From Anatilimnocola floriformis (GTDB taxonomy: Bacteria > Planctomycetota > Planctomycetia > Pirellulales > Pirellulaceae): a stretch of 64,000 bases of DNA. This document shows, piece by piece, positions 1 through 64,000 of the stretch (positions are counted from its first letter, which is position 1; the number at the start of each line of letters is the position of its first letter). The notes beneath the pieces were generated by a model. The model had not been told where the DNA came from and made no database searches. It worked only from the letters and a program-made list of their open reading frames with translations. A program made the translations under genes and the position numbers. The stretch lies in the NCBI RefSeq assembly GCF_024256385.1, contig NZ_JAMLFW010000001.1, positions 310,001 to 374,000 on the forward strand, given 5' to 3'.

Positions 1-1
1 T

Positions 2-853
2 GCCAAACTGAAAGAACTCTTCTTCGATTGGAACGAGGTCCGTGTCACCACGACCACCGAGTTGGCCGAAGTGATGACCAGCATTCCCGATGCTTCGGCC
101 GCGGCCACACGCATCAAGAAGTCGCTGCAGTCGGTCTTCGAAGCGAGCTACACGTTCGACCTCGACCCGCTGCAAAAGCAGAACCTCGGCAAAGCCGAAA
201 AAGATCTCGAAAAGGTCACCGGTTCCTCGGCGTTTGTTCGCGCGTACGTCGTGCAGCATGCTCTTGGCGGCCATTCGATTCCGGTCAACAACGGCGCGAT
301 CGATGCCCTCTACGCCGTCGGCGTGATCAGCGACGGCGAAGCCGAAAAGGGGCTTGTCCCCGGTGCTGAGCGAGCCATTCCCAAGAACAAGGGAGTTGAG
401 TTCGGCTCGCTGCTGCAGCAGTTCGGCGCCGACCTGGCCGCTTCGCCCGGTTCGAGCAAGCTCCGCGCGATCCTCGGCGAAATTGACAGCCACTACAAGG
501 AAAAGCTCGAAAAGCGAATCGCCATCCGCGAAGCGTTCGCCAAGCTGCCGGTCGTGCGCGAGAAGAAGCCGTTCGAACTGCCTGTTCCCACTCCCAAGCC
601 CAATCCCGCTGCCGAAGCCAAGGCCAAGGAAGCAGCTGCCAAAGCTGAGAAGGCCAAAGCCGCTGAAAAGGCCGGCGACAAAAGCAAGGATAAATCGTCT
701 GCCAAACCTGCTGGCGGCAAAGCCGAAGCCCCCAAGCCGGTCAGCAAGGACAAGCCGAAAGACAAGCCCAGCGACAAGCCGAAGTCCGACGCGAGCAAGC
801 CCGCCGGCAAGAAGCCGGAACCCAAAGGCCTCGCCAAGAAGAAGCCTCGCTAA
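2..853 (+). CDS. Endonuclease III-like (HhH-GPD) protein, 3' part, with Lys/Ala/Pro tail
   Basis: The frame is open from the window edge, so the start and the N-terminus are missing; TTG 62 and ATG 77 lie inside it. Residues visible at the left edge (KLKELFFDWNEVRV) resemble the start of the helix-hairpin-helix DNA-glycosylase-like proteins of planctomycetes. These are related to endonuclease III, which excises oxidised pyrimidines. About 190 residues of mostly helical protein follow, then about 90 residues of low-complexity sequence rich in Lys, Ala, Pro, Ser and Asp that ends in KKKPR. The tail is probably disordered and may bind nucleic acid (inference). The catalytic Lys/Asp region and any 4Fe-4S cysteines cannot be judged: I see no CX6CX2CX5C cluster in the visible part. 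The family call rests on the short N-terminal resemblance and is moderate. Confidence 0.6.
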   Translation, partial: AKLKELFFDWNEVRVTTTTELAEVMTSIPDASAAATRIKKSLQSVFEASYTFDLDPLQKQNLGKAEKDLEKVTGSSAFVRAYVVQHALGGHSIPVNNGAIDALYAVGVISDGEAEKGLVPGAERAIPKNKGVEFGSLLQQFGADLAASPGSSKLRAILGEIDSHYKEKLEKRIAIREAFAKLPVVREKKPFELPVPTPKPNPAAEAKAKEAAAKAEKAKAAEKAGDKSKDKSSAKPAGGKAEAPKPVSKDKPKDKPSDKPKSDASKPAGKKPEPKGLAKKKPR

Positions 854-911
854 GCGCGCGCGCTGAACATGGTCCGCACCGCGGTCCCTCCACCTGTCAT
901 CGAGAGCAGCC

Positions 912-1274
912 ATGCCCGAATACAAACACCTGCAACTGTCGCCAGCTCAAGGCACGAGTGGCCCGGCCGTAGTAGTTCGCCTGATCGACAGCAAGCTCCT
1001 CAAGCCGGAGTTGATCTTCGCCTTGCGTGACGAGCTGCTCAGCGTCGTGGACGAGGGAAACAAGAAGCTGGTGCTCGACTTCGCTGCGGTCGAAAGCTTC
1101 TCCTCGGAAACGCTTAACTCGCTGCTGCTCTTGAGCGACAAGGTCACCAAGGCCGGCGGCCAACTGCGGCTGTGCAATATTCGGCCGCTCGTGCAGAGCG
1201 TCTTCGAGATCACGCGCTTGACGGCCAAGTTCACCATCAAGCCGACCGAAGCCGAAGCTCTGGCCGATCTGTAA
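912..1274 (+). CDS. STAS-domain anti-sigma factor antagonist (first copy)
   Basis: A 120-residue single-domain STAS protein of the SpoIIAA/RsbV type. Such proteins, when unphosphorylated, bind an anti-sigma kinase and release its partner. The hydrophobic strand KKLVLDFAAV (about 51-60) followed by ESFSSETLN (61-69) matches the core loop of the family. Ser64 or Ser65 sits where the kinase-target serine normally lies, although the classical DSSG is replaced by FSSET. A second STAS gene and an RsbW-like kinase follow on the same strand, so the three likely form one partner-switching module. The start ATG at 912 lies 58 bp after the preceding stop. Function is inferred from family and context. 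Confidence 0.85.
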   Translation: MPEYKHLQLSPAQGTSGPAVVVRLIDSKLLKPELIFALRDELLSVVDEGNKKLVLDFAAVESFSSETLNSLLLLSDKVTKAGGQLRLCNIRPLVQSVFEITRLTAKFTIKPTEAEALADL

Positions 1275-1474
1275 GCTTCCGCTGCCAGCCCTTGCATTGC
1301 ATTCACTCAGGGGCTGGAGTAATTTGACGCTTAGTTGCCGTGCCCAGGTGCTGGCAATCATTTTTGCAACCTTTTTCGGCCGTCTCATCCCGGCCTCTGT
1401 TTTTTGAACCATCGTCGCCCATCTGCCCCGTCCTCCTTCGTGGGGCGGCACTGGCGACCTGGGGAGCAGTCAGC

Positions 1475-1840
1475 ATGGCGGTTTATCGGCGAATTGAGTT
1501 GGCAAGTTTCAGCGGCACCACCGGCGAAGTGACTCTGGTCCGCTTCGTCGATCGCAAGATCATCGACGCCACCAACATCCAAGAGCTCGGCGACGAGCTC
1601 TTCAGCCTCGTCGAAAAAGACGCCAAGAAGCTGCTGGTGCTCAACTTTGCCAACGTCGAATTTCTCTCGTCGGCCGCGCTCAACAAGCTGATCATCCTCG
1701 AGAAGAAGGTCAAAGCTCACAGCGGCAAAATGCGTCTGTGCAATCTGCGGCCGGAGATTTATGAAGTCTTCGCCATCACCCGCTTGAATCAATTGTTCGA
1801 CATCAAGGGAACCGAAGGCGAAGCCTTGACCGGGTTGTAG
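1475..1840 (+). CDS. STAS-domain anti-sigma factor antagonist (second copy)
   Basis: A 121-residue STAS protein paralogous to the upstream one: both share KKL-V-L-F-V, LRLCN/MRLCN and an ITRL segment near the C-terminus. The core loop is VEFLSSAALN (61-70), with Ser65/66 as the predicted phosphorylation site. The frame extends upstream to 1340, but ATG 1475 is preferred: GGGGAG lies about 10 bp upstream and the protein then aligns end to end with its paralogue. About 200 bp separate the two STAS genes, enough for an independent promoter. The usual partner would be the downstream RsbW-like kinase. Two antagonists for one kinase suggests two inputs (inference). Confidence 0.85.
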   Translation: MAVYRRIELASFSGTTGEVTLVRFVDRKIIDATNIQELGDELFSLVEKDAKKLLVLNFANVEFLSSAALNKLIILEKKVKAHSGKMRLCNLRPEIYEVFAITRLNQLFDIKGTEGEALTGL

Positions 1841-1982
1841 TTTTTCACACTGCCGCCGAGCGCCGCTCCGGGCACCTGCTTTGCCGGTCGCGGTCGATCG
1901 CCCGGCAATCGTGGCGTTGCATTTGTCGTTCTGGGGCGGACGGGATGCCCGCCGTGCTTCTCTCCTCGCATACGGACGAGAC

Positions 1983-2411
1983 ATGCCACCGGACTGGAAT
2001 TGGAAACTGGAGCGCAAGTTCCCCAGCGATGCAGCGCCGGGCCATGAGGCCATCGCCGCGCTCCTGACCGAACTGGAAAACGCTGGCTGGGCCACGCGCG
2101 ACGTCTACGGCATTCATCTCGCCCTGGAAGAAGCCCTCGTCAACGCCATCCGCCACGGCAACAAGAGCGACCTGAACAAACAGGTCGGCTTGCGTTTCTA
2201 TCTGAACGACGACCGCCTGCTGATGGAGATCGAAGACGAAGGCGCCGGCTTCGATCCCGCTAAGCTTCCCGACCCCACGGACGACGCCTTTCTCGATCGG
2301 CCCAACGGCCGCGGCGTGTTGCTGATCCGTACCTTCATGACCCGCGTCGAATACCTTGGCCGCGGCAACCTGTGCGTGATGGAAAAAACGAAGTCGCTGC
2401 CAGCCAAGTAA
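1983..2411 (+). CDS. RsbW/SpoIIAB-like serine-protein kinase (GHKL ATPase)
   Basis: A 142-residue GHKL ATP-binding domain protein. The N box is EEALVNAIRHGN (49-60), the G1 box EDEGAGFD (84-91) and the G2 box GRGVLLI (109-115). This is the full set expected of an anti-sigma factor/STAS kinase. In this family the kinase phosphorylates the STAS serine and holds a sigma factor or other partner. No sigma factor or PP2C phosphatase gene is visible nearby, so the final target is unknown. The frame extends upstream to TTG 1881, but ATG 1983 gives the usual length for the family. The kinase follows the two STAS genes on the same strand, 142 bp after the second. Confidence 0.85.
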   Translation: MPPDWNWKLERKFPSDAAPGHEAIAALLTELENAGWATRDVYGIHLALEEALVNAIRHGNKSDLNKQVGLRFYLNDDRLLMEIEDEGAGFDPAKLPDPTDDAFLDRPNGRGVLLIRTFMTRVEYLGRGNLCVMEKTKSLPAK

Positions 2412-2492
2412 TCGAGGCGTCTTTTTGCTTGGTGGGTCTGCCTTCGCTTGGGCTATGATGACGTGCAATCACCTGCACGGAGCAAGACTACG

Positions 2493-3278
2493 ATGGGCTC
2501 GTTCACTCTACGCGCACTCTTCGCAATTCTCATTCTCACGGCGACCAACTCACTCTGGGCAGAAGAATCGTGGGGCGATCTCACGGCCTCCTTCGTCTTC
2601 GACGGCGAAACGCCGGAGCCACGGAAGTTGAAGATCGACAAAGACACTTATCTCTACAAAGATCCGATCTACGATCCCGCGTTGCTCGTCGATCGCGAGA
2701 CAAAAGGGATTGCCAACGTGGTTGTCTGGCTCGTTGTCGCGCCCGAGGACAAGCCGCCGGCCATTCATGCCTCGTATGAGAAGCTTGCGAAGCAAGACGT
2801 CGAGGTCGATACGATCAAGGGATTAATCGAACCGCACGTAGCTCTCGTGTGGCTGCCGCAAACCTTGCTACTGAAGAACAGTGAACCGATCGGACATCAC
2901 ATTCGCTTGAACGGACTCGTGCCAACAGAAGTCAGTGCCCTGGTACCCGCACACGGCACGACAAAGCGGAAATTCACCAAGCAACAGAACGTTCCTTGGC
3001 CCATCGATTGTAGTATCCATCCTTGGGAAAGCGGCTACCTCGTCATCCGCGACAACCCCTACATGGCCGTCTCCGATGCGCAGGGAAAGCTGCGAATCAA
3101 GAATCTCCCCACCGGGAAGCACACGTTCGTCTTCTGGCACGAACAGGGCGGCTACTTGAAGGACATCAAGCGCGACGGCAAAGCCGAAGTGCTGAAACTC
3201 GGCCGACTGACGGTCGACGTCAAGTCGGGTGATAACGACCTGGGCGAGTTTTCGATCAAACCCGCCCGGCAGCCTTGA
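2493..3278 (+). CDS. Secreted cupredoxin-like (methylamine-utilization-type) protein
   Basis: A 261-residue protein with a clear Sec signal peptide (MGSFTLRALFAILILTATNSLWA, residues 1-23); an upstream in-frame ATG at 2448 would bury this signal. The C-terminal half carries a plastocyanin-like arrangement: IGHHIRL supplies the first candidate copper histidine and IDCSIHPWESGYLVIRDNPY supplies the Cys/His pair. This is followed by a carboxypeptidase-regulatory-type beta strand segment (GKLRIKNLPTGKHTFVFWHE). Similar proteins are often annotated as methylamine utilisation proteins or cupredoxins. It is presumably a periplasmic electron carrier; no redox partner gene is adjacent. It converges with the large surface protein gene 15 bp downstream. 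Confidence 0.65.
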   Translation: MGSFTLRALFAILILTATNSLWAEESWGDLTASFVFDGETPEPRKLKIDKDTYLYKDPIYDPALLVDRETKGIANVVVWLVVAPEDKPPAIHASYEKLAKQDVEVDTIKGLIEPHVALVWLPQTLLLKNSEPIGHHIRLNGLVPTEVSALVPAHGTTKRKFTKQQNVPWPIDCSIHPWESGYLVIRDNPYMAVSDAQGKLRIKNLPTGKHTFVFWHEQGGYLKDIKRDGKAEVLKLGRLTVDVKSGDNDLGEFSIKPARQP

Positions 3279-3293
3279 ACCGCCTACCATCGC

Positions 3294-6200
3294 TTACTGC
3301 GGCGGCAATTCAAAACTCGTTTCGACCTGCACCGCGCCGTCGCGGTAGAGACCCGCTTCGTCGACGCCGTCGCCGTTGAAGTCGCCGACCACCGGCAGAT
3401 CGTTAGCGCCACCCAGTTCAAAGACCAAGTCGGCGGCGTCGATCTCGCGGTTACCATTGACGTCGATGATCCACTTGCCGGCGCGGTAGATGCCGATCTC
3501 TTCGATGCCGTCGCCGTTGAAGTCGCCGACGACGGGCAGATCGCCCTTCTGACCAAAGACCGCGATCTTGTCGCGCTTCGACCATTTGCCGTCGCCATCC
3601 ATATCGAAGTGCCAGCGGCCTTCGCGGAAGACGCCGATCGAGCGAATGCCGTCGCCGTTCCAGTCGCCGGCGATCGGAATATCGGTCGGCACACCGAACT
3701 GGAAGACGTGATCGATGAGATCGCCGCGCTCGTTGCCGTGCTGGGATAGTTGCAACAAGCGTTCGCCTTCGGTCGCTTCTTCCGGCCGCGGCGGCACGTT
3801 CTTCTGCCGCAGGTCTTTCGGAATGTTGTCCGGATCAGGCAAGCCTGGTTCGTGAGCCAGATGCCGTTGATCGAGCGGCCATTCGGGGCCAAAGATGCCA
3901 ATGTCATCCTTGCCGTCGCCGTCCCAATCACCCACGACCGGCCGATCGGCGGGGCCGCCGAGTTGGGCCCACAGATCCCCTTCGTCCCATTGGCCGTTGC
4001 CGTTGAGATCGAGGAACCATTCACCCTTATAGAAGATGCCCATCTCGCTCTTGCCATCGCCGTTCCAGTCGCCCGTGACTGGAATCGCGCCAGCAATGCC
4101 GAAGGAAAATTGCGCCGACTGTGCGTCGTCGGCGCCGGTGTGAATCGTCCACACGCCTTGGCGCAGACGATCGGCTTTCCATTGCGTCATTTCGACGAAG
4201 GCCGCGGGGCGCATCGTCTTGGCGCTGGCAATGCGCGTGCTGCGTTGCGAGACGCGCGGCGTACCGGCATCGATCACGCTTAAGTGCCACGTCCAGCCCG
4301 CATCGCCGCCAGTGATGATCTCTTGCGCTTGCGGCGGCGGAATGAAGAGCAGAATTGGTGGCTCGATCGGCGGCGGCGGAATCAATTCCGGCGGTGGCGG
4401 CGGCGTGAGTGGTGGCCGCGGCGGCACCGGCGGAATGATCGTCGGCGTGATCACCACTTCGCTGAAGTTATTCAGCTGCGAGTGCTGACCGATGGCGAGC
4501 GGAATTTGTAGCAGCGTATCGAACTTGAAATCGACGCCTTGCGCGGCAAATCGTTCGATCACCAGCGGACTGATGAACGTACCGACATTCACGGCCAGGC
4601 CGGTCGTCGTTCCGGGCGTGTCCTTGCTGTCGAAGTAACCGTGCGGTTGAACTTCGATGACGGTGTAGTTGTTATTACCCATCAAACCGTCGAAGAGGTA
4701 GTAGCCGTTGGCGTCGGTTGTCACGCGATAAGCGCCACTGCCCCCCTTGAGCGTGTCGGCCAGATCGACGACTTCACCACTCAGTGTGTAGCGGAGTTCG
4801 AGCAACACACCGCCGATCGGTTTGTCATCGGGCGTCAGCACGCCGTCGCGAATGTCATATAGATTCGCCGGCGGTGTGGTGCCGCTGGTGGCGATCGGCG
4901 CACCGTCTTGAAAGACGTAACCCGAGAGGGCAGCCGGCGGCACTTCGGCGAAGTCGTAGTGCACACCCTTGTCGCCGCTCTCGAGCGTGATGTCGGTGAT
5001 GTTATCATCCACCGAGTCATCGCCACCTTCCGAACCGGCATGCGTGCAGCCTTGGAAGTAGCCAACTGGCTGCGTTTCCTTCAGCGAATATTCGCCCGGC
5101 TTGAGACCAGTGAATTGGTAGTAGCCAGCCGAGTTCGTCGTCGTCTGCGCGACGAACGTGCCGAACTCGTCGTAGAGCGTGATCGTCACGCCGGCGATCG
5201 GCAGTTCACCGTCATCCCACGTGCAGTTCTTCGTCGAATCGACCCACACATAACCGCTGATCTCGGCGGGGAGCAACTCGCAGAAGTTGTAATCGAGACC
5301 GTTCTGGCCGTACGGAATGATGATGTTGCTCAACTCATCGCGAGCTTCATTGCCGCCGAAGTTGCCAGGCTCCTGACCGCCGTGAATGTACCCAGCCGGC
5401 TGCGTTTCGCGCACCGTGTAGGCCTTGCCGGGCGAGAGCATGTCGAAGCGGTAGTAACCGTTGGCATCGGTCACCGTGGTGCCGAGCACCGCGTTGTTTT
5501 CGTCGTAGAGCGTGATGGTCACGCCCGCGATCGGCTTTTCGCCCGGATCGAAGATGCAGTTGCGAATCGGGTCTTCGTGCACATAACCCGAAATGCTGAC
5601 CGGCAGGATTTCGCAGAAGTTGTAATCGGTGGCATTCTGGCCCGAAGGAATGCTGATGTTGCTCAGTTCATCCTTCGATTCATTACCGCCGAGGTTACCC
5701 GGTTCCTGACCGCCGTGAATGTAGTTGCTCGGCTGGGTCTCGCGCACCATGTAAGTGCCGGGCGCGAGATTCTCGAACTTGTAGAAGCCATTGGCGTCGG
5801 TGACGGTCTGCGCGAGTTGCACGCCGTTGTTGTCGTAGAGCGTGATTGTTACGCCGGCGATCGGGTTTTCGCCCGGATCGAAGATGCAGTTGCGAATCGG
5901 ATCTTCGTGCACATAACCTGACAAGGTGACGGTCTTGAGTTCGCCGAAGTTGTACTCGATGCCGCTGTCGCCAAAGTACAGCTGCACGCCGTTTTGCTTG
6001 TCGTTGGTCAGGGCGTTGCCGCGCGTCACGCCATCGACTGTTCCGGGCGTATCCTTACCGTCGGCCCAGCCGTTTGGCTGAGTTTCGACGATCATGTACG
6101 TGTCGGCTTTGAGGCCCGTGAATTTATAAAAACCGTTGACGTCGGTCACTGTCGTGGCGATCTGCGTGCCGTTGGCATCGAAGAGCACGATCGTGGTACC

Positions 6201-7817
6201 GGGGATCGGCTCTTCGCCCTGATCGCGTTGGCCGTCGTTATCACGATCGTGATAGACGTAACCCGAAACCATCGCGGGTTCTTTTTCGCAGAAGTCGTAG
6301 TTTATCCCCTGATCGCCGCCGCGGAGCGAAACATCGATCGTGTCGTTGGCGACCACGGCGCCCGTCAGCACGCCTTTGACCGTGCCGACGTGGTCACCGC
6401 CGTCGATCAAACCGGGCGGCGTGATTTCGACAATCGTGTACTCGCCCGGCCGCAGCCCGGTGAACTCATACTTGCCAGCCGCGTTCGTCACGGTCTGCTT
6501 GATGATGTTGCCTTGCTTGTCCTTGAGCAGAACCGTCGCGCCCTCGATCGGCCGCGTCGCCACGCCGGCTGCTTCGCAGTTGCCATACTTGTCGGTCAAC
6601 CGCACCAAACCACTGATCGACGCCGGCAGCGTTTCGGCAAAGTTGTAATGCACGCCGTGCGTATCGCCGAGCGGCATCGCGATTTCGGTGAGCTGATCGG
6701 GATCGTTGTTCACCAGGCTGCCGGTGGTGGCGCCTTCGACCTGACCGACGATCGCGCCCACGCTGTAGTATTCGGTGGGCTGCGTTTCGCGCACCTGATA
6801 CGTGGCCGGTTCGAGCTTTAGATCTTCGCCGAACTCGTAATCGCCGAGTGAATTCGTCTTCGTCGTCAAACCGGTGAAGACGTAGTTGTTGCCGACTTTC
6901 TTCCACAACGACAGCGTGACGTTGTTGATGCCGGTGTCGCCTGGATCTTGAATCAGGTCGGCGTCGTAATCGAGAAACACACGCCCCGCGATGGTGATCG
7001 GCTTGGGCAACTGCTGCAGCGGCAGCATCACACCGGTCGAGCGGTCGCGCTTGCCGAGGTAATCGTCCTGAGCCAAGCCGTTGGGATTTCCCTGCGAGAT
7101 GAGCAGCGTCGAGCCTACGAACTGCGGATCGTACAAGTTGCGGAACTCACGCGTTCCTTCCACGTCATAGTAGTGATCGGCCTTGAACGTACCGGTGGCC
7201 ATCGAGCCTTGGAACTCGACACCGGAAGCGATCGGATCGATCCCTTCGTTGATCAGTTCCATGTCGGTGATCGCCGGATCGTAATCCTGCACTTCGTCGA
7301 CATCGATCGTGAACCGCAGTTTCTCGCCGGCGTTAAAGCCTTTGAAATTCAGCACCAGTTTCGTGCCGCCGTCCTCGACGGTCCAGGTCACTTCGTCGAT
7401 GCCCGATTGCGAAACAATCTGCATGGGGAACGCCAAGTCAGCGCCCCAGCCACCTTTCACGGTGTCGAAAATCATATCGCCGACGCTGCGACCCTTCGGG
7501 CCGTGGTCGGTATCGATCACAACGCGCGTCAGTTCCGTTCCCGGAGCACCGCCTTCGAACATGATTTCGAAAGTATCGCCGTGCTGATCCGAACCGCCGT
7601 CCTCTTCGAGATAGGTGACACCGAGCTTGATGGGAGCGGCGTCCATCATCTGCCGCTCTTCCATCGTCTCGAACCGGCAGCGGCGCGAGGGCTCGTCGAA
7701 GCGCACGTTCTTGCCGCCACTTTTGCGGATCGGCTTTTCGCGATTTTGCGCAGCTTCCTGTAGATCAGCCGACCAGAGCGAGCGACGCCAGATCGAAAGC
7801 AGATTCCACAATCCCAC
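3294..7817 (-). CDS. Giant surface protein: LEPR-like motif, SdrD B-type repeats, EF-hand-like C-terminal repeats
   Basis: A 1507-residue protein with a GTG start at 7817 preceded by GGGAGGTGA six bases upstream, a strong ribosome site. Residues 48-60 (RFETMEERQMMDA) match the LEPR-type motif that opens many large exported planctomycete proteins; no ordinary signal peptide precedes it. A domain of about 200 residues follows. Then come seven SdrD B-like units (about 278-1100), each with SGYVHEDP-type strand starts, TVTDANGFYKF-type cores and ETQP-type motifs. Next are a Pro-rich linker (about 1125-1165) and about five GDWNGDGKSEMGIF-type Ca2+-loop repeats to the C-terminus. The B repeats suggest a stiff extracellular stalk and the DxNxDG loops calcium binding (family knowledge); adhesion or cell-wall function is inferred. 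Two consecutive B units are recent duplicates. Confidence 0.85.
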   Translation of the reverse strand: MGLWNLLSIWRRSLWSADLQEAAQNREKPIRKSGGKNVRFDEPSRRCRFETMEERQMMDAAPIKLGVTYLEEDGGSDQHGDTFEIMFEGGAPGTELTRVVIDTDHGPKGRSVGDMIFDTVKGGWGADLAFPMQIVSQSGIDEVTWTVEDGGTKLVLNFKGFNAGEKLRFTIDVDEVQDYDPAITDMELINEGIDPIASGVEFQGSMATGTFKADHYYDVEGTREFRNLYDPQFVGSTLLISQGNPNGLAQDDYLGKRDRSTGVMLPLQQLPKPITIAGRVFLDYDADLIQDPGDTGINNVTLSLWKKVGNNYVFTGLTTKTNSLGDYEFGEDLKLEPATYQVRETQPTEYYSVGAIVGQVEGATTGSLVNNDPDQLTEIAMPLGDTHGVHYNFAETLPASISGLVRLTDKYGNCEAAGVATRPIEGATVLLKDKQGNIIKQTVTNAAGKYEFTGLRPGEYTIVEITPPGLIDGGDHVGTVKGVLTGAVVANDTIDVSLRGGDQGINYDFCEKEPAMVSGYVYHDRDNDGQRDQGEEPIPGTTIVLFDANGTQIATTVTDVNGFYKFTGLKADTYMIVETQPNGWADGKDTPGTVDGVTRGNALTNDKQNGVQLYFGDSGIEYNFGELKTVTLSGYVHEDPIRNCIFDPGENPIAGVTITLYDNNGVQLAQTVTDANGFYKFENLAPGTYMVRETQPSNYIHGGQEPGNLGGNESKDELSNISIPSGQNATDYNFCEILPVSISGYVHEDPIRNCIFDPGEKPIAGVTITLYDENNAVLGTTVTDANGYYRFDMLSPGKAYTVRETQPAGYIHGGQEPGNFGGNEARDELSNIIIPYGQNGLDYNFCELLPAEISGYVWVDSTKNCTWDDGELPIAGVTITLYDEFGTFVAQTTTNSAGYYQFTGLKPGEYSLKETQPVGYFQGCTHAGSEGGDDSVDDNITDITLESGDKGVHYDFAEVPPAALSGYVFQDGAPIATSGTTPPANLYDIRDGVLTPDDKPIGGVLLELRYTLSGEVVDLADTLKGGSGAYRVTTDANGYYLFDGLMGNNNYTVIEVQPHGYFDSKDTPGTTTGLAVNVGTFISPLVIERFAAQGVDFKFDTLLQIPLAIGQHSQLNNFSEVVITPTIIPPVPPRPPLTPPPPPELIPPPPIEPPILLFIPPPQAQEIITGGDAGWTWHLSVIDAGTPRVSQRSTRIASAKTMRPAAFVEMTQWKADRLRQGVWTIHTGADDAQSAQFSFGIAGAIPVTGDWNGDGKSEMGIFYKGEWFLDLNGNGQWDEGDLWAQLGGPADRPVVGDWDGDGKDDIGIFGPEWPLDQRHLAHEPGLPDPDNIPKDLRQKNVPPRPEEATEGERLLQLSQHGNERGDLIDHVFQFGVPTDIPIAGDWNGDGIRSIGVFREGRWHFDMDGDGKWSKRDKIAVFGQKGDLPVVGDFNGDGIEEIGIYRAGKWIIDVNGNREIDAADLVFELGGANDLPVVGDFNGDGVDEAGLYRDGAVQVETSFELPPQ
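5261..5920 (-). repeat. Two tandem coding units of about 330 bp in the SdrD region
   Basis: Two consecutive B-repeat units begin with nearly identical sequence (coding HEDPIRNCIFDPGE) 330 bp apart. They stay similar through the TITLYD, TVTDANG and YIHGGQEPGN segments, with a one-codon length difference. The other five units are clearly more diverged, so this pair is a recent in-frame tandem duplication. Confidence 0.8.
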
Positions 7818-7916
7818 AAGTCACCTCCCTGTAACTGTCGTTCGCTCTCTGTCCTCTTTGCCTCGCGGCTTGCAGTCGCAAGGCAAAGACGCGTCCTTTC
7901 ACGGAGTGAAAGGCGA

Positions 7917-9020
7917 CTACTTCAACGGCAACGTCTGCAAAGGCATCGTGCCAATGCGGGGCGTTGTCGGTTTCGGTCCACCAGCAATGTTTTCCGTGAT
8001 CGTCCACAACCGCACGGTGGTGTCGTAACCCGCCGAAGCGAGCACGCTCCCCTGCGCGCCGAGGGCGGCCACGCTGCCGCTGTGTCCGGTCAGCAGACCA
8101 ATCTCTTCCTGCTTCACCACGTCCCACAGTCGAACCTTGTTGTCACTTCCCGCCGCGGCCAGCTTGCCGGGGGCATAGAAGTACGCAGCCAAGACCTTCG
8201 CCGGGCGCTTGGGCAAATTCTTGCCAACTGCGCCGTCGCTGAGGGGTTGAATGTGAATTGTGCGATCTTCGCCGACCGAAGCCAGGAAGCTGCCGTCGGG
8301 AGAAAACTCGAGGGCTCGCACGCGCTGTTTGTGCGCGACAAATTCGCGGAGCAGTTTGCCATCAGCCGTGCTCAGCAGTCGCACACTCCCGCAACGGCCC
8401 GCGACGGCTAGCGAACGTTGGTCGGGAGAAAACGCGACGGTCCGCAGATCGTCGCAAGGACCGTCGGCCTTCCACAGCACTTCGCCATCGCTCACGCGAT
8501 ACAGTCGCACGGTCCGCTCAAAGCCAGCCACGGCCAATGTCGCGCCGTCGTCGCTAAACTTCGCCGCCGCGATCGCGTTCTCGTGGATGGCCAACTGCCG
8601 CGGCGTGATTTCGCCGGTCATCTCTGCCGTGATCGGCCAGAGGAAAATACGGCGGTCATTTCCCGCCGTGGCGAGCAACGTCCCATCGCGGTTGTAGTCG
8701 ATCGTTCGGACCCAGTCGTCGTGCTTGATCAATCGCTGCACTTGGCTCCCATCGGCCAGACTGTAGATCCGCACAACGTGATCGTCACCCGCGGTCGCGA
8801 TGACCTTGCCATCGCGATGAATCTCGAGGGCCGTGATGACCGGCGGCGTGAGCTCATCGGGATCGGCCTTCAGTTGAATGACCCGGGCGGGCCAATCGAG
8901 CACCGCCGTTTGCACGATGTCGTCTGCCAGCACGGGCGACGGCAGCGCGGAAAGACACCACGGAGCCGCCAGCGTCGCGGCGGCAGAAAGCAGGAATCGG
9001 CGGCGATGGATGGTTGTCAT
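7917..9020 (-). CDS. Secreted WD40-repeat protein with Tat-type signal
   Basis: A 367-residue protein starting MTTIHRRRFLLSAAATLAAPW, a twin-arginine-like signal ending near residue 32. The rest is a series of WD40 blades with typical blade ends: VVRIYSL, RRIFLWPI, TVRLYRV, SVRLLST, KVRLWDV and TTVRLWTI, alternating with SPDG or DDGATLA turns. At least seven blades are visible, enough for one closed propeller. It lies upstream of the giant surface protein on the same strand with a 99-bp gap. WD40 proteins act as protein-binding scaffolds; the ligand is unknown and no enzymatic residues are seen. Confidence 0.85.
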   Translation of the reverse strand: MTTIHRRRFLLSAAATLAAPWCLSALPSPVLADDIVQTAVLDWPARVIQLKADPDELTPPVITALEIHRDGKVIATAGDDHVVRIYSLADGSQVQRLIKHDDWVRTIDYNRDGTLLATAGNDRRIFLWPITAEMTGEITPRQLAIHENAIAAAKFSDDGATLAVAGFERTVRLYRVSDGEVLWKADGPCDDLRTVAFSPDQRSLAVAGRCGSVRLLSTADGKLLREFVAHKQRVRALEFSPDGSFLASVGEDRTIHIQPLSDGAVGKNLPKRPAKVLAAYFYAPGKLAAAGSDNKVRLWDVVKQEEIGLLTGHSGSVAALGAQGSVLASAGYDTTVRLWTITENIAGGPKPTTPRIGTMPLQTLPLK

Positions 9021-9267
9021 AGCGGGCTACTTGGCTCGGTGCGCAGGGACACGGGCGCGGGACTGCTGTTCGTTTTGTATCGGTTGCGGAAGCGTGTCCG
9101 TGCAACAGAAAGAATCGCGTCGGCAAGTCCGCGCGTTAAGCTTTGCGGCCTGGGGAAGAGATGCGGGGCCGAGAGCTGGGAACTGGGGGCTGGGGAAGCA
9201 GTCGATGGCTCAAAAGTATGGATCGATGGGTGCTGCTGAGTTTGAGTTTCTCAGCCCAGGTGATCCC
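9021..9267. other. Intergenic spacer, no feature recognised
   Basis: This 247-bp gap separates the WD40 gene start from the 3' end of the synthase gene. It contains runs such as GGGAACTGGGGGCTGGGG but no convincing terminator, promoter or small gene. Confidence 0.4.
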
Positions 9268-10176
9268 CTAGCCCCGCCACCAAGCGCTCGCCAGCAACAG
9301 TAATTTTCTCAATTTGCTGACCACAGGCCGGCGGGACCAGACGTCATAGCGCTGCTGGCGAATGGCCCCCGCGATCGCCAAACCGCCGCCGATGAAGAGC
9401 CGCACGGGTAACCGCAGATCGCGGTGAACTTTTTTGAGCAGCGGTTCGCCAGCATGAAGCATTTGCTCGGCGCGCTCGACTTGGACCTTCAACAGCTGCC
9501 GAAAGGAATCAGGCGCCGGCTGCCGCGGCTTGAGCGCGGCGAATTGATAGCAGCGCTCGTCATCCCAGCCAAACGACTCTCGCTCGTCGCGAGGCAGATA
9601 GATCCGATGCTTCTCCAGATCTCGCCGCACATCCTGACAGAAATTGATGAGTTGAAGCCCCGTGCAGATCGAATCCGAGAACGCCTCGTTTTCTGCCGTC
9701 GCACTCGCTCCCAAGTGCAACACAATCCGCCCCACGGGATCAGCCGACTTGCGGCAGTAACCGCGCAGCTCTTCCCAATTGCCGTAGCGCTGCTGCTGCT
9801 GATCCTGCCGAAATGCGATCAGCAGATTGCGCAGCGGCTGCAACGGCAGTTGCTTCTGCCGGATCGTCTCTTGCAGCGCTACGAACACCGGATGCCGCGA
9901 CTCGGGTTCATCGAGTTGCGTTTCCCACCAATCGAGCAGGCACAGCGCGTGCGCCGGCGAGTCGATTTCATCGGCCAGATCATCGGCCCAACGGCAATAC
10001 GCGTACACATTGCACAAGTGCTGATGCAAGTGTCGCGGAAAGAGCCAGCTGACGACCGAAAAATTTTCGTAATGCGTCGTCGCCAGCCGTCGGCAATACG
10101 CTTCGGCATCGGCGAGCGACGGCCGCGACGCGTTGCCACTCGGCCCCCACTGCGCCAGTTTAGCGGCCAGATCCAT
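9268..10176 (-). CDS. hpnC: Squalene/phytoene synthase family protein, HpnC-type
   Basis: A 302-residue trans-isoprenyl diphosphate synthase. The segment HYENFSVVSWLFPRHL (35-50) followed by YAYCRWADDLADE (58-70) is characteristic of the HpnC branch (hydroxysqualene synthase). The first Asp-rich motif is DDLAD, and the second is QDVRRDLEKHRIYLPRDE in the middle of the protein. HpnC works with HpnD and HpnE to make squalene from farnesyl diphosphate for hopanoids. No hpnD or hpnE lies in this window. The ATG at 10176 overlaps the stop of the upstream VOC gene (TAATG), indicating translational coupling; an in-frame start further up at 10221 would overlap that gene by 46 bp. Confidence 0.82.
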   Translation of the reverse strand: MDLAAKLAQWGPSGNASRPSLADAEAYCRRLATTHYENFSVVSWLFPRHLHQHLCNVYAYCRWADDLADEIDSPAHALCLLDWWETQLDEPESRHPVFVALQETIRQKQLPLQPLRNLLIAFRQDQQQQRYGNWEELRGYCRKSADPVGRIVLHLGASATAENEAFSDSICTGLQLINFCQDVRRDLEKHRIYLPRDERESFGWDDERCYQFAALKPRQPAPDSFRQLLKVQVERAEQMLHAGEPLLKKVHRDLRLPVRLFIGGGLAIAGAIRQQRYDVWSRRPVVSKLRKLLLLASAWWRG

Positions 10177-10562
10177 TACTGATCCGTCTGCGAGTGAATC
10201 GCGATGCGATTCCCTTCGCAATCGAGAAAGACCGCGCGAAAACCATGCGGGCCGATCGACGTAACCGGCTCCAGCAACTTCCCGCCGTTCTTTTCTACTT
10301 CGGCCGCTGCCGCCCGAATCCTGCCAGTGGCGTTGAGATAAACGAGCACACCACCGGTCGAAGAAACCTGATTCTCATTCGGAACCAGGCAGCCGCCGTT
10401 GCCATCCTTGTGATCGAGTACGGCAAACGACATCCCGGGCAGTTCGACTTTGCTCACATCGTTCGCTAGCACGGCTTTATAAAAAGCAATCGAGCGGTCG
10501 AGGTCCTTCACGGGAATATCGACCCACACGATACGGTTGTTTTGGGAGTTGAAGTCACTCAT
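10176..10562 (-). CDS. VOC (glyoxalase/bleomycin-resistance fold) family protein
   Basis: A 128-residue single VOC protein. The N-terminal strand IVWVDIPVKDLDRSIAFYKAVL (about 10-31), the central LDHKDGNGGCLVP and the C-terminal GFRAVFLDCEGNRIAIHS show the paired beta-alpha-beta-beta-beta modules. Metal-ligand positions are only partly retained (Glu before GNRIAIHS), so a dioxygenase or a binding role cannot be chosen. It is sandwiched in an overlapping three-gene minus-strand cluster: it overlaps the upstream zinc-ribbon gene by 8 bp (ATGAGTGA) and hpnC by 1 bp. Confidence 0.82.
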   Translation of the reverse strand: MSDFNSQNNRIVWVDIPVKDLDRSIAFYKAVLANDVSKVELPGMSFAVLDHKDGNGGCLVPNENQVSSTGGVLVYLNATGRIRAAAAEVEKNGGKLLEPVTSIGPHGFRAVFLDCEGNRIAIHSQTDQ

Positions 10563-10938
10563 CGGTTATTCCTTGGGAGCGCCAGGAATGTCCGCAGTGG
10601 ACGCACATCTGGGCCCGCGGCGTTCTGGCGAGTCGTTGACACTGTGGACAAGTTACCAGAATGATGTCGTTGCCGTGCTCGCGAAGCAACCGGTCACGAA
10701 TAGTGCGTCGGCAAACAGACGCATCTTGCGACACAAGGTCCGTCACGGCTGGCGATTTCAAGTTTTCCGCGACTTTTTCGAGCATGTGTCTCGTATTCGG
10801 TGAATTCGTGTTGTCGGATTTCAACTCGAGATTCAACACTCGCAATGTCGTGCGTTCAGTTTCTGTGAGAAGGTGCGCGTAGTTGTCTAGAACGTATCGC
10901 GTCAACGCGTCGTCATCTGCGGGATGAACTTCCATCAT
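10555..10938 (-). CDS. Hypothetical protein with C-terminal zinc ribbon
   Basis: A 127-residue protein of unknown function and first gene of the cluster with the VOC and hpnC genes. The N-terminal 90 residues look helical and soluble. The C-terminus carries CPQC and CVHC pairs separated by about 15 residues, a compact zinc ribbon. The start is MMEVHP, either of two adjacent ATGs. The 8-bp overlap with the next gene implies co-translation. I do not recognise a named family; a regulator or RNA/DNA-binding role is possible but unproven. Confidence 0.7.
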   Translation of the reverse strand: MMEVHPADDDALTRYVLDNYAHLLTETERTTLRVLNLELKSDNTNSPNTRHMLEKVAENLKSPAVTDLVSQDASVCRRTIRDRLLREHGNDIILVTCPQCQRLARTPRAQMCVHCGHSWRSQGITDE

Positions 10939-10956
10939 AAACCTTCTCTACGAATC

Positions 10957-11877
10957 TCATTCCGCCTTGCTCGGTTGGACTACGTGAGTCTTCGTATCCG
11001 CCGGCATCCGCTTGCCAATAAACACCACCGCAATCACCGCCAGCGAAAACAATACGGTCACCGGCTCCAATCTCTCGCCGAGCACGGGCACACAAAACAG
11101 CAGCGCCAAGAACGGCTGCACCAACTGCACCTGGCTGACGCGCACCGTGCCGCCAAGCGCCAGCCCGCGATACCAGGCGAAGAAACCAATCCACATTGAG
11201 AAGAGCGTGACGTAAGTGAACCCAATCCACGCGCTGTAATGCACCTCAGCCTGCGGCCAAGAGGCGATCGTCACCGGCAATGTCAGCGGCAAGCTGATGA
11301 CGAGCACCCAGCAGATTACTTGCTCGGCGGAGATGAACCTCGCCACATTCGCGCCGCCAACGTAACCGATCGAGGCGCTCATCATGGCTAGAAACAGCAA
11401 GCCATCGGCGATCGTCAAGCCGCTGTGACTCATGAGCGCTGCATAGGCGATCACCAGCGCGCATCCAAGCACTGCACAAAACCAAAAGCTGAAGGCAGGC
11501 CGTTGGCGAAAATAAATCGCGCCGACAATCGCAGTTCCCAGTGGCAGCAAACCACTCACCACGGCAGCATGCATCGCATCGACCTGCCGCAGGGCCAAGC
11601 CGAGAAACAAAGGAAAGCCGACGACCGATCCCATGGCTGCCACCAGCAAACCGGGAACGTATTGCCGCTTGAGTCGCGGCGCGCCAGTGAGCCAGAGATA
11701 GATAATGCTCAGCAATCCCGAAAACGCTGCTCGTCCTGCCGTGACAAACAGCGGCGGCAACTGTGGCGCGCTGCCGGGACCGACTGCCAACCGCGTCATC
11801 GGCAGCGTCATCGCAAAAATGGCCACGCCGATTAGTCCCAACCACAAGCCGAGCGTTTCATCCGATTTTTTCGTCAT
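10957..11877 (-). CDS. EamA/DMT-superfamily transporter
   Basis: A 306-residue membrane protein with about ten hydrophobic segments in two similar halves: LGLWLGLIGVAIFAMTLPMTRLA begins the first and DGLLFLAMMSASIGYVGGANVARF the second. A PFLALLFCVPVLGERL segment near the C-terminus fits the EamA signature. ATG 11877 (MTKKSDETLG) is preferred over the in-frame GTG at 11892. The substrate is unknown; relatives export amino acids or other metabolites. It is divergent from the HAD gene across a 162-bp spacer and ends 18 bp before the zinc-ribbon gene. Confidence 0.85.
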   Translation of the reverse strand: MTKKSDETLGLWLGLIGVAIFAMTLPMTRLAVGPGSAPQLPPLFVTAGRAAFSGLLSIIYLWLTGAPRLKRQYVPGLLVAAMGSVVGFPLFLGLALRQVDAMHAAVVSGLLPLGTAIVGAIYFRQRPAFSFWFCAVLGCALVIAYAALMSHSGLTIADGLLFLAMMSASIGYVGGANVARFISAEQVICWVLVISLPLTLPVTIASWPQAEVHYSAWIGFTYVTLFSMWIGFFAWYRGLALGGTVRVSQVQLVQPFLALLFCVPVLGERLEPVTVLFSLAVIAVVFIGKRMPADTKTHVVQPSKAE

Positions 11878-12039
11878 AGAAGCAAATACCACCGAGAATA
11901 CGTAAACCTTACGAAGATTCTTCGCAGGTGAGGAGTACTCTACTCGCGCGCAGGTTCATCGGATAAGTTGACTAAGTCCGCTACAGGCGAAAACGGCGGG
12001 CAATTCTTCGGGATATCCCCTCATCTCGGCCGAAACAAA

Positions 12040-12852
12040 ATGTCCGGCAGTCTCAAAGTGCAGTTGGTCGTCTTCGACTGGTCGGGGACACTCGTCGATT
12101 ACGGCTGTCTCGCGCCGGCCCGCGCGTTTCTCGAAGCCTTTGCCAAGTCGCGACTGATGCTGACGATTCAGCAGGTTCGTTGGTCGATGGGTTTGCACAA
12201 CTACGAACACATCTTGTCGCTGCTGCAAATTCCGCAAGTCAGCGAACAATTTCAAATGGTGCACGGTCGGCCGTGGAACGATGCCGACGTGCTGAACATT
12301 TACGATGACCTCGGCCCGCTGCTGCTCGATGCCACGCGACAATACAGTCGACTCACGCCCGGTGCGCTCGAAGTCATCGCGCAGCTCCGCGAGCGCGGGC
12401 TGAAGATCGCGACCACGTCCGATTACGCCCGCAATGTCGCCGAGTGCGTCTACGACGCTGCGCGACTCGAAGGTTTCGAAGCCGATGCCAACGTCGCCGC
12501 CGACGACACGCCCAGCGCTCGCCCCGCGCCGTGGATGCTCTTTCGACTGATGACTGAACTCAACGTTTATCCGCCGGCGAGCGTCGTCAAAGTGGGCGAC
12601 ACGATGCCCGATATCGAAGAAGGAGTGAACGCCGGTTGCTGGAGCATCGGTTGCACGGCCACTGGCAGCGAGGTCGGCATCCCGCTTGCCGAATGGCAAA
12701 CGCTACCCGATGTCGATCGCGCCGCCCACCTCGATCGTGCCAGTCGCAAACTCAACGGCGCGGGCGCTCACTTCGCCATTCCCACCTTGGCCGAACTGCC
12801 GCGCATCATCGATCGCATCAATCAACGCTTAGAAACCGGTGAGAAGCCCTAG
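12040..12852 (+). CDS. Phosphonoacetaldehyde hydrolase-like HAD protein lacking the Schiff-base lysine
   Basis: A 270-residue HAD-superfamily protein. Motif I is VFDWSGTLVDYG (11-22), with Asp13 as nucleophile. TTSDYARNVAE supplies the motif II region, and DDTPSARPAPWMLFR plus VGDTMPDIEEG complete the phosphonatase (PhnX) signature. In true PhnX a cap-domain lysine in MGLLKIDH forms a Schiff base with phosphonoacetaldehyde. Here the equivalent segment is MGLHNYEH (50-57), with Asn54 in that position. Hydrolysis of a C-P bond is therefore doubtful, and the enzyme may be a phosphatase on another substrate. No phn genes are adjacent. ATG 12040 starts just before the first core strand; an upstream ATG at 11968 is possible. 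Confidence 0.75.
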   Translation: MSGSLKVQLVVFDWSGTLVDYGCLAPARAFLEAFAKSRLMLTIQQVRWSMGLHNYEHILSLLQIPQVSEQFQMVHGRPWNDADVLNIYDDLGPLLLDATRQYSRLTPGALEVIAQLRERGLKIATTSDYARNVAECVYDAARLEGFEADANVAADDTPSARPAPWMLFRLMTELNVYPPASVVKVGDTMPDIEEGVNAGCWSIGCTATGSEVGIPLAEWQTLPDVDRAAHLDRASRKLNGAGAHFAIPTLAELPRIIDRINQRLETGEKP

Positions 12853-12873
12853 CGCTGCGGTTGCGGAAAGTAC

Positions 12874-12902
12874 TTGATTTGCGAAGTGGACAAACGTACA
12901 AT
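12874..12902 (+). promoter_or_regulatory. Predicted sigma70-type promoter of intergenic element A
   Basis: TTGATT at 12874-12879, a 17-bp spacer and TACAAT at 12897-12902. The spacer contains AGTGGACAA, which also occurs in the spacer of the promoter at 56481-56508. It lies 21 bp after the stop of the HAD gene and reads into the element. Confidence 0.5.
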
Positions 12903-13215
12903 AGCCTGCGGCCAGTGCTGCGCAAGTGCGAGCGTCGCACACTTACTATCGGCTGGGCGATTGTGGAGACGATTGTTAGCAACGGTAGTGCGGACTGTTG
13001 TGCGAGGAATGCTGAAAACAACGGCTTGTGAGCTGCGCGTAAGTTGCAAGTGATGAGCGAGACAGTAGTTTGGGTCAGGGAGTAGTTTGTAAGATAAGAA
13101 AAACACTCTCTGCCAAAGTGTTGTGTAGAAAATGCGGTGTTTGTTCGTAAGTGATGACTACTAAAGACAATAGGCAGGTTCAGAAAACTCGCACAAGTGT
13201 TGTATATTCGCAGGC
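12903..13215 (+). ncRNA. Intergenic element A: candidate structured leader or small RNA
   Basis: About 310 bp with lower GC than its neighbours and dense GTTGTG, AAGTGTTG and ACAAC words; no plausible protein on either strand. CGTAAGTGATGACT near 13147-13160 and CGCACAAGTGTTGTATATTC at 13190-13209 recur in the same order in element C on the minus strand at 56.1-56.5 kb, the second with a single mismatch. A local hairpin AACACT...AGTGTT is possible just before the GTAAGTG block, and element C has a counterpart AACACT...GGTGTT. The element ends 29-35 bp before the ATG of the Rieske-flavoprotein gene, so it may be its 5' leader. The boundaries and an RNA nature are inference. Confidence 0.45.
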
Positions 13216-13243
13216 AAAAGTTCTTTAAGGGCGGAGTAACTTC

Positions 13244-14323
13244 ATGACGACACAACCGACCTGGCACCGCCTGGGAATCGCTGCAGAACTTCAAAAAACT
13301 CCGCTGCAACAAATTCGCATCGGTGAGCTCGTCATCGCGCTCTCGTTTCGCGACGGCCAATTCGGCGCGATCAGCGGCGTGTGTAACCACGTCGGCGGTC
13401 CGCTCGGTGAAGGAACGCTCAGCAAGGAGGACTATGTCGTCTGTCCGTGGCACAGCTGGCATTTTCATCGGCTGACCGGCCTCGCCCGGCCCGGCATTCC
13501 CTCGGCCGTTCCAGTTTACGAAACGAAGATCGAAAACGGCGATCTGTTTCTGAATCTCGCAGCCGTCACCGAGCGCAAACACGCGCCGCATCCGCATCAT
13601 CCGCTCACGCGCGAAGTCAAACGCGAGCCGGGGCCGCTGCGGATAGTTGGGATCTCGACCACGGCGATGAATCAGGCTTTTCCTCGCTATTCCACCTCGC
13701 AAGATCTGCTGCAAGTCGCGCTCGCAGGGGCCGCTGAATCCGGCGCAGAGTCGAAATACATCGATCTCAACGCTCTGAATTTCAAACACTGCGAGGGGTA
13801 CTATTCGAAAAGTGCCGGCGCTTGCACCTGGCCCTGCACCATTACGCAGATGGATGCCACCGATCAACTCGATCAGGTTTACGAAGCCATCGTTTTCTGG
13901 GCCGATGTGGTGTTGATCAGCACGTCGATTCGTTGGGGTGCGCCGAGCTCGCTCTATTTCAAAATGATCGAGCGAATGAACTGCATTCAAAATCAAATCA
14001 CGATTGCCGATCGCGTGCTGATTCAAAACAAGGTGGCCGGCTTTGTGATTACCGGCGGCCAGGACAATATCCAAGCCGTGGCCGGTCAGATGATGATGTT
14101 CTTCGGCGAGCTTGGTTTTCACCTGCCGCAGTTTCCGTTCATCGCTCATAGTCGTGGCTGGTCGGCAGAGGACATGGAGAATAACATCGCGTATGTGAAA
14201 ACCAACGACGATCTGCGGGCCGGCGCGGTAGCCCTCACCGAACGCTGCCTGCAACTTGCCGGCGGCCTGGTCGCATGCGAAGCGGCGGGCAGCATCGAAC
14301 GGGGCGGCCGCAAAGCTCATTAG
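13244..14323 (+). CDS. Rieske [2Fe-2S] - NADPH-dependent FMN reductase fusion protein
   Basis: A 359-residue cytoplasmic protein. The N-terminal 100 residues form a Rieske-type ferredoxin domain with C47-N-H49 and C67-P-W-H70 as the 2Fe-2S ligands. From about residue 130 a flavodoxin-fold FMN reductase domain starts (RIVGISTT) and continues through WADVVLISTSIRWGAPSS and KVAGFVITGGQDN. A short Cys-rich stretch (HCEGYY...ACTWPC) lies where iron-sulfur flavoproteins carry their cluster cysteines, but only three cysteines remain. The fusion would move electrons between flavin and Rieske centre in one chain; the substrate is unknown. GGAG lies 9 bp before the ATG. The secreted metalloprotease gene follows after 9 bp. 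Confidence 0.85.
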   Translation: MTTQPTWHRLGIAAELQKTPLQQIRIGELVIALSFRDGQFGAISGVCNHVGGPLGEGTLSKEDYVVCPWHSWHFHRLTGLARPGIPSAVPVYETKIENGDLFLNLAAVTERKHAPHPHHPLTREVKREPGPLRIVGISTTAMNQAFPRYSTSQDLLQVALAGAAESGAESKYIDLNALNFKHCEGYYSKSAGACTWPCTITQMDATDQLDQVYEAIVFWADVVLISTSIRWGAPSSLYFKMIERMNCIQNQITIADRVLIQNKVAGFVITGGQDNIQAVAGQMMMFFGELGFHLPQFPFIAHSRGWSAEDMENNIAYVKTNDDLRAGAVALTERCLQLAGGLVACEAAGSIERGGRKAH

Positions 14324-14332
14324 GCAACCATC

Positions 14333-15229
14333 ATGCGAAACCTGCTGACGATTTTTTTCTGCGTTCTTACATCGGCTGCGTTCGCCGCGTCGCCAGAAAT
14401 CACCGCGCCACCCGCCGAGCTGAAAGCGCCGGAGTTCTACAAAAAGTTCATTTCTGCCGACGGCTATCCGATTGTCGCTTCCGAAAAAGTAAACGACTAC
14501 GCCCTTCGCGAAGCGGCGTTTCTCATCAACAAGATGCTCGCCAATCGGCCTGACGTGCGGAAGGCGATGATCGACAGTGGTTCGCGGCTGTGCATCATCG
14601 GCGCTGCCGAATTCACCACCGATCTGCCGGAGTTCTCCAAGCTGCGCGCACCGCGCGAGTTCGCCGAAATCGGCAACAAGAATTTCTGGGACGCTCGCGC
14701 TCGCGGCACCGGTGGCAGTCAGACGGATCCTTACTGCTCCTGCGGCGAAGAAAATCTGCTCGGCTATCCCGGCGATCCTTATTCGACCGAGAACATCCTC
14801 ATTCACGAGTTCGCCCACAACATTCATTTGCGTGGCCTGGTGCGCGTCGATCCTTCCTTCGACAAGCGATTGATTGAATGTTACGACGCCGCGATGAAGG
14901 CCGGCCTGTGGAAGACTAAGTACGCCTCGGTGAATCATCACGAGTATTTTGCCGAGGGAGTGCAGTCGTGGTTCAGCAACAATCGTGAGAACGACCACGA
15001 TCACAACCACGTCAACACGCGGACCGAGCTCGAGGAATATGATCCGGGCCTCGCCAAGCTGTGCAAGGAAGTCTTCGGCGACACGGAACTTGTCTACACT
15101 AAGCCGACGACGCGGTTGTCCGATCACATGGAAGGCTACGATGCCAAGGATGCGCCGAAATTCGTCTGGCCCGAGCGGCTAAAAAAAGCCAAGGAAGAAA
15201 TTCATCGGCAGGCAACGAGTCGGAAGTAG
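14333..15229 (+). CDS. Secreted zinc metalloprotease-like protein (HEFAH)
   Basis: A 298-residue protein with a Sec signal peptide (MRNLLTIFFCVLTSAAFAA). The zincin motif HEFAH is at 158-162, and NHHEYFAEGVQSWF about 40 residues later may supply the third, glutamate, ligand as in gluzincins. A His/Asp-rich stretch NDHDHNHVN follows. A CSCGEENLLGYPGDPY segment precedes the zinc site. Similar proteins of unknown substrate occur widely in planctomycetes. It sits 9 bp after the Rieske-flavoprotein gene, so co-transcription is likely although the compartments differ. Protease activity is inferred from the motif only. Confidence 0.75.
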   Translation: MRNLLTIFFCVLTSAAFAASPEITAPPAELKAPEFYKKFISADGYPIVASEKVNDYALREAAFLINKMLANRPDVRKAMIDSGSRLCIIGAAEFTTDLPEFSKLRAPREFAEIGNKNFWDARARGTGGSQTDPYCSCGEENLLGYPGDPYSTENILIHEFAHNIHLRGLVRVDPSFDKRLIECYDAAMKAGLWKTKYASVNHHEYFAEGVQSWFSNNRENDHDHNHVNTRTELEEYDPGLAKLCKEVFGDTELVYTKPTTRLSDHMEGYDAKDAPKFVWPERLKKAKEEIHRQATSRK

Positions 15230-15237
15230 CGAGCCAT

Positions 15238-15279
15238 AAGCGCAACCGAAGGAGTCGCGATAATCCTTCGCTGGCGCTT
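15238..15279. repeat. Palindromic intergenic repeat with 16-bp arms
   Basis: AAGCGCAACCGAAGGA (15238-15253) and TCCTTCGCTGGCGCTT (15264-15279) form a hairpin with two mismatches and a 10-nt loop. It lies 8 bp after the metalloprotease stop and could end transcription or be a REP-like element; no T run follows. Confidence 0.65.
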
Positions 15280-15368
15280 CAGGCTTGTTCGCGGCTTCCG
15301 CGTGCCGGGAATCACCGCTAAACTGGCGACAACTGTTTCTCCCCCTCCGCTCGCGCAGTTTTTGGCTC

Positions 15369-16322
15369 GTGATTCGTTACCGCCCTTTTCAGAACTGGGA
15401 CCCACCCGCGCTGGCGGAAATCTGGCGGGCGCAGCCACCGTTGCGGGGCCGAATGTCGCCAATGACTCCCCTGCTGTGGGAGAACATCGTCCTGGCCAAG
15501 CCGTACTTCGATCGCGCGGGGCTGATCGTGGCCTGCGAAGGAGCCCGGCCGATCGGTTTCGTCCACGCCGGCTTTGGCACCACCGACGACAACAGTGCAC
15601 TTGACTTCACCAGCGGCACGATTTGCCAGCTCCTCACGCTGCCGCATCCGCAACAGCCGACGACCGCGCTCGAGTTGCTCTCGGCCGGCGAGGATTATCT
15701 TCGCAAACGCGGCGCGAAGACCATTCACGCCGGCTGTGCTTACCCGCTCAATCCGTTTTATCTCGGCCTGTATGGCAGCTGCGATGTGCCGGGCGTACTG
15801 GCCAGCGATCTTGCCGCTCGCGAACTTTTTTCGGCCGGAGGTTATGTCGAAGGACCGCAGCGATTGCTGCTGCATCGCACGATCAGCAATTTCAAACCGC
15901 CGATCACCGGGCAACTGCTGCAGGTGAAGCGAAAGTTTCAAGCGACGCACGTCGGCGAAGTCATGCCACAGAACTGGTGGGATAACTGCGTCTGGTCAAA
16001 TGCCGTCTGGCAGCGATTTCATCTCGCCGCGCGGGAATCGGTCGAGCCGGTGATCTCGGCGACGTTCTGGGAGATTCAGCCGTTGTCGCAAGGTTGGGGT
16101 GTGCGGACCGTCGGCCTCGTGAGCATTGACGATACGCCCGAAGCCCGCGAAGCCGGCCTGACGACATTTCTGCTGAGCGAATCGCTAAGGATGCTCGCCG
16201 AGGATCACGTCGCTCAGTTCGAAGTGCAATGCGCTCCTGACGACACTTCGCTGCTGGCCATCTTGAAGCAGCTTGGATTGGCCGAATACGACCGCGGCGC
16301 ACTTCTGGTGAAGCGGGCGTAG
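15369..16322 (+). CDS. GNAT-fold N-acetyltransferase-like protein
   Basis: A 317-residue protein from GTG 15369 (VIRYRPFQNWDPPALAEIW); the frame extends upstream to 15285 through the palindromic repeat, which makes that start unlikely. The N-terminal half has GNAT-like features: LIVACEGARPIGFVHAGFG and a following LLSAGEDYLRKRGAKTIHAG. The C-terminal half repeats the pattern (GVRTVGLVSIDDTPEAREAGLTTFL). It is thus probably a tandem GNAT protein, but the acetyl-CoA loop is weak. It runs 3 bp ahead of hrpB, suggesting co-transcription. Substrate unknown. Confidence 0.55.
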   Translation: MIRYRPFQNWDPPALAEIWRAQPPLRGRMSPMTPLLWENIVLAKPYFDRAGLIVACEGARPIGFVHAGFGTTDDNSALDFTSGTICQLLTLPHPQQPTTALELLSAGEDYLRKRGAKTIHAGCAYPLNPFYLGLYGSCDVPGVLASDLAARELFSAGGYVEGPQRLLLHRTISNFKPPITGQLLQVKRKFQATHVGEVMPQNWWDNCVWSNAVWQRFHLAARESVEPVISATFWEIQPLSQGWGVRTVGLVSIDDTPEAREAGLTTFLLSESLRMLAEDHVAQFEVQCAPDDTSLLAILKQLGLAEYDRGALLVKRA

Positions 16323-16325
16323 TTC

Positions 16326-18866
16326 ATGACTCGCCAACTTCCTTCGCTGCCGATCGACGATTGCCTGGCCGAGCTGATCGACTCGCTGCGGAAGAACTCA
16401 TGCGCGGTGCTGCAAGCGCCGCCTGGCGCTGGCAAGACCACGCGCGTGCCGCCAGCTCTATTGCAGCATGGCTTGGCCGGTGACGGCAAGATTCTGGTCC
16501 TGCAACCGCGCCGCGTGGCGGCCCGCGCAACGGCAGCACGCATCGCCGCCGAACAAGGTTGGCGACTCGGCGAGGAAGTTGGTTTTCAGGTTCGCTTCGA
16601 GTCGCGCATTGGCCCGCGAACGCGAATTGAACTGATCACCGAAGGAATCCTGCTGCAGCGTTTGCAGCGAGATCCATTTCTCGACGGCGTGAGCTTTGTC
16701 GTCTTCGATGAATTTCACGAGCGCTCGCTGACGAGCGATCTGTCGCTCGCCATGACTCGGCAAGTTCAGCAGGCCGTGCGAAACGATTTGAAACTGCTGG
16801 TGATGTCGGCCACGCTCGCCGCGGAACCGATTGCGACCTATCTTGATCGCTGTCCGATCGTGCGGAGCGAAGGGCGGATCTTTCCTGTCGATGTTCAATA
16901 CGCGCCGACGCTCGATCGCCAGCCGTTGCCCGAGGCGGTACAAGGCGCGGTCACTCGGCTGAAAGACGATCGCGGCGACATTCTGGTCTTTTTGCCGGGG
17001 CTCGGCGAAATTCGTCAGGTTGCCAAGCGACTGCAATTCTGGGCCGAGGAACATGGGCTGCGGCTACTCGAACTCTACGGCGATTTGCCCGGCGCGCAGC
17101 AGGACGAAGTGCTCCAGCCGTCGAACCAGCGGAAGCTCATCCTCTCGACGAACGTCGCCGAAACATCGCTGACGATTCCCGGTGTAACGACCGTCATCGA
17201 TAGCGGCCTGGCGCGAGTCGCGCGCTACGACGAAGCCACGGGGCTCGACAAACTAGAACTGGGACAGATCTCCAAGGCCTCGTCGAATCAGCGGGCGGGT
17301 CGCGCGGGACGAACGGGCCCCGGCACTTGCATTCGCCTTTGGCCCGAAGCAGCGCATCGCTTGCGACCCGAGTTCGACGAGCCGGAACTGAAACGCGTCG
17401 ATCTGGCCGGCGCGGTGCTCACCATTTTCAACTGGATCGAACCCGATCTGGCCACGTTCCCGTGGTTCGAGCCGCCGTCGCCTCTCACGCTGCAGCGAGC
17501 GATTCATTTGCTGGAGCGAATCGAAGCCGTCACCGATGGCAGCATTACTCCACTCGGCAAAAAGCTCGCGGCGCTGCCGGTCCATCCGCGACTCGGCAGG
17601 CTGTTGTTGGCCGGCGCTGAATTAGGAATCGCCGAGCAAGCGGCAACCGCGGCGGCGCTGCTAAGCGAGCGAGATGTGTTTCTGCGGGCCAATTACCGGC
17701 CCGGTGAGCGTCGTACGCCGGCGCACCGCAGTCACAACGACCTGGCCGATCGGATTGCCGCGCTCGATGCTTTTGATGAACGAGGCACGGCCGATTCTGA
17801 CGTCGGCACGATCAACCGCAGTGCTGCGAAGCAGGCTCTCAAAGCTCGCGAACAATTGCTGCGACACGTGGCCGGTGCAAATCGGCCGCTGCGAATGAGC
17901 GGCGACGAAGCGCTCGGCCGCGCACTGCTCGCAGCCTTTCCCGATCGCCTCGCGCGCCTGCGCGAGCCCGGCAGCCGTCGCGCGGTGCTGGTCGGTGGCC
18001 GCGGCGTGAAGCTGGCCGACCAATCGGCAGTCACGGGTGAAGAGCTATTTCTCGCCATCGACGTCGAAGCCAGCACGGGCGAAGCAACGGTCCGTCTCGC
18101 GGCCGGCGTGGAGAGGGATTGGCTACCGCGAGAACTGTTGAGCGACGAAACGGTGCTGACCTACGATGAAATGCAAGAGCGAGTCGTCAGTCAGCGAATG
18201 ATCCGTTGGGATGATTTGATTCTTGACTCCCGCCAGGCGGCTTATCCGGCGGCTGAAAAAGTTGCCGCCGTTCTGGCCTTGGCTGCCGAAGCGAACTGGG
18301 AGAATGCGTATCCAGCCGACAACGAAAACCTGACCGACTTCGTCACGCGTGTCCGCTGTTTGCAAACCTGGATGCCGAATCTTGAGTTGCCGGTCGTCGA
18401 CGATGCAGCACTCAAAAAGCTGCTCCCCGAGTTGTGCCTTGGCTGCAAATCGCTGGCCGATGTCCGCCGCGCGCCGTGGCTGCAAGTGATCAAGAATTTG
18501 TTCGATTGGCAACAGCTGCAGCAAGTCGATCGCGAAGCGCCGGAGCGCGTCGGCGTTCCCACCGGCAGTCAGATCACGCTGCAGTATCGCGTCGGTGAAC
18601 CGCCGATTCTCGCGGTGCGCATCCAAGAAGTCTTCGGCCTCATGGAAACGCCGCGCATCGCCGGTGGCCGCGTTCCCGTGCTGATGCATCTGCTGGCGCC
18701 GAACATGCGAGTCGCACAGGTTACGGCTGATCTCAAGAGCTTCTGGGCCAATTCCTACGCGCTCGCGCGCAAAGATCTTCGCAATCGCTATCCCAAGCAC
18801 TCCTGGCCCGAGAATCCTTACGAAGCCGAGCCGCAGAAACGGCCGACACGCAGGCCACCGTCTTAG
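16326..18866 (+). CDS. hrpB: ATP-dependent RNA helicase HrpB
   Basis: An 846-residue DEAH-type helicase. Motif I is APPGAGKTTRVP (about 31-42), motif Ia LQPRRVAARATAARIA, motif II DEFHERS, and motif III MSATL. STNVAETSLTIPGVTTVIDSG and SNQRAGRAGRTGPG give motifs V and VI. The long C-terminal region, ending in the HrpB-specific PVLMHLLAPNMRVAQVTADLKSFWANSY...RYPKHSWPENP block, distinguishes HrpB from HrpA. Length is normal for HrpB. Its exact role is poorly defined in most bacteria. The start lies 3 bp after the GNAT-like gene. Confidence 0.95.
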   Translation: MTRQLPSLPIDDCLAELIDSLRKNSCAVLQAPPGAGKTTRVPPALLQHGLAGDGKILVLQPRRVAARATAARIAAEQGWRLGEEVGFQVRFESRIGPRTRIELITEGILLQRLQRDPFLDGVSFVVFDEFHERSLTSDLSLAMTRQVQQAVRNDLKLLVMSATLAAEPIATYLDRCPIVRSEGRIFPVDVQYAPTLDRQPLPEAVQGAVTRLKDDRGDILVFLPGLGEIRQVAKRLQFWAEEHGLRLLELYGDLPGAQQDEVLQPSNQRKLILSTNVAETSLTIPGVTTVIDSGLARVARYDEATGLDKLELGQISKASSNQRAGRAGRTGPGTCIRLWPEAAHRLRPEFDEPELKRVDLAGAVLTIFNWIEPDLATFPWFEPPSPLTLQRAIHLLERIEAVTDGSITPLGKKLAALPVHPRLGRLLLAGAELGIAEQAATAAALLSERDVFLRANYRPGERRTPAHRSHNDLADRIAALDAFDERGTADSDVGTINRSAAKQALKAREQLLRHVAGANRPLRMSGDEALGRALLAAFPDRLARLREPGSRRAVLVGGRGVKLADQSAVTGEELFLAIDVEASTGEATVRLAAGVERDWLPRELLSDETVLTYDEMQERVVSQRMIRWDDLILDSRQAAYPAAEKVAAVLALAAEANWENAYPADNENLTDFVTRVRCLQTWMPNLELPVVDDAALKKLLPELCLGCKSLADVRRAPWLQVIKNLFDWQQLQQVDREAPERVGVPTGSQITLQYRVGEPPILAVRIQEVFGLMETPRIAGGRVPVLMHLLAPNMRVAQVTADLKSFWANSYALARKDLRNRYPKHSWPENPYEAEPQKRPTRRPPS

Positions 18867-18874
18867 CGACGGCT

Positions 18875-20974
18875 TTACTTCACGATCTCAATCGCCGGCT
18901 CGCTCCAATTTCCCGCGCGACCTTCGGCATCATGATAGCGAGCTCGCACGCGATAGGTCCCGCGCTGGGCGAAGAGTTTCTGCGAGAGGATCATGCGATC
19001 TTCAAGCCGCCGATCGTTGGCGCGCGATCGCCATAGATCAGTTAGCTCGTACAGATACGGATCACCCTTCGTCCAGCCTTCCACGCCGGGCGCAGCCACG
19101 CGGGCCACGCGCCATTCGAGCGCCGGCCTCTTTCCCTCGGGCCAGGTTCGCTTGTCAACCTCGAACGTCCGAAACTGCGAGTCGCTGTCGGTGCGTTTGA
19201 CAACTGGCTTTGGTGGAATGTCTTTGTCCATCGCTTCGTAGGCCACGTAGCCCCAGCCGTAGCCCTGCGGATTGCCATCGTTGGGCGCGTAGTTCTTTAC
19301 CGGTCGCGAGTCGGTGCAGAAGTCGAGCAGGTACTTCTCAAAACCCTTGATGTCGTTCGTCGCGAGTTTGCGTTCCCAACCGCCGCCGAAGTGATTTCCC
19401 TGAGCAGGATTTACGAAGTAACTTCCCTTTTGATTGAACTGCGGCCGCCAGTTCCAAGCCGCTTCGTCGAGTTGAGCCCAGTTGGTTTCGAAGCCGGCCG
19501 GTGAAATCACGCGGGCCAGTTCGCTGATGAGTTGCCCGATCTGGCCGCCGCTCGGCGAAGCATCGGCGACGAAGAGATCGAGAATTTCGCGAGCGCGGTT
19601 TTGATACTCGCGCTTGATACGCGGAACGTCGAGGCAACGAATCGCATCGATGTGCCCCGGCTGATGATGCCGCGGCACGAAGCACATATCGTTGTCCCAC
19701 GGAATCGGACTCCACTGACCGTTGGGCGCACGGTAATAGCCGTGGTTGCCGTCGGGGCGAATGTCGACATTGCCGATCAAACGATTCAGCGCGTGAAAAC
19801 TGTAGTACTTCGGCAGGTCGAGATTCGTCCGCCACCAATCCTCTTTCTGGCCGGGCTGCATGCCGCTGCGGAACGTATCCCATTCCTTCTGGCCGGCGCT
19901 CTTGTCATCGGGCAGATGTTTGATGCCGCTTTGAATGCTCACGATCAGGCCGTCAGGAAGGTTCTGCTGCTTGAGCAAATGTTGATCGAGATCGGTGACC
20001 GCCAGGTACAGCCCCCACAAGTCGCCGTCGTATTGATCTTTGGGATTGCTCTCGGTCGCGCTATCGATCACGCGAAAGTGAACCCAATGCGTCGAAGAGC
20101 TCGGCACGCCGGCCAACTGAAAGGCGCGAAAGGTCAGCGCCTCGTCGAGCCCGGCCACGCCGCGCAGCACCGGCAAGTAGGGTGTGCTTTGGCCCGGATT
20201 TAAATCGATATCGTTGCGCGACGGCAGCGCAGTGGGTAGATCCTTCCACTCCGCTCGCTGCGGCTCGGCTTTGGGAAATTTCAGCGCCCATTTGTTTTTG
20301 CCGCTAATGTAGGCACTCCCCTGGCCGCGGTTGCTGAACTCCATGTGGTCATAAACTTGGCCCTCGTAGACAAACGTTGCTGGGAACCGCTTCTTGTAAG
20401 CGCCGCCATCCCACTGACTGGTCGCAATGTCTTGGCCGCGGGCGATGAGGTGATAGGGCTTGATGGTGTTCAGGAATTCGCTCGTGAACTTTCGTTCGGG
20501 CGATTTGCCCGGCTCGCGCGAGCCGCTCCAAGCCGGCACGCCGTCGTAACAGAAGAAGGCGTAGTTTCCTTCCTCGCTTGGCAGCACGAGCTTTTCATCG
20601 TTGCTTTTCGTAACGACGACGCGGTAGCGATAGAGCCAGCGATGTTTGATTTGCTCAGCGGGGATTTGGAAGCCGAAAGAAGACGCCGTCGCAGATGGCA
20701 ATGCGAGGCCACCCTTCATCGGCAACTCGACCCATTTCTTTTTGAAATCGGGATCGGTCTTGCGGATGTATTCACCAGGAGGGACGGCTTGCAGTTGCAG
20801 AACGGCGCTCTTGAACACGACGAAGGGAGCGTCAAAGCTGATCTGCACGCTCTCGCCACCTTTTGGCTGCTGGGGCCGATGAGTCGGCGGAGAATACGGT
20901 GGCGGTGTGCCCGCCGTTGCCGACGAAGCAAAAACCAAACCGGCGGAGATGGCGAGCACGAGGGAACGTATCAT
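18875..20974 (-). CDS. Secreted CotH-kinase-like protein
   Basis: A 699-residue protein with a Sec signal peptide (MIRSLVLAISAGLVFASSATAG). The core has CotH family features: MEFSNRGQGSAYISGKNKWALKFPK, then SLAF-like RGVAGLDEALTFRAFQLAGVPS, GDLWGLYLAVTDLDQHLL and the catalytic-loop-like IPWDNDMCF. CotH proteins are atypical kinases phosphorylating spore-coat proteins in Bacillus; in planctomycetes they are extracellular and of unknown target. The C-terminal 100 residues (RTYRVRARYHDAEGRAGNWS) resemble a fibronectin-III strand end. Convergent with hrpB (8-bp gap) and divergent from the next GNAT gene. Confidence 0.8.
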   Translation of the reverse strand: MIRSLVLAISAGLVFASSATAGTPPPYSPPTHRPQQPKGGESVQISFDAPFVVFKSAVLQLQAVPPGEYIRKTDPDFKKKWVELPMKGGLALPSATASSFGFQIPAEQIKHRWLYRYRVVVTKSNDEKLVLPSEEGNYAFFCYDGVPAWSGSREPGKSPERKFTSEFLNTIKPYHLIARGQDIATSQWDGGAYKKRFPATFVYEGQVYDHMEFSNRGQGSAYISGKNKWALKFPKAEPQRAEWKDLPTALPSRNDIDLNPGQSTPYLPVLRGVAGLDEALTFRAFQLAGVPSSSTHWVHFRVIDSATESNPKDQYDGDLWGLYLAVTDLDQHLLKQQNLPDGLIVSIQSGIKHLPDDKSAGQKEWDTFRSGMQPGQKEDWWRTNLDLPKYYSFHALNRLIGNVDIRPDGNHGYYRAPNGQWSPIPWDNDMCFVPRHHQPGHIDAIRCLDVPRIKREYQNRAREILDLFVADASPSGGQIGQLISELARVISPAGFETNWAQLDEAAWNWRPQFNQKGSYFVNPAQGNHFGGGWERKLATNDIKGFEKYLLDFCTDSRPVKNYAPNDGNPQGYGWGYVAYEAMDKDIPPKPVVKRTDSDSQFRTFEVDKRTWPEGKRPALEWRVARVAAPGVEGWTKGDPYLYELTDLWRSRANDRRLEDRMILSQKLFAQRGTYRVRARYHDAEGRAGNWSEPAIEIVK

Positions 20975-21026
20975 GAGCAGTCCGCACTGGGCGTTAGAAA
21001 ACTTGGACGTCTGATTCTACCGAGTA

Positions 21027-21518
21027 ATGCTGATGACAGCTGCCGCGATCCACATCCGTCCCTACCAGCCTACCGACTACGTGGCCATCAAGGAGCTGAC
21101 CGTTACGGCCTTTGCTGGCGTGACGCTGGAGCAAAATGTCGAGCAAGCGCTCGGCGGTCCGCTGCACGGCCACGACTGGCAATGGCGGAAGGCCCGGCAT
21201 GTGGATGAGGACGTCGCGACCAATGCGGCGGGGATTTTTGTGGCCGACGACGACGGCAAAGTAGTGGGTTACATCTCGACTGCCATCGATCGTGCTGCCG
21301 GCAAGGGCCGAATTCCCAATCTCGCCGTTGCTGCCGAGCTGCGTGGCCGGGGGCTCGGCCGACTGTTGATCGAACACGCGCTGGCCTACTTCCGCGCCGA
21401 GGGTTTGTCGTACGCCGTGATTGAAACGATGGCCCAGAATGCGATTGGCCAGCAGCTCTACACGTCTTGCGGCTTCGTTGAAGTCGCGCGGCAGGTCCAT
21501 TTTGCCCAGCGGCTGTAA
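21027..21518 (+). CDS. GNAT-family N-acetyltransferase
   Basis: A 163-residue single GNAT domain. The acetyl-CoA binding motif A is IPNLAVAAELRGRGLGRLLIEHAL, and motif B is QLYTSCGFVEVAR, a common arrangement in RimI-like enzymes. An N-terminal IRPYQPTDYVAIKELT strand-helix opens the fold. ATG 21027 or ATG 21033 could start it. Only 52 bp separate it from the divergent CotH-like gene, so both promoters overlap. Substrate unknown. Confidence 0.9.
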   Translation: MLMTAAAIHIRPYQPTDYVAIKELTVTAFAGVTLEQNVEQALGGPLHGHDWQWRKARHVDEDVATNAAGIFVADDDGKVVGYISTAIDRAAGKGRIPNLAVAAELRGRGLGRLLIEHALAYFRAEGLSYAVIETMAQNAIGQQLYTSCGFVEVARQVHFAQRL

Positions 21519-21671
21519 ATCTGATCGTATCTTCCTGAAGCCGGCCGGATTACCTTTTCGCACGACAACGAAATTAACTTGACCGAGGATTTCGTCACTG
21601 TTAATTTCTTTAGCGAGCGAACCTCTCGGAACAGAGGAGGCATTCACGCCGCTCACCGCAGGGGAGTTGTC

Positions 21672-22580
21672 ATGCCCGACTTCCGTATCCCACCTGTTCG
21701 TCCCACCCGGCGATCTCTCATGTCGCGCGTTCGTAAGGCCTTCACCTTGGTGGAGCTGCTGGTGGTGATTGCCATTATTGGCGTGCTTGTCGCATTGCTG
21801 TTGCCAGCGGTGCAGTTTGCCCGCGAATCGGCACGGCGGACCAAGTGCGAGAACAATCTGCGCCAGGTCGTGCTGGCATTGCACAACTTCGAAGGAACCT
21901 ACGGCTATTTTCCGTCGGCGTATGTGGGGCCGAATACAGATCCTGGTTGGGGCTGGGGCACGGCGATTTTGCCGTATTGTGAGCAGAAGAATATTTATGA
22001 TGCGGCGCAGATCGAAACCACCGTTTTTGGCGGCGGCGCGATTCCAGCATTGCCGACCGTGCAAACCGAAACCAAGCTCTCCCTTTATCGCTGCCCGTCT
22101 GATCCGTCGCCCGACAAGAATCCGATCCGCTTGTATCACGGCACCTCGAATTACCGCGCGGTGGCGGGGCCCATCGAAATGTATACCTTTTATGTCGACT
22201 ACGATTACGGCGGCGTGCTCTATCAGAACAGTCGGACGCGCATGTCGACCATCACCGACGGCACTGCGAACACGCTGCTCATCGGCGAATGCATGTTCGA
22301 TGAAAAAATTGGCAAGCGGGCCGCCATCTGGGCCGGCATGTCCGGCATGCGGCCACTCCCTGGCGATCCAGGGCCATCTCTCTGGGTCAGTGATGTGATG
22401 TGGTCGGTCGATAATCTCAGCGCCAATGTCAACGGCCCGGCGCCGCAAGCTTTCAGCAGTCGCCATCCCGGTGGAGCGTTCTTTGCCTATAGCGACGGCA
22501 GCGTCCGGTTCTTCTTCGAACATGGCGACAAAAACATTGTGATGTGGGCGGCTGGCCGCGACGACGGAAATCAGCAATAG
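21672..22580 (+). CDS. DUF1559 pseudopilin-like protein (first copy)
   Basis: A 302-residue protein with a type IV prepilin-like N-terminus: RKAFTLVELLVVIAIIGVLVALLLPAV, with cleavage expected before the Phe. A DUF1559 domain follows, beginning RTKCENNLRQVVLALHNFEGTYGYFPSA and ending with the H-X9-DG signature SSRHPGGAFFAYSDGSVRFF. These proteins are present in many copies per planctomycete genome and are thought to be secreted through a type II/IV pilus-like system; their function is unknown. AGGGGAG lies 8 bp before ATG 21672; ATG 21720 is an alternative. The dehydrogenase gene follows after 3 bp. Confidence 0.9.
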   Translation: MPDFRIPPVRPTRRSLMSRVRKAFTLVELLVVIAIIGVLVALLLPAVQFARESARRTKCENNLRQVVLALHNFEGTYGYFPSAYVGPNTDPGWGWGTAILPYCEQKNIYDAAQIETTVFGGGAIPALPTVQTETKLSLYRCPSDPSPDKNPIRLYHGTSNYRAVAGPIEMYTFYVDYDYGGVLYQNSRTRMSTITDGTANTLLIGECMFDEKIGKRAAIWAGMSGMRPLPGDPGPSLWVSDVMWSVDNLSANVNGPAPQAFSSRHPGGAFFAYSDGSVRFFFEHGDKNIVMWAAGRDDGNQQ

Positions 22581-22583
22581 CCC

Positions 22584-23615
22584 ATGAGTCAGTTTCGGGT
22601 CGCGCTGACGGCAGATTTTTACGAGGCGGGACAGCTCCGCTATCGCGACATCGGCCTCGATCTGTTGCGGGACTCGCCGGCGCATGAGTTGATTTCGCTA
22701 GCCGCGCATCGCAGCCCAATCGAAGCGGATCAATTGGCCGGCGTGAATGGCGTCATCGTTCTCTCTCCACGCATCACCGCACACAGCCTTTCGGCCGCTC
22801 ACGATCTGCTCGCTATCGGTCGGTTCGGTGTGGGGTTCGATAGCGTCGATGTCGCGGCGTGCACCGCAGCCGATGTGCTGCTCTATATCACCGTGGGCGC
22901 GGTCGATCATTCGGTGGCCGAAGCAACGGTTGGTTGGCTGCTGGCGATGACGCATCATGTGCGTACCAAGGACCAGCTAGTGCGCAGCGGCGAATGGGAT
23001 GCGCGTAGCCGATACATGGGGAGCGAGCTGCGCGACCGCACGCTGGGGATCGTTGGTTTTGGCGGAATCGGCCGGGCCGTGCTGCAGATGCTGGGTGGGT
23101 TTCGCATGCAACCGCCGCTCGTCTTTGATCCGTTCGTTTCGGCCGAGGCGATTGCAGCCGTGGGCGGCAGGCAGGTTTCGCTGGAGGAACTGCTAGCAAA
23201 ATCCGATTTCGTCTCGCTCCATTGTCCGCTGAACGATCAGACGCGAAACCTCATCGGCGCACGGGAACTGGCACTGCTCAAGCCGACGGCGTATCTGATC
23301 AACACGGCTCGCGGCGGCATCGTCAACGAAGATGCTCTGTTCGCCGCACTCCAGGAGAACCATTTGGCCGGCGCGGCGCTCGATTGCTTTGAGCAAGAGC
23401 CGCTGATGGGTCCAACTCGTTGGGCAGAGTTCGACAACGTGCTGCTGGCGCCGCATTCGATTGCCTGGACCAACGAGCTATTTCGCGACATCGGCCGGGC
23501 GGCCTGCCAGGGGATGCTCGATCTGGCCGGTGGCATACGGCCGCGCGGTATCGTCAATCCAGAAGTTCTCGAGCGGCCTGGGTTTCTCGCCAAGTGGCAG
23601 CGCCTACGGCAGTAA
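22584..23615 (+). CDS. D-2-hydroxyacid dehydrogenase (phosphoglycerate dehydrogenase-like)
   Basis: A 343-residue NAD-dependent dehydrogenase. The Rossmann motif is GIVGFGGIGRAVL (about 153-165). The catalytic Arg lies in INTARGGIV, the Glu in DCFEQEPL, and the His in LLAPHSIAW. It lacks a C-terminal ACT regulatory domain. The specific 2-hydroxyacid cannot be deduced. It starts 3 bp after the pseudopilin gene, an association that may only reflect shared transcription. Confidence 0.88.
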   Translation: MSQFRVALTADFYEAGQLRYRDIGLDLLRDSPAHELISLAAHRSPIEADQLAGVNGVIVLSPRITAHSLSAAHDLLAIGRFGVGFDSVDVAACTAADVLLYITVGAVDHSVAEATVGWLLAMTHHVRTKDQLVRSGEWDARSRYMGSELRDRTLGIVGFGGIGRAVLQMLGGFRMQPPLVFDPFVSAEAIAAVGGRQVSLEELLAKSDFVSLHCPLNDQTRNLIGARELALLKPTAYLINTARGGIVNEDALFAALQENHLAGAALDCFEQEPLMGPTRWAEFDNVLLAPHSIAWTNELFRDIGRAACQGMLDLAGGIRPRGIVNPEVLERPGFLAKWQRLRQ

Positions 23616-23740
23616 TCCCCACAAAATTGCAATCTTGCTTCAAGAAATTGCTCTGGCAGCATTTGCCGCTTTCCGGCATCATCCCGCCCGAGATCACCGT
23701 TTCTTGCGGCCGGTCCGCTTTCATCTGCAAGGGATTGCCG

Positions 23741-24418
23741 ATGCTTCCGTCTACGCCTGTCACTTCCCCATTTCGAACCACTCGCCGGCAACTGCTGCTG
23801 GGCGGCTTGGTCGCGCTCCTCGGTTCGCAATCGGGGTGTGGCGCTATGGCCCAAATGATGTATTGGGCCAGGGGAAACCCGGTCGACGCCAAATTTCCCG
23901 GCCTGAAAAAGAAGACTGTCGCCGTCGTTTGCTTCGACGGCAACCTGGCTGGCCAAGGCAGCGAAGCCGACATGATCGCCAAGCGCGTGACCACGATGCT
24001 CGACATGAACGTCGAGAAGATCAAGATCGTGTCGCAGCAAAAAGTGCTCGACTGGATGGATGGACAGACGGAAAACGTCAACGACTTCAAGGAAGTGGGC
24101 CGCGGCGTGAAAGCCGAAATGGTCGTCGGCATCGATATCGATAAATTTAGCACCCACGAAGGTCCTGGTTTGTTGCGCGGCCGTTCGCGCTATTCGGTCA
24201 AAGTTTTCGACATGACCGAAGGTGGCAAGCTGGTGTACTCGGTGCAAACCACCCCGGTCATCTTTCCCGAAATGGGACCGCGGGCTGTCACCGAAGGCGA
24301 AGAGATGTTCAAGATGCAATTCATCGATATCGTCGCCAAGAAGATCGCCAAGGACTTCTATCCCTACGACAAGATGGAAGACTTTGGCAACGACGCGGCC
24401 GACTTTGCCCGCCAGTAG
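23741..24418 (+). CDS. Secreted lipoprotein-like protein of unknown function
   Basis: A 225-residue protein starting MLPSTPVTSPFRTTRRQLLL: twin arginines, a hydrophobic stretch, then LLGSQSGC, a loose lipobox with Cys33. The mature part contains KKTVAVVCFDG and KVLDWMDGQ and looks like a mixed alpha/beta domain, possibly of the NBD-free CsgG- or TolB-like type that senses cell-envelope state; that is only a guess. The upstream in-frame start at 23420 would overlap the dehydrogenase gene, so ATG 23741 is preferred. Function unknown. Confidence 0.7.
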   Translation: MLPSTPVTSPFRTTRRQLLLGGLVALLGSQSGCGAMAQMMYWARGNPVDAKFPGLKKKTVAVVCFDGNLAGQGSEADMIAKRVTTMLDMNVEKIKIVSQQKVLDWMDGQTENVNDFKEVGRGVKAEMVVGIDIDKFSTHEGPGLLRGRSRYSVKVFDMTEGGKLVYSVQTTPVIFPEMGPRAVTEGEEMFKMQFIDIVAKKIAKDFYPYDKMEDFGNDAADFARQ

Positions 24419-24601
24419 CAGTTGATATCTCTTCGCTGTAGCGATTGTTGGCTGCGCCTTGTTCATCGCGGTGCTCAGCAGCGTGCGCTGGTACTAAGGG
24501 CCAAACGGCCGGATGTCCAGTTCGGCCCGCTGACGCATTCGCCAAAAAACGCTATCCTGGCGAGAACCAATCTCCATCCTTCCACTCGCTTTGAGGCGGA
24601 T

Positions 24602-25204
24602 ATGAAGTTTCGCATTGCTTTGTCGGTTCTGGCCCTGTGCGCGGTTTCGGCGGTTCCGGCTTGGGCTCATCCGCATCACGTTCACGCGCCAGGCGCCGAA
24701 CATGGCCTGACTGCGGGTTTCTTTCATCCCCTCTTCGGTCTCGATCACTTGCTGGCGATGTTTGCCGTTGGCTTGCTGGCCGCACAACTCGGTGGGCGAG
24801 CGATTTGGGCGTTGCCAATGGCATTTCTCAGCTTGATGCTCGCCGGTGGTGCGGCAGGCATGGCGGGAATTGGTTTGCCGGCGATGGAAATCGGCATCGC
24901 CTTGTCGGTTGTCGTTCTCGGCGCTGCCCTGCTGATTGGTAGCAAATACCCGCTCGCCGCGGCCACGCTCGTTGTTGGCTGTTTTGGCATTATGCACGGA
25001 CACGCCCACGGTACCGAATTGCCGGCGATGTCCTCGGCAGCGCTTTACAGCGTGGGCTTTTTGCTGGCGACGGCAGCGTTGCATCTCGCGGGAATCGCCG
25101 CGGGCCTGCTGCTCGTGCGCGGCGAACGCTCGGTCACGTTGCTGCGTGCCTCGGGTGCAGCGATTTCCGTCGTTGGTATCGTGCTGCTGATGCGTGCGAT
25201 TTAG
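24602..25204 (+). CDS. HupE/UreJ-type membrane protein
   Basis: A 200-residue protein with a signal peptide (MKFRIALSVLALCAVSAVPAWA) followed by the family motif HPHHVHAPG...GFFHPLFGLDHLLAMFAVGLLA. Five more hydrophobic segments follow, one with FGIMHGHAHGTELP. The two His-rich motifs are those of HupE/UreJ secondary nickel or cobalt permeases. No urease or hydrogenase gene is near, so the metal and its user are unknown. ATG 24602 immediately precedes the signal. Confidence 0.88.
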   Translation: MKFRIALSVLALCAVSAVPAWAHPHHVHAPGAEHGLTAGFFHPLFGLDHLLAMFAVGLLAAQLGGRAIWALPMAFLSLMLAGGAAGMAGIGLPAMEIGIALSVVVLGAALLIGSKYPLAAATLVVGCFGIMHGHAHGTELPAMSSAALYSVGFLLATAALHLAGIAAGLLLVRGERSVTLLRASGAAISVVGIVLLMRAI

Positions 25205-25296
25205 CTCGAGTTGCCGCCGAAACATTCGCGTCGGCTAGAGCCTTTCGCTTAGAATGGGGGTTCCCTCCTGCCCGCTGGCAACCGCCGAGGCCCCCG

Positions 25297-28200
25297 ATGC
25301 GTTTTCCCGCCTTGCTGCTTTTGATCTTTGCGCTCCCGTGTCTGGTAGCAGCGCAAACGCCCGACGACGGGACGAAGTTCTTTGTCGAGAAGATCGAGCC
25401 GGTTCTCATCAAGCATTGCTACAGTTGCCATTCGCACGATGCGCTGAAGTCCAAAAAGCTGCAGGCCGGGCTGTTCCTCGATTCGGAAGCAGGCCTGCTG
25501 ACGGGCGGCGAGAGTGGCCCCGCGATCGTCAAAGGCAAATCGGCCGAGAGCCTGCTGATCAAAGCCCTGAAGTTCGACGGTGTCGAAATGCCGCCGACGG
25601 GCAAGTTGCCCGCCGAAGTGATCGCCGATTTTGTGAAGTGGGTCGACATGGGCGCGCCCGATTTGCGCATCGGCGGCAACGTCGTGAAGACGCGGCGCGA
25701 GATCAGTCTCGACGAGGGAAAGAAATGGTGGTCGTTTCAGCCGCTGCAAACCGTCACTCCGCCGATCGCTCCCTTTGGCGCTGGTGCGACGACGGCCATC
25801 GATCAGTTCATTATTGTTGAACAAGCGAAGCAAGGACTCGCGCTGAGTTCGCCGGCTCGCAAGTCGACCCTGATTCGCCGCGCGTACTTCGATCTGATCG
25901 GTCTGCCGCCGACGCCCGAACAGATCGCTGCGTTCCAAAACGACAACTCGCCGCAAGCCTTTGAAAAAGTCATCGACGAGCTCCTCGCCCGGCCACAATA
26001 CGGCGAGAAGTGGGCCCGCCATTGGCTCGACGTCGCCCGCTATGCGGAGAGCGGCGGCTATGAATTCGATGGCTTTCGCAACGGCGCGTTTCACTATCGC
26101 GACTGGGTGATTCGGGCCCTCAACGACGACGTGCCGTTCAACGAGTTCGTCCGTCTGCAACTCGCGGGCGACAAACTGCGGCCCGATGACTACGCAGCCG
26201 CGTCGGCCACCGGCTTTCTCGTGGCGGGACCTTATCCGGGACAGATCACGGCGAAAACGGTCGAGCGGATTCGTTACGACCAACTCGACGACATGCTGAT
26301 GACCGTCGGTGGCTCGATGCTCGGCCTCACGCTCGGCTGCGTGCGTTGCCATGATCACAAATACGATCCGCTGCCGCAGCAGGACTACTACGCGCTCGCG
26401 GCTTCGCTGGCCAAGACGGTGCAAGGGACACGGCAACTCGATCCCGATCCTGCCGCCACGGAGAAAGCAGTCGCCGCTCATCGCGCAGCGGAAGAGCCGT
26501 TCGCTACAGCGTTGAAGAAATTCGCCGCAGAAGAACTGCCACAGAAGTTCGATGCCTGGCAGAAGGCAGAACTCGCGAAGCAGCCCGAGACGCCGCGCTG
26601 GCAAATCCTCGAGCCGATCGCGTGGGATGCGGAGCGGTCGTATTTAAAGAGCGTCGTTGGCGGCCTGCTCGCGCACGATGGCTTGATGGTGCCCGGCACC
26701 ACCGTGCCGGCGCGCGGACGACGACAGGGAAAGGTGGCGAGCGAAGAGCAGTATGAGCTGACGTATCACACGCATCAGAAAACGATTCCAGCTCTGCGGC
26801 TCGATGCCTTCACCGACAAATCGTTACCGCAGAAGGGGCCCGGCCTGAATCCCGATGGCAGCTTTCAACTGGCTGAGTTGAAGATCACCGCGCGGCCGCT
26901 CGATGCGAATTCCAAAGAGTCACCCAAGGAACTGAAGCTGAAAGCCGTCTTCGCCGCCGGTGAGGACAAAGATCAGCCGATCGCGAATGCGGTTGATGGC
27001 AAGCCGAACACCGCGTGGATCGTGAAGACCACCGCGAAAAAAGACAACGCAGCCGTCTTCGAACTCGATCCACCGCTCGCTGGTTTTGCCGGCGGGACGG
27101 TGCTCGCTGTCGAACTGAAGTTCAAAGATCTAGGCATTGGCCGGCTGCGGTTGTCGCTTAGTACCGAAGCAAACCCCGCGACGTGGGCTGGCGATTTTGT
27201 GTCGCAGCACGTGGGTGAAATCCGAGCAATTCTCGCGGAAGGAAAGAACAAACTCCCCGACTCGCTCCGCGAAGCAATGGTCCGCTGGTTCGCGCCGTTC
27301 GAACCAGAATCGGCCAAGGTCCTCGCTGCATTAACGAAGCACATCGCTGCCGAACCACGGCCCAAGATGGCCGAGGTCTACACCACGGTTGGCGGCGGCC
27401 AGGATGTGTTTTTACTCCGTCGCGGCGAAGTCGACAACAAAAACGGGAAAGCCGAACCGGGGCAACTGCAGGTGCTCACGCGTGGCAAATCCGATTCGCC
27501 GCCGGCCAGCGATCCGCGCATCGCCCTCGGCGATTGGTTGACCGATGTCGAGCATGGCGCCGGGCCGCTCCTCGCTCGCGTGCAGGTCAATCGCCTCTGG
27601 CAACATCACTTCGGCCAGGGCTTGGTCGGCACGCCGAACGATTTCGGCGCTCAGGGTGAGCGGCCTTCGCATCCCGAGTTGCTCGAATGGCTCGCCAGCG
27701 AACTCGTGAAACAGAACTGGCAACTCAAGCCGCTCCACAAACTGATCATGCTCAGCGCCGTCTATCAACAAGGAAACGACTTCACGCCGGAGCAACAAAA
27801 GATCGATCCCGCCAATCGCTATCTCTGGCACGCTCAGCCGCGCCGACTCGATGCAGAGCTGATCCGCGATTCGCTCCTCGCTGTCGGCGGCAATCTCGAC
27901 AGCACACTGTATGGCCCGAGCATCATGGATAACACGCAGCGGCGAAGCATCTACCTGCGCGTGAAACGGAGCGAGCTGATTCCGTTGATGACGATGTTCG
28001 ATGCGCCCGAACCGACTCAAAGCGTCGGCGAACGCATCAGCACCACCGTGCCGACCCAATCGCTGGTCATGATGAATAGCCCATTCGTCCGCCAACAAGC
28101 CGAGAAACTCGCCCAGCGAATCAAACCGCAAATCGACATGTCACTCGCGGCAGGAATCGATCAGGCCTATCTCGTTTTGTTCGCTCGTAAACCAACAGAG

Positions 28201-28338
28201 CAGGAACGATCACGGCTGGTGGCTTTCATCGAACAACAGCAAGCGGCGCTCGGGACGGATGCGGCAGCGAAAGATAAAGCGATGGTAGAAGTTTGTCAGT
28301 TATTGCTGTGCCTAAATGAGTTTGTGTACGTGGACTAG
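25297..28338 (+). CDS. Planctomycete cytochrome C / DUF1549 / DUF1553 protein
   Basis: A 1013-residue secreted protein with signal peptide MRFPALLLLIFALPCLVAA. A PSC-type heme site HCYSCH (about 44-49) opens a cytochrome c-like domain with its distal MPPTGKLP methionine. A DUF1549 domain follows (about 165-365: DQFIIVEQ, RRAYFDLIGLPPTPEQI, CVRCHDHKYDPLPQQDYY; the CVRCH adds a second CxxCH). A less conserved middle of about 330 residues follows, then DUF1553 (about 745-990: RVQVNRLWQHHFGQGLVGTPNDFG, VPTQSLVMMNSPFV). It is always paired with DUF1501 proteins in planctomycetes; the electron partner and substrate are unknown. The DUF1501 gene follows on the same strand. Confidence 0.92.
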   Translation: MRFPALLLLIFALPCLVAAQTPDDGTKFFVEKIEPVLIKHCYSCHSHDALKSKKLQAGLFLDSEAGLLTGGESGPAIVKGKSAESLLIKALKFDGVEMPPTGKLPAEVIADFVKWVDMGAPDLRIGGNVVKTRREISLDEGKKWWSFQPLQTVTPPIAPFGAGATTAIDQFIIVEQAKQGLALSSPARKSTLIRRAYFDLIGLPPTPEQIAAFQNDNSPQAFEKVIDELLARPQYGEKWARHWLDVARYAESGGYEFDGFRNGAFHYRDWVIRALNDDVPFNEFVRLQLAGDKLRPDDYAAASATGFLVAGPYPGQITAKTVERIRYDQLDDMLMTVGGSMLGLTLGCVRCHDHKYDPLPQQDYYALAASLAKTVQGTRQLDPDPAATEKAVAAHRAAEEPFATALKKFAAEELPQKFDAWQKAELAKQPETPRWQILEPIAWDAERSYLKSVVGGLLAHDGLMVPGTTVPARGRRQGKVASEEQYELTYHTHQKTIPALRLDAFTDKSLPQKGPGLNPDGSFQLAELKITARPLDANSKESPKELKLKAVFAAGEDKDQPIANAVDGKPNTAWIVKTTAKKDNAAVFELDPPLAGFAGGTVLAVELKFKDLGIGRLRLSLSTEANPATWAGDFVSQHVGEIRAILAEGKNKLPDSLREAMVRWFAPFEPESAKVLAALTKHIAAEPRPKMAEVYTTVGGGQDVFLLRRGEVDNKNGKAEPGQLQVLTRGKSDSPPASDPRIALGDWLTDVEHGAGPLLARVQVNRLWQHHFGQGLVGTPNDFGAQGERPSHPELLEWLASELVKQNWQLKPLHKLIMLSAVYQQGNDFTPEQQKIDPANRYLWHAQPRRLDAELIRDSLLAVGGNLDSTLYGPSIMDNTQRRSIYLRVKRSELIPLMTMFDAPEPTQSVGERISTTVPTQSLVMMNSPFVRQQAEKLAQRIKPQIDMSLAAGIDQAYLVLFARKPTEQERSRLVAFIEQQQAALGTDAAAKDKAMVEVCQLLLCLNEFVYVD

Positions 28339-28391
28339 TTTCTTTGCCTTCAATCTGCAATCTGCGATCTAAAATCTGCAATCGAATTGCC
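28339..28391. repeat. Short degenerate ATCTGCAAT-type microrepeat
   Basis: The 53-bp spacer between the DUF1549/1553 and DUF1501 genes holds three to four imperfect copies of AATCTGCAATCTG. No role can be seen. Confidence 0.4.
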
Positions 28392-29825
28392 ATGTTCAAC
28401 CAACCTCTCCCTCACCGCCGCCAGTTTCTCCAAACCGCCGGCCTCGGCTTCGGTTCACTCGCGCTGGCGAACATGCTCCACAGCGAAGCCCGTGCTGATG
28501 CGACTCCTGTCGGGCCGTTGTCAACGAAGGAGCCACATTTTCCGCCGAAGGTGAAGTCGATCATTTGGTTGTTCATGACCGGTGCGCCGTCGCAGGTCGA
28601 TACGTGGGACTACAAACCAGAGCTGCAAAAGCGCGACGGCCAGGAACTCGCTGGTTCGGATCCAAAGACCGGCTTCTTCACGACGAGCGGCAAATGCCTG
28701 AAATCCCCCTTTGATTGGAAGCAGTACGGCGAATCCGGCAGTTGGGTCTCGAGCATCTTTCCGCATCTGTCGCAGCACGTCGACAAGATGTGCTTTTTGC
28801 ATTCGATGTACTTGCGGCAGAACAATCACGCGCCGGCGTCGATCGAGCTGATGTGCGGCACGAACCGGCCCGGCCTGCCCGCGCTCGGGGCCTGGATGAC
28901 GTATGGCCTCGGTTCGCTCAATCAGGATTTGCCGTCGTATGTGGTGATGCACGACACGCGGCCGCGCGGCGACGATCAGATTTGGTCGGCTGGTTTTTTG
29001 CCGAAGACGTATCAAGCCCTCGCGCTCGACGCGCGGCGGAAGGAAGCGATCGACAATCTGCTGCGCGACAACAAGCACACCGACGAGCAGCAGCGGGCTC
29101 AGCTCGGACTGATGAAGCAACTGAATCAAGAGCACGCCGCGACGCGCCCGACACAGGCCGATCTGGCCGCGCGGATCAACTCGTATGAGCTGGCCTATCG
29201 CATGCAAATGGCGGCGCCGGAAGCGATGGACCTGAGCAAAGAAACAGCAATGACGCACGCGGCGTACGGCATGGACAAGCCGGAGTGTGCGACGTTCGCT
29301 CGGCAGTGCTTGCTCGCGCGGCGACTCGTCGAGCGCGGCGTGCGGTTCGTGCAGATCTTCGCCGGCAAAGGCGTAGGCGGTGATGGCAGCGTGAACGACG
29401 TGCCGTGGGACTGCCACACTGACGTCGAATCGAATCACAAGTCGTGCGCCATGCACACCGATCAACCGGCGGCCGCGCTCCTCGCCGACTTGGCCGCTCG
29501 AGGCTTGCTCGAATCGACGCTCGTTATCTGGGGCGGTGAGTTCGGCCGCACCAGCGATTCGCAAGGCAGCAAGGGCCGCGACCATAATCCCAACGGCTTC
29601 ACCATCTGGATGGCCGGTGCCGGCGTGAAAGCTGGTCTGCACTACGGCGCGACGGATGAATTCGGCTACAAAGCGGTTGAAAAGAAAGTCCACGTCAACG
29701 ACCTGCACGCGACGCTTTTGAAACTCCTCGGCCTCGAACACACGAAGTTGACGTATCGCTTCAACGGGCGGGATTTTCGGTTAACGGATGTCGCGGGCGA
29801 GGTGCTGACGGAGATTATCGCTTAG
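28392..29825 (+). CDS. DUF1501 family protein (sulfatase-like fold), Tat-exported
   Basis: A 477-residue protein. ATG 28392 gives MFNQPLPHRRQFLQTAGLGFGSLALA, a twin-arginine signal; an upstream ATG at 28344 would bury it. The mature part shows DUF1501 features: KSIIWLFMTGAPSQVDTWDYKP, ASIELMCGTNRPGLPALGAW, DNHKSCAMHTDQP-like metal positions, IWGGEFGRTSDSQGSKGRDHN and a C-terminal DLHATLLKLLGLEH. Relatives are called sulfatase-like; metal-binding Asp/His are retained but the formylglycine motif is absent. It partners the preceding DUF1549/1553 gene. Its last 11 bp overlap the end of the opposite-strand pseudogene. Confidence 0.92.
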   Translation: MFNQPLPHRRQFLQTAGLGFGSLALANMLHSEARADATPVGPLSTKEPHFPPKVKSIIWLFMTGAPSQVDTWDYKPELQKRDGQELAGSDPKTGFFTTSGKCLKSPFDWKQYGESGSWVSSIFPHLSQHVDKMCFLHSMYLRQNNHAPASIELMCGTNRPGLPALGAWMTYGLGSLNQDLPSYVVMHDTRPRGDDQIWSAGFLPKTYQALALDARRKEAIDNLLRDNKHTDEQQRAQLGLMKQLNQEHAATRPTQADLAARINSYELAYRMQMAAPEAMDLSKETAMTHAAYGMDKPECATFARQCLLARRLVERGVRFVQIFAGKGVGGDGSVNDVPWDCHTDVESNHKSCAMHTDQPAAALLADLAARGLLESTLVIWGGEFGRTSDSQGSKGRDHNPNGFTIWMAGAGVKAGLHYGATDEFGYKAVEKKVHVNDLHATLLKLLGLEHTKLTYRFNGRDFRLTDVAGEVLTEIIA

Positions 29826-30015
29826 GCTGTTTACCCCGGGCAACGCTTTTTTGTGATTTGTTATCTACTGGCCTCGGCTCATGCCGTACAACCGGCCAGT
29901 CGCCCGCCTGGTCCTGCTTTTGCAGGTCAGCAACCATCGCTCTCACGTCAAAATTGTGCCGCTGAGCAAATGCCTCGCGGGCCTTGCGCACTTCTTGCAA
30001 AACTTCATCAGTCAT
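29815..30015 (-). CDS. Small gene after the PIN toxin, likely intact partner protein
   Basis: Sixty-six codons from ATG 30015 (MTDEVLQEVRKAREAFAQRHNF...), in frame with the fused toxin remnant. It is helical and charged, with a basic C-terminus. In intact copies of this locus the toxin stop overlaps this start (ATGACTGA), so the product was originally separate. It resembles the small protein encoded beside such PIN toxins; an antitoxin role is inferred. It can still be made alone or as the C-terminus of the fused frame. Confidence 0.6.
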   Translation of the reverse strand: MTDEVLQEVRKAREAFAQRHNFDVRAMVADLQKQDQAGDWPVVRHEPRPVDNKSQKSVARGKQPKR

Positions 30016-30390
30016 TGCTGTTCTCCTCGCCGGGCAGTTCCTCGGGTGTGCAAATGAGTGGGGCTTCGTAGTAGCAATGTGCAGTGCGTCGGCGGCAGCT
30101 TTCGCAGGTAAGGGAGCCTCTCTGAGCAGTGATTCGGCCAAGTCTGCCATCTCATCGAGTTGCTCCAGCACAGGGATCCCCGCCAGTGCGGCAATATGTT
30201 CGGCGGCCGCCTGTGTGTCACCAGCCTGACACTCTTGAAGCACCAGTCGCGAAGTAAACAACTCAAAATGCTCGCGACGCGCCCACCATTCTCGGGTAAT
30301 TTGCTGATGAGCAGCGCGAACGAGATCACGACTAGCCCAAGCAGTCAGATAACTGGGAATTGTGGTTTCAACGTAAACAGTTGGCTTCAT
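29815..30390 (-). pseudogene. PIN-domain toxin with internal deletion, read through into the following small gene
   Basis: The 191-residue frame begins as a normal VapC-like PIN toxin (MKPTVYVETTIPSYLTAWAS; acidic residues in VETT and RDLV). It proceeds to ADALHIAT (about 100-107) and then loses the usual C-terminal block of the family (the region with a TWNC-type motif). The DNA around 30020-30060 read one frame over gives LICTPEELPGEENSND and a stop overlapping the next ATG, which is the normal end of such toxins. Roughly 35-45 codons have therefore been lost with a frame change, fusing the toxin remnant to the downstream gene. The catalytic acidic residue of the lost part is missing, so RNase activity is unlikely. 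Confidence 0.7.
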
Positions 30391-30505
30391 AATTCGATCC
30401 TAGCCGGGCCTTGACCTTGCAGCAAATATGCCAGAATCGATCACGTCAGGAAACGGTGAAATCGTTTATACTGATGCCAAAGATCATCGCTTCGAGGAGC
30501 CGTAC

Positions 30506-32305
30506 ATGTCGTTATACCGTTTGCAGGCCTGCTTTCTGCTCCTCGCGCTGGTTTGCCAGACTGCTCTGGCCGAAGACCGTCCCAAAATCGGCAGCGAAGT
30601 CCCTAATCTCAAATTCAAAGACATTCGCTACCTGCAGCGGTCGCTCAGCGACTTCGGCGAGCCGAAGGCAGTGGTGCTCGTCTTCAGCAACACCACGTGC
30701 CCGCTCGTGCAGAAGTACTGGCCGAAGTTGAAGCGGCTTGACGCTGCCTATCGCGACAAGGGCGTGCAGTTCGTCAGCGTAAACGTAAGCGTGGATGACG
30801 AGATTGCCGAGATTGCGCAACGGGCGATCGACTTCGGCGTCGAGTTTCCGTTTGTGAAGGATGTCGACGGCTCGTGCGTCCGCGCGGTGGGTGTGGAACG
30901 AACGCCGGAGGTGGTGATCATTGATGCGGCGAAAAAGTTGCGCTATCGCGGCCGAATCGACGATCAGCAGCGCGTCGGCGGCGCTCGGCCCACGGCGAAC
31001 AGCGACGATTTGACGGCCGCACTTGATGCGCTGTTGGCAGGCCAAGAGATCAAGCTGGCGGAAACAACCGTCGACGGCTGTTTGATCACGCTGCCGGAAC
31101 CGGTAGAAGTAAAAACGAAGGTGACGTTTTTTCAAGATGTGTTGCCGATCATGCAGGAGAACTGCCAGGAGTGTCATCGCACCGGCGGTGGTGCGCCGTT
31201 CTCGCTGATGACGCGCGAGGAAGTGACATCGCATGCGAAGATGATTGCCGAAGTGGTCGCCGATCGTCGCATGCCGCCGTGGTACGCCAATCGGCAGCAA
31301 CATTTTTTGAATGAACGCAAGCTGACGACGGCGGAGCGCGAGACGATTGTCGCGTGGACGAAGACGGGCTTTGCTGCCGGCGACGAAGCGAAAGCGCCGC
31401 CACCAGCGACCTTTGCCGATCCCGCTTGGGAAATCGGCGAGCCGGATATCATCACCACCGCGCTCGAAACGCACAAACTTCCCGCCGAGGGTTTTGTCGA
31501 ATACAAGCACATCATTCTGCCATACGTTTTTCTGCAGGATACGTGGATCAGCGGCGCCGAGATCAAGCCCAGCAACTCGGCCGTCGTGCATCATTGCAAC
31601 ATGGCGTACGTGCCGCTGGGTGCAAAATTCAGCGATGAGAATTTCATTACGGGGCGCGTTCCAGGCGGCACCGCGTTCACGCTGGGCGAAGGGCTGGGCT
31701 TTAAGATTCCCGCCGGCTCGGTGATCGGTTTGCAGATTCACTACACGACCACCGGCAAGGAAGAGACCAACCGGATGCAGGTCGGCTTTCGCTTTCCGCG
31801 TTATGTGGTGCGACAAGAATTGAAGCACGTGCAAGTGACGACGCGCAAATTTGAAATACCGCCAGGCGCCGCGGCTCATCCAGTGCAATCGGTACGCACG
31901 CTGCCTGTCGACGCCACCGGCCTGGCTATGTTTTCGCACATGCATCTCCGTGGCAAGGACATGACCTTCAAAGCTCTCTTCCCGAATGGCGATGAAGAGA
32001 CGCTGCTGAGCGTGCCGAACTATCATTTCGATTGGCAGCAGAACTTTCGCTGGCAACCGAACACGAAGAAGTTTCCTAAGGGAACGAAGATTGAAGTGAC
32101 GGCCCACTTCGATAACTCGAAGTTCAATCCGTACAATCCCGACGCCACGCAAGCGGTTCGCTTCGGCCCGCAGACGGTGAATGAAATGATGTACGGGTTT
32201 TTCTTTTACACGGCGGATGGCGAGGATTTGAACCTGACCATCGATCCGAAAACGGGTGTGCCTGTGAAGCCCGCGACGCCGGCGAAAGATGCGGCCAGCG
32301 AATGA
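30506..32305 (+). CDS. Peroxiredoxin/thioredoxin-like - cytochrome c - copper type II monooxygenase-like fusion
   Basis: A 599-residue secreted protein (signal MSLYRLQACFLLLALVCQTALA). Residues 25-180 are a thioredoxin fold with one redox Cys in SNTTCPLVQ (Cys65), so peroxiredoxin-like rather than CxxC. A heme site CQECH is at 220-224. The C-terminal half has the copper ligand set of peptidylglycine/dopamine monooxygenases: HH in VVHHCNM, His in LQIHYTT, HxH in FSHMHLRG, and Met in NEMMYGFFFYT. One chain thus links a thiol, a heme and two copper sites in the periplasm; the substrate is unknown. GAGGAG precedes ATG 30506. The stop overlaps the next gene by 4 bp. Confidence 0.85.
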   Translation: MSLYRLQACFLLLALVCQTALAEDRPKIGSEVPNLKFKDIRYLQRSLSDFGEPKAVVLVFSNTTCPLVQKYWPKLKRLDAAYRDKGVQFVSVNVSVDDEIAEIAQRAIDFGVEFPFVKDVDGSCVRAVGVERTPEVVIIDAAKKLRYRGRIDDQQRVGGARPTANSDDLTAALDALLAGQEIKLAETTVDGCLITLPEPVEVKTKVTFFQDVLPIMQENCQECHRTGGGAPFSLMTREEVTSHAKMIAEVVADRRMPPWYANRQQHFLNERKLTTAERETIVAWTKTGFAAGDEAKAPPPATFADPAWEIGEPDIITTALETHKLPAEGFVEYKHIILPYVFLQDTWISGAEIKPSNSAVVHHCNMAYVPLGAKFSDENFITGRVPGGTAFTLGEGLGFKIPAGSVIGLQIHYTTTGKEETNRMQVGFRFPRYVVRQELKHVQVTTRKFEIPPGAAAHPVQSVRTLPVDATGLAMFSHMHLRGKDMTFKALFPNGDEETLLSVPNYHFDWQQNFRWQPNTKKFPKGTKIEVTAHFDNSKFNPYNPDATQAVRFGPQTVNEMMYGFFFYTADGEDLNLTIDPKTGVPVKPATPAKDAASE

Positions 32306-33390
32306 AGAAGCGGGGTTTTACGCTGGTGGAGTTGCTCGTCGTGATTGCGATCATCGGCGTGCTCGTTGCGTTGCTGTTGCCCGCCGTGCAAGCGGCCCGC
32401 GAAGCCGCCCGGCGAATGCAATGCGGCAACAATGTGAAGCAGATCGCGCTCGGCTTGCACAATTATCACGATACGTTTCTCGCGTTGCCGTACGGCGCGC
32501 GGGCGCGCTATGTAAACAACGTGCCGACGAATAATAGTGGCCAATTCGGGCCGAGCTTTTTCGTCGGCGTGCTGCCGTTTTGCGAGCAGAAGAACCTGTA
32601 CGACAAGATCGCGCAGCTGGAACAAACCGGCCAAACGTTTTCCACCGTCAGTGCCGACGATACAACCATCGGCGGCGTGGTCGGCAACGCTCAGATCAAT
32701 TGGATGCTCTGCCCCAGCAGTCCGCTGCCGAAAATGGAAACGCCGACGGGCGGCAGACCTCTCGTGGTCCCTTCGTACGTCGGCATTCAAGGGGCGACGA
32801 ATGGTGGGACGCGCGGGACGGAAGTCGATTTCACCGAGGACCGCACTTCGCCGGGGCCGTGCAGCGGCACGCTCTCGCAGGGTGGTTTGCTGACGATCAA
32901 CATCGCGGTGAAGCTGAGCGAAGCAACCGATGGCACGTCGAATTGTTTGATCGTCGGCGAAGAGTCGGATTTCTTTTACGACTCGACCGGCGCTCGCCTG
33001 CGTATCGACGGCAGCACCGCGAGCACCGCCACGACGAACGCTGGCGGTTGGTGGTTTCGCGGTTGCAATCCGCAGCAACCGATGTTTCCGGCTTCGCTCG
33101 GCAATCCAAATATCTACAACATTCGCACCGTTGGTTTTGCAAACACGGCTGCCAACAATAACAATGGCTGGCCCGGCGTGGGCTTCAACGGGCGAAACAT
33201 GAACGTGACGGTTCCCGGCAATGGCATTGGCGCGTTCGGGCCGAACAATCCGCTGAATGCCGCGCATCCGGCTGGCGTGATGACGGGTTTTGCCGATGGG
33301 CATGTGCAGTTGCTAACGACGCAAACGCACTTCGTGATTGTGAAACGACTCTCCACCCGCGACGACGGCGCGGTCGTGTCGCTCGATTAG
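32302..33390 (+). CDS. DUF1559 pseudopilin-like protein (second copy)
   Basis: A 362-residue protein beginning MKKRGFTLVELLVVIAIIGVLVALLLPAV, a prepilin-type leader nearly identical to that of the copy at 21.7 kb. It continues RMQCGNNVKQIALGLHNYHDTFLALPYGA and ends in AAHPAGVMTGFADGHVQLL, the DUF1559 signature. It overlaps the upstream copper/heme fusion gene by 4 bp (ATGA), so the two are translated together; this gives a physical hint that the pseudopilin and the oxidase may act in the same envelope complex (inference). Confidence 0.92.
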   Translation: MKKRGFTLVELLVVIAIIGVLVALLLPAVQAAREAARRMQCGNNVKQIALGLHNYHDTFLALPYGARARYVNNVPTNNSGQFGPSFFVGVLPFCEQKNLYDKIAQLEQTGQTFSTVSADDTTIGGVVGNAQINWMLCPSSPLPKMETPTGGRPLVVPSYVGIQGATNGGTRGTEVDFTEDRTSPGPCSGTLSQGGLLTINIAVKLSEATDGTSNCLIVGEESDFFYDSTGARLRIDGSTASTATTNAGGWWFRGCNPQQPMFPASLGNPNIYNIRTVGFANTAANNNNGWPGVGFNGRNMNVTVPGNGIGAFGPNNPLNAAHPAGVMTGFADGHVQLLTTQTHFVIVKRLSTRDDGAVVSLD

Positions 33391-33399
33391 AATGGTTGC

Positions 33400-34518
33400 A
33401 TGTCTCGGCCTAAGAATTACGTCAATCATCACGTGCAACCCGCTCAGCAAGGAAAAGCTCTCGCCGCCGTGCTGCGCGAATTCATGCCCGATAAATCGTG
33501 GAATCAGGTGAAAAAGCTGATCACCGCGCGGCAGATTCAGGTGAACGGCAACCTCTGCCTGGAAGAGGCTCGCAAGGTAAAATCCGGCGACGTCATTCAG
33601 GTCTGGCAGCATCCGCTGGCTCCGCCGGCCGATGAGCGGAGCGTGAAGATTCGCTTTGCCGATCAGCATCTGGTGATTATCGAAAAGCCGGCCGGCATCA
33701 CCACGCTGCGGCATGCCGAAGAACGCAACTGGTCGGCCGATCGGAAACGCCGCCAGCCGACGCTCGATGAACTCGTGCCGCGAGCGCTGGCCAGGCACTT
33801 GGGGTGGAATCTGGATGAACAGCCGCGACCGAAAACGCCGCAGCGAGGCCGTCGCGAGCATCGGCATCAACAGCGCTCGGGCCCGCAGTTGCCACCGATC
33901 CGCGCGGTCCATCGGCTCGATCGCGATACGAGCGGCTTGATGGTCTTCGCGCGCACGCAGCAAGCCGAGACCGCACTGATTCGTCTCTTCAGCAAGCATC
34001 GTATCGAACGGGCTTATCTGGCCGTAGTCTATGGCCGGCCTGAAGCGGGAAAGATCGAGACGATGCTCGTGAGGGATCGCGGAGATGGGTTGCGCGGGAG
34101 TGTGATCGAGCGCGCTCGAGAGGACAGTGCAGTTGCAGATGTGCCCCTCTCCCCAGAGTACCGAGGAGAGGGAGAGGATCAAGAACAAGAAGCTCAACAG
34201 GCAATTACGCACATCAAGCCTCTCGAAGTTATCGGCGATTATTCGCTGATCGAATGCAAGCTCGAGACCGGCCGGACGCATCAGATTCGCATTCATCTTT
34301 CCGAACGCGGCCACATGCTCTGCGGCGAGAAGACCTACACCCATCCGCTTGGTGAAAAGCCTCAGCACGACACCAGCGGCGCGCCTCGGCAAGCACTGCA
34401 CGCTGCCGTGCTCGGGTTCATTCATCCATCGACGGGAGAAACGTTGAGTTTCAAATCGACACTGCCGGCCGATTTGCAGCAATGGCTGCAGCGGTTGAAG
34501 CAACAACCTCGCCCTTAG
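33400..34518 (+). CDS. RluA-family pseudouridine synthase with repeat-derived insertion
   Basis: A 372-residue protein: an N-terminal S4 RNA-binding domain (NQVKKLITARQIQVNGN, about 30-46) and a RluA catalytic domain with HRLDRDTSGLMVFAR (Asp in RLDRD is catalytic) and a C-terminal RTHQIRIHLSERGHMLCGEKTY. It makes pseudouridine in rRNA or tRNA; the target cannot be told. Two oddities: a basic insert (about 105-165) before HRLDR, and residues VPLSPEYRGEGE encoded by an in-frame CCCTCTCC/GGAGAGGG palindrome at 34145-34172. Starts 9 bp after the pseudopilin gene. Confidence 0.9.
   Translation: MSRPKNYVNHHVQPAQQGKALAAVLREFMPDKSWNQVKKLITARQIQVNGNLCLEEARKVKSGDVIQVWQHPLAPPADERSVKIRFADQHLVIIEKPAGITTLRHAEERNWSADRKRRQPTLDELVPRALARHLGWNLDEQPRPKTPQRGRREHRHQQRSGPQLPPIRAVHRLDRDTSGLMVFARTQQAETALIRLFSKHRIERAYLAVVYGRPEAGKIETMLVRDRGDGLRGSVIERAREDSAVADVPLSPEYRGEGEDQEQEAQQAITHIKPLEVIGDYSLIECKLETGRTHQIRIHLSERGHMLCGEKTYTHPLGEKPQHDTSGAPRQALHAAVLGFIHPSTGETLSFKSTLPADLQQWLQRLKQQPRP
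34145..34172. repeat. REP-like palindrome inserted in frame
   Basis: CCCTCTCCCC (34145-34154) and GAGGAGAGGG (34163-34172) form a hairpin with one mismatch and a short loop containing GTACC. Such G/C-purine palindromes are usually intergenic. Here it lies inside the pseudouridine synthase gene and adds coding sequence without breaking the frame. Confidence 0.7.
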
Positions 34519-34566
34519 CTGTCTCAGGAGTTTTGGGGCGCGAGAAAAGTGAAATAGAATACTTTC

Positions 34567-35271
34567 ATGCCTTTACTCCATCGCATAGCTATCGATCCGG
34601 ACGTCTGCGGCGGCAAGCCGAGCGTACTGCATTACTCTGTCGACGATTTGCTGCATCTGTTGAAGCTACGTACTCACGCCGAAGTCCTGTCCCATTACGA
34701 AGATCTCTGGGAAGAGGACCTGCTCGCCGTTGAACACTTCGCGCAAGCGATTCAGTACACGAGTTCGACCACGCTCGGCGAAATTGCTCAGCAGGCCGCT
34801 CCGTCTTATGAGCCAGAGTTCGTGAATGTGGTTCGGAGTCAAATTTGCCGTGATATCCAATCGAATGGGCCCCAGAATCCGCAACTGACCACGCCTTACT
34901 CTCAAAGTCGGATCAAATTGCCGCACTATCGCAAACGGCGAGCGGAACCGCTGGCACCAAGCACACCCGTGTTCGGTCAGTATCTAACGTTGAGCTGGCT
35001 CCACCACGATGGCGTGTATGTCCTGGCTGAGTACGTCGATCGCCAGGAGATGGCCGATGAAATCGTTAGCGGAGGTGGCATCACCAATGGATATGTTGCC
35101 TGGCTGGCTGCGTTCGAGAGTGGCGTGCTGCTGCCGTATCAGATTCGCTACACCAATCTGCAGGGTGAGCGAAAATTACTAGACAAGCGTCAGCCGGAAC
35201 ATGCTCCTGAAGATTGGGATTGGGTCACCGAGCCTTACCGCGATGTGGCAATCGAATGGTGTGCAGGTTAG
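34567..35271 (+). CDS. DUF433-domain protein with unknown C-terminal domain
   Basis: A 234-residue protein. The first 65 residues match DUF433: IAIDPDVCGGKPSV, then a helix and EVLSHYEDLWEEDLLAVEHFA. This small helical domain is common in putative antitoxins beside PIN or DUF5615 toxins. The remaining 165 residues (TLSWLHHDGVYVLAEYVDRQEMADEIVSGGG...) are not recognised and no toxin gene is adjacent. A stand-alone regulatory role is possible but not shown. Confidence 0.65.
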   Translation: MPLLHRIAIDPDVCGGKPSVLHYSVDDLLHLLKLRTHAEVLSHYEDLWEEDLLAVEHFAQAIQYTSSTTLGEIAQQAAPSYEPEFVNVVRSQICRDIQSNGPQNPQLTTPYSQSRIKLPHYRKRRAEPLAPSTPVFGQYLTLSWLHHDGVYVLAEYVDRQEMADEIVSGGGITNGYVAWLAAFESGVLLPYQIRYTNLQGERKLLDKRQPEHAPEDWDWVTEPYRDVAIEWCAG

Positions 35272-35325
35272 TGGGCCAGCGAAATTACAACGCGACATTT
35301 GCAGGATGAGGAGTTTCACGAAACG

Positions 35326-35649
35326 ATGTTCGCCGCGACACCACCTCCGCCGTACTACGCGGTGATTTTCACCTCTGAGTTGTCACCTTCGGCCAGCGGT
35401 TATGCGGAACTCGCCCAACGAATGCTGAAGCTCGCTGCGGAGCAGCCGGGCTTTCTGGGCGTCGAAAGCGTACGCGATGCGAGTGGCGTGGGGATCACGG
35501 TTTCATACTGGCGGTCGCTTCCTGATATCGCGGCCTGGAAGCGACACAGCGAGCATGCCGTGGCTCAGCAGCTCGGGCGGTCGCAGTTTTATTCCAATTA
35601 CCGCTTGCGAATTGCGTTCATCGAAAGTGAGTCGCAGCGCATTTTGTAG
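35326..35649 (+). CDS. Antibiotic biosynthesis monooxygenase (ABM)-like protein
   Basis: A 107-residue ferredoxin-like fold protein. YYAVIFTSELSPSASGYAELAQRMLKLAAEQPGFLGVESVRDASGVGITVSYWRSLPDIAAWKRHSEH follows the ABM pattern (strand, helix, PGFLG turn, strand, W-helix). GAGGAG upstream favours ATG 35326; TTG 35299 is possible. Relatives are heme- or flavin-free monooxygenases, or degrade heme; no substrate is evident. Confidence 0.8.
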   Translation: MFAATPPPPYYAVIFTSELSPSASGYAELAQRMLKLAAEQPGFLGVESVRDASGVGITVSYWRSLPDIAAWKRHSEHAVAQQLGRSQFYSNYRLRIAFIESESQRIL

Positions 35650-35696
35650 GTACACTAAGAACTGGTTTTTCTCTCCCTCGATTCGAACGAACTCCC

Positions 35697-36452
35697 ATGC
35701 CACACTCTCGTCGTCAGGCTCTTGCTGCGTTGCTCCTGAGCGTTCCTGCTCTCACCGTTCCTCTGCTCGCTCAAGAGGAGCCGAAGGCAGAACCCAAGCC
35801 GGAACTAAAAACAGAGACCAAGCCCGAATCGAAAACCGAGGATAAACCAGAACGGCCGCGCACGCCGCCGCCGTTGCGTTTGACCATCGAAGGGGACGTG
35901 AGCGGCGACATGGGAAAGGTCGCCGGCAACCTGACGACGCTCTTTTACGATTGCTATCCGAAGTTGCTCAAGCGATTTGAGAATGAAGAGAAGTTCGCCG
36001 CGCGGAGCATCAAGATCGAATTCAAAAAGGGAATCAAAGTTCCCGCGTACGCTCATCGCGACACGATCACGGTCAGCACCGAGTGGCTGGAAAAGCATCC
36101 GGAAGACATCGGCTTGCTGACGCACGAACTGACGCATCTCGTGCAAGCCTATCCCAATTCCGATCCCGGTTGGCTGACCGAAGGAATCGCCGATTACGCC
36201 CGGCACGTCTATGGTCCGCCACAACAGCGCTGGGCGATTCCTCGCAGGCTGCGGCCCGAACAGAGCTACAAAAACAGTTACGGCGTGACTGCGAAGTTCC
36301 TCGTCTGGGTCGACGAAAAATTTCCGGGCACGGTCGACAAGATTCACCGCCGCATGCAAGCCAATAAATTCGAGCTAGAAGACTTCACCGACTTCACCGG
36401 CAAAGACGTCGACACACTCTGGCGCGAGTGTGTGATGGAATTGAATAAGTAA
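35697..36452 (+). CDS. Secreted basic secretory protein (BSP)-family peptidase
   Basis: A 251-residue protein with a signal peptide (MPHSRRQALAALLLSVPALTVPLLAQ) and a Lys/Glu/Pro repeat (about 28-55). From residue 60 it matches the plant-type BSP metallopeptidase family: TIEGDVSGDMGKVAGNL, the zinc site HELTHLVQ (143-150), GWLTEGIADYARHVYG with the third ligand region, then YGVTAKFLVWVDEKF. It is thought to be a secreted protease; the substrate is unknown. It converges on the SGNH gene 2 bp downstream. Confidence 0.85.
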   Translation: MPHSRRQALAALLLSVPALTVPLLAQEEPKAEPKPELKTETKPESKTEDKPERPRTPPPLRLTIEGDVSGDMGKVAGNLTTLFYDCYPKLLKRFENEEKFAARSIKIEFKKGIKVPAYAHRDTITVSTEWLEKHPEDIGLLTHELTHLVQAYPNSDPGWLTEGIADYARHVYGPPQQRWAIPRRLRPEQSYKNSYGVTAKFLVWVDEKFPGTVDKIHRRMQANKFELEDFTDFTGKDVDTLWRECVMELNK

Positions 36453-36454
36453 AA

Positions 36455-37081
36455 CTAGCCAATCACATGGCAGCCCGCTGTGGGCTCGAAGAGTGCGTCG
36501 AGAATGCCGCGGGCGATCTTGCCGCCCCCGGCGGCGGAGGGTTCGATGGGCGACAGGCTGGAGAAGTCGCTCGCTTCATTGCAGATCGTGCGGAGGTCGA
36601 TGAGCGTCAGCTTTGCCGCAATCGCGGTGCGCGTAATGACGTCGTTGAACAAGCACAGCCCGGCGATCTCTGCTGGCGTGATTCCGGGAATCGCGTCGTA
36701 AACGGTGCAGATTGCGAGTCCCTTGCGCAGACCGCGTAGCTGTTTCACCAAGCCGCGGTATTCACTCTGAAACTCTTCGCGGGCCGCGGCCAAGGTTGTC
36801 ATGGCATCGCGCACCGTGCTGGCCTCAACGGGGAAGAAGTTGCCGGCCGACCAGAGCGCGTTGTTGCCGCCGATGCTCAGCACCAAGTGCGTAGCAGTCT
36901 CCGGCAACTGTTCAAGTTGACGAGCGACATCGGCAACCTTCGCACCGTCGACCGCCAGCAGCGAGGCCTGCCAGTCTTTGGGTAGCAGCCGGCGCACGTG
37001 CTCGTTGACCGCTGGGCCGCCGGGCACGTAATAGGCGTTGTCGAAAATTGAGTCGCCGAGAAGAACGAGATGGCCGGGCAT
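36455..37081 (-). CDS. SGNH/GDSL-type hydrolase
   Basis: A 208-residue protein starting MPGHLVLLGDSIFDN. Block I LLGDSIFDN contains the nucleophile Ser11, and block III LSIGGNNALW gives the oxyanion Asn. The expected C-terminal DxxH is replaced by SPIEPSAAGG, so the catalytic His/Asp pair is unclear. The protein has no signal peptide and is therefore cytoplasmic. It may be an esterase with a modified triad; the substrate is unknown. Confidence 0.8.
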   Translation of the reverse strand: MPGHLVLLGDSIFDNAYYVPGGPAVNEHVRRLLPKDWQASLLAVDGAKVADVARQLEQLPETATHLVLSIGGNNALWSAGNFFPVEASTVRDAMTTLAAAREEFQSEYRGLVKQLRGLRKGLAICTVYDAIPGITPAEIAGLCLFNDVITRTAIAAKLTLIDLRTICNEASDFSSLSPIEPSAAGGGKIARGILDALFEPTAGCHVIG

Positions 37082-37156
37082 AATACACCTTGCGCGCGAA
37101 TGGCTTGCTCAGTTTAGTGACAAGCCAGTCGCCTGGAGGTTCGCCCTGCGAATCAC

Positions 37157-38917
37157 TTACCGCGAAACGCCAGCGTCGTCGCTCCCGCCCTTATTCATCC
37201 GCACCAGCAGCCATTGTTCGGTGCGGTCGGCGTCGAGATGCACGAGAACCGGCGACTGATCCTTGGTGAGGTTATACAGGCCGGTTTCCATAACGGCCGT
37301 TTTGTTGTCGCCGACTTGGAAGGCGACTCGCTGCGTTTGCTTGTCGATGCTGCCGTTGATGGCTTGGGTTTTGTTCGTCACCGTGTCGGTGTAGTTGCCG
37401 CGGACGACGCCCGCTTTGTTCACGGCGAGTTGAATCACCACGTCCGAGGTCGCGCTCGCATTCTTGCTGAGGGCAAAGACGCCCAGCGGCAGCCAATCGC
37501 CGTCGGCGGGAGCGTCGGCTTCGGCCCCTTGCGTGGCGAGCGTCGTGGCCTGGTTGTAGTAATCGGTCGATGTGCCGACCTGGTCGCCATTCACATACAC
37601 GCTGTTGTCTTCGTAAGTCACGTTGTTGCCATAGTCGTAGTAGACCGGCTGCGCAGCATAGCCGAGCCAATCGCTGGCCATGGCCCAGTTGGCAGTGTTC
37701 CAGGCAGCGCCCGTCGCCCAGCCAGCCGCGAACCACGCACCGGGATGATTGCCGTACCAACCCGAGCCGTAGACGCCCCAGTGATTGAAGTTCGTCCGCA
37801 CGCCAGCGGCCGTCACATATCGGCCGGAAGGAGAAACGCGAGCGAAGCCAGCGGCCACGCCATTCGGACCTGCGGCAAAACCGCGGGCCGCAGCGCCACC
37901 ATTCGGACCCACCACCGCGCCGCCACCAGCGACTCGACCATTGGGACCAACCGCAATGCCTTGACCGGCCTTGCCGCCGTTGGGCCCTTCGACGCCGCGG
38001 CCTGCGACCACGCCGCCGTTCGGACCAACAGCTGCGCCGCGTCCAGCAGCACCGCCATTGGGACCAACGACTCCGCCACCCGCAGCCACACCGCCGTTCG
38101 GGCCGACCGCGATTCCTTGTCCTGCCTTGCCGCCATCAGCGCCTTCGACGCCACGGCCTGCCACGGTGCCGCCGTTCGCACCTTCGTAAGCGCCGCGGCC
38201 CGCAGTGTTACCACGCGGCCCCGTCACCGTGGTGTAGCTCCCTTCGCCGCCGCGCGGGCCATTCACCGTGCCGTGATTGACGTCGACGTTATCGAAGGCG
38301 TGATTTTGAGTTTGATTGAGCGAGTGCATTCCTTCATCGGAAGGCAGGCCGAGGAAGTTGTTCAGCTGTGAACGGCTCGGCTGATTGAAATTGCTCCGAT
38401 TTTCAAAATTGCCGCCGCCAAAGTTATTGGTGCGATTCTCAAATCCACCCTGACCTAGCCCGGCGCCACCCAATCCGCGATCGTTCAAACCGCCGCCACC
38501 AAAGCGTTCCAGCCCACCTTGATTCAAACCGCCCAAGTCACGATTCAAACCACCGCCACCGCCGAAGTTTCCACCGCCAAAATTGCCGCCACCGATGTTC
38601 CCGCGGTCGAATCCACCGCCACCGAAATTCCCACCACCGCCAAAGTTTCCGCCGCCACCACCAATCGGATGACCGCCGCTGAAACCGCCACCGCCACCAC
38701 CTAATCCACCCCCACCGCCGAAGCCGCCAGGACGTGCGCCTCCACCGATTCCGCCGCCTCCTCCACCAAAGCCACCACCGCCGCCGCCCATCCGAGCGCC
38801 GCCTCCTCCTCCACCAAAGCCGCCACCTCCACCACCCACGCCACGAGCGGCGCAGTAATGCGGAATCGAGGACACGGTAAACAGAGCAACGGCGGTGAAG
38901 AGAATGTGATGGCGCAT
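37157..38917 (-). CDS. Gly-rich 'mu-protocadherin'-type secreted protein
   Basis: A 586-residue protein with a signal peptide (MRHHILFTAVALFTVSSIPHYCAA). Residues 26-180 are Gly-rich, made of GGGGGFGG and GGGNFGGG runs. Residues about 235-355 are tandem AVGPNGGVAAGRG units of about 20 residues (collagen-like without the proline pattern). The C-terminal 220 residues form a unique domain (NHWGVYGSGWYGNHPGAWFAAG, VYVNGDQVGTSTDYYNQA). Such proteins are annotated mu-protocadherin-like in planctomycetes and are probably structural or surface proteins. The nucleotide repeats make copy number prone to change. Confidence 0.8.
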   Translation of the reverse strand: MRHHILFTAVALFTVSSIPHYCAARGVGGGGGGFGGGGGGARMGGGGGGFGGGGGGIGGGARPGGFGGGGGLGGGGGGFSGGHPIGGGGGNFGGGGNFGGGGFDRGNIGGGNFGGGNFGGGGGLNRDLGGLNQGGLERFGGGGLNDRGLGGAGLGQGGFENRTNNFGGGNFENRSNFNQPSRSQLNNFLGLPSDEGMHSLNQTQNHAFDNVDVNHGTVNGPRGGEGSYTTVTGPRGNTAGRGAYEGANGGTVAGRGVEGADGGKAGQGIAVGPNGGVAAGGGVVGPNGGAAGRGAAVGPNGGVVAGRGVEGPNGGKAGQGIAVGPNGRVAGGGAVVGPNGGAAARGFAAGPNGVAAGFARVSPSGRYVTAAGVRTNFNHWGVYGSGWYGNHPGAWFAAGWATGAAWNTANWAMASDWLGYAAQPVYYDYGNNVTYEDNSVYVNGDQVGTSTDYYNQATTLATQGAEADAPADGDWLPLGVFALSKNASATSDVVIQLAVNKAGVVRGNYTDTVTNKTQAINGSIDKQTQRVAFQVGDNKTAVMETGLYNLTKDQSPVLVHLDADRTEQWLLVRMNKGGSDDAGVSR

Positions 38918-38983
38918 AGGAGACTTCGTTTGGTTGAGATGACTTGTGGTGTGGAGCTCGATCGAGAAGAGCGAATTAGCTTC

Positions 38984-39070
38984 GTAGGCCGGACCATTGG
39001 TCCGGCCAGAACTGTCACTGCCATGGTTTGGCTGTTACCCGCTGCCGGACGAACCACTGGTTCGTCCTAC
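38984..39070. repeat. Double palindromic intergenic element (GTAGG...CCTAC)
   Basis: Two perfect 9-bp hairpins, GGCCGGACC/GGTCCGGCC (38987-39007) and GGACGAACC/GGTTCGTCC (39047-39067), each with a 3-nt loop, bounded by GTAGG and CCTAC. It lies between the start of the Gly-rich protein gene and the end of the SgcJ-like gene. It is probably a REP-like repeat that could also act as a terminator. Confidence 0.75.
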
Positions 39071-39083
39071 CGGGCGACAATCG

Positions 39084-40013
39084 TTACTTCGTGCGCTTCA
39101 GCACGATTTCTTCCGTGTCGGGCAACTTGCGGCCGCCAACGGTGCGCGACAGCGATTGCCAGGCAAAGGCTTCTTCATCCAGCTTGACGAACGTGGTCAC
39201 TGCCGTGGTCGGCGTGCCGTCGGCGAGAATCCCTTGCGACTCGATCTGCCAGCCGTTTTCACGCGCAGTCCATTTTCCCATAGTTTGGCCGCCATCGGAA
39301 GCAAATAGCCACGATTGCGGCGCGCTGGCGACTGGGTTCCAACCGATGATCTGCACGCCAGCGGCGGTCACCTGACCATCTTTGGTCACTTTGAACGACC
39401 GTTCGACAAAGCTCTTGTTGGCGATCCAGCGGCAGGTGACTTCCGTCTTCGCGCCGTGTTCTTCGGCCGACCAATTGCCGATCAGCCATTCGAAATCTTC
39501 CAAGTGGCGATAAGCCGATGGCGTCGGCACGTGCGTGTCGCGCACCGAGCTCATCAGCCACTGGCCATCGATCTTCACATGCACGACGGTGTACTTACTG
39601 ATGGCCGGCGCACCGGCGGGGGCTGGGTCGAGAATGGCCCGGCCATCTTCGATGGCGGCTGAGTCACTCAGCAACTTCAGTGAATCGATCGCCAGTGTGA
39701 TCTTGTGGCCGGGGTTCTCCGTAAAGAACCGGTCGTATTCTTTTTCAATAGCCTTCCGGCCCGTGAACGTGCTGCCGGTGTCATCAACGTACTCGCCCGA
39801 CTCGGTCCAGAGCGCAGCAACCGCTTTGGCATCGGCTTTGTCGAACGCAGCAACGAACAGCTTTGACGATTGCCGAATCGATTGCAGTTCGGTCTGCGTA
39901 TTGGCAGCCGCCGTCGGCTCGGCAGACTTCTTTTTGGCCTTGGTCTCTTGAGCGAACGCGCTCGAGCAGAAGAGTGCCAGGCAACAACTCAAAGACAAGA
40001 AACGAACGAGCAT
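39084..40013 (-). CDS. Secreted SnoaL-like (SgcJ/EcaC-type) protein
   Basis: A 309-residue protein from ATG 40013 with GAGG 7 bp upstream; the signal is MLVRFLSLSCCLALFCSSAFA. Residues 40-160 form an NTF2-like SnoaL domain (FVAAFDKADAKAVAALWTESGEYVDDTG, GRKAIEKEYDRFF). The C-terminal half continues with DFEWLIGNWSAEEHGAKTEVTCRWI, typical of a DUF4440/SgcJ-linked domain. The ligand or reaction is not known. The frame open to 40151 would overlap the start of the kinase gene. Confidence 0.75.
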   Translation of the reverse strand: MLVRFLSLSCCLALFCSSAFAQETKAKKKSAEPTAAANTQTELQSIRQSSKLFVAAFDKADAKAVAALWTESGEYVDDTGSTFTGRKAIEKEYDRFFTENPGHKITLAIDSLKLLSDSAAIEDGRAILDPAPAGAPAISKYTVVHVKIDGQWLMSSVRDTHVPTPSAYRHLEDFEWLIGNWSAEEHGAKTEVTCRWIANKSFVERSFKVTKDGQVTAAGVQIIGWNPVASAPQSWLFASDGGQTMGKWTARENGWQIESQGILADGTPTTAVTTFVKLDEEAFAWQSLSRTVGGRKLPDTEEIVLKRTK

Positions 40014-40150
40014 GAGGACCTCACTTGGCAGCGTGAAAACCGTGGTCCTTTCAGCATAGGTCGCAAAACAGGGCGCGGATATAGATGAGGGAGCAACGTC
40101 CCCTGTCTGGTCCATAGATGTCGATTTATCCATCAAACGTGGATAAACCA

Positions 40151-41755
40151 CTACTTTCGCGAGGTCAGCGCTGCCACTGTCGCGACGAGTTCGGCCGGCT
40201 CGACGGGTTTTGAAAGGTGCGCCGAGAAACCAGCGCGCAACGAACGGGTGCGATCTTCGCTCCGGGCGAAAGCCGTCAAGGCGATGGCGGGAAGCTGATG
40301 CGAGGTCGCACGCAACATCCGGATTAGTTCACAGCCGTCGACCTCAGGCATGCCGATGTCGCTGATGAGCAGATCGGGATGAAAATTGTCACACAGTGTG
40401 ATGGCTTCGGCGGCTGAGGTGCCGGTGCGAACATCGGCGCCGCACATCGTGAGGACACGGGCCAGCACACCGAGCGCGTCGCGCTCGTCGTCGACCGCGA
40501 GAATTTTTATGCCCTGCAGCGATTGGAACTCCGGCGCGCGAGTCTCATTGAATCGCGAAGGAGATCTTCGTTCGCGCGGTTGCATGGCGAGCAACGAAGA
40601 ATTCACCGGCAACGAAACGACGAACGAGCTGCCCAAACCTTCGCCCTCGCTTTGGGCTTCAATCTGGCCGCCATGGAGTTCGATCAGTTGCTTGACGATC
40701 GCCAGACCGAGCCCCAAGCCGCCGACGCGGCGCGTGGTCGAGCCGTCGGCCTGGCGGAAACGATCAAAGACATACGGCAGGAACTCGGCCGAAATGCCTT
40801 GGCCTGAATCGCGGATGGCGATTTCCAAATGTGAATTGAGCCGACGCACAGTGATCCGGACCTCACCGTGCATCGGCGTAAATTTGATGGCGTTCGAAAG
40901 CAGATTCCAAATGACTTGTTGCAGCCGGCTGGGATCGCCCAGCACGGTTCCCACCTTGGCATCGAACTGCGTGTTGAGCCGAATCTCTTTCGCCGCGGCA
41001 GCAGGCCGCACGGTAGCGATGGCTGCTTCGATGAACATGTTGGGCTCGATGATTTGCACATCGAGCCGCATCTTGCCGCTGATGATCCGGCTCATGTCGA
41101 GCAGGTCTTCGATCAATTGGGTCTGTGCGCGAGCGTTGCGTTCGATACTGGCGACCGCTTCTTGACTTTCATTTTCATCCAGCAGACCACGGCCGAGGAG
41201 TTGCGACCAACCGAGAATGGCACTCAGCGGTGTCCGCAATTCGTGCGACAGCGTGGCAATGAACTCATCTTTCAGCCGACTGGTTCGTTCGGCTTCCTCG
41301 CGAGCCAGACGCTCCTTCTCTAGCAAGTCGCGATTTTGATATTGGCGATGGCGGGCCCACAGGGCTGTTTGGATCGCGGACAAGAACGTGCGCAGCAAGA
41401 CAGGGCGTTCGACCAGCGTCACATGGCCGAGCAGCTTCAGTTGCTTGCTGATCGCGCCGTCGGTTGAATTGCGCACCAGCGCGATGATCGGCAACTCCGA
41501 CCACGTCGGCTGATCGTGCAAAGCAGCGTACAGTGGACTCTGAAAGTTGCGTGTTAGGCTATCTTCGGTGATTACTAGTGCCCCAGCCCCGATCCTCAGT
41601 TCGTCGATCAGACTAGAGAGTGCCGCGCAGGCTAGTGCGGGAATGCCCGCCTGCGCGAGCAGCGAGACGGAAACCTCTCCATCTTTTTTGGTTGGCGCAA
41701 GAATCAGCACGCGCTTTTCTTCGGCCGTCAGCGACATCTGCGGGGCACTCGACAT
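40151..41755 (-). CDS. Hybrid histidine kinase with N-terminal pseudo-receiver
   Basis: A 534-residue protein. Residues 15-125 resemble a receiver domain without a convincing phospho-Asp. A coiled-coil (130-160) leads to a HisKA helix with ATLSHELRTPLSA (His171) and a HATPase domain (NLLSNAIKF, RDSGQGIS, GGLGLGLAIVKQL). The C-terminal receiver (about 415-534: ILAVDDERDALG, DLLISDIGMPEVDG with Asp466) completes it. There are no membrane segments, so the sensor is cytoplasmic. Its ATG overlaps the kaiC-like stop by one base (TAATG), so they are co-translated and probably act together, as SasA-like kinases do with KaiC relatives. Confidence 0.88.
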   Translation of the reverse strand: MSSAPQMSLTAEEKRVLILAPTKKDGEVSVSLLAQAGIPALACAALSSLIDELRIGAGALVITEDSLTRNFQSPLYAALHDQPTWSELPIIALVRNSTDGAISKQLKLLGHVTLVERPVLLRTFLSAIQTALWARHRQYQNRDLLEKERLAREEAERTSRLKDEFIATLSHELRTPLSAILGWSQLLGRGLLDENESQEAVASIERNARAQTQLIEDLLDMSRIISGKMRLDVQIIEPNMFIEAAIATVRPAAAAKEIRLNTQFDAKVGTVLGDPSRLQQVIWNLLSNAIKFTPMHGEVRITVRRLNSHLEIAIRDSGQGISAEFLPYVFDRFRQADGSTTRRVGGLGLGLAIVKQLIELHGGQIEAQSEGEGLGSSFVVSLPVNSSLLAMQPRERRSPSRFNETRAPEFQSLQGIKILAVDDERDALGVLARVLTMCGADVRTGTSAAEAITLCDNFHPDLLISDIGMPEVDGCELIRMLRATSHQLPAIALTAFARSEDRTRSLRAGFSAHLSKPVEPAELVATVAALTSRK

Positions 41756-43263
41756 TAATTGCCTCGTGCTTTCGAATCTTCGATGGGCCGACGCTCGGGC
41801 ACGCCCGTGAGCACGCCGCGAAAATCGGTCAGTGGTTCACCGACGTGCAATCCACGACTATCGATCGACATCTCGCGGATCGTATCTTCGTGATAGCCCG
41901 TCCGCTTTTTGACCACCGAAATGGCTTTGCGAACACGGCCCCTGTCTTCGAAGTAACGCATCATGATCACGCAATCGGCCAAGTAGGTAGCATCGACGGG
42001 CGAACGCATCGCCGGGCCGATCATCCCTTGTTGGGTTGTCACCAGGATAGTAGTCACGCCGCGATGACCGAAGTAGCTCGTCAGTTCATGCAACTGCACG
42101 GTGAGGAAGTTTTCGCCCGGCATCGAATGCATGTAGCCATTCAAGCTATCGAGCACGATCATCTTCACGCCGCGCTCTTCGACTTGCTCGCGCAACAGGT
42201 GCACGAGTTGGCCCGGCGAGAACTCGGCAGGATCGATTTGATGAACCGCGATTTGTCCATTATCGATGTATTTTTCGATCGATCGTCCCATGCCATGCAT
42301 GCGGTCGACCAATGTGGCCACGCTTTCATCAAAGAGCGCGATCGCGACATTTTCGCCTCGTTCGCAGGCAGCCACGACGTACTGCATGGCGAGGCTCGAT
42401 TTGCCGGAACCAGCCGGGCCGGTGATCAGCGTGCTCGTGCCCGACGTCAGTCCGCCGCCAAGCAAATCGTCGAGTGTCTGCAAACTGCTGGGAACCACGA
42501 CGCGATTCATACGAATCGGATACTCGCCGGCGACTAATCGCGGAAAAACATCAATGCCGCCCTGGCGAATCACAAAGTCGTGAAAGCCGCCGCGAAAGGA
42601 AGAGCCGCGATACTTCGAAATATTCAACCGCCGCCTCTCCGAGCCGTACTCGGGCGTCAACTGCTCGAGCGTGATCACACCGTGCGCGATGGAATAAGGT
42701 TGCCGATCAGCGGCGTCGGCCGTGCGATCGTCGAGCAGCATGACCGTGCATTCTCGCCCCATGAAAAATCGCTTGAGCGCGAGAATCTGCCGCCGATAGC
42801 GAAGCGAATGTTGCGACAACAGCCGCAACTCCGAGAGCGAATCAATCACAACTCGCTTCGGCTTGAGCTTCTCCACGGCTGCCAGGATTTTTTCGGTGGC
42901 TTCACCCAGTTCCACTTCGGACGGATGAAACATGGTGATCTGATCGTCGGTCGAAAGCGCATCGCCACCGGGAATGATCTCGAGCAATTCAATGCCTTCG
43001 AGATTCCAGCCGTGACTGTCGGCAACCGCTTTCAGTTCTTGAATTGTTTCGGCGAGCGTCACATAAAGCGTCGTCTCGCCCTTGAGCACGCCTTGCATCA
43101 GAAACTGCAAGGCGATGGTGGTTTTTCCCGAACCCGGGTCACCATCGAGCAGGTACAACCGATTGGGCGTCAGACCGCCCGCCAAGACATCGTCGAGGCC
43201 GCGGATGCCGATCCGGGCTAAATTCTCCGCTTCGTTTTTGGGACTTTTGATCTTCGTTTCCAT
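41755..43263 (-). CDS. KaiC-like double RecA ATPase
   Basis: A 502-residue protein with two KaiC/RadA domains. Walker A motifs are GDPGSGKTT (41-49) and GPAGSGKSS (about 282-290); Walker B-like RVVIDSLSEL and MIVLDSLNGY follow each. By alignment the KaiC phosphosite pair (Ser431-Thr432 in Synechococcus) falls at Thr-Tyr in SPVDATYLADCV, so a canonical phosphorylation cycle is doubtful. No kaiA or kaiB gene is present. ATG 43263 is preferred over an in-frame 43383 start. Coupled to the downstream hybrid kinase, it more likely forms a signalling switch than a clock (inference). Confidence 0.9.
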   Translation of the reverse strand: METKIKSPKNEAENLARIGIRGLDDVLAGGLTPNRLYLLDGDPGSGKTTIALQFLMQGVLKGETTLYVTLAETIQELKAVADSHGWNLEGIELLEIIPGGDALSTDDQITMFHPSEVELGEATEKILAAVEKLKPKRVVIDSLSELRLLSQHSLRYRRQILALKRFFMGRECTVMLLDDRTADAADRQPYSIAHGVITLEQLTPEYGSERRRLNISKYRGSSFRGGFHDFVIRQGGIDVFPRLVAGEYPIRMNRVVVPSSLQTLDDLLGGGLTSGTSTLITGPAGSGKSSLAMQYVVAACERGENVAIALFDESVATLVDRMHGMGRSIEKYIDNGQIAVHQIDPAEFSPGQLVHLLREQVEERGVKMIVLDSLNGYMHSMPGENFLTVQLHELTSYFGHRGVTTILVTTQQGMIGPAMRSPVDATYLADCVIMMRYFEDRGRVRKAISVVKKRTGYHEDTIREMSIDSRGLHVGEPLTDFRGVLTGVPERRPIEDSKARGN

Positions 43264-43465
43264 GGCAGTACTCGCTTCCTCAGCGTTATCGGTTCCTTGT
43301 TGTGTTGAATGGATGACTTGCTCGTGGCGAGCCCTCGGTGCAACTTGCGCGCCAAACGCAAAAACGCCATAAATTGCAGCCAATTAAGTATTTGGAGTGT
43401 TCAACGATCGACCGCTCTGGCTATCTGTTCGTCAGCGAGATTTTCAACCCCCGTGCCGCTATAGC
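43264..43465. other. Intergenic spacer upstream of the kaiC-like gene
   Basis: This 202-bp gap precedes the kaiC-like gene on the minus strand and follows a membrane protein gene. It is AT-richer near 43360-43400 and contains GTTGTGTTG at 43301-43309, but no promoter stands out. Confidence 0.35.
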
Positions 43466-43927
43466 TCACTTGCAGGCCATTCCCTTTTTCCGCATGTCAT
43501 AGGGTTGAATTCCTGGCAGCGGTGAAGGCCGCAGTACGAGCGCGAGTAACGCACCGGCGACGGTTGCCAGCGGCACCGTGAGCAAGCTGAACCAGACGAG
43601 AAGCGGGCTGGGAATCTTCAGTAGCCAGTAGAGCGTGCTGCCCCAAATGAGCGCGCCGATCAGTGCGGGAAAAACCAAGCGGCCGCTGCGACAGATCAGA
43701 CCTGCCACGAGCGCGCCGCCGAAAGAGCCGACCGTGTAAGCGGCGATCAACATCACAAAGGCGATCGTCGGCAACTTTGCGACGGCGGCTTGCATCACTT
43801 GGGGATCGGGCGACTGCAAGTCCTCGGGCAACTCGCCCAGCAGTGCGAAGCCACCCAACTCGATTCCGGCGATCAGCGCCATCGCCACGAACAGTCCGGC
43901 AAAAAATCCAGCGATGTTTGGCAGCAT
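43466..43927 (-). CDS. Small membrane protein, four predicted helices
   Basis: A 153-residue protein with four hydrophobic helices: AGFFAGLFVAMALIAGIELG, IAFVMLIAAYTVGSFGGALVAGLI, LVFPALIGALIWGSTLYWLL and WFSLLTVPLATVAGALLALVL. The N-terminus is MLPNIAGFFAG, and a LGELPEDLQSPDPQVMQ loop separates helices one and two. No recognised family or catalytic residues. It stands upstream of and divergent from kdsD, 132 bp away. Confidence 0.75.
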   Translation of the reverse strand: MLPNIAGFFAGLFVAMALIAGIELGGFALLGELPEDLQSPDPQVMQAAVAKLPTIAFVMLIAAYTVGSFGGALVAGLICRSGRLVFPALIGALIWGSTLYWLLKIPSPLLVWFSLLTVPLATVAGALLALVLRPSPLPGIQPYDMRKKGMACK

Positions 43928-44059
43928 GATAGTTGGCTCACGATCGGATTGGATTTTTGCGTGCTAGCAGAGCGCCACTTCGCATTGTTCGATTCTGGCG
44001 ACTTTCTTACAATTCCCCACGGACTCTTTCTATAAAACCAGCGGTCAAGGATGACGGCG

Positions 44060-45184
44060 ATGAGTGCTTTACCGGCGGGCGGCCATGGATTGCTGTCGAG
44101 TCTGGAACAATTGCGCCAGGGTCGCGAAGTCATTCGCGCCGAAGCCAACACGTTGCAGGCGCTCGCCGAGCATTTGAATGACGATTTTTGCGCCGCCGTG
44201 CAATTGCTCCACTCCTGCCGCGGCAGCGTGCTGGTCGCGGGCATGGGCAAGGCCGGCCTGATCGGGCAGAAGATTGTTGCCACGCTCGCGTCGACCGGCA
44301 CGCGGAGCCACTTCGTTCATCCCAGCGAAGCCATTCACGGTGACCTCGGCCGGATTCATCGCGACGATGTGCTGCTGGTCCTTTCGTATAGCGGTGAGAC
44401 CGAAGAAGTCGTCCGCCTGTTGCCGACCGTGAAGCAACTCGGCGCGACCGTGATCGCCATCACCGGTCAGCCGACGAGCACGCTCGGAAAATTCGCGGCC
44501 GTCACGCTCGATCTCGGCGCCATTCGTGAAGCTTGCCCGCTCGGTCTCGCGCCGAGCGCGAGCACCACGGCGATGCTCGCGCTGGGCGATGCGCTCGCGC
44601 TTGTGCTCAGCCAGATGCGGCACTTCAGCGAGGAAGATTTCGCCCGCTTTCATCCTGGCGGCAGCCTCGGTCGAAAACTGGCCAAAGTCGAAGAAGCCAT
44701 GCGGCCGCTCGAGCAGTGCCGCATCGCAAGTTCTGAACAAACCGTTCGCGAAGCGCTGCTGCTGCAAAGTCGCCCCGGCCGCCGAACCGGCGCGGTGATG
44801 ATCGTCGATGAAACCGGTCATCTCGCCGGCATCTTCACCGACAGCGACCTGGCCAAGCTGCTGGAAGCTCGCCGCGAGTCGTGCATCGACGGCCCGCTCG
44901 CTGACGTCATGACCCAACGGCCCACTAGAGTCGAACTCGGCACGCGGTTGGTCGTGGCCTGCCAGCTGCTTGCCGATCGGAAGATCAGCGAACTGCCGGT
45001 GGTCAACGCACAGGGTCAACCCGTGGGTTTGATCGATATTACCGATGTATGGAATGTGCCGGTGGAGCACAGCGTGGAAGCAAACGAGCGCACGAAAATT
45101 CTCAAGCTCCACGCGCCCGGAGAATCGCCGTCGCCGAATTCGAAATCAAATGCCTCACGCAACATCGATACTTATTGGGACTAA
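44060..45184 (+). CDS. kdsD: Arabinose-5-phosphate isomerase KdsD (SIS plus two CBS)
   Basis: A 374-residue protein. The SIS domain (about 40-190) shows GSVLVAGMGKAGLIGQKIVATLASTG, then HPSEAIHGDLG and SYSGETEEVV. Two CBS domains follow (AGIFTDSDLAKLLEAR; ISELPVVNAQGQPVGLIDITD). This is the KdsD/KpsF architecture that converts ribulose-5-P to arabinose-5-P for Kdo synthesis. AAGGA lies 8 bp before ATG 44060; an earlier ATG at 44051 is less well placed. kdsC follows 51 bp downstream. Confidence 0.93.
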   Translation: MSALPAGGHGLLSSLEQLRQGREVIRAEANTLQALAEHLNDDFCAAVQLLHSCRGSVLVAGMGKAGLIGQKIVATLASTGTRSHFVHPSEAIHGDLGRIHRDDVLLVLSYSGETEEVVRLLPTVKQLGATVIAITGQPTSTLGKFAAVTLDLGAIREACPLGLAPSASTTAMLALGDALALVLSQMRHFSEEDFARFHPGGSLGRKLAKVEEAMRPLEQCRIASSEQTVREALLLQSRPGRRTGAVMIVDETGHLAGIFTDSDLAKLLEARRESCIDGPLADVMTQRPTRVELGTRLVVACQLLADRKISELPVVNAQGQPVGLIDITDVWNVPVEHSVEANERTKILKLHAPGESPSPNSKSNASRNIDTYWD

Positions 45185-45235
45185 CCTCCCCAACCCCTAA
45201 TCTCTAACCTCTAATCCCTTCCTCGCCGCCGCCCC

Positions 45236-45760
45236 ATGAAACTTTCTGACCGCTGCCGACGTATCGAACTACTGCTCTCCGATGTCGACGGCGTGCTGAC
45301 GGATGGCGGCATTACGTACGACAACCAGGGGATCGAGCACAAAAAGTTTCACATCCGCGACGGCCTGGGCATCAAGCTCTGGCAGCGAGCCGGTTTCAAG
45401 TTCGGCGTGCTTACCGCGCGGACGTCGCACATTGTGAAGCTGCGGGCCAGCGAGCTCGGCATCGAGATCGTGCGACAAGGCTTCGAACAAAAGTTGCCTG
45501 TGCTCCGCGAAGTGCTGAAACAGTTGAACCTCAAGCCCGAGCAATGTGCCTACATCGGCGATGACTTGACCGACCTGCCGTGCATTCGCAATGTCGGTCT
45601 GGGCGTCGCAGTAGCCGATGCTGCCGACGACGTGCAATCGGCGGCGGGCTTCATCACGCGGCTCGCCGGCGGCCAAGGGGCCGTGCGCGAGCTGGTCGAA
45701 CTGTTGTTGAAAGCCAAGGGGCGTTGGGACGAAACGATTCACCCTTACTTAGCTGATTAA
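45236..45760 (+). CDS. kdsC: Kdo-8-phosphate phosphatase KdsC
   Basis: A 174-residue HAD phosphatase of the tetrameric KdsC type. Motif I is LLLSDVDGVLTDGGI (about 13-27), motif II in VLTARTSHIVKLRA, motif III region IGDDLTDLPCI. It dephosphorylates Kdo-8-P, the step after KdsA in the Kdo pathway; the upstream neighbour makes arabinose-5-P for it. No C-terminal extension. The LPS-export-like gene begins 21 bp after its stop. Confidence 0.93.
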   Translation: MKLSDRCRRIELLLSDVDGVLTDGGITYDNQGIEHKKFHIRDGLGIKLWQRAGFKFGVLTARTSHIVKLRASELGIEIVRQGFEQKLPVLREVLKQLNLKPEQCAYIGDDLTDLPCIRNVGLGVAVADAADDVQSAAGFITRLAGGQGAVRELVELLLKAKGRWDETIHPYLAD

Positions 45761-45781
45761 CTCTGGCAGACTAACGGACTA

Positions 45782-48700
45782 ATGATTCACCTGCGGCGTT
45801 GGATATTCGCGACCTGCGTTCTCATCGTGGCCTATGGCGGCTACGCGTGGGGCATCGCGCCAATGCTGGAACCGCCGCCGGTCGCACGCGGTGTGAACCA
45901 AGTCGTCACGCAAGACCCGCGTCCCACTCCGCCGCCCGATGACATTCTCACGCTCTTTCCCGAAGATGCCTGGGAACGCCAAGGGGCCAAGAAAATCGAA
46001 ACCGAGCAGTTCACGCTGCTGCTCAAGGACTATCAGACCAACACCGACGGCCAGCTGGAAATCAAACCCGCGACGCTCATCTTCTTTGCGACTCCCGAGA
46101 AAGATGCGAACGGAAAACCCAAGAGCAAAGGCCGGCCGATTGTCCTCCGCGCGCCGCAAGGAGCGGTGCTGAAGTTCGATAAGCCGCTCGATTTCGCCCG
46201 CGCCGAGTTTGGCCGATTGGAAGGTGGCCGGCTGCCAGGCGAGCTCACCATTTTCAGTCCTCCCAGCAAGCCGGGCGCGAACGATGCGTTGCAGATCAAC
46301 ACGCGCAACTTGCAACTTGATCAGCAGCGGGCTTACACGCCACACGACGTCGACTTTCAGTATGGCGAGAGCTACGGCCGCGGCCGCGATCTGACGATCT
46401 TCCTCAAGCCGAGCGAAAAAGGTGGCGCCGATACGGCCTTCGGCGGCGTGAGCACGCTGCAGCTATCGCGCATCGAACGGATCCATCTCGACCTGCCCGG
46501 CGATTCGCTCGTGCCGAATATGTCTGCGCAACCAGCGGCTGGACCAACCAAGAAAAAAGCCCCGATCGAAATCACTTGTCGCGGCATGTTTGTCTTCGAT
46601 TTCGATCAACACCTGGCCGCGTTCGACGATCAGGTCGAGATCACGCGGATTCTCGCCGGCGGTTTGCCCGACAAGTTGACCTGCAATCGTCTGCGGATCT
46701 ACATGGGCGACGATGCTACGAAAAAAGCCATGAACGACAAACTCTCGGCCGCCGCAGCTGCGGGAGTCGAGGTTCCCAATGATCCGCTCCGCGGCGTGGC
46801 CGTTTCCAAGATCGTCGCCACCGGCAATCCGGTGATTCTCGAAGGACCGAGCACGGGCTTGTATGTGAAAGCGGCCCGCATGGAACTCATGCCGCCTCTG
46901 CGCCGCATCGCGCTCGAGAGTGGCCAGGGTTTGAAGCAAGTCACGCTCAAGCAAGGCCCGCACGTCTTCGATGCTGTGGAGCTGCAGTACGAAATGTCGC
47001 CGACCGGCGGCCTCGGCCGGTTGTGGGCCGCGGGACCGGGACACTTACAAACGATTCAACTCCTGAGTGGTCAGCCGCGCACGCTCGACGCCAAGTGGAA
47101 CAAAGAACTCCGCATTCAACCGCAAGACGGCGCGCAGGTGGTCTCGCTCGTTTCGCAAGCGGCTGTCTCGTTGCAGGCTCTCGGCACGTTTGTCGCCGAC
47201 GAGTTGCACTTCTGGCTGCAAGAGGTGCCCGCCGACAAAAACACGATGGTTCCCGCGCAGAACGACATGCTCGGCTCGACCGCTTACGGCGCTCAACCGG
47301 GCGCGACGGCGGGTCAGCCGAAAGTGCAGATCGTTCCCGATCGCTTGCTCGCGCTTCGCGGCGTGGAAGTGGAATCGCCCAAGTTGCACGCCAAGACCGA
47401 ACGCCTCGAAGCCTGGTTCTTCAAACCCGATCCCGCGGCAGTCGCTGCTGCCGCAACCAAGCCGCAGCCTCTGCCGCTCAAGCCCGGCACTTCCATGGGG
47501 CCAAAGAACGAGCCGCAGGGACCGCCGCAGAAATTCGATGTCACCGGCCAACTCGTGCAGATGCGCGTCGCCAACGGCGAAGGAGTCAACGGCGTCGAAG
47601 ATCTGACGATTCAAGGAAATGCGTCGATCGATGAAATTCAAACGACGATGCCCGGCGTGGCTCCCCTGAAACTGCGCGGCGAAGCCGTCGAACTCCGCGG
47701 CGGCACCACGCCCGACGCCATCGTGCATGTCGTCGGTCAACCGGCCAAGATCTCGGCCCGCGGACTGTCGCTGCAAGGCGATGCGATTCACTTGCACCGC
47801 GGCGAAAACCGCGTCTGGATCGACGGCCCCGGCGATGCCACGTTCCCCTTGCCGCAAAAAATTCCGCCGCCGGGCAGGCCCGTCGAGCCGCCGGAGTACA
47901 TGCGCGTCACCTGGCAGCGGCGGATGAATTTCGACGGCCAAACCGTGCATCTGGAAGAAGACGTGCAGGCCCGCACGGCGACGCAACTGGTGCTGTGCGG
48001 AATGCTCGATGCCTCGATCACCGAACGGATCGATTTCTCACAGCCGCAAATCGGCAGCAAAGTCGGCCTGGCCGAAATGAAGCTCGATGGCGGCGTGTAT
48101 CTCGAAAACAAAACGCTCGACCTCGCTGGGCAGCAGACTTCGTTCGACACGCTCGAAACGCCGAACCTCTACATCAATCAATTGACCGGCGCGATTCGCG
48201 CGATCGGCAAAGGCAAGCTCCTCACGCTCCGCAAAGGTGCGATCGCCGTTCCCGGCGCTCCCATGCCCGCCGCACCTGCCGCTGGCGGCGGCGCCGAGTT
48301 GCCGCTCACGCACCTGCTGGTTTCCTTCCAGCGCGGCATGGCCGGCGACATGAACAAGCGGACGGTGCAGTTCGAGCAGAACGTCGAAACCGTTTACACG
48401 CGCGTCGCCGATTGGCGCGATCGGCTGACCATCGAGATGATCGATCAGCGTGGCTTGCCCGCGCTGGGCGAGCAAGGCATTTTGATGACGAGCGACACGA
48501 TGCAAGTCGCACAGGTCGTCCCTCCCGCCGGCGGCGAGCCGACTTACGAACTGATCTCCGAAGGAAACACGCGCGTCGACGGCAAAGAGTTCACCGCGCG
48601 GGCCCATCGCATTACCTATGCGTCGCTCAAGGACATGCTCGTCGTCAAAGGGGACGGCCGGGCCGATGCCGAACTGTGGTACGCCCAAAAGGGTTCGACC

Positions 48701-48835
48701 ACCCACGCCTATCAGGCCGCACGTGAATTCCGTTATTGGCCGAAGACCGGCGCACTCGAAATTCAAGACGGCGGCCGCGGCGTGATCGAGCTGCAACAAC
48801 TGGGCAACAAGCCGCGACCGAATCGGCAACGCTGA
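45782..48835 (+). CDS. Very long LptA/LptC/OstA-like envelope protein
   Basis: A 1017-residue protein with one N-terminal membrane helix (RRWIFATCVLIVAYGGYAWG) and a long beta-rich body. The pattern of repeated EGNARID-like strands (ITCRGMFVFDFDQHLAAFDDQVEITRI, VDGKEFTARAHRITYASLKDMLVVKGDGRADA near the C-terminus) matches LptA/OstA and LptC, which form the periplasmic bridge for LPS. It is five times longer than LptA. Coupled to kdsD and kdsC, it probably serves LPS transport, perhaps as a continuous bridge (inference). A Pro-rich part lies at about 570-600. Confidence 0.75.
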   Translation: MIHLRRWIFATCVLIVAYGGYAWGIAPMLEPPPVARGVNQVVTQDPRPTPPPDDILTLFPEDAWERQGAKKIETEQFTLLLKDYQTNTDGQLEIKPATLIFFATPEKDANGKPKSKGRPIVLRAPQGAVLKFDKPLDFARAEFGRLEGGRLPGELTIFSPPSKPGANDALQINTRNLQLDQQRAYTPHDVDFQYGESYGRGRDLTIFLKPSEKGGADTAFGGVSTLQLSRIERIHLDLPGDSLVPNMSAQPAAGPTKKKAPIEITCRGMFVFDFDQHLAAFDDQVEITRILAGGLPDKLTCNRLRIYMGDDATKKAMNDKLSAAAAAGVEVPNDPLRGVAVSKIVATGNPVILEGPSTGLYVKAARMELMPPLRRIALESGQGLKQVTLKQGPHVFDAVELQYEMSPTGGLGRLWAAGPGHLQTIQLLSGQPRTLDAKWNKELRIQPQDGAQVVSLVSQAAVSLQALGTFVADELHFWLQEVPADKNTMVPAQNDMLGSTAYGAQPGATAGQPKVQIVPDRLLALRGVEVESPKLHAKTERLEAWFFKPDPAAVAAAATKPQPLPLKPGTSMGPKNEPQGPPQKFDVTGQLVQMRVANGEGVNGVEDLTIQGNASIDEIQTTMPGVAPLKLRGEAVELRGGTTPDAIVHVVGQPAKISARGLSLQGDAIHLHRGENRVWIDGPGDATFPLPQKIPPPGRPVEPPEYMRVTWQRRMNFDGQTVHLEEDVQARTATQLVLCGMLDASITERIDFSQPQIGSKVGLAEMKLDGGVYLENKTLDLAGQQTSFDTLETPNLYINQLTGAIRAIGKGKLLTLRKGAIAVPGAPMPAAPAAGGGAELPLTHLLVSFQRGMAGDMNKRTVQFEQNVETVYTRVADWRDRLTIEMIDQRGLPALGEQGILMTSDTMQVAQVVPPAGGEPTYELISEGNTRVDGKEFTARAHRITYASLKDMLVVKGDGRADAELWYAQKGSTTHAYQAAREFRYWPKTGALEIQDGGRGVIELQQLGNKPRPNRQR

Positions 48836-49074
48836 TTGTCGCCGAATTCTCCCAGAGCGAAGGCTGACTTCTATTTGCCACCGCCGGAACTTCGCGGGGC
48901 TCGTTCCTAAGCGCGCTTCAGGTTGACCTCAGCCCATCGTTTTCGGAGAAAACGACGACAAACGACAAAGCGCGCTCGGACCAAAGTTGTCCGACCTCGG
49001 CGAATAATGAGAGACGTTGCTCTTTCTCAAGCTGGTGGATTTTTTTGCGCTTCGTTGGCGAACGCTGAGTTCCC

Positions 49075-49270
49075 TACTCGGAGCTGATCGTTGTGAGGTG
49101 ATGCAATCTGTTGTGAACAACAACAGAAAGTAGTTGTAAAAAGCTGAGAAGTGTTGAGCGAATTTGTGTGGTGTTTTTTGTAAGGTTGGACGGCGAAACG
49201 GTTTGCGAGGATCAAGAAGTCGCCACAACTGTTGTGAACCAGCAGCGGTCAGCTGGGAATTCGCGGATTG
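49075..49270 (+). other. Intergenic element B, weaker relative of A and C
   Basis: A 440-bp gap (48836-49275) downstream of the LPS-export-like gene. From about 49080 it is rich in GTTGTG words like element A. It shares with A, in the same order, AGTAGTT(T)GTAA, AAGTGTTG and GGTGTTT(K)TT(C)GTAAG. A perfect 7-bp hairpin CTGTTGT/ACAACAG sits at about 49109-49127. The 20-nt terminal block of A and C is absent and no clear promoter is seen. The first 240 bp of the gap show nothing recognisable. Confidence 0.4.
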
Positions 49271-49275
49271 TTGAT

Positions 49276-49806
49276 TTATCGATAAAAATCGATCCATTGC
49301 AGTTTGATCCGCGCTGGATTCTCGGCGAGGTGCTTCGCGGCGATCGGCACTTGGAAGTAGCTGGTTTCTTTTTCGCCTTTGATAAACTTCGCCTCGCTGA
49401 AGAGTGGATCGCCGGCCTTCAATTCGCCGACTCGTTTGCCGCTGTGGTAGCTTGACCGCGCGGTATGATCGGCGGAACTGGCGACGGACCACTCGATGGC
49501 GGAGTTGCCGTGCGAAACCTTGAGCGACTCCAAGCCGCGGAGGTGCAACTTCAGCGTGATCTCTTTCGGCCAGGCTTCGCCCGAGCGCACCAGGTAGCAG
49601 GTATCGATGCCTCGCTCGCAGCGGATTTCGACGATGGCGTGTTTATCGTCGCCGGTGATCGCGACGGTGGTTCCTTCGCGGAACTCTTTAGCTTCAATTC
49701 CCGTTGCCTGCTGCGGCGGCTTTTCATCCGCGGCCTGGCTCACTTCTGCGCAAGTCATCAGTATTGTGCTAAGCAAGCCAATCAACAGCCAACCGTTGCG
49801 TGCCAT
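49276..49806 (-). CDS. Secreted protein of unknown function
   Basis: A 176-residue protein with a signal peptide (MARNGWLLIGLLSTILMTCAEVSQA). The mature part is a beta-rich domain (TTVAITGDDKHAIVEIRCERGIDTCYLVRSGEAWPKEITLKLHLRGLESLKVSHG) with two cysteines that may bond. No family recognised. It stands alone after element B. Confidence 0.7.
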   Translation of the reverse strand: MARNGWLLIGLLSTILMTCAEVSQAADEKPPQQATGIEAKEFREGTTVAITGDDKHAIVEIRCERGIDTCYLVRSGEAWPKEITLKLHLRGLESLKVSHGNSAIEWSVASSADHTARSSYHSGKRVGELKAGDPLFSEAKFIKGEKETSYFQVPIAAKHLAENPARIKLQWIDFYR

Positions 49807-49934
49807 CGCCAGTCCTCCTGCTTCCGGGCCCAGTAGATCATTTCAACCTACTGCCAGACTGCAGGGCCGCACAACGGGACGGCTGTATGGCGAGAGATTT
49901 TCGTCGGAAGAGTGCGCGTTCGGGCTCAGCGCGA

Positions 49935-50003
49935 GTTACGACTCTGATTGGTCGTAACTGGTCAGGGAAGGCGTCCGCGAGTATCACTTCTCAAGCGGAC
50001 GCC
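49935..50003. repeat. Two adjacent perfect hairpins
   Basis: GTTACGAC/GTCGTAAC (49935-49958, 8-bp arms, 8-nt loop) and GGCGTCCGC/GCGGACGCC (49970-50003, 9-bp arms, 16-nt loop). On the minus strand they follow the small basic protein gene, so they may end its transcript; no T run follows. The rest of the 241-bp gap shows nothing clear. Confidence 0.65.
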
Positions 50004-50047
50004 GCATGGTGGCTGTTCAGCGATGCGGACTGCTGTTGCCAGCCGGA

Positions 50048-50209
50048 CTACGAAGCCGGGACCAAAGCCTTGGCTTGCCAGGCGAACTTCTTCATCTTGT
50101 TGACGGCCTTGCGGCGGGCTTCTTTGCTCTTCAGCGTCTTCAATTTGCCGGCGTACTTCTGGCTGAGGGCAAGCTTGCGGGCGGCGGCGTTTTCAACGGA
50201 CTTCGACAT
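50048..50209 (-). CDS. 53-residue basic protein
   Basis: A short gene from ATG 50209 to TAG 50048: MSKSVENAAARKLALSQKYA followed by GKLKTLKSKEARRKAVNKM and a KFAWQAKALVPAS end. It is very Lys/Ala-rich, helical, with no hydrophobic segment. The GC-rich codon bias matches neighbours and the composition is that of a nucleic-acid-binding or ribosome-associated small protein. I do not recognise a family. A 75-codon frame on the other strand is less plausible. Two hairpins follow the stop. Confidence 0.6.
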   Translation of the reverse strand: MSKSVENAAARKLALSQKYAGKLKTLKSKEARRKAVNKMKKFAWQAKALVPAS

Positions 50210-50315
50210 GGGAAACTCGCGAATCAGAACTGAGTTTTAACGGGCAAACCGAAATAGGAAGCCCCATAGTGTAACCGATGGGGTGGCCCCCTGGCGAGAG
50301 GAGCTGGGACGAACT

Positions 50316-51053
50316 TTAGGTCCGAAAGGTCCCGCGGGCGATATTCGAGGCCTGGTTGGCTTCTTCGGGGACGGCTGGTGGCGGGCCGGGGCTGATATTC
50401 CAGGCCAGCGTGATGCGGGGGCGTTGGCCGCGGTAGGGATGCACGAAGTGGACAAACTCGCTGGGAAACATCAGCAAGGTGCCCGTGCGGATATCGGGCA
50501 GCAGGCCGCGGGTGGGCCGCTCGGGGTGGGTCGAGCAGCAGTAGGGGATCCGTGGGTCGCTGAAATGGAACCGGCCGGCCAGCTTTTCCTTGGGATCGGC
50601 TTCGCCCGGGTCGAGGTAGTACACCAGACTGGCCTGCGAATCGTAATGGCAGTGCGGGTACGAATAATCGCCCGGATCCATCACGTTGGCCCATTGATCG
50701 GTCGTGTGGGCCGACGTCTGGTTATATGCCTTGCAGAAAAATAGCAGCGCGCGGCGAGTAAGGAGCCTGGCGGCCGGCAGATCCCAGATCCCGGGATCAC
50801 GGATCTTTTTGCCGCCAAAACCGAGCATCCCCTGCGGTTGGCGGGCGGCTTGCTGGAGCAGGATGGCGGCAAACTCGGGATGAACCAGATTGCCATCGGC
50901 AAAGTTCACGCCAAAGATCCGGAGATCGTCGCGGGTGGTGACCGCCGTGCCGCGCGGCCAATGCACGGTGGTGCCCGCCGCAAAGGCGACGGGTTCGGCA
51001 TCGACCCGCTCATCGTTGACGGCGGTCAGTTGGAGAGATTCAAAACGTGGCAT
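50316..51053 (-). CDS. Putative 2-oxoglutarate/Fe(II)-dependent oxygenase
   Basis: A 245-residue protein of the family resembling TIGR02466-type putative 2OG-Fe(II) oxygenases. The iron facial triad is H-x-D in YPHCHYDSQASLVYYLDPGE and the distal His in FVHFVHPYRGQRPRITLAWNIS, where the Arg would bind 2-oxoglutarate. A Trp/Pro-rich FGVNFADGNLVHPEF starts the fold. No signal peptide; cytoplasmic. Substrate unknown. Stands between the basic protein gene and a lipoprotein gene. Confidence 0.8.
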   Translation of the reverse strand: MPRFESLQLTAVNDERVDAEPVAFAAGTTVHWPRGTAVTTRDDLRIFGVNFADGNLVHPEFAAILLQQAARQPQGMLGFGGKKIRDPGIWDLPAARLLTRRALLFFCKAYNQTSAHTTDQWANVMDPGDYSYPHCHYDSQASLVYYLDPGEADPKEKLAGRFHFSDPRIPYCCSTHPERPTRGLLPDIRTGTLLMFPSEFVHFVHPYRGQRPRITLAWNISPGPPPAVPEEANQASNIARGTFRT

Positions 51054-51143
51054 GAAGACTCCTGGTTTTCATACCAGTGTAGTCACCACGCTCTGCATGG
51101 TGAATGTGGTGCGCAAGGATGAAACGCCAGGCAAGGATGGCAA

Positions 51144-51791
51144 TTACTGCACCTTCGCCGTCGCGTCTTCCAGGATGTAGAGCGACCAGGTGTTGCCGTC
51201 GTCGCCAGTCTCGGGAACGATCTTCAGCTTCCCTTCGACGACCACGGTCGCGGTGGTGAAGTCGATGGCCTGGCCGGGCTTCATTTCGACCATGGCCAGG
51301 TGATCGGCTTGGCCGCCCGGGCCGTATTTGCATTCCTTGTTGCGGAGCAGGATGAACTTTTTGTTGGCCTTGGGCTTGTCGACATTGCCGTGCATCACAC
51401 CGGTAATGCTGATGCGTTGACCCTCGAGATCCTTCACTTCGTCCTTCAGCATCCACGGCCGAAACGGAATATCGGCTTGCATGCCGAGGATGATATTGTC
51501 GAAGGTAATCTTGATCGGATCGCCTGGCTTCCGCGGCGTGCGGTCGGCCTTGGGCCGACGGTTGGCGTCGGGATTGGCGTCGCTGTTTTTCTTCGGCTCT
51601 TCCTTGGCTGCAGGCTTTTCCGGAACCGCTTGCGCGAGCACTTGGGCCGCGGGAGGAGCGACGCCGCCCACGCCAGCGCTGGAAGTTTCCGTCGCCAGCG
51701 GGCAGCCAGTTTGGGTCAGCAGCGCGGATCCAATCAAACTGGCAATCAAGACGCGCGATCCCTGCCGGATCAAATTGTTGTCATGAGTCAT
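51144..51791 (-). CDS. DUF3299-like lipoprotein
   Basis: A 215-residue protein from ATG 51791 (MTHDNNLIRQGSRVLIAS). The signal ends at LTQTGC, a lipobox with the lipidated Cys. A Pro/Lys/Asp-rich linker precedes a beta domain (RPWMLKDEVKDLEGQRISITGVMHG, KKFILLRNKECKYGPGGQADHLAMVEM, ATVVVEGKLKI) that resembles DUF3299. DUF3299 function is unknown; periplasmic outer- or inner-membrane location inferred. Confidence 0.75.
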   Translation of the reverse strand: MTHDNNLIRQGSRVLIASLIGSALLTQTGCPLATETSSAGVGGVAPPAAQVLAQAVPEKPAAKEEPKKNSDANPDANRRPKADRTPRKPGDPIKITFDNIILGMQADIPFRPWMLKDEVKDLEGQRISITGVMHGNVDKPKANKKFILLRNKECKYGPGGQADHLAMVEMKPGQAIDFTTATVVVEGKLKIVPETGDDGNTWSLYILEDATAKVQ

Positions 51792-51913
51792 CGTGCGATC
51801 CTCATCCAAAACTGCAGCCCCGCGGCTTCCCTTTAAGGATTAGGAACCGCGCGGCTGGCTATCGACTCGTATTTGCGCAGGCATTCCGCCCTGAGTCAAC
51901 ATCACCAGCGCTG

Positions 51914-53137
51914 CTAGCTGACGATCTCGAGCCCACTGCTGTGCAGTTCCGGCTGTTTCTTTTTGCGGAGCATTCGCCAGCACAAGTAGGCCAGCAGGAA
52001 CGCGCCGATGAGGACGGCGGTGGCAATCAGCGGTCGATAAAAGAGCCAAGCCACCGAAATGGCAACCGAGCCAACAACCAGCGTGCCAGCGATGGCGATC
52101 AGAAACACGCCGCCACTCACGAGGCTGCCCAGGCCAGGAATCCAGTCGGTGAGCGCGGTGAGCGGGCCCATCAGAAACAGGAAGCTGACGAAGATTACGC
52201 CCAGCCCAGCGCCGCGGAGCACCCAGGCCCAGAACGCGTTGTCCTTGCGGGCGAGCTCGAACATCTCTTTCGAGGTCAACTTCGCCGGCCGGATTTCGCT
52301 GATCGATACGCCCGCCTTGGTGCTGAACGGCTGAAAGCTCGATGCCGTTTGTTCGGCGACGATCGAGGTCGGGCCCGGTTTGACGACATACAACTTCACG
52401 CGCACATCGCCGACTTGGGGATGCTCTTCGCTGCCGTTGGCGGCTGCGTCGAACCCGCCGTTGCGCTCGCTGGCGGGCAACTGCGAGAACCATTTGTCGG
52501 CCGGCAAATACAACCCGCTGTTGGTTTGCACGGCAGCGTTGCGAATCTCTTCCGGCACAGCGGCAAATTCTTCCGGCGTGAGAGGCCGCGACTCTTCGTT
52601 GTCGATGCGGGCGACTTGCAAATCGTTGAGCGTGAACGCGCCGAAGGTCACCTTGTTGGCGACGAACTCCTGGCTTTGGATCGGCATCACGTTGGGATTG
52701 TCATAGCCGCTTTTATAAAAATTCCGGCTGCTCTGGATTTTGCTTCGCCAGCTTTTGTCGTACTTGTAAGTAGTCTTGCTGTCCTTCGTCCGCTTTTCTT
52801 CTTCCCATTGATACATCTCGACGACGCGCTTCAGCTTGATCGCCGGCGCGGTGAGGCCGATTTTTTCGTCACGCAGTTCGCCTTCGACGGCGGTCTCCCC
52901 CGTCACATACACCAGCTTGCCGACGTTGGCCGAGTCGATCTTGTCGGCGGCGACTTCGATGACTTGCTTCTCGCCTTCGTCGAGACTCTGCGCGGTATGC
53001 ACCGTGCGGCCTTCGTTCCAAAAGAGAAAGCAGCTGCCGCCGAGCAGCAGGACCGGTGCAATCAGCATCCCCATGATCGCGCCGCCGATCCGCGAGCCGA
53101 AGGAACTGTTGTTGTTCACGGTGTACGAATCACTCAT
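51914..53137 (-). CDS. TMEM43/LUMA-family membrane protein (first of tandem pair)
   Basis: A 407-residue protein from ATG 53137 (MSDSYTVNNNSSFGSRIGGAIMGML). The family hallmark CFLFWNEGRTVHTAQSLDEG follows the first membrane helix. A long extracytoplasmic domain then carries VGKLVYVTGETAVEGELRDE. Several C-terminal helices end with AWLFYRPLIATAVLIGAFLLAYLCWR. TMEM43 proteins are membrane proteins of unknown biochemical function in bacteria. A diverged paralogue lies 133 bp upstream on the same strand, and the NhaD antiporter follows that one. Confidence 0.85.
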   Translation of the reverse strand: MSDSYTVNNNSSFGSRIGGAIMGMLIAPVLLLGGSCFLFWNEGRTVHTAQSLDEGEKQVIEVAADKIDSANVGKLVYVTGETAVEGELRDEKIGLTAPAIKLKRVVEMYQWEEEKRTKDSKTTYKYDKSWRSKIQSSRNFYKSGYDNPNVMPIQSQEFVANKVTFGAFTLNDLQVARIDNEESRPLTPEEFAAVPEEIRNAAVQTNSGLYLPADKWFSQLPASERNGGFDAAANGSEEHPQVGDVRVKLYVVKPGPTSIVAEQTASSFQPFSTKAGVSISEIRPAKLTSKEMFELARKDNAFWAWVLRGAGLGVIFVSFLFLMGPLTALTDWIPGLGSLVSGGVFLIAIAGTLVVGSVAISVAWLFYRPLIATAVLIGAFLLAYLCWRMLRKKKQPELHSSGLEIVS

Positions 53138-53270
53138 GCTCGCAGGCTCCAAGGTGGAGATTCAACCAAGATCACTTTTGAGGTATTCGCGAGTATATCG
53201 ACGATCTTGCGGTTTGCCGTGTAGCGGCCGCTCAACATTGCCGGATGGCGCGAATCTGCCGCCAGTAGGT

Positions 53271-54491
53271 TCATGCTGTTCGCCGGCGGCTCACACTCCA
53301 CACGATGCACAGCGTGCCGAACAGCAACACACCGGCAATCACGAACAAGGTGATCGCCAGCGCCGGCCGGTAGTACAACCAAGCCGCGCCGATCAGCGCC
53401 GCCGCAATCGCGAGTGTCAAACCGGCCCGGATATAAAACGCACCAGCTGCCACAATGGGTTGCAACCACGTGATCGACGCGGCATACATCGTGAGCGGCG
53501 CCATCGTCAGAAACACGCCGACATATATGATGGCGAGCGAGATCACGCGGAAGATCCACGTGCCGTTGGAACTCCAAGCCTTATCGCGCGAGAAGAGTTG
53601 CTCAGGTGACTCCCGGCCGCTAAGAAACTTGTCAATGAATCCGCCGGCCTTTGCTTCATAGGGGACGATCGTGTTGCCGACTTGTTTGCCGATGGCAGTC
53701 ATTTCCTTCGGCAGGCTGGCGTAATACTTCACGCGGATGTCGCCGATCTGCGGATCGTTCAAGATCTGTTCGGTGAGCACTTCGGGCGGCCGATCGCTGA
53801 GCTCCAGTTTAGCTTTCGGCCCATCGGCAGCAGCGTAATTCGGCCGCAACAGGAGTTGATCTTCGCTGCGGTACGACTTCCCTCGAGTACCTGGCAGCGA
53901 GACGTTGGCTTGTTTTTCGGTGAGTGCGACCGGCGTGTTGGCCGAGAGCTTTCCCTTTTGCGCGCCGGTTAATTCAAACGCGCCGAGCGTAACTCGTTCA
54001 GCCTTCCATTCGTCGCCACTGAGTAGGATCGGCGGATTGCTGTGTCCCATCGGCTCTTTGAAGTCGGCCGATTTGATGGGATCGCTGCTCCAGACTTTGT
54101 TGTATTCATAGGTGATCGTCGGCGGCACGGCTTTGCCGTCGGGTTCGTTCGGATTTTCGCGGCGCTGCTCCGTTTCTTGCCACTGATAGACCTGCACGTC
54201 GCGCTTCAGGCGGATCGCGGGCAACGAAACCATCAGCTCGGGATCGCGGAGCGACTCGTCGGTCTTCACCTCGCCGACGACATGCACCAGCTTGCCTTCG
54301 TTCGCCGGATCGGCTTTATCGGCTGCAACCGAAACAACCGCACCAGCGCCTTCGGCCAGGCGAGCCTGCGTCTTCGCCTCGCCACCTTCATTCCAAAAGA
54401 TGATCCACGCCGCGCCGGCGATGATGGCCGGGCCCAGTCCGAAGCGAAATAGGCCGCCGGAACTGGCGGCATTTCCTGAAGCGCTGCTCAT
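53271..54491 (-). CDS. TMEM43/LUMA-family membrane protein (second of tandem pair)
   Basis: A 406-residue protein (MSSASGNAASSGGLFRFGLGPAII) with the family motif AWIIFWNEGGEAKTQARLAEG, VSVAADKADPANEGKLVHVVGEV and C-terminal helices. It aligns along its length with the following paralogue, about 25-30 percent by eye, so the pair is an old duplication. Only 2 bp separate it from the upstream NhaD gene (stop of nhaD at 54494), indicating co-transcription and possible joint function in ion balance (inference). Confidence 0.85.
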   Translation of the reverse strand: MSSASGNAASSGGLFRFGLGPAIIAGAAWIIFWNEGGEAKTQARLAEGAGAVVSVAADKADPANEGKLVHVVGEVKTDESLRDPELMVSLPAIRLKRDVQVYQWQETEQRRENPNEPDGKAVPPTITYEYNKVWSSDPIKSADFKEPMGHSNPPILLSGDEWKAERVTLGAFELTGAQKGKLSANTPVALTEKQANVSLPGTRGKSYRSEDQLLLRPNYAAADGPKAKLELSDRPPEVLTEQILNDPQIGDIRVKYYASLPKEMTAIGKQVGNTIVPYEAKAGGFIDKFLSGRESPEQLFSRDKAWSSNGTWIFRVISLAIIYVGVFLTMAPLTMYAASITWLQPIVAAGAFYIRAGLTLAIAAALIGAAWLYYRPALAITLFVIAGVLLFGTLCIVWSVSRRRTA

Positions 54492-54493
54492 GC

Positions 54494-56011
54494 TTATCCC
54501 CTGAAGAACACGAACGTCACGAGCACGAAAATCGGAATCAACACGCCGCAGCTGTACAGCATATAGCCGAAGAAGCTCGGCATCCGCACGTTGTTTTCCT
54601 CGGCAATCGCTTTCACCATAAAGTTCGGGCCGTTGCCGATGTAGGTGTTGGCGCCCATGAAGACCGCTCCGCAGGAAATCGCCTTGAGCAGGCGAACCGC
54701 GGTGGGACCTTGGGCGAGGAAGGTCTTCAGGTAGTCGCTCCCTTCAGCGGCAACACCGTTCAAGCCGCACGCGGTGGCAGCCATCGTCATGTAGGTTGGC
54801 GCGTTATCGAGAAAGCTCGACAGAGCGCCGCTGACCCAAAAGAACTGCCACGGCTCGCGCATGCCGAACTTCACGCCGAGAATTTCACGGCCACCCTCAG
54901 GCTGGCCCCAAGCATTCAGAATCAGCAAAGCCGGGGCCATCGTGATGAAGATGCCGATGAAGAGGACGGCCACTTCGATGATCGGCCCGAACGTGAATTT
55001 GTTCTGCGCGCGGTTTTCGTTCGCCGTCGTCAGATAAGCCGCGATCGCCAGGCCTGCCATAATGCCTTGCTGCATTCCCCATGGCCAAGGTTGGTTGCCC
55101 GGAAGCTTTACATTTCCCGAGCAATAGATCGTCGCCACGACGCCGAGCAGAAATAGAAAGTTCAAGCCGCCAGAAACGCCGATCGGCTCGTGCTTCATCA
55201 CTTCTTCGAGCTGCGAACCAGGGCGTTCTTTTTCTTCCCGTGCGAAGACAATCTGATCCCAGACATTAAAAATGACGAGCAACAGCACGTTCACCAGCAA
55301 CCATTGCTGCCAGAGGTTAACGATCGTCCATTCGAACGGCACGCCTTTGAGAAAACCCATGAACAGCGGCGGATCGCCCAGCGGCGTGAGCAAGCCGCCG
55401 CAGTTCGATACCACGAAAATAAAGAACACCACAATATGCGCCACGTTTTGCCGCGTCTTGTTTGCTCGCAGCAGCGGCCTGATGAGGAGCACCGACGCGC
55501 CGGTCGTGCCAATGAAACTGGCGACGATCGCCCCGAGACCCAGCAGCGCAGTATTCGCCAGCGGCGTGCCGTTGAGCGAACCTCGCACATAAATGCCGCC
55601 GCTGATCACATACAGCGCGGCCAGCAAGATCATGAACGAAATGTATTCCCTCAACTGCTCGACCAGCACATGCCCGCCCGCCCAGTGCATGGCAACCAAG
55701 TACGCCATCAACGGCGCCGACAGCCCCACCACGACATAGGCCTTATGGACATTGCTCTCCCACCAGTGCGCTGCATACAGCGGCAAAACAGCAATGCAGA
55801 GCAGCAGCAAAACGAACGGCAGCACCGTGATTAGCGGCAGCGTCGGCCCCATCTCGGCAATCTTTTGCTGCAACTCGGCGTGAGCGGCCCCGTCCTGGGC
55901 TGCGATTGGCTGCGACATCGCCAGTAAAAAAACAAACGCGAGCAGCGCGGACCAAAAAGCAGGCGACTTCATCATGGGAGCGTAGCCAAGTTGAAAAAAC
56001 GAAACGCCCAT
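54494..56011 (-). CDS. nhaD: NhaD-type Na+/H+ antiporter
   Basis: A 505-residue protein of the ArsB/NhaD/CitMHS fold with about 12 membrane helices. It shows FIGTTGASVLLIRPLLRANKTRQNVAHIVVFF, LTPLGDPPLFMGFLKGVPFEW, FLDNAPTYMTMAATA and ISCGAVFMGANTYIGNGPNFMVKAIAE, the two repeated pore signatures. The N-terminus has a signal-peptide-like stretch (MKSPAFWSALLAFVFLLAMSQPIAA). GGAGG 5 bp upstream supports ATG 56011. It would exchange Na+ or Li+ for protons. It precedes two TMEM43-like genes and follows intergenic element C. Confidence 0.9.
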   Translation of the reverse strand: MGVSFFQLGYAPMMKSPAFWSALLAFVFLLAMSQPIAAQDGAAHAELQQKIAEMGPTLPLITVLPFVLLLLCIAVLPLYAAHWWESNVHKAYVVVGLSAPLMAYLVAMHWAGGHVLVEQLREYISFMILLAALYVISGGIYVRGSLNGTPLANTALLGLGAIVASFIGTTGASVLLIRPLLRANKTRQNVAHIVVFFIFVVSNCGGLLTPLGDPPLFMGFLKGVPFEWTIVNLWQQWLLVNVLLLVIFNVWDQIVFAREEKERPGSQLEEVMKHEPIGVSGGLNFLFLLGVVATIYCSGNVKLPGNQPWPWGMQQGIMAGLAIAAYLTTANENRAQNKFTFGPIIEVAVLFIGIFITMAPALLILNAWGQPEGGREILGVKFGMREPWQFFWVSGALSSFLDNAPTYMTMAATACGLNGVAAEGSDYLKTFLAQGPTAVRLLKAISCGAVFMGANTYIGNGPNFMVKAIAEENNVRMPSFFGYMLYSCGVLIPIFVLVTFVFFRG

Positions 56012-56104
56012 CGTAGCCTCCGCACCAACCGACCAACAGGGTTTTTGCCACCTGCCTTTGCACCTGCGAATCGTCGGGCACTCTTCCCTTAGCTTTCCTT
56101 TGCG

Positions 56105-56480
56105 TCAGAATCTACAACACTTGTGCGGATGGATCGCATTCGCTGAAAGCGATTGCCCAGCCACCACTTACGCTCCAAATCGTCGATTTTTCACAATATT
56201 TTCACAACACCTGATGACGATGTTGTTGTTAAGTGTTGCGCACATCACGCTCGCCACAAGCCACTCGCCTGCAGCGACTTGCCGTCGCCCACTAACTCAC
56301 AACCCTTATTTTTCCACCTTTTGCGGCCACAACAATTCGTTGTTGCTCCACAACTTCGCTTCCCATTACCACAACAACTGCCATGCTGAAGCCCTTCCTC
56401 AAGACTATGGGCTTGGCAGTGCAGGGTGGTTTCCGACAACCAAATTGTGAATGAGCAAAACACCAATCGCGCCAATGTGT
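56105..56480 (-). ncRNA. Intergenic element C: candidate structured leader or small RNA
   Basis: On the minus strand this runs from the promoter at 56481-56508 to about 56105, 94 bp before the nhaD start codon. It shares with element A, in order, a spacer AGTGGACAA, the block CGTAAGTGGTGGCT (near 56160-56173) and CGCACAAGTGTTGTAGATTC (56108-56127), one mismatch from A. It is rich in GTTGTG words and has candidate hairpins AACACT...GGTGTT and ACAAC/GTTGT. No plausible protein on either strand. The remaining 94 bp to nhaD would be leader sequence. RNA nature is inferred. Confidence 0.45.
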
Positions 56481-56508
56481 GTTATACACTTGTCCACTAA
56501 TTGGGCAA
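56481..56508 (-). promoter_or_regulatory. Predicted sigma70-type promoter of element C
   Basis: On the minus strand TTGCCC (56503-56508), a 16-bp spacer with AGTGGACAA, and TATAAC (56481-56486). It reads toward the NhaD gene. The spacer block matches the promoter of element A. Confidence 0.5.
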
Positions 56509-56584
56509 GTCTATTTTTCTCAGCAGATGCCAGAATACGCGCTATGCCAACTGCGACGCTTGAGGGGCTATTTTCCGTCGCCAA

Positions 56585-57238
56585 CTACGGCAACCGTCGC
56601 ACGCGGATCTCTTTGAAGTACCAAACGCTCTTCGCATCGTGGGCTTGCAGCGCGATGCCGTTGCCATCGGCGGCGAAGCGCCGGCCTGCCCGTTCCTTGG
56701 GGCGTTCAACATCGGCGGGCTCGGTGTAGTCGACCAGTTCCTTGCCGTTGACGGCGATGGTGATTCGCTTGTCGCGCACGACCACCTTCGTCGTGAACCA
56801 CTCCGTTTCGTCCACTGGCGACTCGTCGCGATCGACGATGGCATACAGGCTGCCGGTCTTCCGCTTCTCTTTCGCCGAGCTATTGAGCTGCACTTCATAT
56901 CCCTGGGCCAGGTGCAGCTGAGCATCGCGTGTGCTCATATCGGTATGCACAAAAATCCCGCCGTTCGAGTCCGGCTCGGCCCGCGCGACCACTTCGAGTT
57001 CAAAATTCTTAAACCGCTCGAGTTCTTTCTTCTCGGCATCGACCACAAACAGGTGCGCGCTCGTCTTGCCACTGGCCTGCACCCGCAACACACCATCGAC
57101 CACCTTAAACGACTCCGGATCATTGTTGGCCCGCCACCCGGTCAAATCCTTGCCATTGAACAGGGCCCGCCACTCCTCGGCCCCGCACGGCAAGCCCATC
57201 GCGAGCAGCATGAAAAACGCCAGCATCAACTTCTGCAT
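56585..57238 (-). CDS. DUF1080 secreted protein
   Basis: A 217-residue protein from ATG 57238 with signal MQKLMLAFFMLLAMGLPCGA. The DUF1080 (3-keto-disaccharide hydrolase-like, jelly-roll) pattern is clear: WRALFNGKDLTGWRANNDPESFKVVDGVLRV, NFELEVVARAEPDSNGGIFVHT, YEVQLNSS and DAKSVWYFKEIRVRRLP. These proteins are numerous in planctomycetes and are thought to act on glycans. An upstream start at 57283 would put the signal internally. The 573-bp gap to nhaD holds element C. Confidence 0.9.
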   Translation of the reverse strand: MQKLMLAFFMLLAMGLPCGAEEWRALFNGKDLTGWRANNDPESFKVVDGVLRVQASGKTSAHLFVVDAEKKELERFKNFELEVVARAEPDSNGGIFVHTDMSTRDAQLHLAQGYEVQLNSSAKEKRKTGSLYAIVDRDESPVDETEWFTTKVVVRDKRITIAVNGKELVDYTEPADVERPKERAGRRFAADGNGIALQAHDAKSVWYFKEIRVRRLP

Positions 57239-57280
57239 TGCAGTGTCTCCGAGAAATGAGTCGCCGGCTCTGGGGAGGTG

Positions 57281-57520
57281 CACGGCGTGTACTCACCCGT
57301 GTCTGTGTAAGCCATTTTCGCGCGCCGTGGGCGCCGCGCACGGCCGCATCCAGTTGATCCCTCACTACCCTGGCAAAGGCAAGCAGAACTCAACTCAAGG
57401 CTGCCACACGCGGCGCAGCGACGTTACCTCAGAAGGGCACGAGTTCTAGCTGCACTCCCTCAACTGCATCTCGCGAGAATAGCCGACGAAGACACGGGTG
57501 AGTACACGCCGTGCCACCCA
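57281..57520. repeat. MITE-like repeat, copy 1, with 23-bp inverted ends
   Basis: CACGGCGTGTACTCACCCGTG at 57281-57301 (23-bp arm to 57303) is the exact inverse of 57491-57513. The right portion 57387-57520 is 134 bp long and about 95 percent identical to 59695-59828. The gap 57239-57606 otherwise contains only the ribosome site of the next gene. No transposase. Confidence 0.75.
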
Positions 57521-57606
57521 AAGCTGTAATGGCGTACCATAATTGGGTTCCAGAACCCGTCGAGCGTAAACAGGATGTAACCGGCAATCCCTATCAGGAG
57601 CCAGGT

Positions 57607-59652
57607 ATGCGCCAGTCTTCAGTCCTTGCGATGCTGATCTTTGTCTTTGCATGGCAACCATTTGTGCGAGGCGATGAAGAGGATGCGCGGCAAGCCAGCC
57701 TGCAAAGCATCCAGCATAAGTTTATGTCGCGCGAAGATGAAAGCGCGCTCCAAGAAGGCGAGAAACTATTGAAGCAAGGAGGCGATGTGAAGGCCCTCGT
57801 TGCTGATCTGAAGCGTCGCCAGGCAGCAGGGACGCTCGGAAAGAAGCCGACAAAGTCGCTCCCTAAGGGCTTTCAAACCTGGGAACTCGAGAAGCGAATC
57901 CAATACTTGATCGACAGCTTGGATGAAGTCGATGTGGTGCAGTTTTCTTTTCCGGGGCATGTGGAGTTGACGGAGGATTATCGCGTAGCCGAGTTGGTAC
58001 GCATTGGTGATCCAGCCGTGGAGGCCCTGATCACGGTTCTGGAAAGGGATCAGCGCCTCACGCGGTCCATTCACTTCTGGCGGCCGTGGGTCTCGGGCAC
58101 AGTGCTGAGCACACGCGAAGCCGCCGTGCACGCGCTGCAACGGATTCTGCAGATGAGGCTTTTCGAAACGCATTCCACTGGAGACAACTTTACCGCCCAA
58201 GGAGATGGCGCCAGTAGCCGCGTGGCTAAACGGTTGCGAGCCTATTGGCAGGAAAATGGGAAGCGAGCGATTGACGAGCGGATGATGCTGGTGCTGACCG
58301 ACAAGAAAGCGTCCACCAGTTTACGCAGAGAAGCCGCGTATAATCTCGCTTACTTTGACTCTGGCTTAGAGTTCGGCTGGCGTTATCTAAATCCGTACGA
58401 AAAGGAACGCGAAGCGAAAAATCCCGTCCTGACCAAGTTTCGCGATCCGACAGTCGCTGAAGCAATCGTAGCGGCAATGGATGACGAAATTGCAGACAAC
58501 GGCGACGCCGCAGAAGAGTACGTTGGCGACCTGCTCGTATTGAACGACCGCCGGATTGCCCCGCAATTAGCAGAGCGGGCCACGGCTGCGAAGTCGGCGC
58601 GGATGCGGCGGAACTGGGCGTTTACGGCACATCGATTGGGTGAGTCGGCGCCCCTGCGAGAATACGCGGCCGAATTTCGTCTCGGCAAGATCCCGCTTCC
58701 GCCAGATGAACCCAATCTCAATCCGCAGCCAGCAGTGCGGGAACTGGATACGATCGTGCACTTCCTGTCGCTCGCCGAAATCCCGGAGACAGAGGCGGCG
58801 CTCCAGTCGCTTTGTGACGTGAACCACCCGTACCACGCCCTGGTGAAGCGTGCGGTGATTGAGACCAGCCCTAGTATGTGGAGCGACTCTCCGCGCTGGT
58901 TCGAACGACCTTATTTTCTGTCAATCTTGCGCCAAGAGCTGAACAATGAACTGCTTACGGAAGGATCGTTCTCGATCAGCGGCGACGATTTGCACTGGAA
59001 AAAGAAAGGGAGTTCCAGCTCCGAACCTGTCCCCGTTTTTCTCCAAAAAGCAGGCTATCTCTACCATGCTCCCGAGCGTCACTTGGATTTGGCAGCCAAA
59101 AAATTGAATGAGCTAGTGCTCGGCTTGCCCCTCTGCCACCCCTTATTGAAAGACAACGATGCAAGGCTCGCTGGCATGAAAGAAGTCTTGGATAGATTCG
59201 CGGGGCGATATCGGCGGTTGAATAATCATGAGGCAAGAATTCTTGGTGCCCGTCGCGCGCGACCCTTCGCACCGAATATCAAACCCCTCGATCATGCAGC
59301 CTCTGCCGACGATGTGAAGCGCGGCCTCGCTCTGTTTGAGTTGGACGGGAAAGGGTCGACCATTAAAACGGAACTTCCGTTGTTCGGGGAATTCAAAGCG
59401 GAGTTTTTGGAAACCGAGTTGGGAGCCAAAGAATCTGAGTTCGGCGATCCGCTTCGCGTCCTCATCCTCCAAGCTGAAAAGAATGGGAAGGGCGAAGTGG
59501 TGTACGGCGTGATCCTGCCGCACGCAATTCGAGAGATCCCTGCCGCAAAGTTCTCGAGTGTGAAAACACTGGCCACCATCACCAAGGAAGAAGAACTAGA
59601 ACGAGAAAAATGGCGATTGGAAAGGGAACGCTTGAAAGCCGAGGAGGAATAG
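57607..59652 (+). CDS. Secreted helical-repeat (HEAT-like) protein
   Basis: A 681-residue protein from ATG 57607 (CAGGAG upstream) with signal MRQSSVLAMLIFVFAWQPFVRG. It is mostly alpha-helical with short repeats reminiscent of HEAT units (IGDPAVEALITVLERDQRL, TSLRREAAYNLAYFDSG, RRIAPQLAERATAAKSARMRRNWAFTAHRLG), plus a charged coiled-coil C-terminus (EEELEREKWRLERERLKAEEE). No enzyme motif; a protein-binding scaffold is likely. The in-frame start at 57511 would lie in the repeat. The gene is bracketed by two 134-bp direct repeats. Confidence 0.6.
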   Translation: MRQSSVLAMLIFVFAWQPFVRGDEEDARQASLQSIQHKFMSREDESALQEGEKLLKQGGDVKALVADLKRRQAAGTLGKKPTKSLPKGFQTWELEKRIQYLIDSLDEVDVVQFSFPGHVELTEDYRVAELVRIGDPAVEALITVLERDQRLTRSIHFWRPWVSGTVLSTREAAVHALQRILQMRLFETHSTGDNFTAQGDGASSRVAKRLRAYWQENGKRAIDERMMLVLTDKKASTSLRREAAYNLAYFDSGLEFGWRYLNPYEKEREAKNPVLTKFRDPTVAEAIVAAMDDEIADNGDAAEEYVGDLLVLNDRRIAPQLAERATAAKSARMRRNWAFTAHRLGESAPLREYAAEFRLGKIPLPPDEPNLNPQPAVRELDTIVHFLSLAEIPETEAALQSLCDVNHPYHALVKRAVIETSPSMWSDSPRWFERPYFLSILRQELNNELLTEGSFSISGDDLHWKKKGSSSSEPVPVFLQKAGYLYHAPERHLDLAAKKLNELVLGLPLCHPLLKDNDARLAGMKEVLDRFAGRYRRLNNHEARILGARRARPFAPNIKPLDHAASADDVKRGLALFELDGKGSTIKTELPLFGEFKAEFLETELGAKESEFGDPLRVLILQAEKNGKGEVVYGVILPHAIREIPAAKFSSVKTLATITKEEELEREKWRLERERLKAEEE

Positions 59653-59694
59653 TCGACGGCAATCTCGAGTTCGCCTCCTACGACAATTACCTCG

Positions 59695-59828
59695 AACTCA
59701 ACTCAATGCTGCCGCGCGCGGCGCAGCGACGTTACCTCAGAAGGGCACGAGTTCCAACTGCACTCTCTCAACTGCATCTCGCGAGAATAGCCGACGACGA
59801 CACGGGTGAGTACACGCCGTGCCACCCA
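59695..59828. repeat. MITE-like repeat, copy 2 (direct repeat of 57387-57520)
   Basis: A 134-bp sequence with about seven mismatches to 57387-57520, in the same orientation. It lies between the end of the HEAT-like gene and the end of the TetR gene. The left inverted end seen in copy 1 is missing. Confidence 0.8.
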
Positions 59829-59839
59829 AGCAGAAAGCT

Positions 59840-60427
59840 TTAGCTCTGCGACTGCGCTACGATCAACGCGTTTGAGGCGTGCTGCAGGAGCGAGCGCGTT
59901 TCGCCCGGTTCATACATGGGGGTGCTGACGAAGGCGCCGTTGAGGAGGACTGCCAATTGGCCAGCGACTTCGTTCGGCTCGGCGCAACCGAGTCGTTCGG
60001 CCAGCGCTTTCAAACGCCGGCGCAGTTCTCGTTTGTGCGCTTGCGCGACCAGGCGGGCGGGGTGATCGATCTGCGGAAACTCAGCCGCGATGTTGAGCTG
60101 AGGACAGCCGCGGTAATCCAACTTTTCGACGCGGTCGGCAATCCAATCGACGTGGGCCTGCAGTTCGCCGCGGGCGTCGTCTGGGTGCTGGGCCGCGACC
60201 GTGTCCCACGTCTTCCAAAACTCGCGATCCATGTGCTCGAGGAACGCGACCACCAAATCGTCCTTGGTCCGAAAGTGCCGATACAAACTCGTCTTGGCCA
60301 CGCCCGCTTGCTGCACGACCAGATCGACACCGACGGCCCGGATGCCCTGCTGATAAAACAGTTCCGTCGCTGTGGCGAGGATTCGCTCGCGAACTTCATT
60401 GGTGGTAGGCGGATTGTCTTTCGGCAT
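59840..60427 (-). CDS. TetR/AcrR-family transcriptional regulator
   Basis: A 195-residue repressor. The N-terminal helix-turn-helix is ERILATATELFYQQGIRAVGVDLVVQQAGVAKTSLYRHFRTKDDLVVAFLEH (about 13-64). The C-terminal ligand-binding domain is less conserved. It is divergent from the PEP-mutase-family gene across 235 bp that contain two tandem palindromes, so it probably represses itself and that gene, and is released by an unknown ligand. Confidence 0.92.
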   Translation of the reverse strand: MPKDNPPTTNEVRERILATATELFYQQGIRAVGVDLVVQQAGVAKTSLYRHFRTKDDLVVAFLEHMDREFWKTWDTVAAQHPDDARGELQAHVDWIADRVEKLDYRGCPQLNIAAEFPQIDHPARLVAQAHKRELRRRLKALAERLGCAEPNEVAGQLAVLLNGAFVSTPMYEPGETRSLLQHASNALIVAQSQS

Positions 60428-60593
60428 GGCTCGTCAATCTCAGGCTTTACGCAGCACGGATTTAGGGAGGACGAGGCTCACGCCGAGCCGCACCGGTGGA
60501 TCGTTCGCCGCCCGGCAACCGCTGACTCGTGACCACGGCTCGGCGGGAGTCTCGTCTCCCATTGAGAGATTCTACCGCGCTGCCACTTGTCTG

Positions 60594-60634
60594 GATACAG
60601 ACAAGTCTGTATCGTTAAAAACAGACAGGTCTGT
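60594..60634. promoter_or_regulatory. Two tandem TetR-type operator palindromes
   Basis: GATACAGAC-AA-GTCTGTATC (60594-60613) is a perfect 9-bp inverted repeat. ACAGAC-AG-GTCTGT (60621-60634) is a perfect 6-bp inverted repeat sharing the same half-site ACAGAC. They lie 29 bp and more before the ATG of the next gene and between it and tetR. They are the likely binding sites of the adjacent TetR protein. Confidence 0.75.
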
Positions 60635-60662
60635 ATCGATCTTTAAGGCCGGAGGCTTTACG

Positions 60663-61421
60663 ATGAATCAGCACGAAAAAGCAGCTCATTTCGCCACTCT
60701 GCACGCTCGCGGCAATCCCGTGATCCTCTTCAACGCCTGGGATGCCGGCTCGGCGAAAGCGGTCGCTGCGGCGGGTGCCCAAGCGATCGCCACGAGCAGT
60801 TGGGCGGTGGCTGAAGCTCAGGGCTATCGCGACGGTGAGTCGATTCCGTTCGCACTCTTGTCGCAGATTGTGGCCCGCATCACGGCGACGACCGAGCTGC
60901 CGGTCACGGTTGATTTCGAGGGAGGCTACAGCGACAACGACGAAACGCTGGCCGGCCATATTTCGCAGCTGCTCGAAATGGGGATCGTCGGCATCAACTT
61001 CGAAGACCGCGTGGTGCAAGGGAAGGGGCTGGTGTCGCTCGAGCGTCAGTCGCAACGCATCGCCGTCATCCGGGCAGCCGCCGACAAGCGAAACGTCCCC
61101 CTCTTCATCAACGCCCGCTCCGACGTCTTCTTCGGCGAGCAAGGCGAAGCCGGCGGCACGGTCGCCGCGGCCCTGCAGCGCGCCAAATCCTACGCCGCAG
61201 CCGGTGCCTCAGGACTATTCCTTCCCGGCTTGAAAACCGAATCGTCCATCGCCGAAATCTGCACCGCTGCGCCGTTGCCGATCAACATCCTCATGACCGA
61301 TGCCACGCCGACGAGTACCACTCTCGCGAAGCTTGGCGTTGCACGCATCAGCTATGGAGCGTCGCCATACGTCCAGCAACTCGCTGCGTTGCAAACTGCG
61401 GCGCGTACGGTGTATGCGTGA
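60663..61421 (+). CDS. Isocitrate lyase/PEP mutase-family protein
   Basis: A 252-residue TIM-barrel protein of the ICL/PEPM superfamily. It shows NAWDAGSAKAVAAAGAQAIATSSWA, LPVTVDFEGGYSDN (metal-binding Asp/Glu region), GINFEDRV and PLFINARSDVFF. The Lys-Lys-Cys-Gly-His motif of isocitrate lyase is absent, so PEP mutase- or carboxyvinyl-carboxyphosphonate-type chemistry on another 2-oxo/hydroxy acid is expected. ATG 60663 follows the TetR operators; frames further up are intergenic. It lies alone after the operators. Confidence 0.88.
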   Translation: MNQHEKAAHFATLHARGNPVILFNAWDAGSAKAVAAAGAQAIATSSWAVAEAQGYRDGESIPFALLSQIVARITATTELPVTVDFEGGYSDNDETLAGHISQLLEMGIVGINFEDRVVQGKGLVSLERQSQRIAVIRAAADKRNVPLFINARSDVFFGEQGEAGGTVAAALQRAKSYAAAGASGLFLPGLKTESSIAEICTAAPLPINILMTDATPTSTTLAKLGVARISYGASPYVQQLAALQTAARTVYA

Positions 61422-61443
61422 GCGACACGCCGCGCCACCCAGC
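61419..61443. repeat. Remnant of the MITE-like repeat
   Basis: GAGCGACACGCCGCGCCACCCA resembles the right end of the 134-bp repeat (GTGAGTACACGCCGTGCCACCCA). It immediately follows the PEP-mutase-family stop; the rest of the element is missing. Confidence 0.4.
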
Positions 61444-61469
61444 AGACGCAGTGTGTTCGCCCGAAGGGC

Positions 61470-62252
61470 TCACGATTCGCGTTCCTGAAACTCCGAAATC
61501 GCTTCTACCAAGCGTTGTACATCGGAGAGGTAAAAGCGGCTGCCGTTAAAGCAGTTGGCTTCGACGATTTTCCATTCACCTTGGCAGCGGCAAATGTCCA
61601 GAGCAAAGACGGGTGCTGGCGAGAAGCAGGCTACGGCATTTTCGACGATTTCAATGGCCTCTCTAGGCACATCGCGTGTAGCCGACGGGCGATACATGCT
61701 GCCGGTGATAACACGACCCTCAACCACAAACAGACGCCATTCCGCATCAATCTCACTGGGCCTTGCGACCACGACTTCGGTTCCAACAACTGGCCATCCA
61801 CGCTGCTGCCAGTGTTGAAAAAGAGCCAGGGCCTGACCAAAAGTCTGCACGCCGCCAGTGAATTGCTTGAGATCATCGTTGGGTTTGAGAAAGAACAGTT
61901 CTGCCTCGGTATGAGCCTCCGCAATAAACTTTTCCCAAGTGGTGATGCGGGCGGCAGCATTCAACACACGATCGCCCCAACCCTCAACATAAGCGCGGTG
62001 GCAAAAGTGCGCTGGCTCGAAAAAAATGCGGCGCCGCCAAACAGGACTTTCCAGCGCTCGCAAGATTAGCGTCGTCCTGCCATGCAACACCAGTGGTCCG
62101 CTCACTGGCGGCATTGCCGGCAACTCCTTCGCTCCGGCGATCACGGCGATTTCGTAAAACGGATAACCACCCGTCGCGCAAGCCTGTCGCAACAACCCCG
62201 GCGACGGCGAATCATCGACGACATTGGTCTGCACGATCCAAGACGTCCGCAT
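61470..62252 (-). CDS. ATP-grasp-domain protein
   Basis: A 260-residue protein from ATG 62252 (MRTSWIVQTNVVDD). The C-terminal region has ATP-grasp features like DUF4343: ELFFLKPNDDLKQFTGG, VVGTEVVVARPSEIDAEWRLFVVEGRVITGSMYR and VFALDICRCQGEWKIVEANCFNG with metal-binding Asp and Glu-Asn. The N-terminus is short for a ligase. It probably forms a carboxylate-amine bond; substrates are unknown. The upstream frame to 62327 enters a repeat. Confidence 0.75.
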   Translation of the reverse strand: MRTSWIVQTNVVDDSPSPGLLRQACATGGYPFYEIAVIAGAKELPAMPPVSGPLVLHGRTTLILRALESPVWRRRIFFEPAHFCHRAYVEGWGDRVLNAAARITTWEKFIAEAHTEAELFFLKPNDDLKQFTGGVQTFGQALALFQHWQQRGWPVVGTEVVVARPSEIDAEWRLFVVEGRVITGSMYRPSATRDVPREAIEIVENAVACFSPAPVFALDICRCQGEWKIVEANCFNGSRFYLSDVQRLVEAISEFQERES

Positions 62253-62297
62253 GTGCAATGTCTTTCTCGCTTCCGTCGCGACTGCTCGTCCCCGCAG

Positions 62298-62453
62298 CTT
62301 TGGGTGGCATGGCCAAGTTAGCCGCAACTCAACTCAAATTCACCTGCCCGCGCAGCTCAGCCTTACCTCAGAACGGCGCGCACACCACCAAACGTTGCAC
62401 TTTACCCACGCCCGAAAATGTCGACCAGACATGGGTAGAACCCATGCCACCCC
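62298..62453. repeat. Diverged copy of the MITE-like repeat
   Basis: AACTCAACTCAA (62326-62337) and TTACCTCAGAA (near 62363) match copies 1 and 2, and the ends TTTGGGTGGCATGG (62299-62312) and CCATGCCACCCC (62441-62452) are inverted. The 365-bp gap 62253-62617 contains only this element and the next gene's leader. Confidence 0.55.
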
Positions 62454-62617
62454 GCCAATTAACAACACCAGCTACGGAGGCCTTTATTTTGAGAGTGACT
62501 AAAGCAGCAGTGAGTAGTGGCCGACGTGACTTGCCAAAACTATGTGATTTGATGAGCGGCTTAGCGTATACTCTCAAGGCTTGAGCCGGAGTCGAGAAGT
62601 GTACGTCGAGAGTTTTC

Positions 62618-63250
62618 ATGCCAACTATTGCCTGCCCCAACTGCTCGAAATCATTACAATCGGACAAATTAACTCATGGCAAGAAGGCAAAGTGCCCTTA
62701 TTGCCAAGATATCTTCGTGGTGATGCTAACGCAGGAGGCCGGCCTGCCGTCATATCCATCCTCGATGCCGCCGCCATTACCTCCAGCACTGCCTGCTCCA
62801 CCTCCCCCGCAGAGGCCGCAGGCCATTGAGACCTTTGCCTGCCCGCACTGCGCGACGCCGATTACTGGCGCCGGAATCGCGCCCGGCACGCTCGCACAAT
62901 GCCCGAGTTGCCACGGGCAATTCACAATGCCGGGACAGGCCGGATTTTCCGCACAAGGATTTGCCGCGCAGAGCTATCCTGCACCGAGCTACGCAGCACA
63001 GGTTTTTCCGGAACAGAGTTATCCGGCTTCAGGTTTTCCCGCCCCTACCATGACATTGACGACGCGGGGGAAATTCTCGTGTCCGTTCTGTCACACGACC
63101 GTGCCGCCACGGGTTAACAAAAGAATCTCAACCGCAGGCTGGGTGGTATTCGTTGTTTTGCTGCTCTTCTGTCTTATCCTAGCGCCGATCGCACTATTTA
63201 TTACAGAAGACTATCGATCGTGCAGTTCATGCGGCATTAAGCTCGGATAA
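62618..63250 (+). CDS. Zinc-ribbon membrane protein with LITAF-like C-terminus
   Basis: A 210-residue protein. It starts MPTIACPNCSKSLQSDKLTHGKKAKCPYCQ, a CxxC/CxxC zinc ribbon. A second ribbon (FACPHCATPITGAGIAPGTLAQCPSCHGQ) follows a Pro-rich linker. An Ala/Gln/Pro-rich stretch leads to CPFCHTTVPPRVNKRIS, a membrane helix WVVFVVLLLFCLILAPIALFI and CSSCGIKLG. A CxxC pair, then a membrane segment, then CxxC is the LITAF-domain layout, which binds zinc at the membrane surface. Function unknown. Downstream is a hairpin and then mutL. Confidence 0.65.
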   Translation: MPTIACPNCSKSLQSDKLTHGKKAKCPYCQDIFVVMLTQEAGLPSYPSSMPPPLPPALPAPPPPQRPQAIETFACPHCATPITGAGIAPGTLAQCPSCHGQFTMPGQAGFSAQGFAAQSYPAPSYAAQVFPEQSYPASGFPAPTMTLTTRGKFSCPFCHTTVPPRVNKRISTAGWVVFVVLLLFCLILAPIALFITEDYRSCSSCGIKLG

Positions 63251-63309
63251 CGCCGGTGTGTTTAGCTAAAGCAAGTCCGCAACCTGCGAGCCAACCTTGT
63301 TTTCGCTCT

Positions 63310-63330
63310 GCCCGAAGCATGGCTTCAGGC
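63310..63330. terminator. Hairpin between convergent genes
   Basis: GCCCGAAGC (63310-63318) and GCTTCAGGC (63322-63330) pair with one mismatch. It lies between the LITAF-like gene and the end of mutL and could terminate either; no T run. Confidence 0.45.
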
Positions 63331-63385
63331 TACGCGGATCCTGCTTTCCTCTCGCCTCGCGCACCCCGCACCTCGCCTCTCCGAC

Positions 63386-64000
63386 TTACGTCCTCTTAAA
63401 TCGCCGATCGAGTTCCTCGCGCGTAAAGACCAGCGCGGTCGGTCGGCCGTGCGGGCAGTGGTGGGTGTCGGCGTAGTGCTCGCGCTGTTCGAGGAGGGCG
63501 GTGATTTCTTCCGGGGCGAGGCGGTCGCCGGCTTTGATGGCCGCTTTGCAGGCGATCATGTTGAGGAGGTCGTTCAGCAGGTCGCGGCGGTCGGGGCTTT
63601 TGCCGCCGCTGACGATTTGGTCGACGACCTGGCGGAGCATTTCGGCAGGGCCCAGGTTGGCGAGCATCGCGGGATAGCTGCTGAGGAGGACCGTGTCGCC
63701 GCCGAAGGGTTCCACTTCCATGCCGAGCTGGGAGAGGATGGCTTTGTTTTCGAGGGCGGCGGCGACCTCGTTGGGAGGGAGCGTGACCGGCTCGGGAACG
63801 AGCAGCCGTTGGCATTCGAGCTTGCCGCTCATCACCTTGGCCCGGACTTGTTCGTACAAGATCCGCTCGTGCAGGGCGTGCTGATCGATGACACACATCC
63901 CCTCGTCGGTTTGGGTGACGAGGTAGCGATTGTGGATTTGAAAACCGAGATGGCTGATGCTGGGTGCAGCGACAAAGGCCGGCGCGGGGCGCTGTGGCGA
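63386..64000 (-). CDS. mutL: DNA mismatch repair protein MutL, C-terminal part
   Basis: The reading frame is open to the window edge, so the N-terminal ATPase half lies outside. The visible 204 residues begin in the linker and GFQIHNRYLVTQTDEGMCVIDQHALHERILYE, which contains the endonuclease motif DQHAx2Ex4E (DQHALHERILYE). SDHHADTHHCPHGRPTALVF-like CPHGRP near the end is the second conserved MutL C-terminal motif. The protein is thus a nicking-type MutL, as in organisms without MutH. It ends convergently with the LITAF-like gene. Confidence 0.93.
   Translation of the reverse strand, partial: SPQRPAPAFVAAPSISHLGFQIHNRYLVTQTDEGMCVIDQHALHERILYEQVRAKVMSGKLECQRLLVPEPVTLPPNEVAAALENKAILSQLGMEVEPFGGDTVLLSSYPAMLANLGPAEMLRQVVDQIVSGGKSPDRRDLLNDLLNMIACKAAIKAGDRLAPEEITALLEQREHYADTHHCPHGRPTALVFTREELDRRFKRT

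Follow-up and report, generated by a model that had tools for sequence, protein, structure and literature searches.

BoxA, a Nus-factor antitermination signal, has been described for rRNA, for some CRISPR leaders and for a number of mRNAs. Here, we compare these systems with element C, a non-coding element of about 420 nt on the minus strand of the window (the whole 64,000-nt stretch of DNA that was analysed), which is opened by a promoter sequence at 56508-56481 and has its 3' limit near 56086. With a probability of roughly 0.57, we read element C as one of a set (of the order of 100) of dispersed noncoding transcription units with promoter and boxA, many of which would start like the genome's own rRNA operons. 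We put this reading no higher because fewer than half of the 50 loci examined have a clear boxA. If it is right, Nus-factor antitermination would also cover noncoding transcription on a large scale; a family of intergenic units in a planctomycete-like genome would bear that genome's own rRNA boxA, and one could ask what needs such RNAs.

The elements share with rRNA operon leaders, where NusB/NusE antitermination acts, the succession of promoter and boxA: a matrix built from 18 elements, with rRNA and sampled-region members left out, scored the genome's own 16S leader at 27.0 and its 23S leader at 30.9. TGTTGTG-type boxes are also enriched in the 16S leader (5 vs. 1.34 expected from shuffles, p = 0.004). 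The elements differ in that no rRNA follows them, in their dozens of copies, in that the module profiles do not pick up the leaders beyond a single weak match (E = 0.14) and in that the 23S leader is not enriched in boxes (1 vs. 1.43). Repeats of the BOX, REP and BIME type are scattered intergenic copies with modules in variable number, and our elements are likewise scattered, intergenic and modular with a variable module number; unlike such repeats, many carry a promoter and boxA in fixed order, and their copies are very diverged.

CRISPR arrays whose leaders carry boxA (Stringer et al., as cited in PMC7862264) resemble the elements in that boxA precedes a long RNA that is untranslated and contains repeats; a Legionella CRISPR boxA is GTTCTTTAAAA (PMC7862264). 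A CRISPR array reading does not fit, however: such an array would alternate identical direct repeats with unrelated spacers, and here the stretches between boxes are homologous across copies. The boxA that controls suhB and other genes (PMC5725501) also lies outside rRNA; there, boxA lies near gene start codons, whereas our elements are many noncoding intergenic units, half of 50 without a codirectional gene downstream. We found no description of a boxA-bearing dispersed noncoding family in planctomycetes in the open-licence literature searched, including the accessible portions of PMC2864571, PMC4807359, PMC7862264, PMC10250234 and PMC5725501.

Architecture of element C

The first-pass annotation had element C opened by TTGCCC-16-TATAAC, and this is what we found on the minus strand: a -35-like TTGCCC (56503-56508) and a -10-like TATAAC (56481-56486) separated by a 16-nt spacer that holds TAGTGGACA. 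Taken alone, this promoter is at chance (score 8.5, z = 1.2, equalled by 8 of 60 dinucleotide shuffles, 8.9 on the opposite strand) under a matrix of E. coli-like frequencies. It rises above chance because similar promoters recur at family loci. Downstream of it, beginning at 56457, is a boxA-like motif, TGCTCATTCACAATTTGGTTGTCGG (56433-56457, minus strand), which scored 24.8 with a matrix built without element C; the boxA part of the element also weakly matches the genome's own 16S leader (BLAST, 23 nt, 87%, E = 6.7).

The remainder of the element, on the same strand, is built of boxes and modules. Three TTGTTGTGG-type boxes (56366-56378, 56346-56356 and 56327-56338) precede module 1 (56218-56312), which contains TTGTG, GGCAAG, CTTGTGG and GCGCAA motifs with TT and AA dinucleotides 21-22 nt apart. 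These are followed by tandem box 2, AGGTGTTGTGAAAATATTGTGAAA, an 11-nt repeat (56189-56212), by module 2 with its GCGTAAG motif (56113-56197; 79 nt from box to box, E = 1e-11 when held out) and by box 3, CGCACAAGTGTTGTAGATT, with the core GCACAAGTGTTGTA (56109-56127). The conserved stretch ends with GCTAAGGG (56086-56093), where we recognised no terminator by eye. Down to 56086, the element overlaps none of the genes called in its locus. We rejected a coding element: no frame is open in all eight closest copies, and these show no codon or three-base periodicity (conservation by phase 0.641/0.647/0.662).

These parts suggest the following order: a sigma70-type promoter, an rRNA-type boxA some tens of nucleotides further on at most, and then modules made up of TGTTGTG boxes and CGYAAG/CTTGCG half-sites at near-fixed spacing. 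RNA polymerase would start at about 56474, and boxA in the nascent RNA would recruit NusB-S10 and partners. Made Rho-resistant by this antitermination, the polymerase would produce an untranslated RNA of ~350-390 nt ending near 56086, in which the modules would act as RNA and not as DNA. Alternatively, the polymerase may read on into the antiporter-like gene downstream.

A dispersed family of intergenic elements

At least three copies of the family, A, B and C, lie in the window. Element A (12874-13231, plus strand) has a promoter sequence (TTGATT, 12874-12879; TACAAT, 12897-12902) and boxes at 12992-13002, 13115-13128 and 13188-13210, and showed no clear boxA in pattern and matrix scans of the loci. 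Element B (48986-49240, plus strand), the third window copy and one of the nine profile loci described below, begins with GTTGTCC at 48986 and carries a boxA, TTGCTCTTTCTCAAGCTGGTGGA (49017-49039, matrix score 28.4), boxes at 49089-49160, TTTTTTGTAAGG at 49174-49185 and a final box, CCACAACTGTTGTGAACC, at 49223-49240. Direct similarity between A and C extends over 48 nt at 75% identity. When A, C and H were held out, a profile search of an 854-kb sample still recovered both elements, C at E = 2.9e-47 with 160 bits and A at E = 2.8e-15, and gave no decoy match at E ≤ 1; the similarity of A and C is therefore real.

Elsewhere in the genome, a second copy, D (L002, C1:84941-85334), matches nearly the whole length of element C (BLAST, 75% identical, E = 8e-81). 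Across the 8.93 Mb of the genome, GCACAAGTGTTGTA, a 14-mer, was found at four places, which belong to A, C, D and E, and a longer form of it, allowing up to two mismatches, matched 8 times vs. 1 for a reversed control; 27 of 198 other genomes also have a match to this longer form, one or two each. Eight elements align nearly gap-free across 250 nt. A sequence-only model of these eight, for which 150 of 811 candidates were scored, gave at least 69 matches in the genome, 34 of them at E < 1e-5, the eight training members included. We examined 50 of the 69, namely the 30 best and a further 20 with E-values of up to 0.029, leaving out the 19 weakest. With sampled-region members held out, a module-2 profile found nine loci at E < 1e-3 in the 854-kb sample and no decoy at E ≤ 1, and a module-1 profile gave one decoy match (E = 0.053) in the same sample. 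A family size of the order of 100 copies would follow by extrapolation from this sample (94 overall), in which seven of the nine loci fall in the part that contains the window.

The family is modular, with a module number that varies between mostly diverged copies, and it is intergenic: 49 of the 50 loci overlap no called gene, using a codon-usage caller trained on 31 window ORFs. Searches of plasmid and phage collections returned no match to the element. We also observed a sub-family (C1:586709 and C1:1127463 in the same genome, L128 and L129) in whose boxes GTTATAAAA takes the place of GTTGTGAAA.

Recurrent promoter-like sequences and a probable rRNA-type boxA

Within 420 nt upstream of the match, the best promoter reached z ≥ 2.0 in 23 of the 50 loci, and in 18 none of 60 shuffles was as good. 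The mean promoter score across the 50 was 8.95 vs. 6.44 on the opposite strand. At a few loci (e.g., L098 and L112), the best promoter lies close to the match, away from the 5' edge. Many spacers carry TAGTG(G/T)ACA, and the pattern TAGTGKACANNTGTAYA with up to two mismatches gave 34 matches vs. 8 for a reversed control. Element B (window 48986), L120, L124, L125 and L130 have AAGTTGTC/AGTTGTCC upstream instead of TTGAC..TATAAT and are perhaps a second promoter class.

Two readings of sequences within the elements were dropped. The dyad of BlaI/MecI-type repression is TACAnnTGTA, which the TAGTGGACAnnTGTATA spacer resembles; the genome has four PF03965 genes, one of whose loci has plain TACAnnTGTA dyads, and none of the four loci holds the spacer sequence at fewer than four mismatches. 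A DnaA-box reading of TGTGGAAAA was set aside on inspection only.

A motif like TGNTCTTTGGCAATTTGGTGGA follows the promoter in element C and in 19-23 of the 50 loci, and TGNTCTTTGGCAANNTGGTGGA lies between promoter and first box in many. Using a pattern drawn up by visual inspection of C, D and I, we found that 19 of the 50 loci reached 12 of 16 positions (0.94 expected); a self-trained matrix exceeded 10 in 23 of 50, compared with none of the 50 sequences when reversed and two when reverse-complemented, although two of the 23, L120 and L130, are doubtful. In many of these 23, though not in every one, a -10-like sequence can be seen ahead of boxA. More than half of the 50 loci, including A, have no clear boxA.

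We identified the rRNA genes with RF00177 and RF02541 and found that the 23S leader carries nearly the same boxA sequence as the 16S leader. From its likeness to these two leaders, we read the motif of the elements as the genome's rRNA-type boxA. The gamma-proteobacterial boxA consensus is GYTCTTTAANA (PMC5725501). In the 854-kb sample, only five sites scored above 20 with the boxA matrix, those of C and B among them, while the reversed control reached at most 14.8; weaker sites (14-18) are scattered through the sample. All five lie 95-155 nt upstream of a same-strand element match. Three of them adjoin modules that are weak on their own (E = 0.045, 0.076 and 0.43, the last at E = 0.06 in the genome-wide model), and C and B are the only two of the nine stronger sample loci with a boxA above 20. 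The 16S (C2:~1.859 Mb) and 23S (~1.948 Mb) genes that we found are separated by ~88 kb and have separate leaders, both with a boxA; there is no 16S in the 1.8 kb preceding the 23S gene.

Distribution in related genomes

No DNA homolog of the element was found at E ≤ 1e-3 in 59 relatives, and a genome of the same genus gave only weak model matches (best E = 2e-4). At one of these (L107, C1:5521220), the homologous module interior occurs twice, 178 nt apart, with AATAACGGAAATTTCC replacing the TGTTGTG box. A two-mismatch pattern match in the same-genus genome (L075) gave an unconvincing alignment and was rejected. In other genera, 35 candidates per genome were scored in the profile search, so absence there means little. 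Seven matches from other genera were inspected: L137 and L138 resemble chance matches within coding sequence, and the other five have the inverted-repeat form with no shared box. As a separate observation, L185 and L144 (G079) hold arrays with a period of ~190 nt and a different box, AACAAAACGTTCACCTCAAA.

This distribution is what one might expect of a decaying mobile repeat of the REP, BOX or MITE kind that captured an rRNA leader once and spread without function, as are the many intergenic copies, the variable module number and the box that differs within the genus. Yet the motif spacing is kept among copies at a mean column identity of 66% (eight closest copies) or 55% (29 module-1 sequences), which suggests selection, and we consider functionless spread improbable. 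Alignment A4 was made without three fragment rows.

Boxes and half-sites as possible RNA or DNA signals

Boxes of the form AA(C/G)TGTTGT(G/A) stand at recurrent distances, among them 10-12, 20-23, 78/79, 90/91 and 123/124 nt. In the profile, TT34-AA56-TT77-AA99 and AA168-TT189 are separated by 22, 21, 22 and 21 nt; these dinucleotides belong to TTGCG and CGCAAG half-sites, and most members have few indels in this spacing. RNAalifold gave no useful consensus for eight sequences (20 pairs at -1.8 kcal/mol) and no structure for module 2, from which one overlapping module had been left out. The best covarying stem, at the expected place in the module-2 inverted repeat, had z = 4.1, with column-shuffled maxima of 3.4-4.4, and the fold energy had z = -2.5 for C and z = +0.5 for D. 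An RNA structure of the elements is not clearly supported.

The inverted repeat is also found in relatives. We counted gap lengths in 199 genomes of the same family (144 entries, 139 distinct, with the second-strand rows of six palindromic sites left out): 51 of the 144 matches listed had the 27-nt form GCAAGTNGTT-N11-ACTTGC, one of 17 gap lengths (p = 2e-26, treating the matches as independent, though close species are included). This form occurs in, e.g., L172, L181-L185, L187, L190 and L193 and has no perfect copy in the element's own genome. Within the 27-nt repeats of relatives, there was no significant inner covariation (best pair p = 0.065). By eye, some of these copies follow apparent tmRNA or tRNA 3' ends or precede sigma54-like sequences.

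The near-fixed spacing of 21-22 nt may suit DNA-protein contacts better than RNA. The elements could accordingly be read as DNA to which a nucleoid or architectural protein binds at arrayed sites, with selection acting on TT/AA half-sites 21-22 bp apart and on palindromic CACAACTGTTGTG boxes. The recurrent box distances, the weak covariation and the family-wide preference for a 27-bp repeat with the same 21-nt AA-TT distance all favour such a DNA element; it leaves unexplained why a promoter-like sequence and an rRNA-type boxA accompany the modules in fixed orientation, and we find it distinctly unlikely. This constant orientation argues instead for a transcribed, untranslated RNA, as in the reading of the elements as promoter and boxA units.

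Neighbouring genes and the leader hypothesis

Element C lies upstream of an antiporter-like gene (54494-56011, minus strand, 505 aa), as the first-pass annotation had it, with the conserved stretch stopping at 56086, 75 nt ahead of the gene. The protein matches PF16980, CitMHS_2 "Putative citrate transport" (Pfam), and no NCBIfam model at E ≤ 0.001; NhaD remains a label that rests on that annotation. Element A stops 13 nt before a gene at 13244 whose product has the Rieske and FMN_red domains previously assigned to it (Pfam). It had been proposed that A and C are either leaders through which these two genes share a sodium, pH or redox signal or paralogous trans-acting RNAs.

A leader of this kind would make element C a long 5' UTR that regulates the antiporter by sensing sodium, pH or redox. 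Its short distance from the start codon speaks for this, as do those of A (13 nt) and element E (19 nt); with C (75 nt), these are the smallest three of 25 codirectional gaps, and read-through into those genes is therefore possible. The next gene is nevertheless codirectional in only 25 of the 50 loci and convergent in the other 25, including that of the closest copy, D (L002), which ends beside a convergent gene. The median gap from match to gene was 176 nt for codirectional and 32 nt for convergent neighbours (p = 9e-6), and longer codirectional gaps are expected of autonomous units because they leave room for the neighbour's own promoter.

Among the 80 best relatives of the antiporter (43-65% identical, so that only old conservation is tested; mostly planctomycete at the top of the list, hence our calling the genome planctomycete-like), the profile matched nothing at E ≤ 1. 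Upstream sequence of 200 nt or more was available for 78 of them, and neither the box nor the inverted repeat was present within 600 nt in any of these. Eight neighbour proteins run against Pfam, with about 90 other neighbours left out, were mixed: ruvC, ExbB, a cobalamin adenosyltransferase, a phosphoesterase, an endo/exonuclease, a beta-lactamase family member and two without a family. Rfam 15 likewise gave nothing at gathering score in the window; at 16 of the 50 loci (E ≤ 1), it gave only miRNA models, at L120 1130-1332, outside the boxes of that locus, and no match at the elements themselves. Element C is not nhaD-specific, and we judge a sensing leader to be very improbable.

Given the convergent neighbours, the 78 ortholog upstream regions without the element and the mixed genes among the eight neighbours run, the proposal of leaders with a shared signal is not supported, and no common signal need be assumed for the antiporter and Rieske genes. 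Its other half, paralogous trans-acting RNAs, appears to fit better with the promoter, boxA and position of the elements. Element C is probably an independent RNA gene and not a sodium or pH sensor of the transporter.

More speculatively, the ~100 RNAs made by the rRNA-type antitermination machinery could be mimics of pre-rRNA leaders that compete with the rRNA leaders for NusB-S10, and perhaps for processing enzymes, tying ribosome synthesis to genome-wide transcription. Rho-resistant polymerase would then also lay down long antisense RNA over convergent genes, and the boxes, which differ between lineages, would change together with the factors that bind them. We regard this extension as unlikely.

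Finally, beyond the upstream end of element C, the window contains a 136-nt repeat (57386-57521 and 59694-59829, 95% identical) around the gene at 57511, and a 43-nt inverted arm at 57280-57322 (GCACGGCGTGTACTCACCCGTGTC...) belongs to this repeat.
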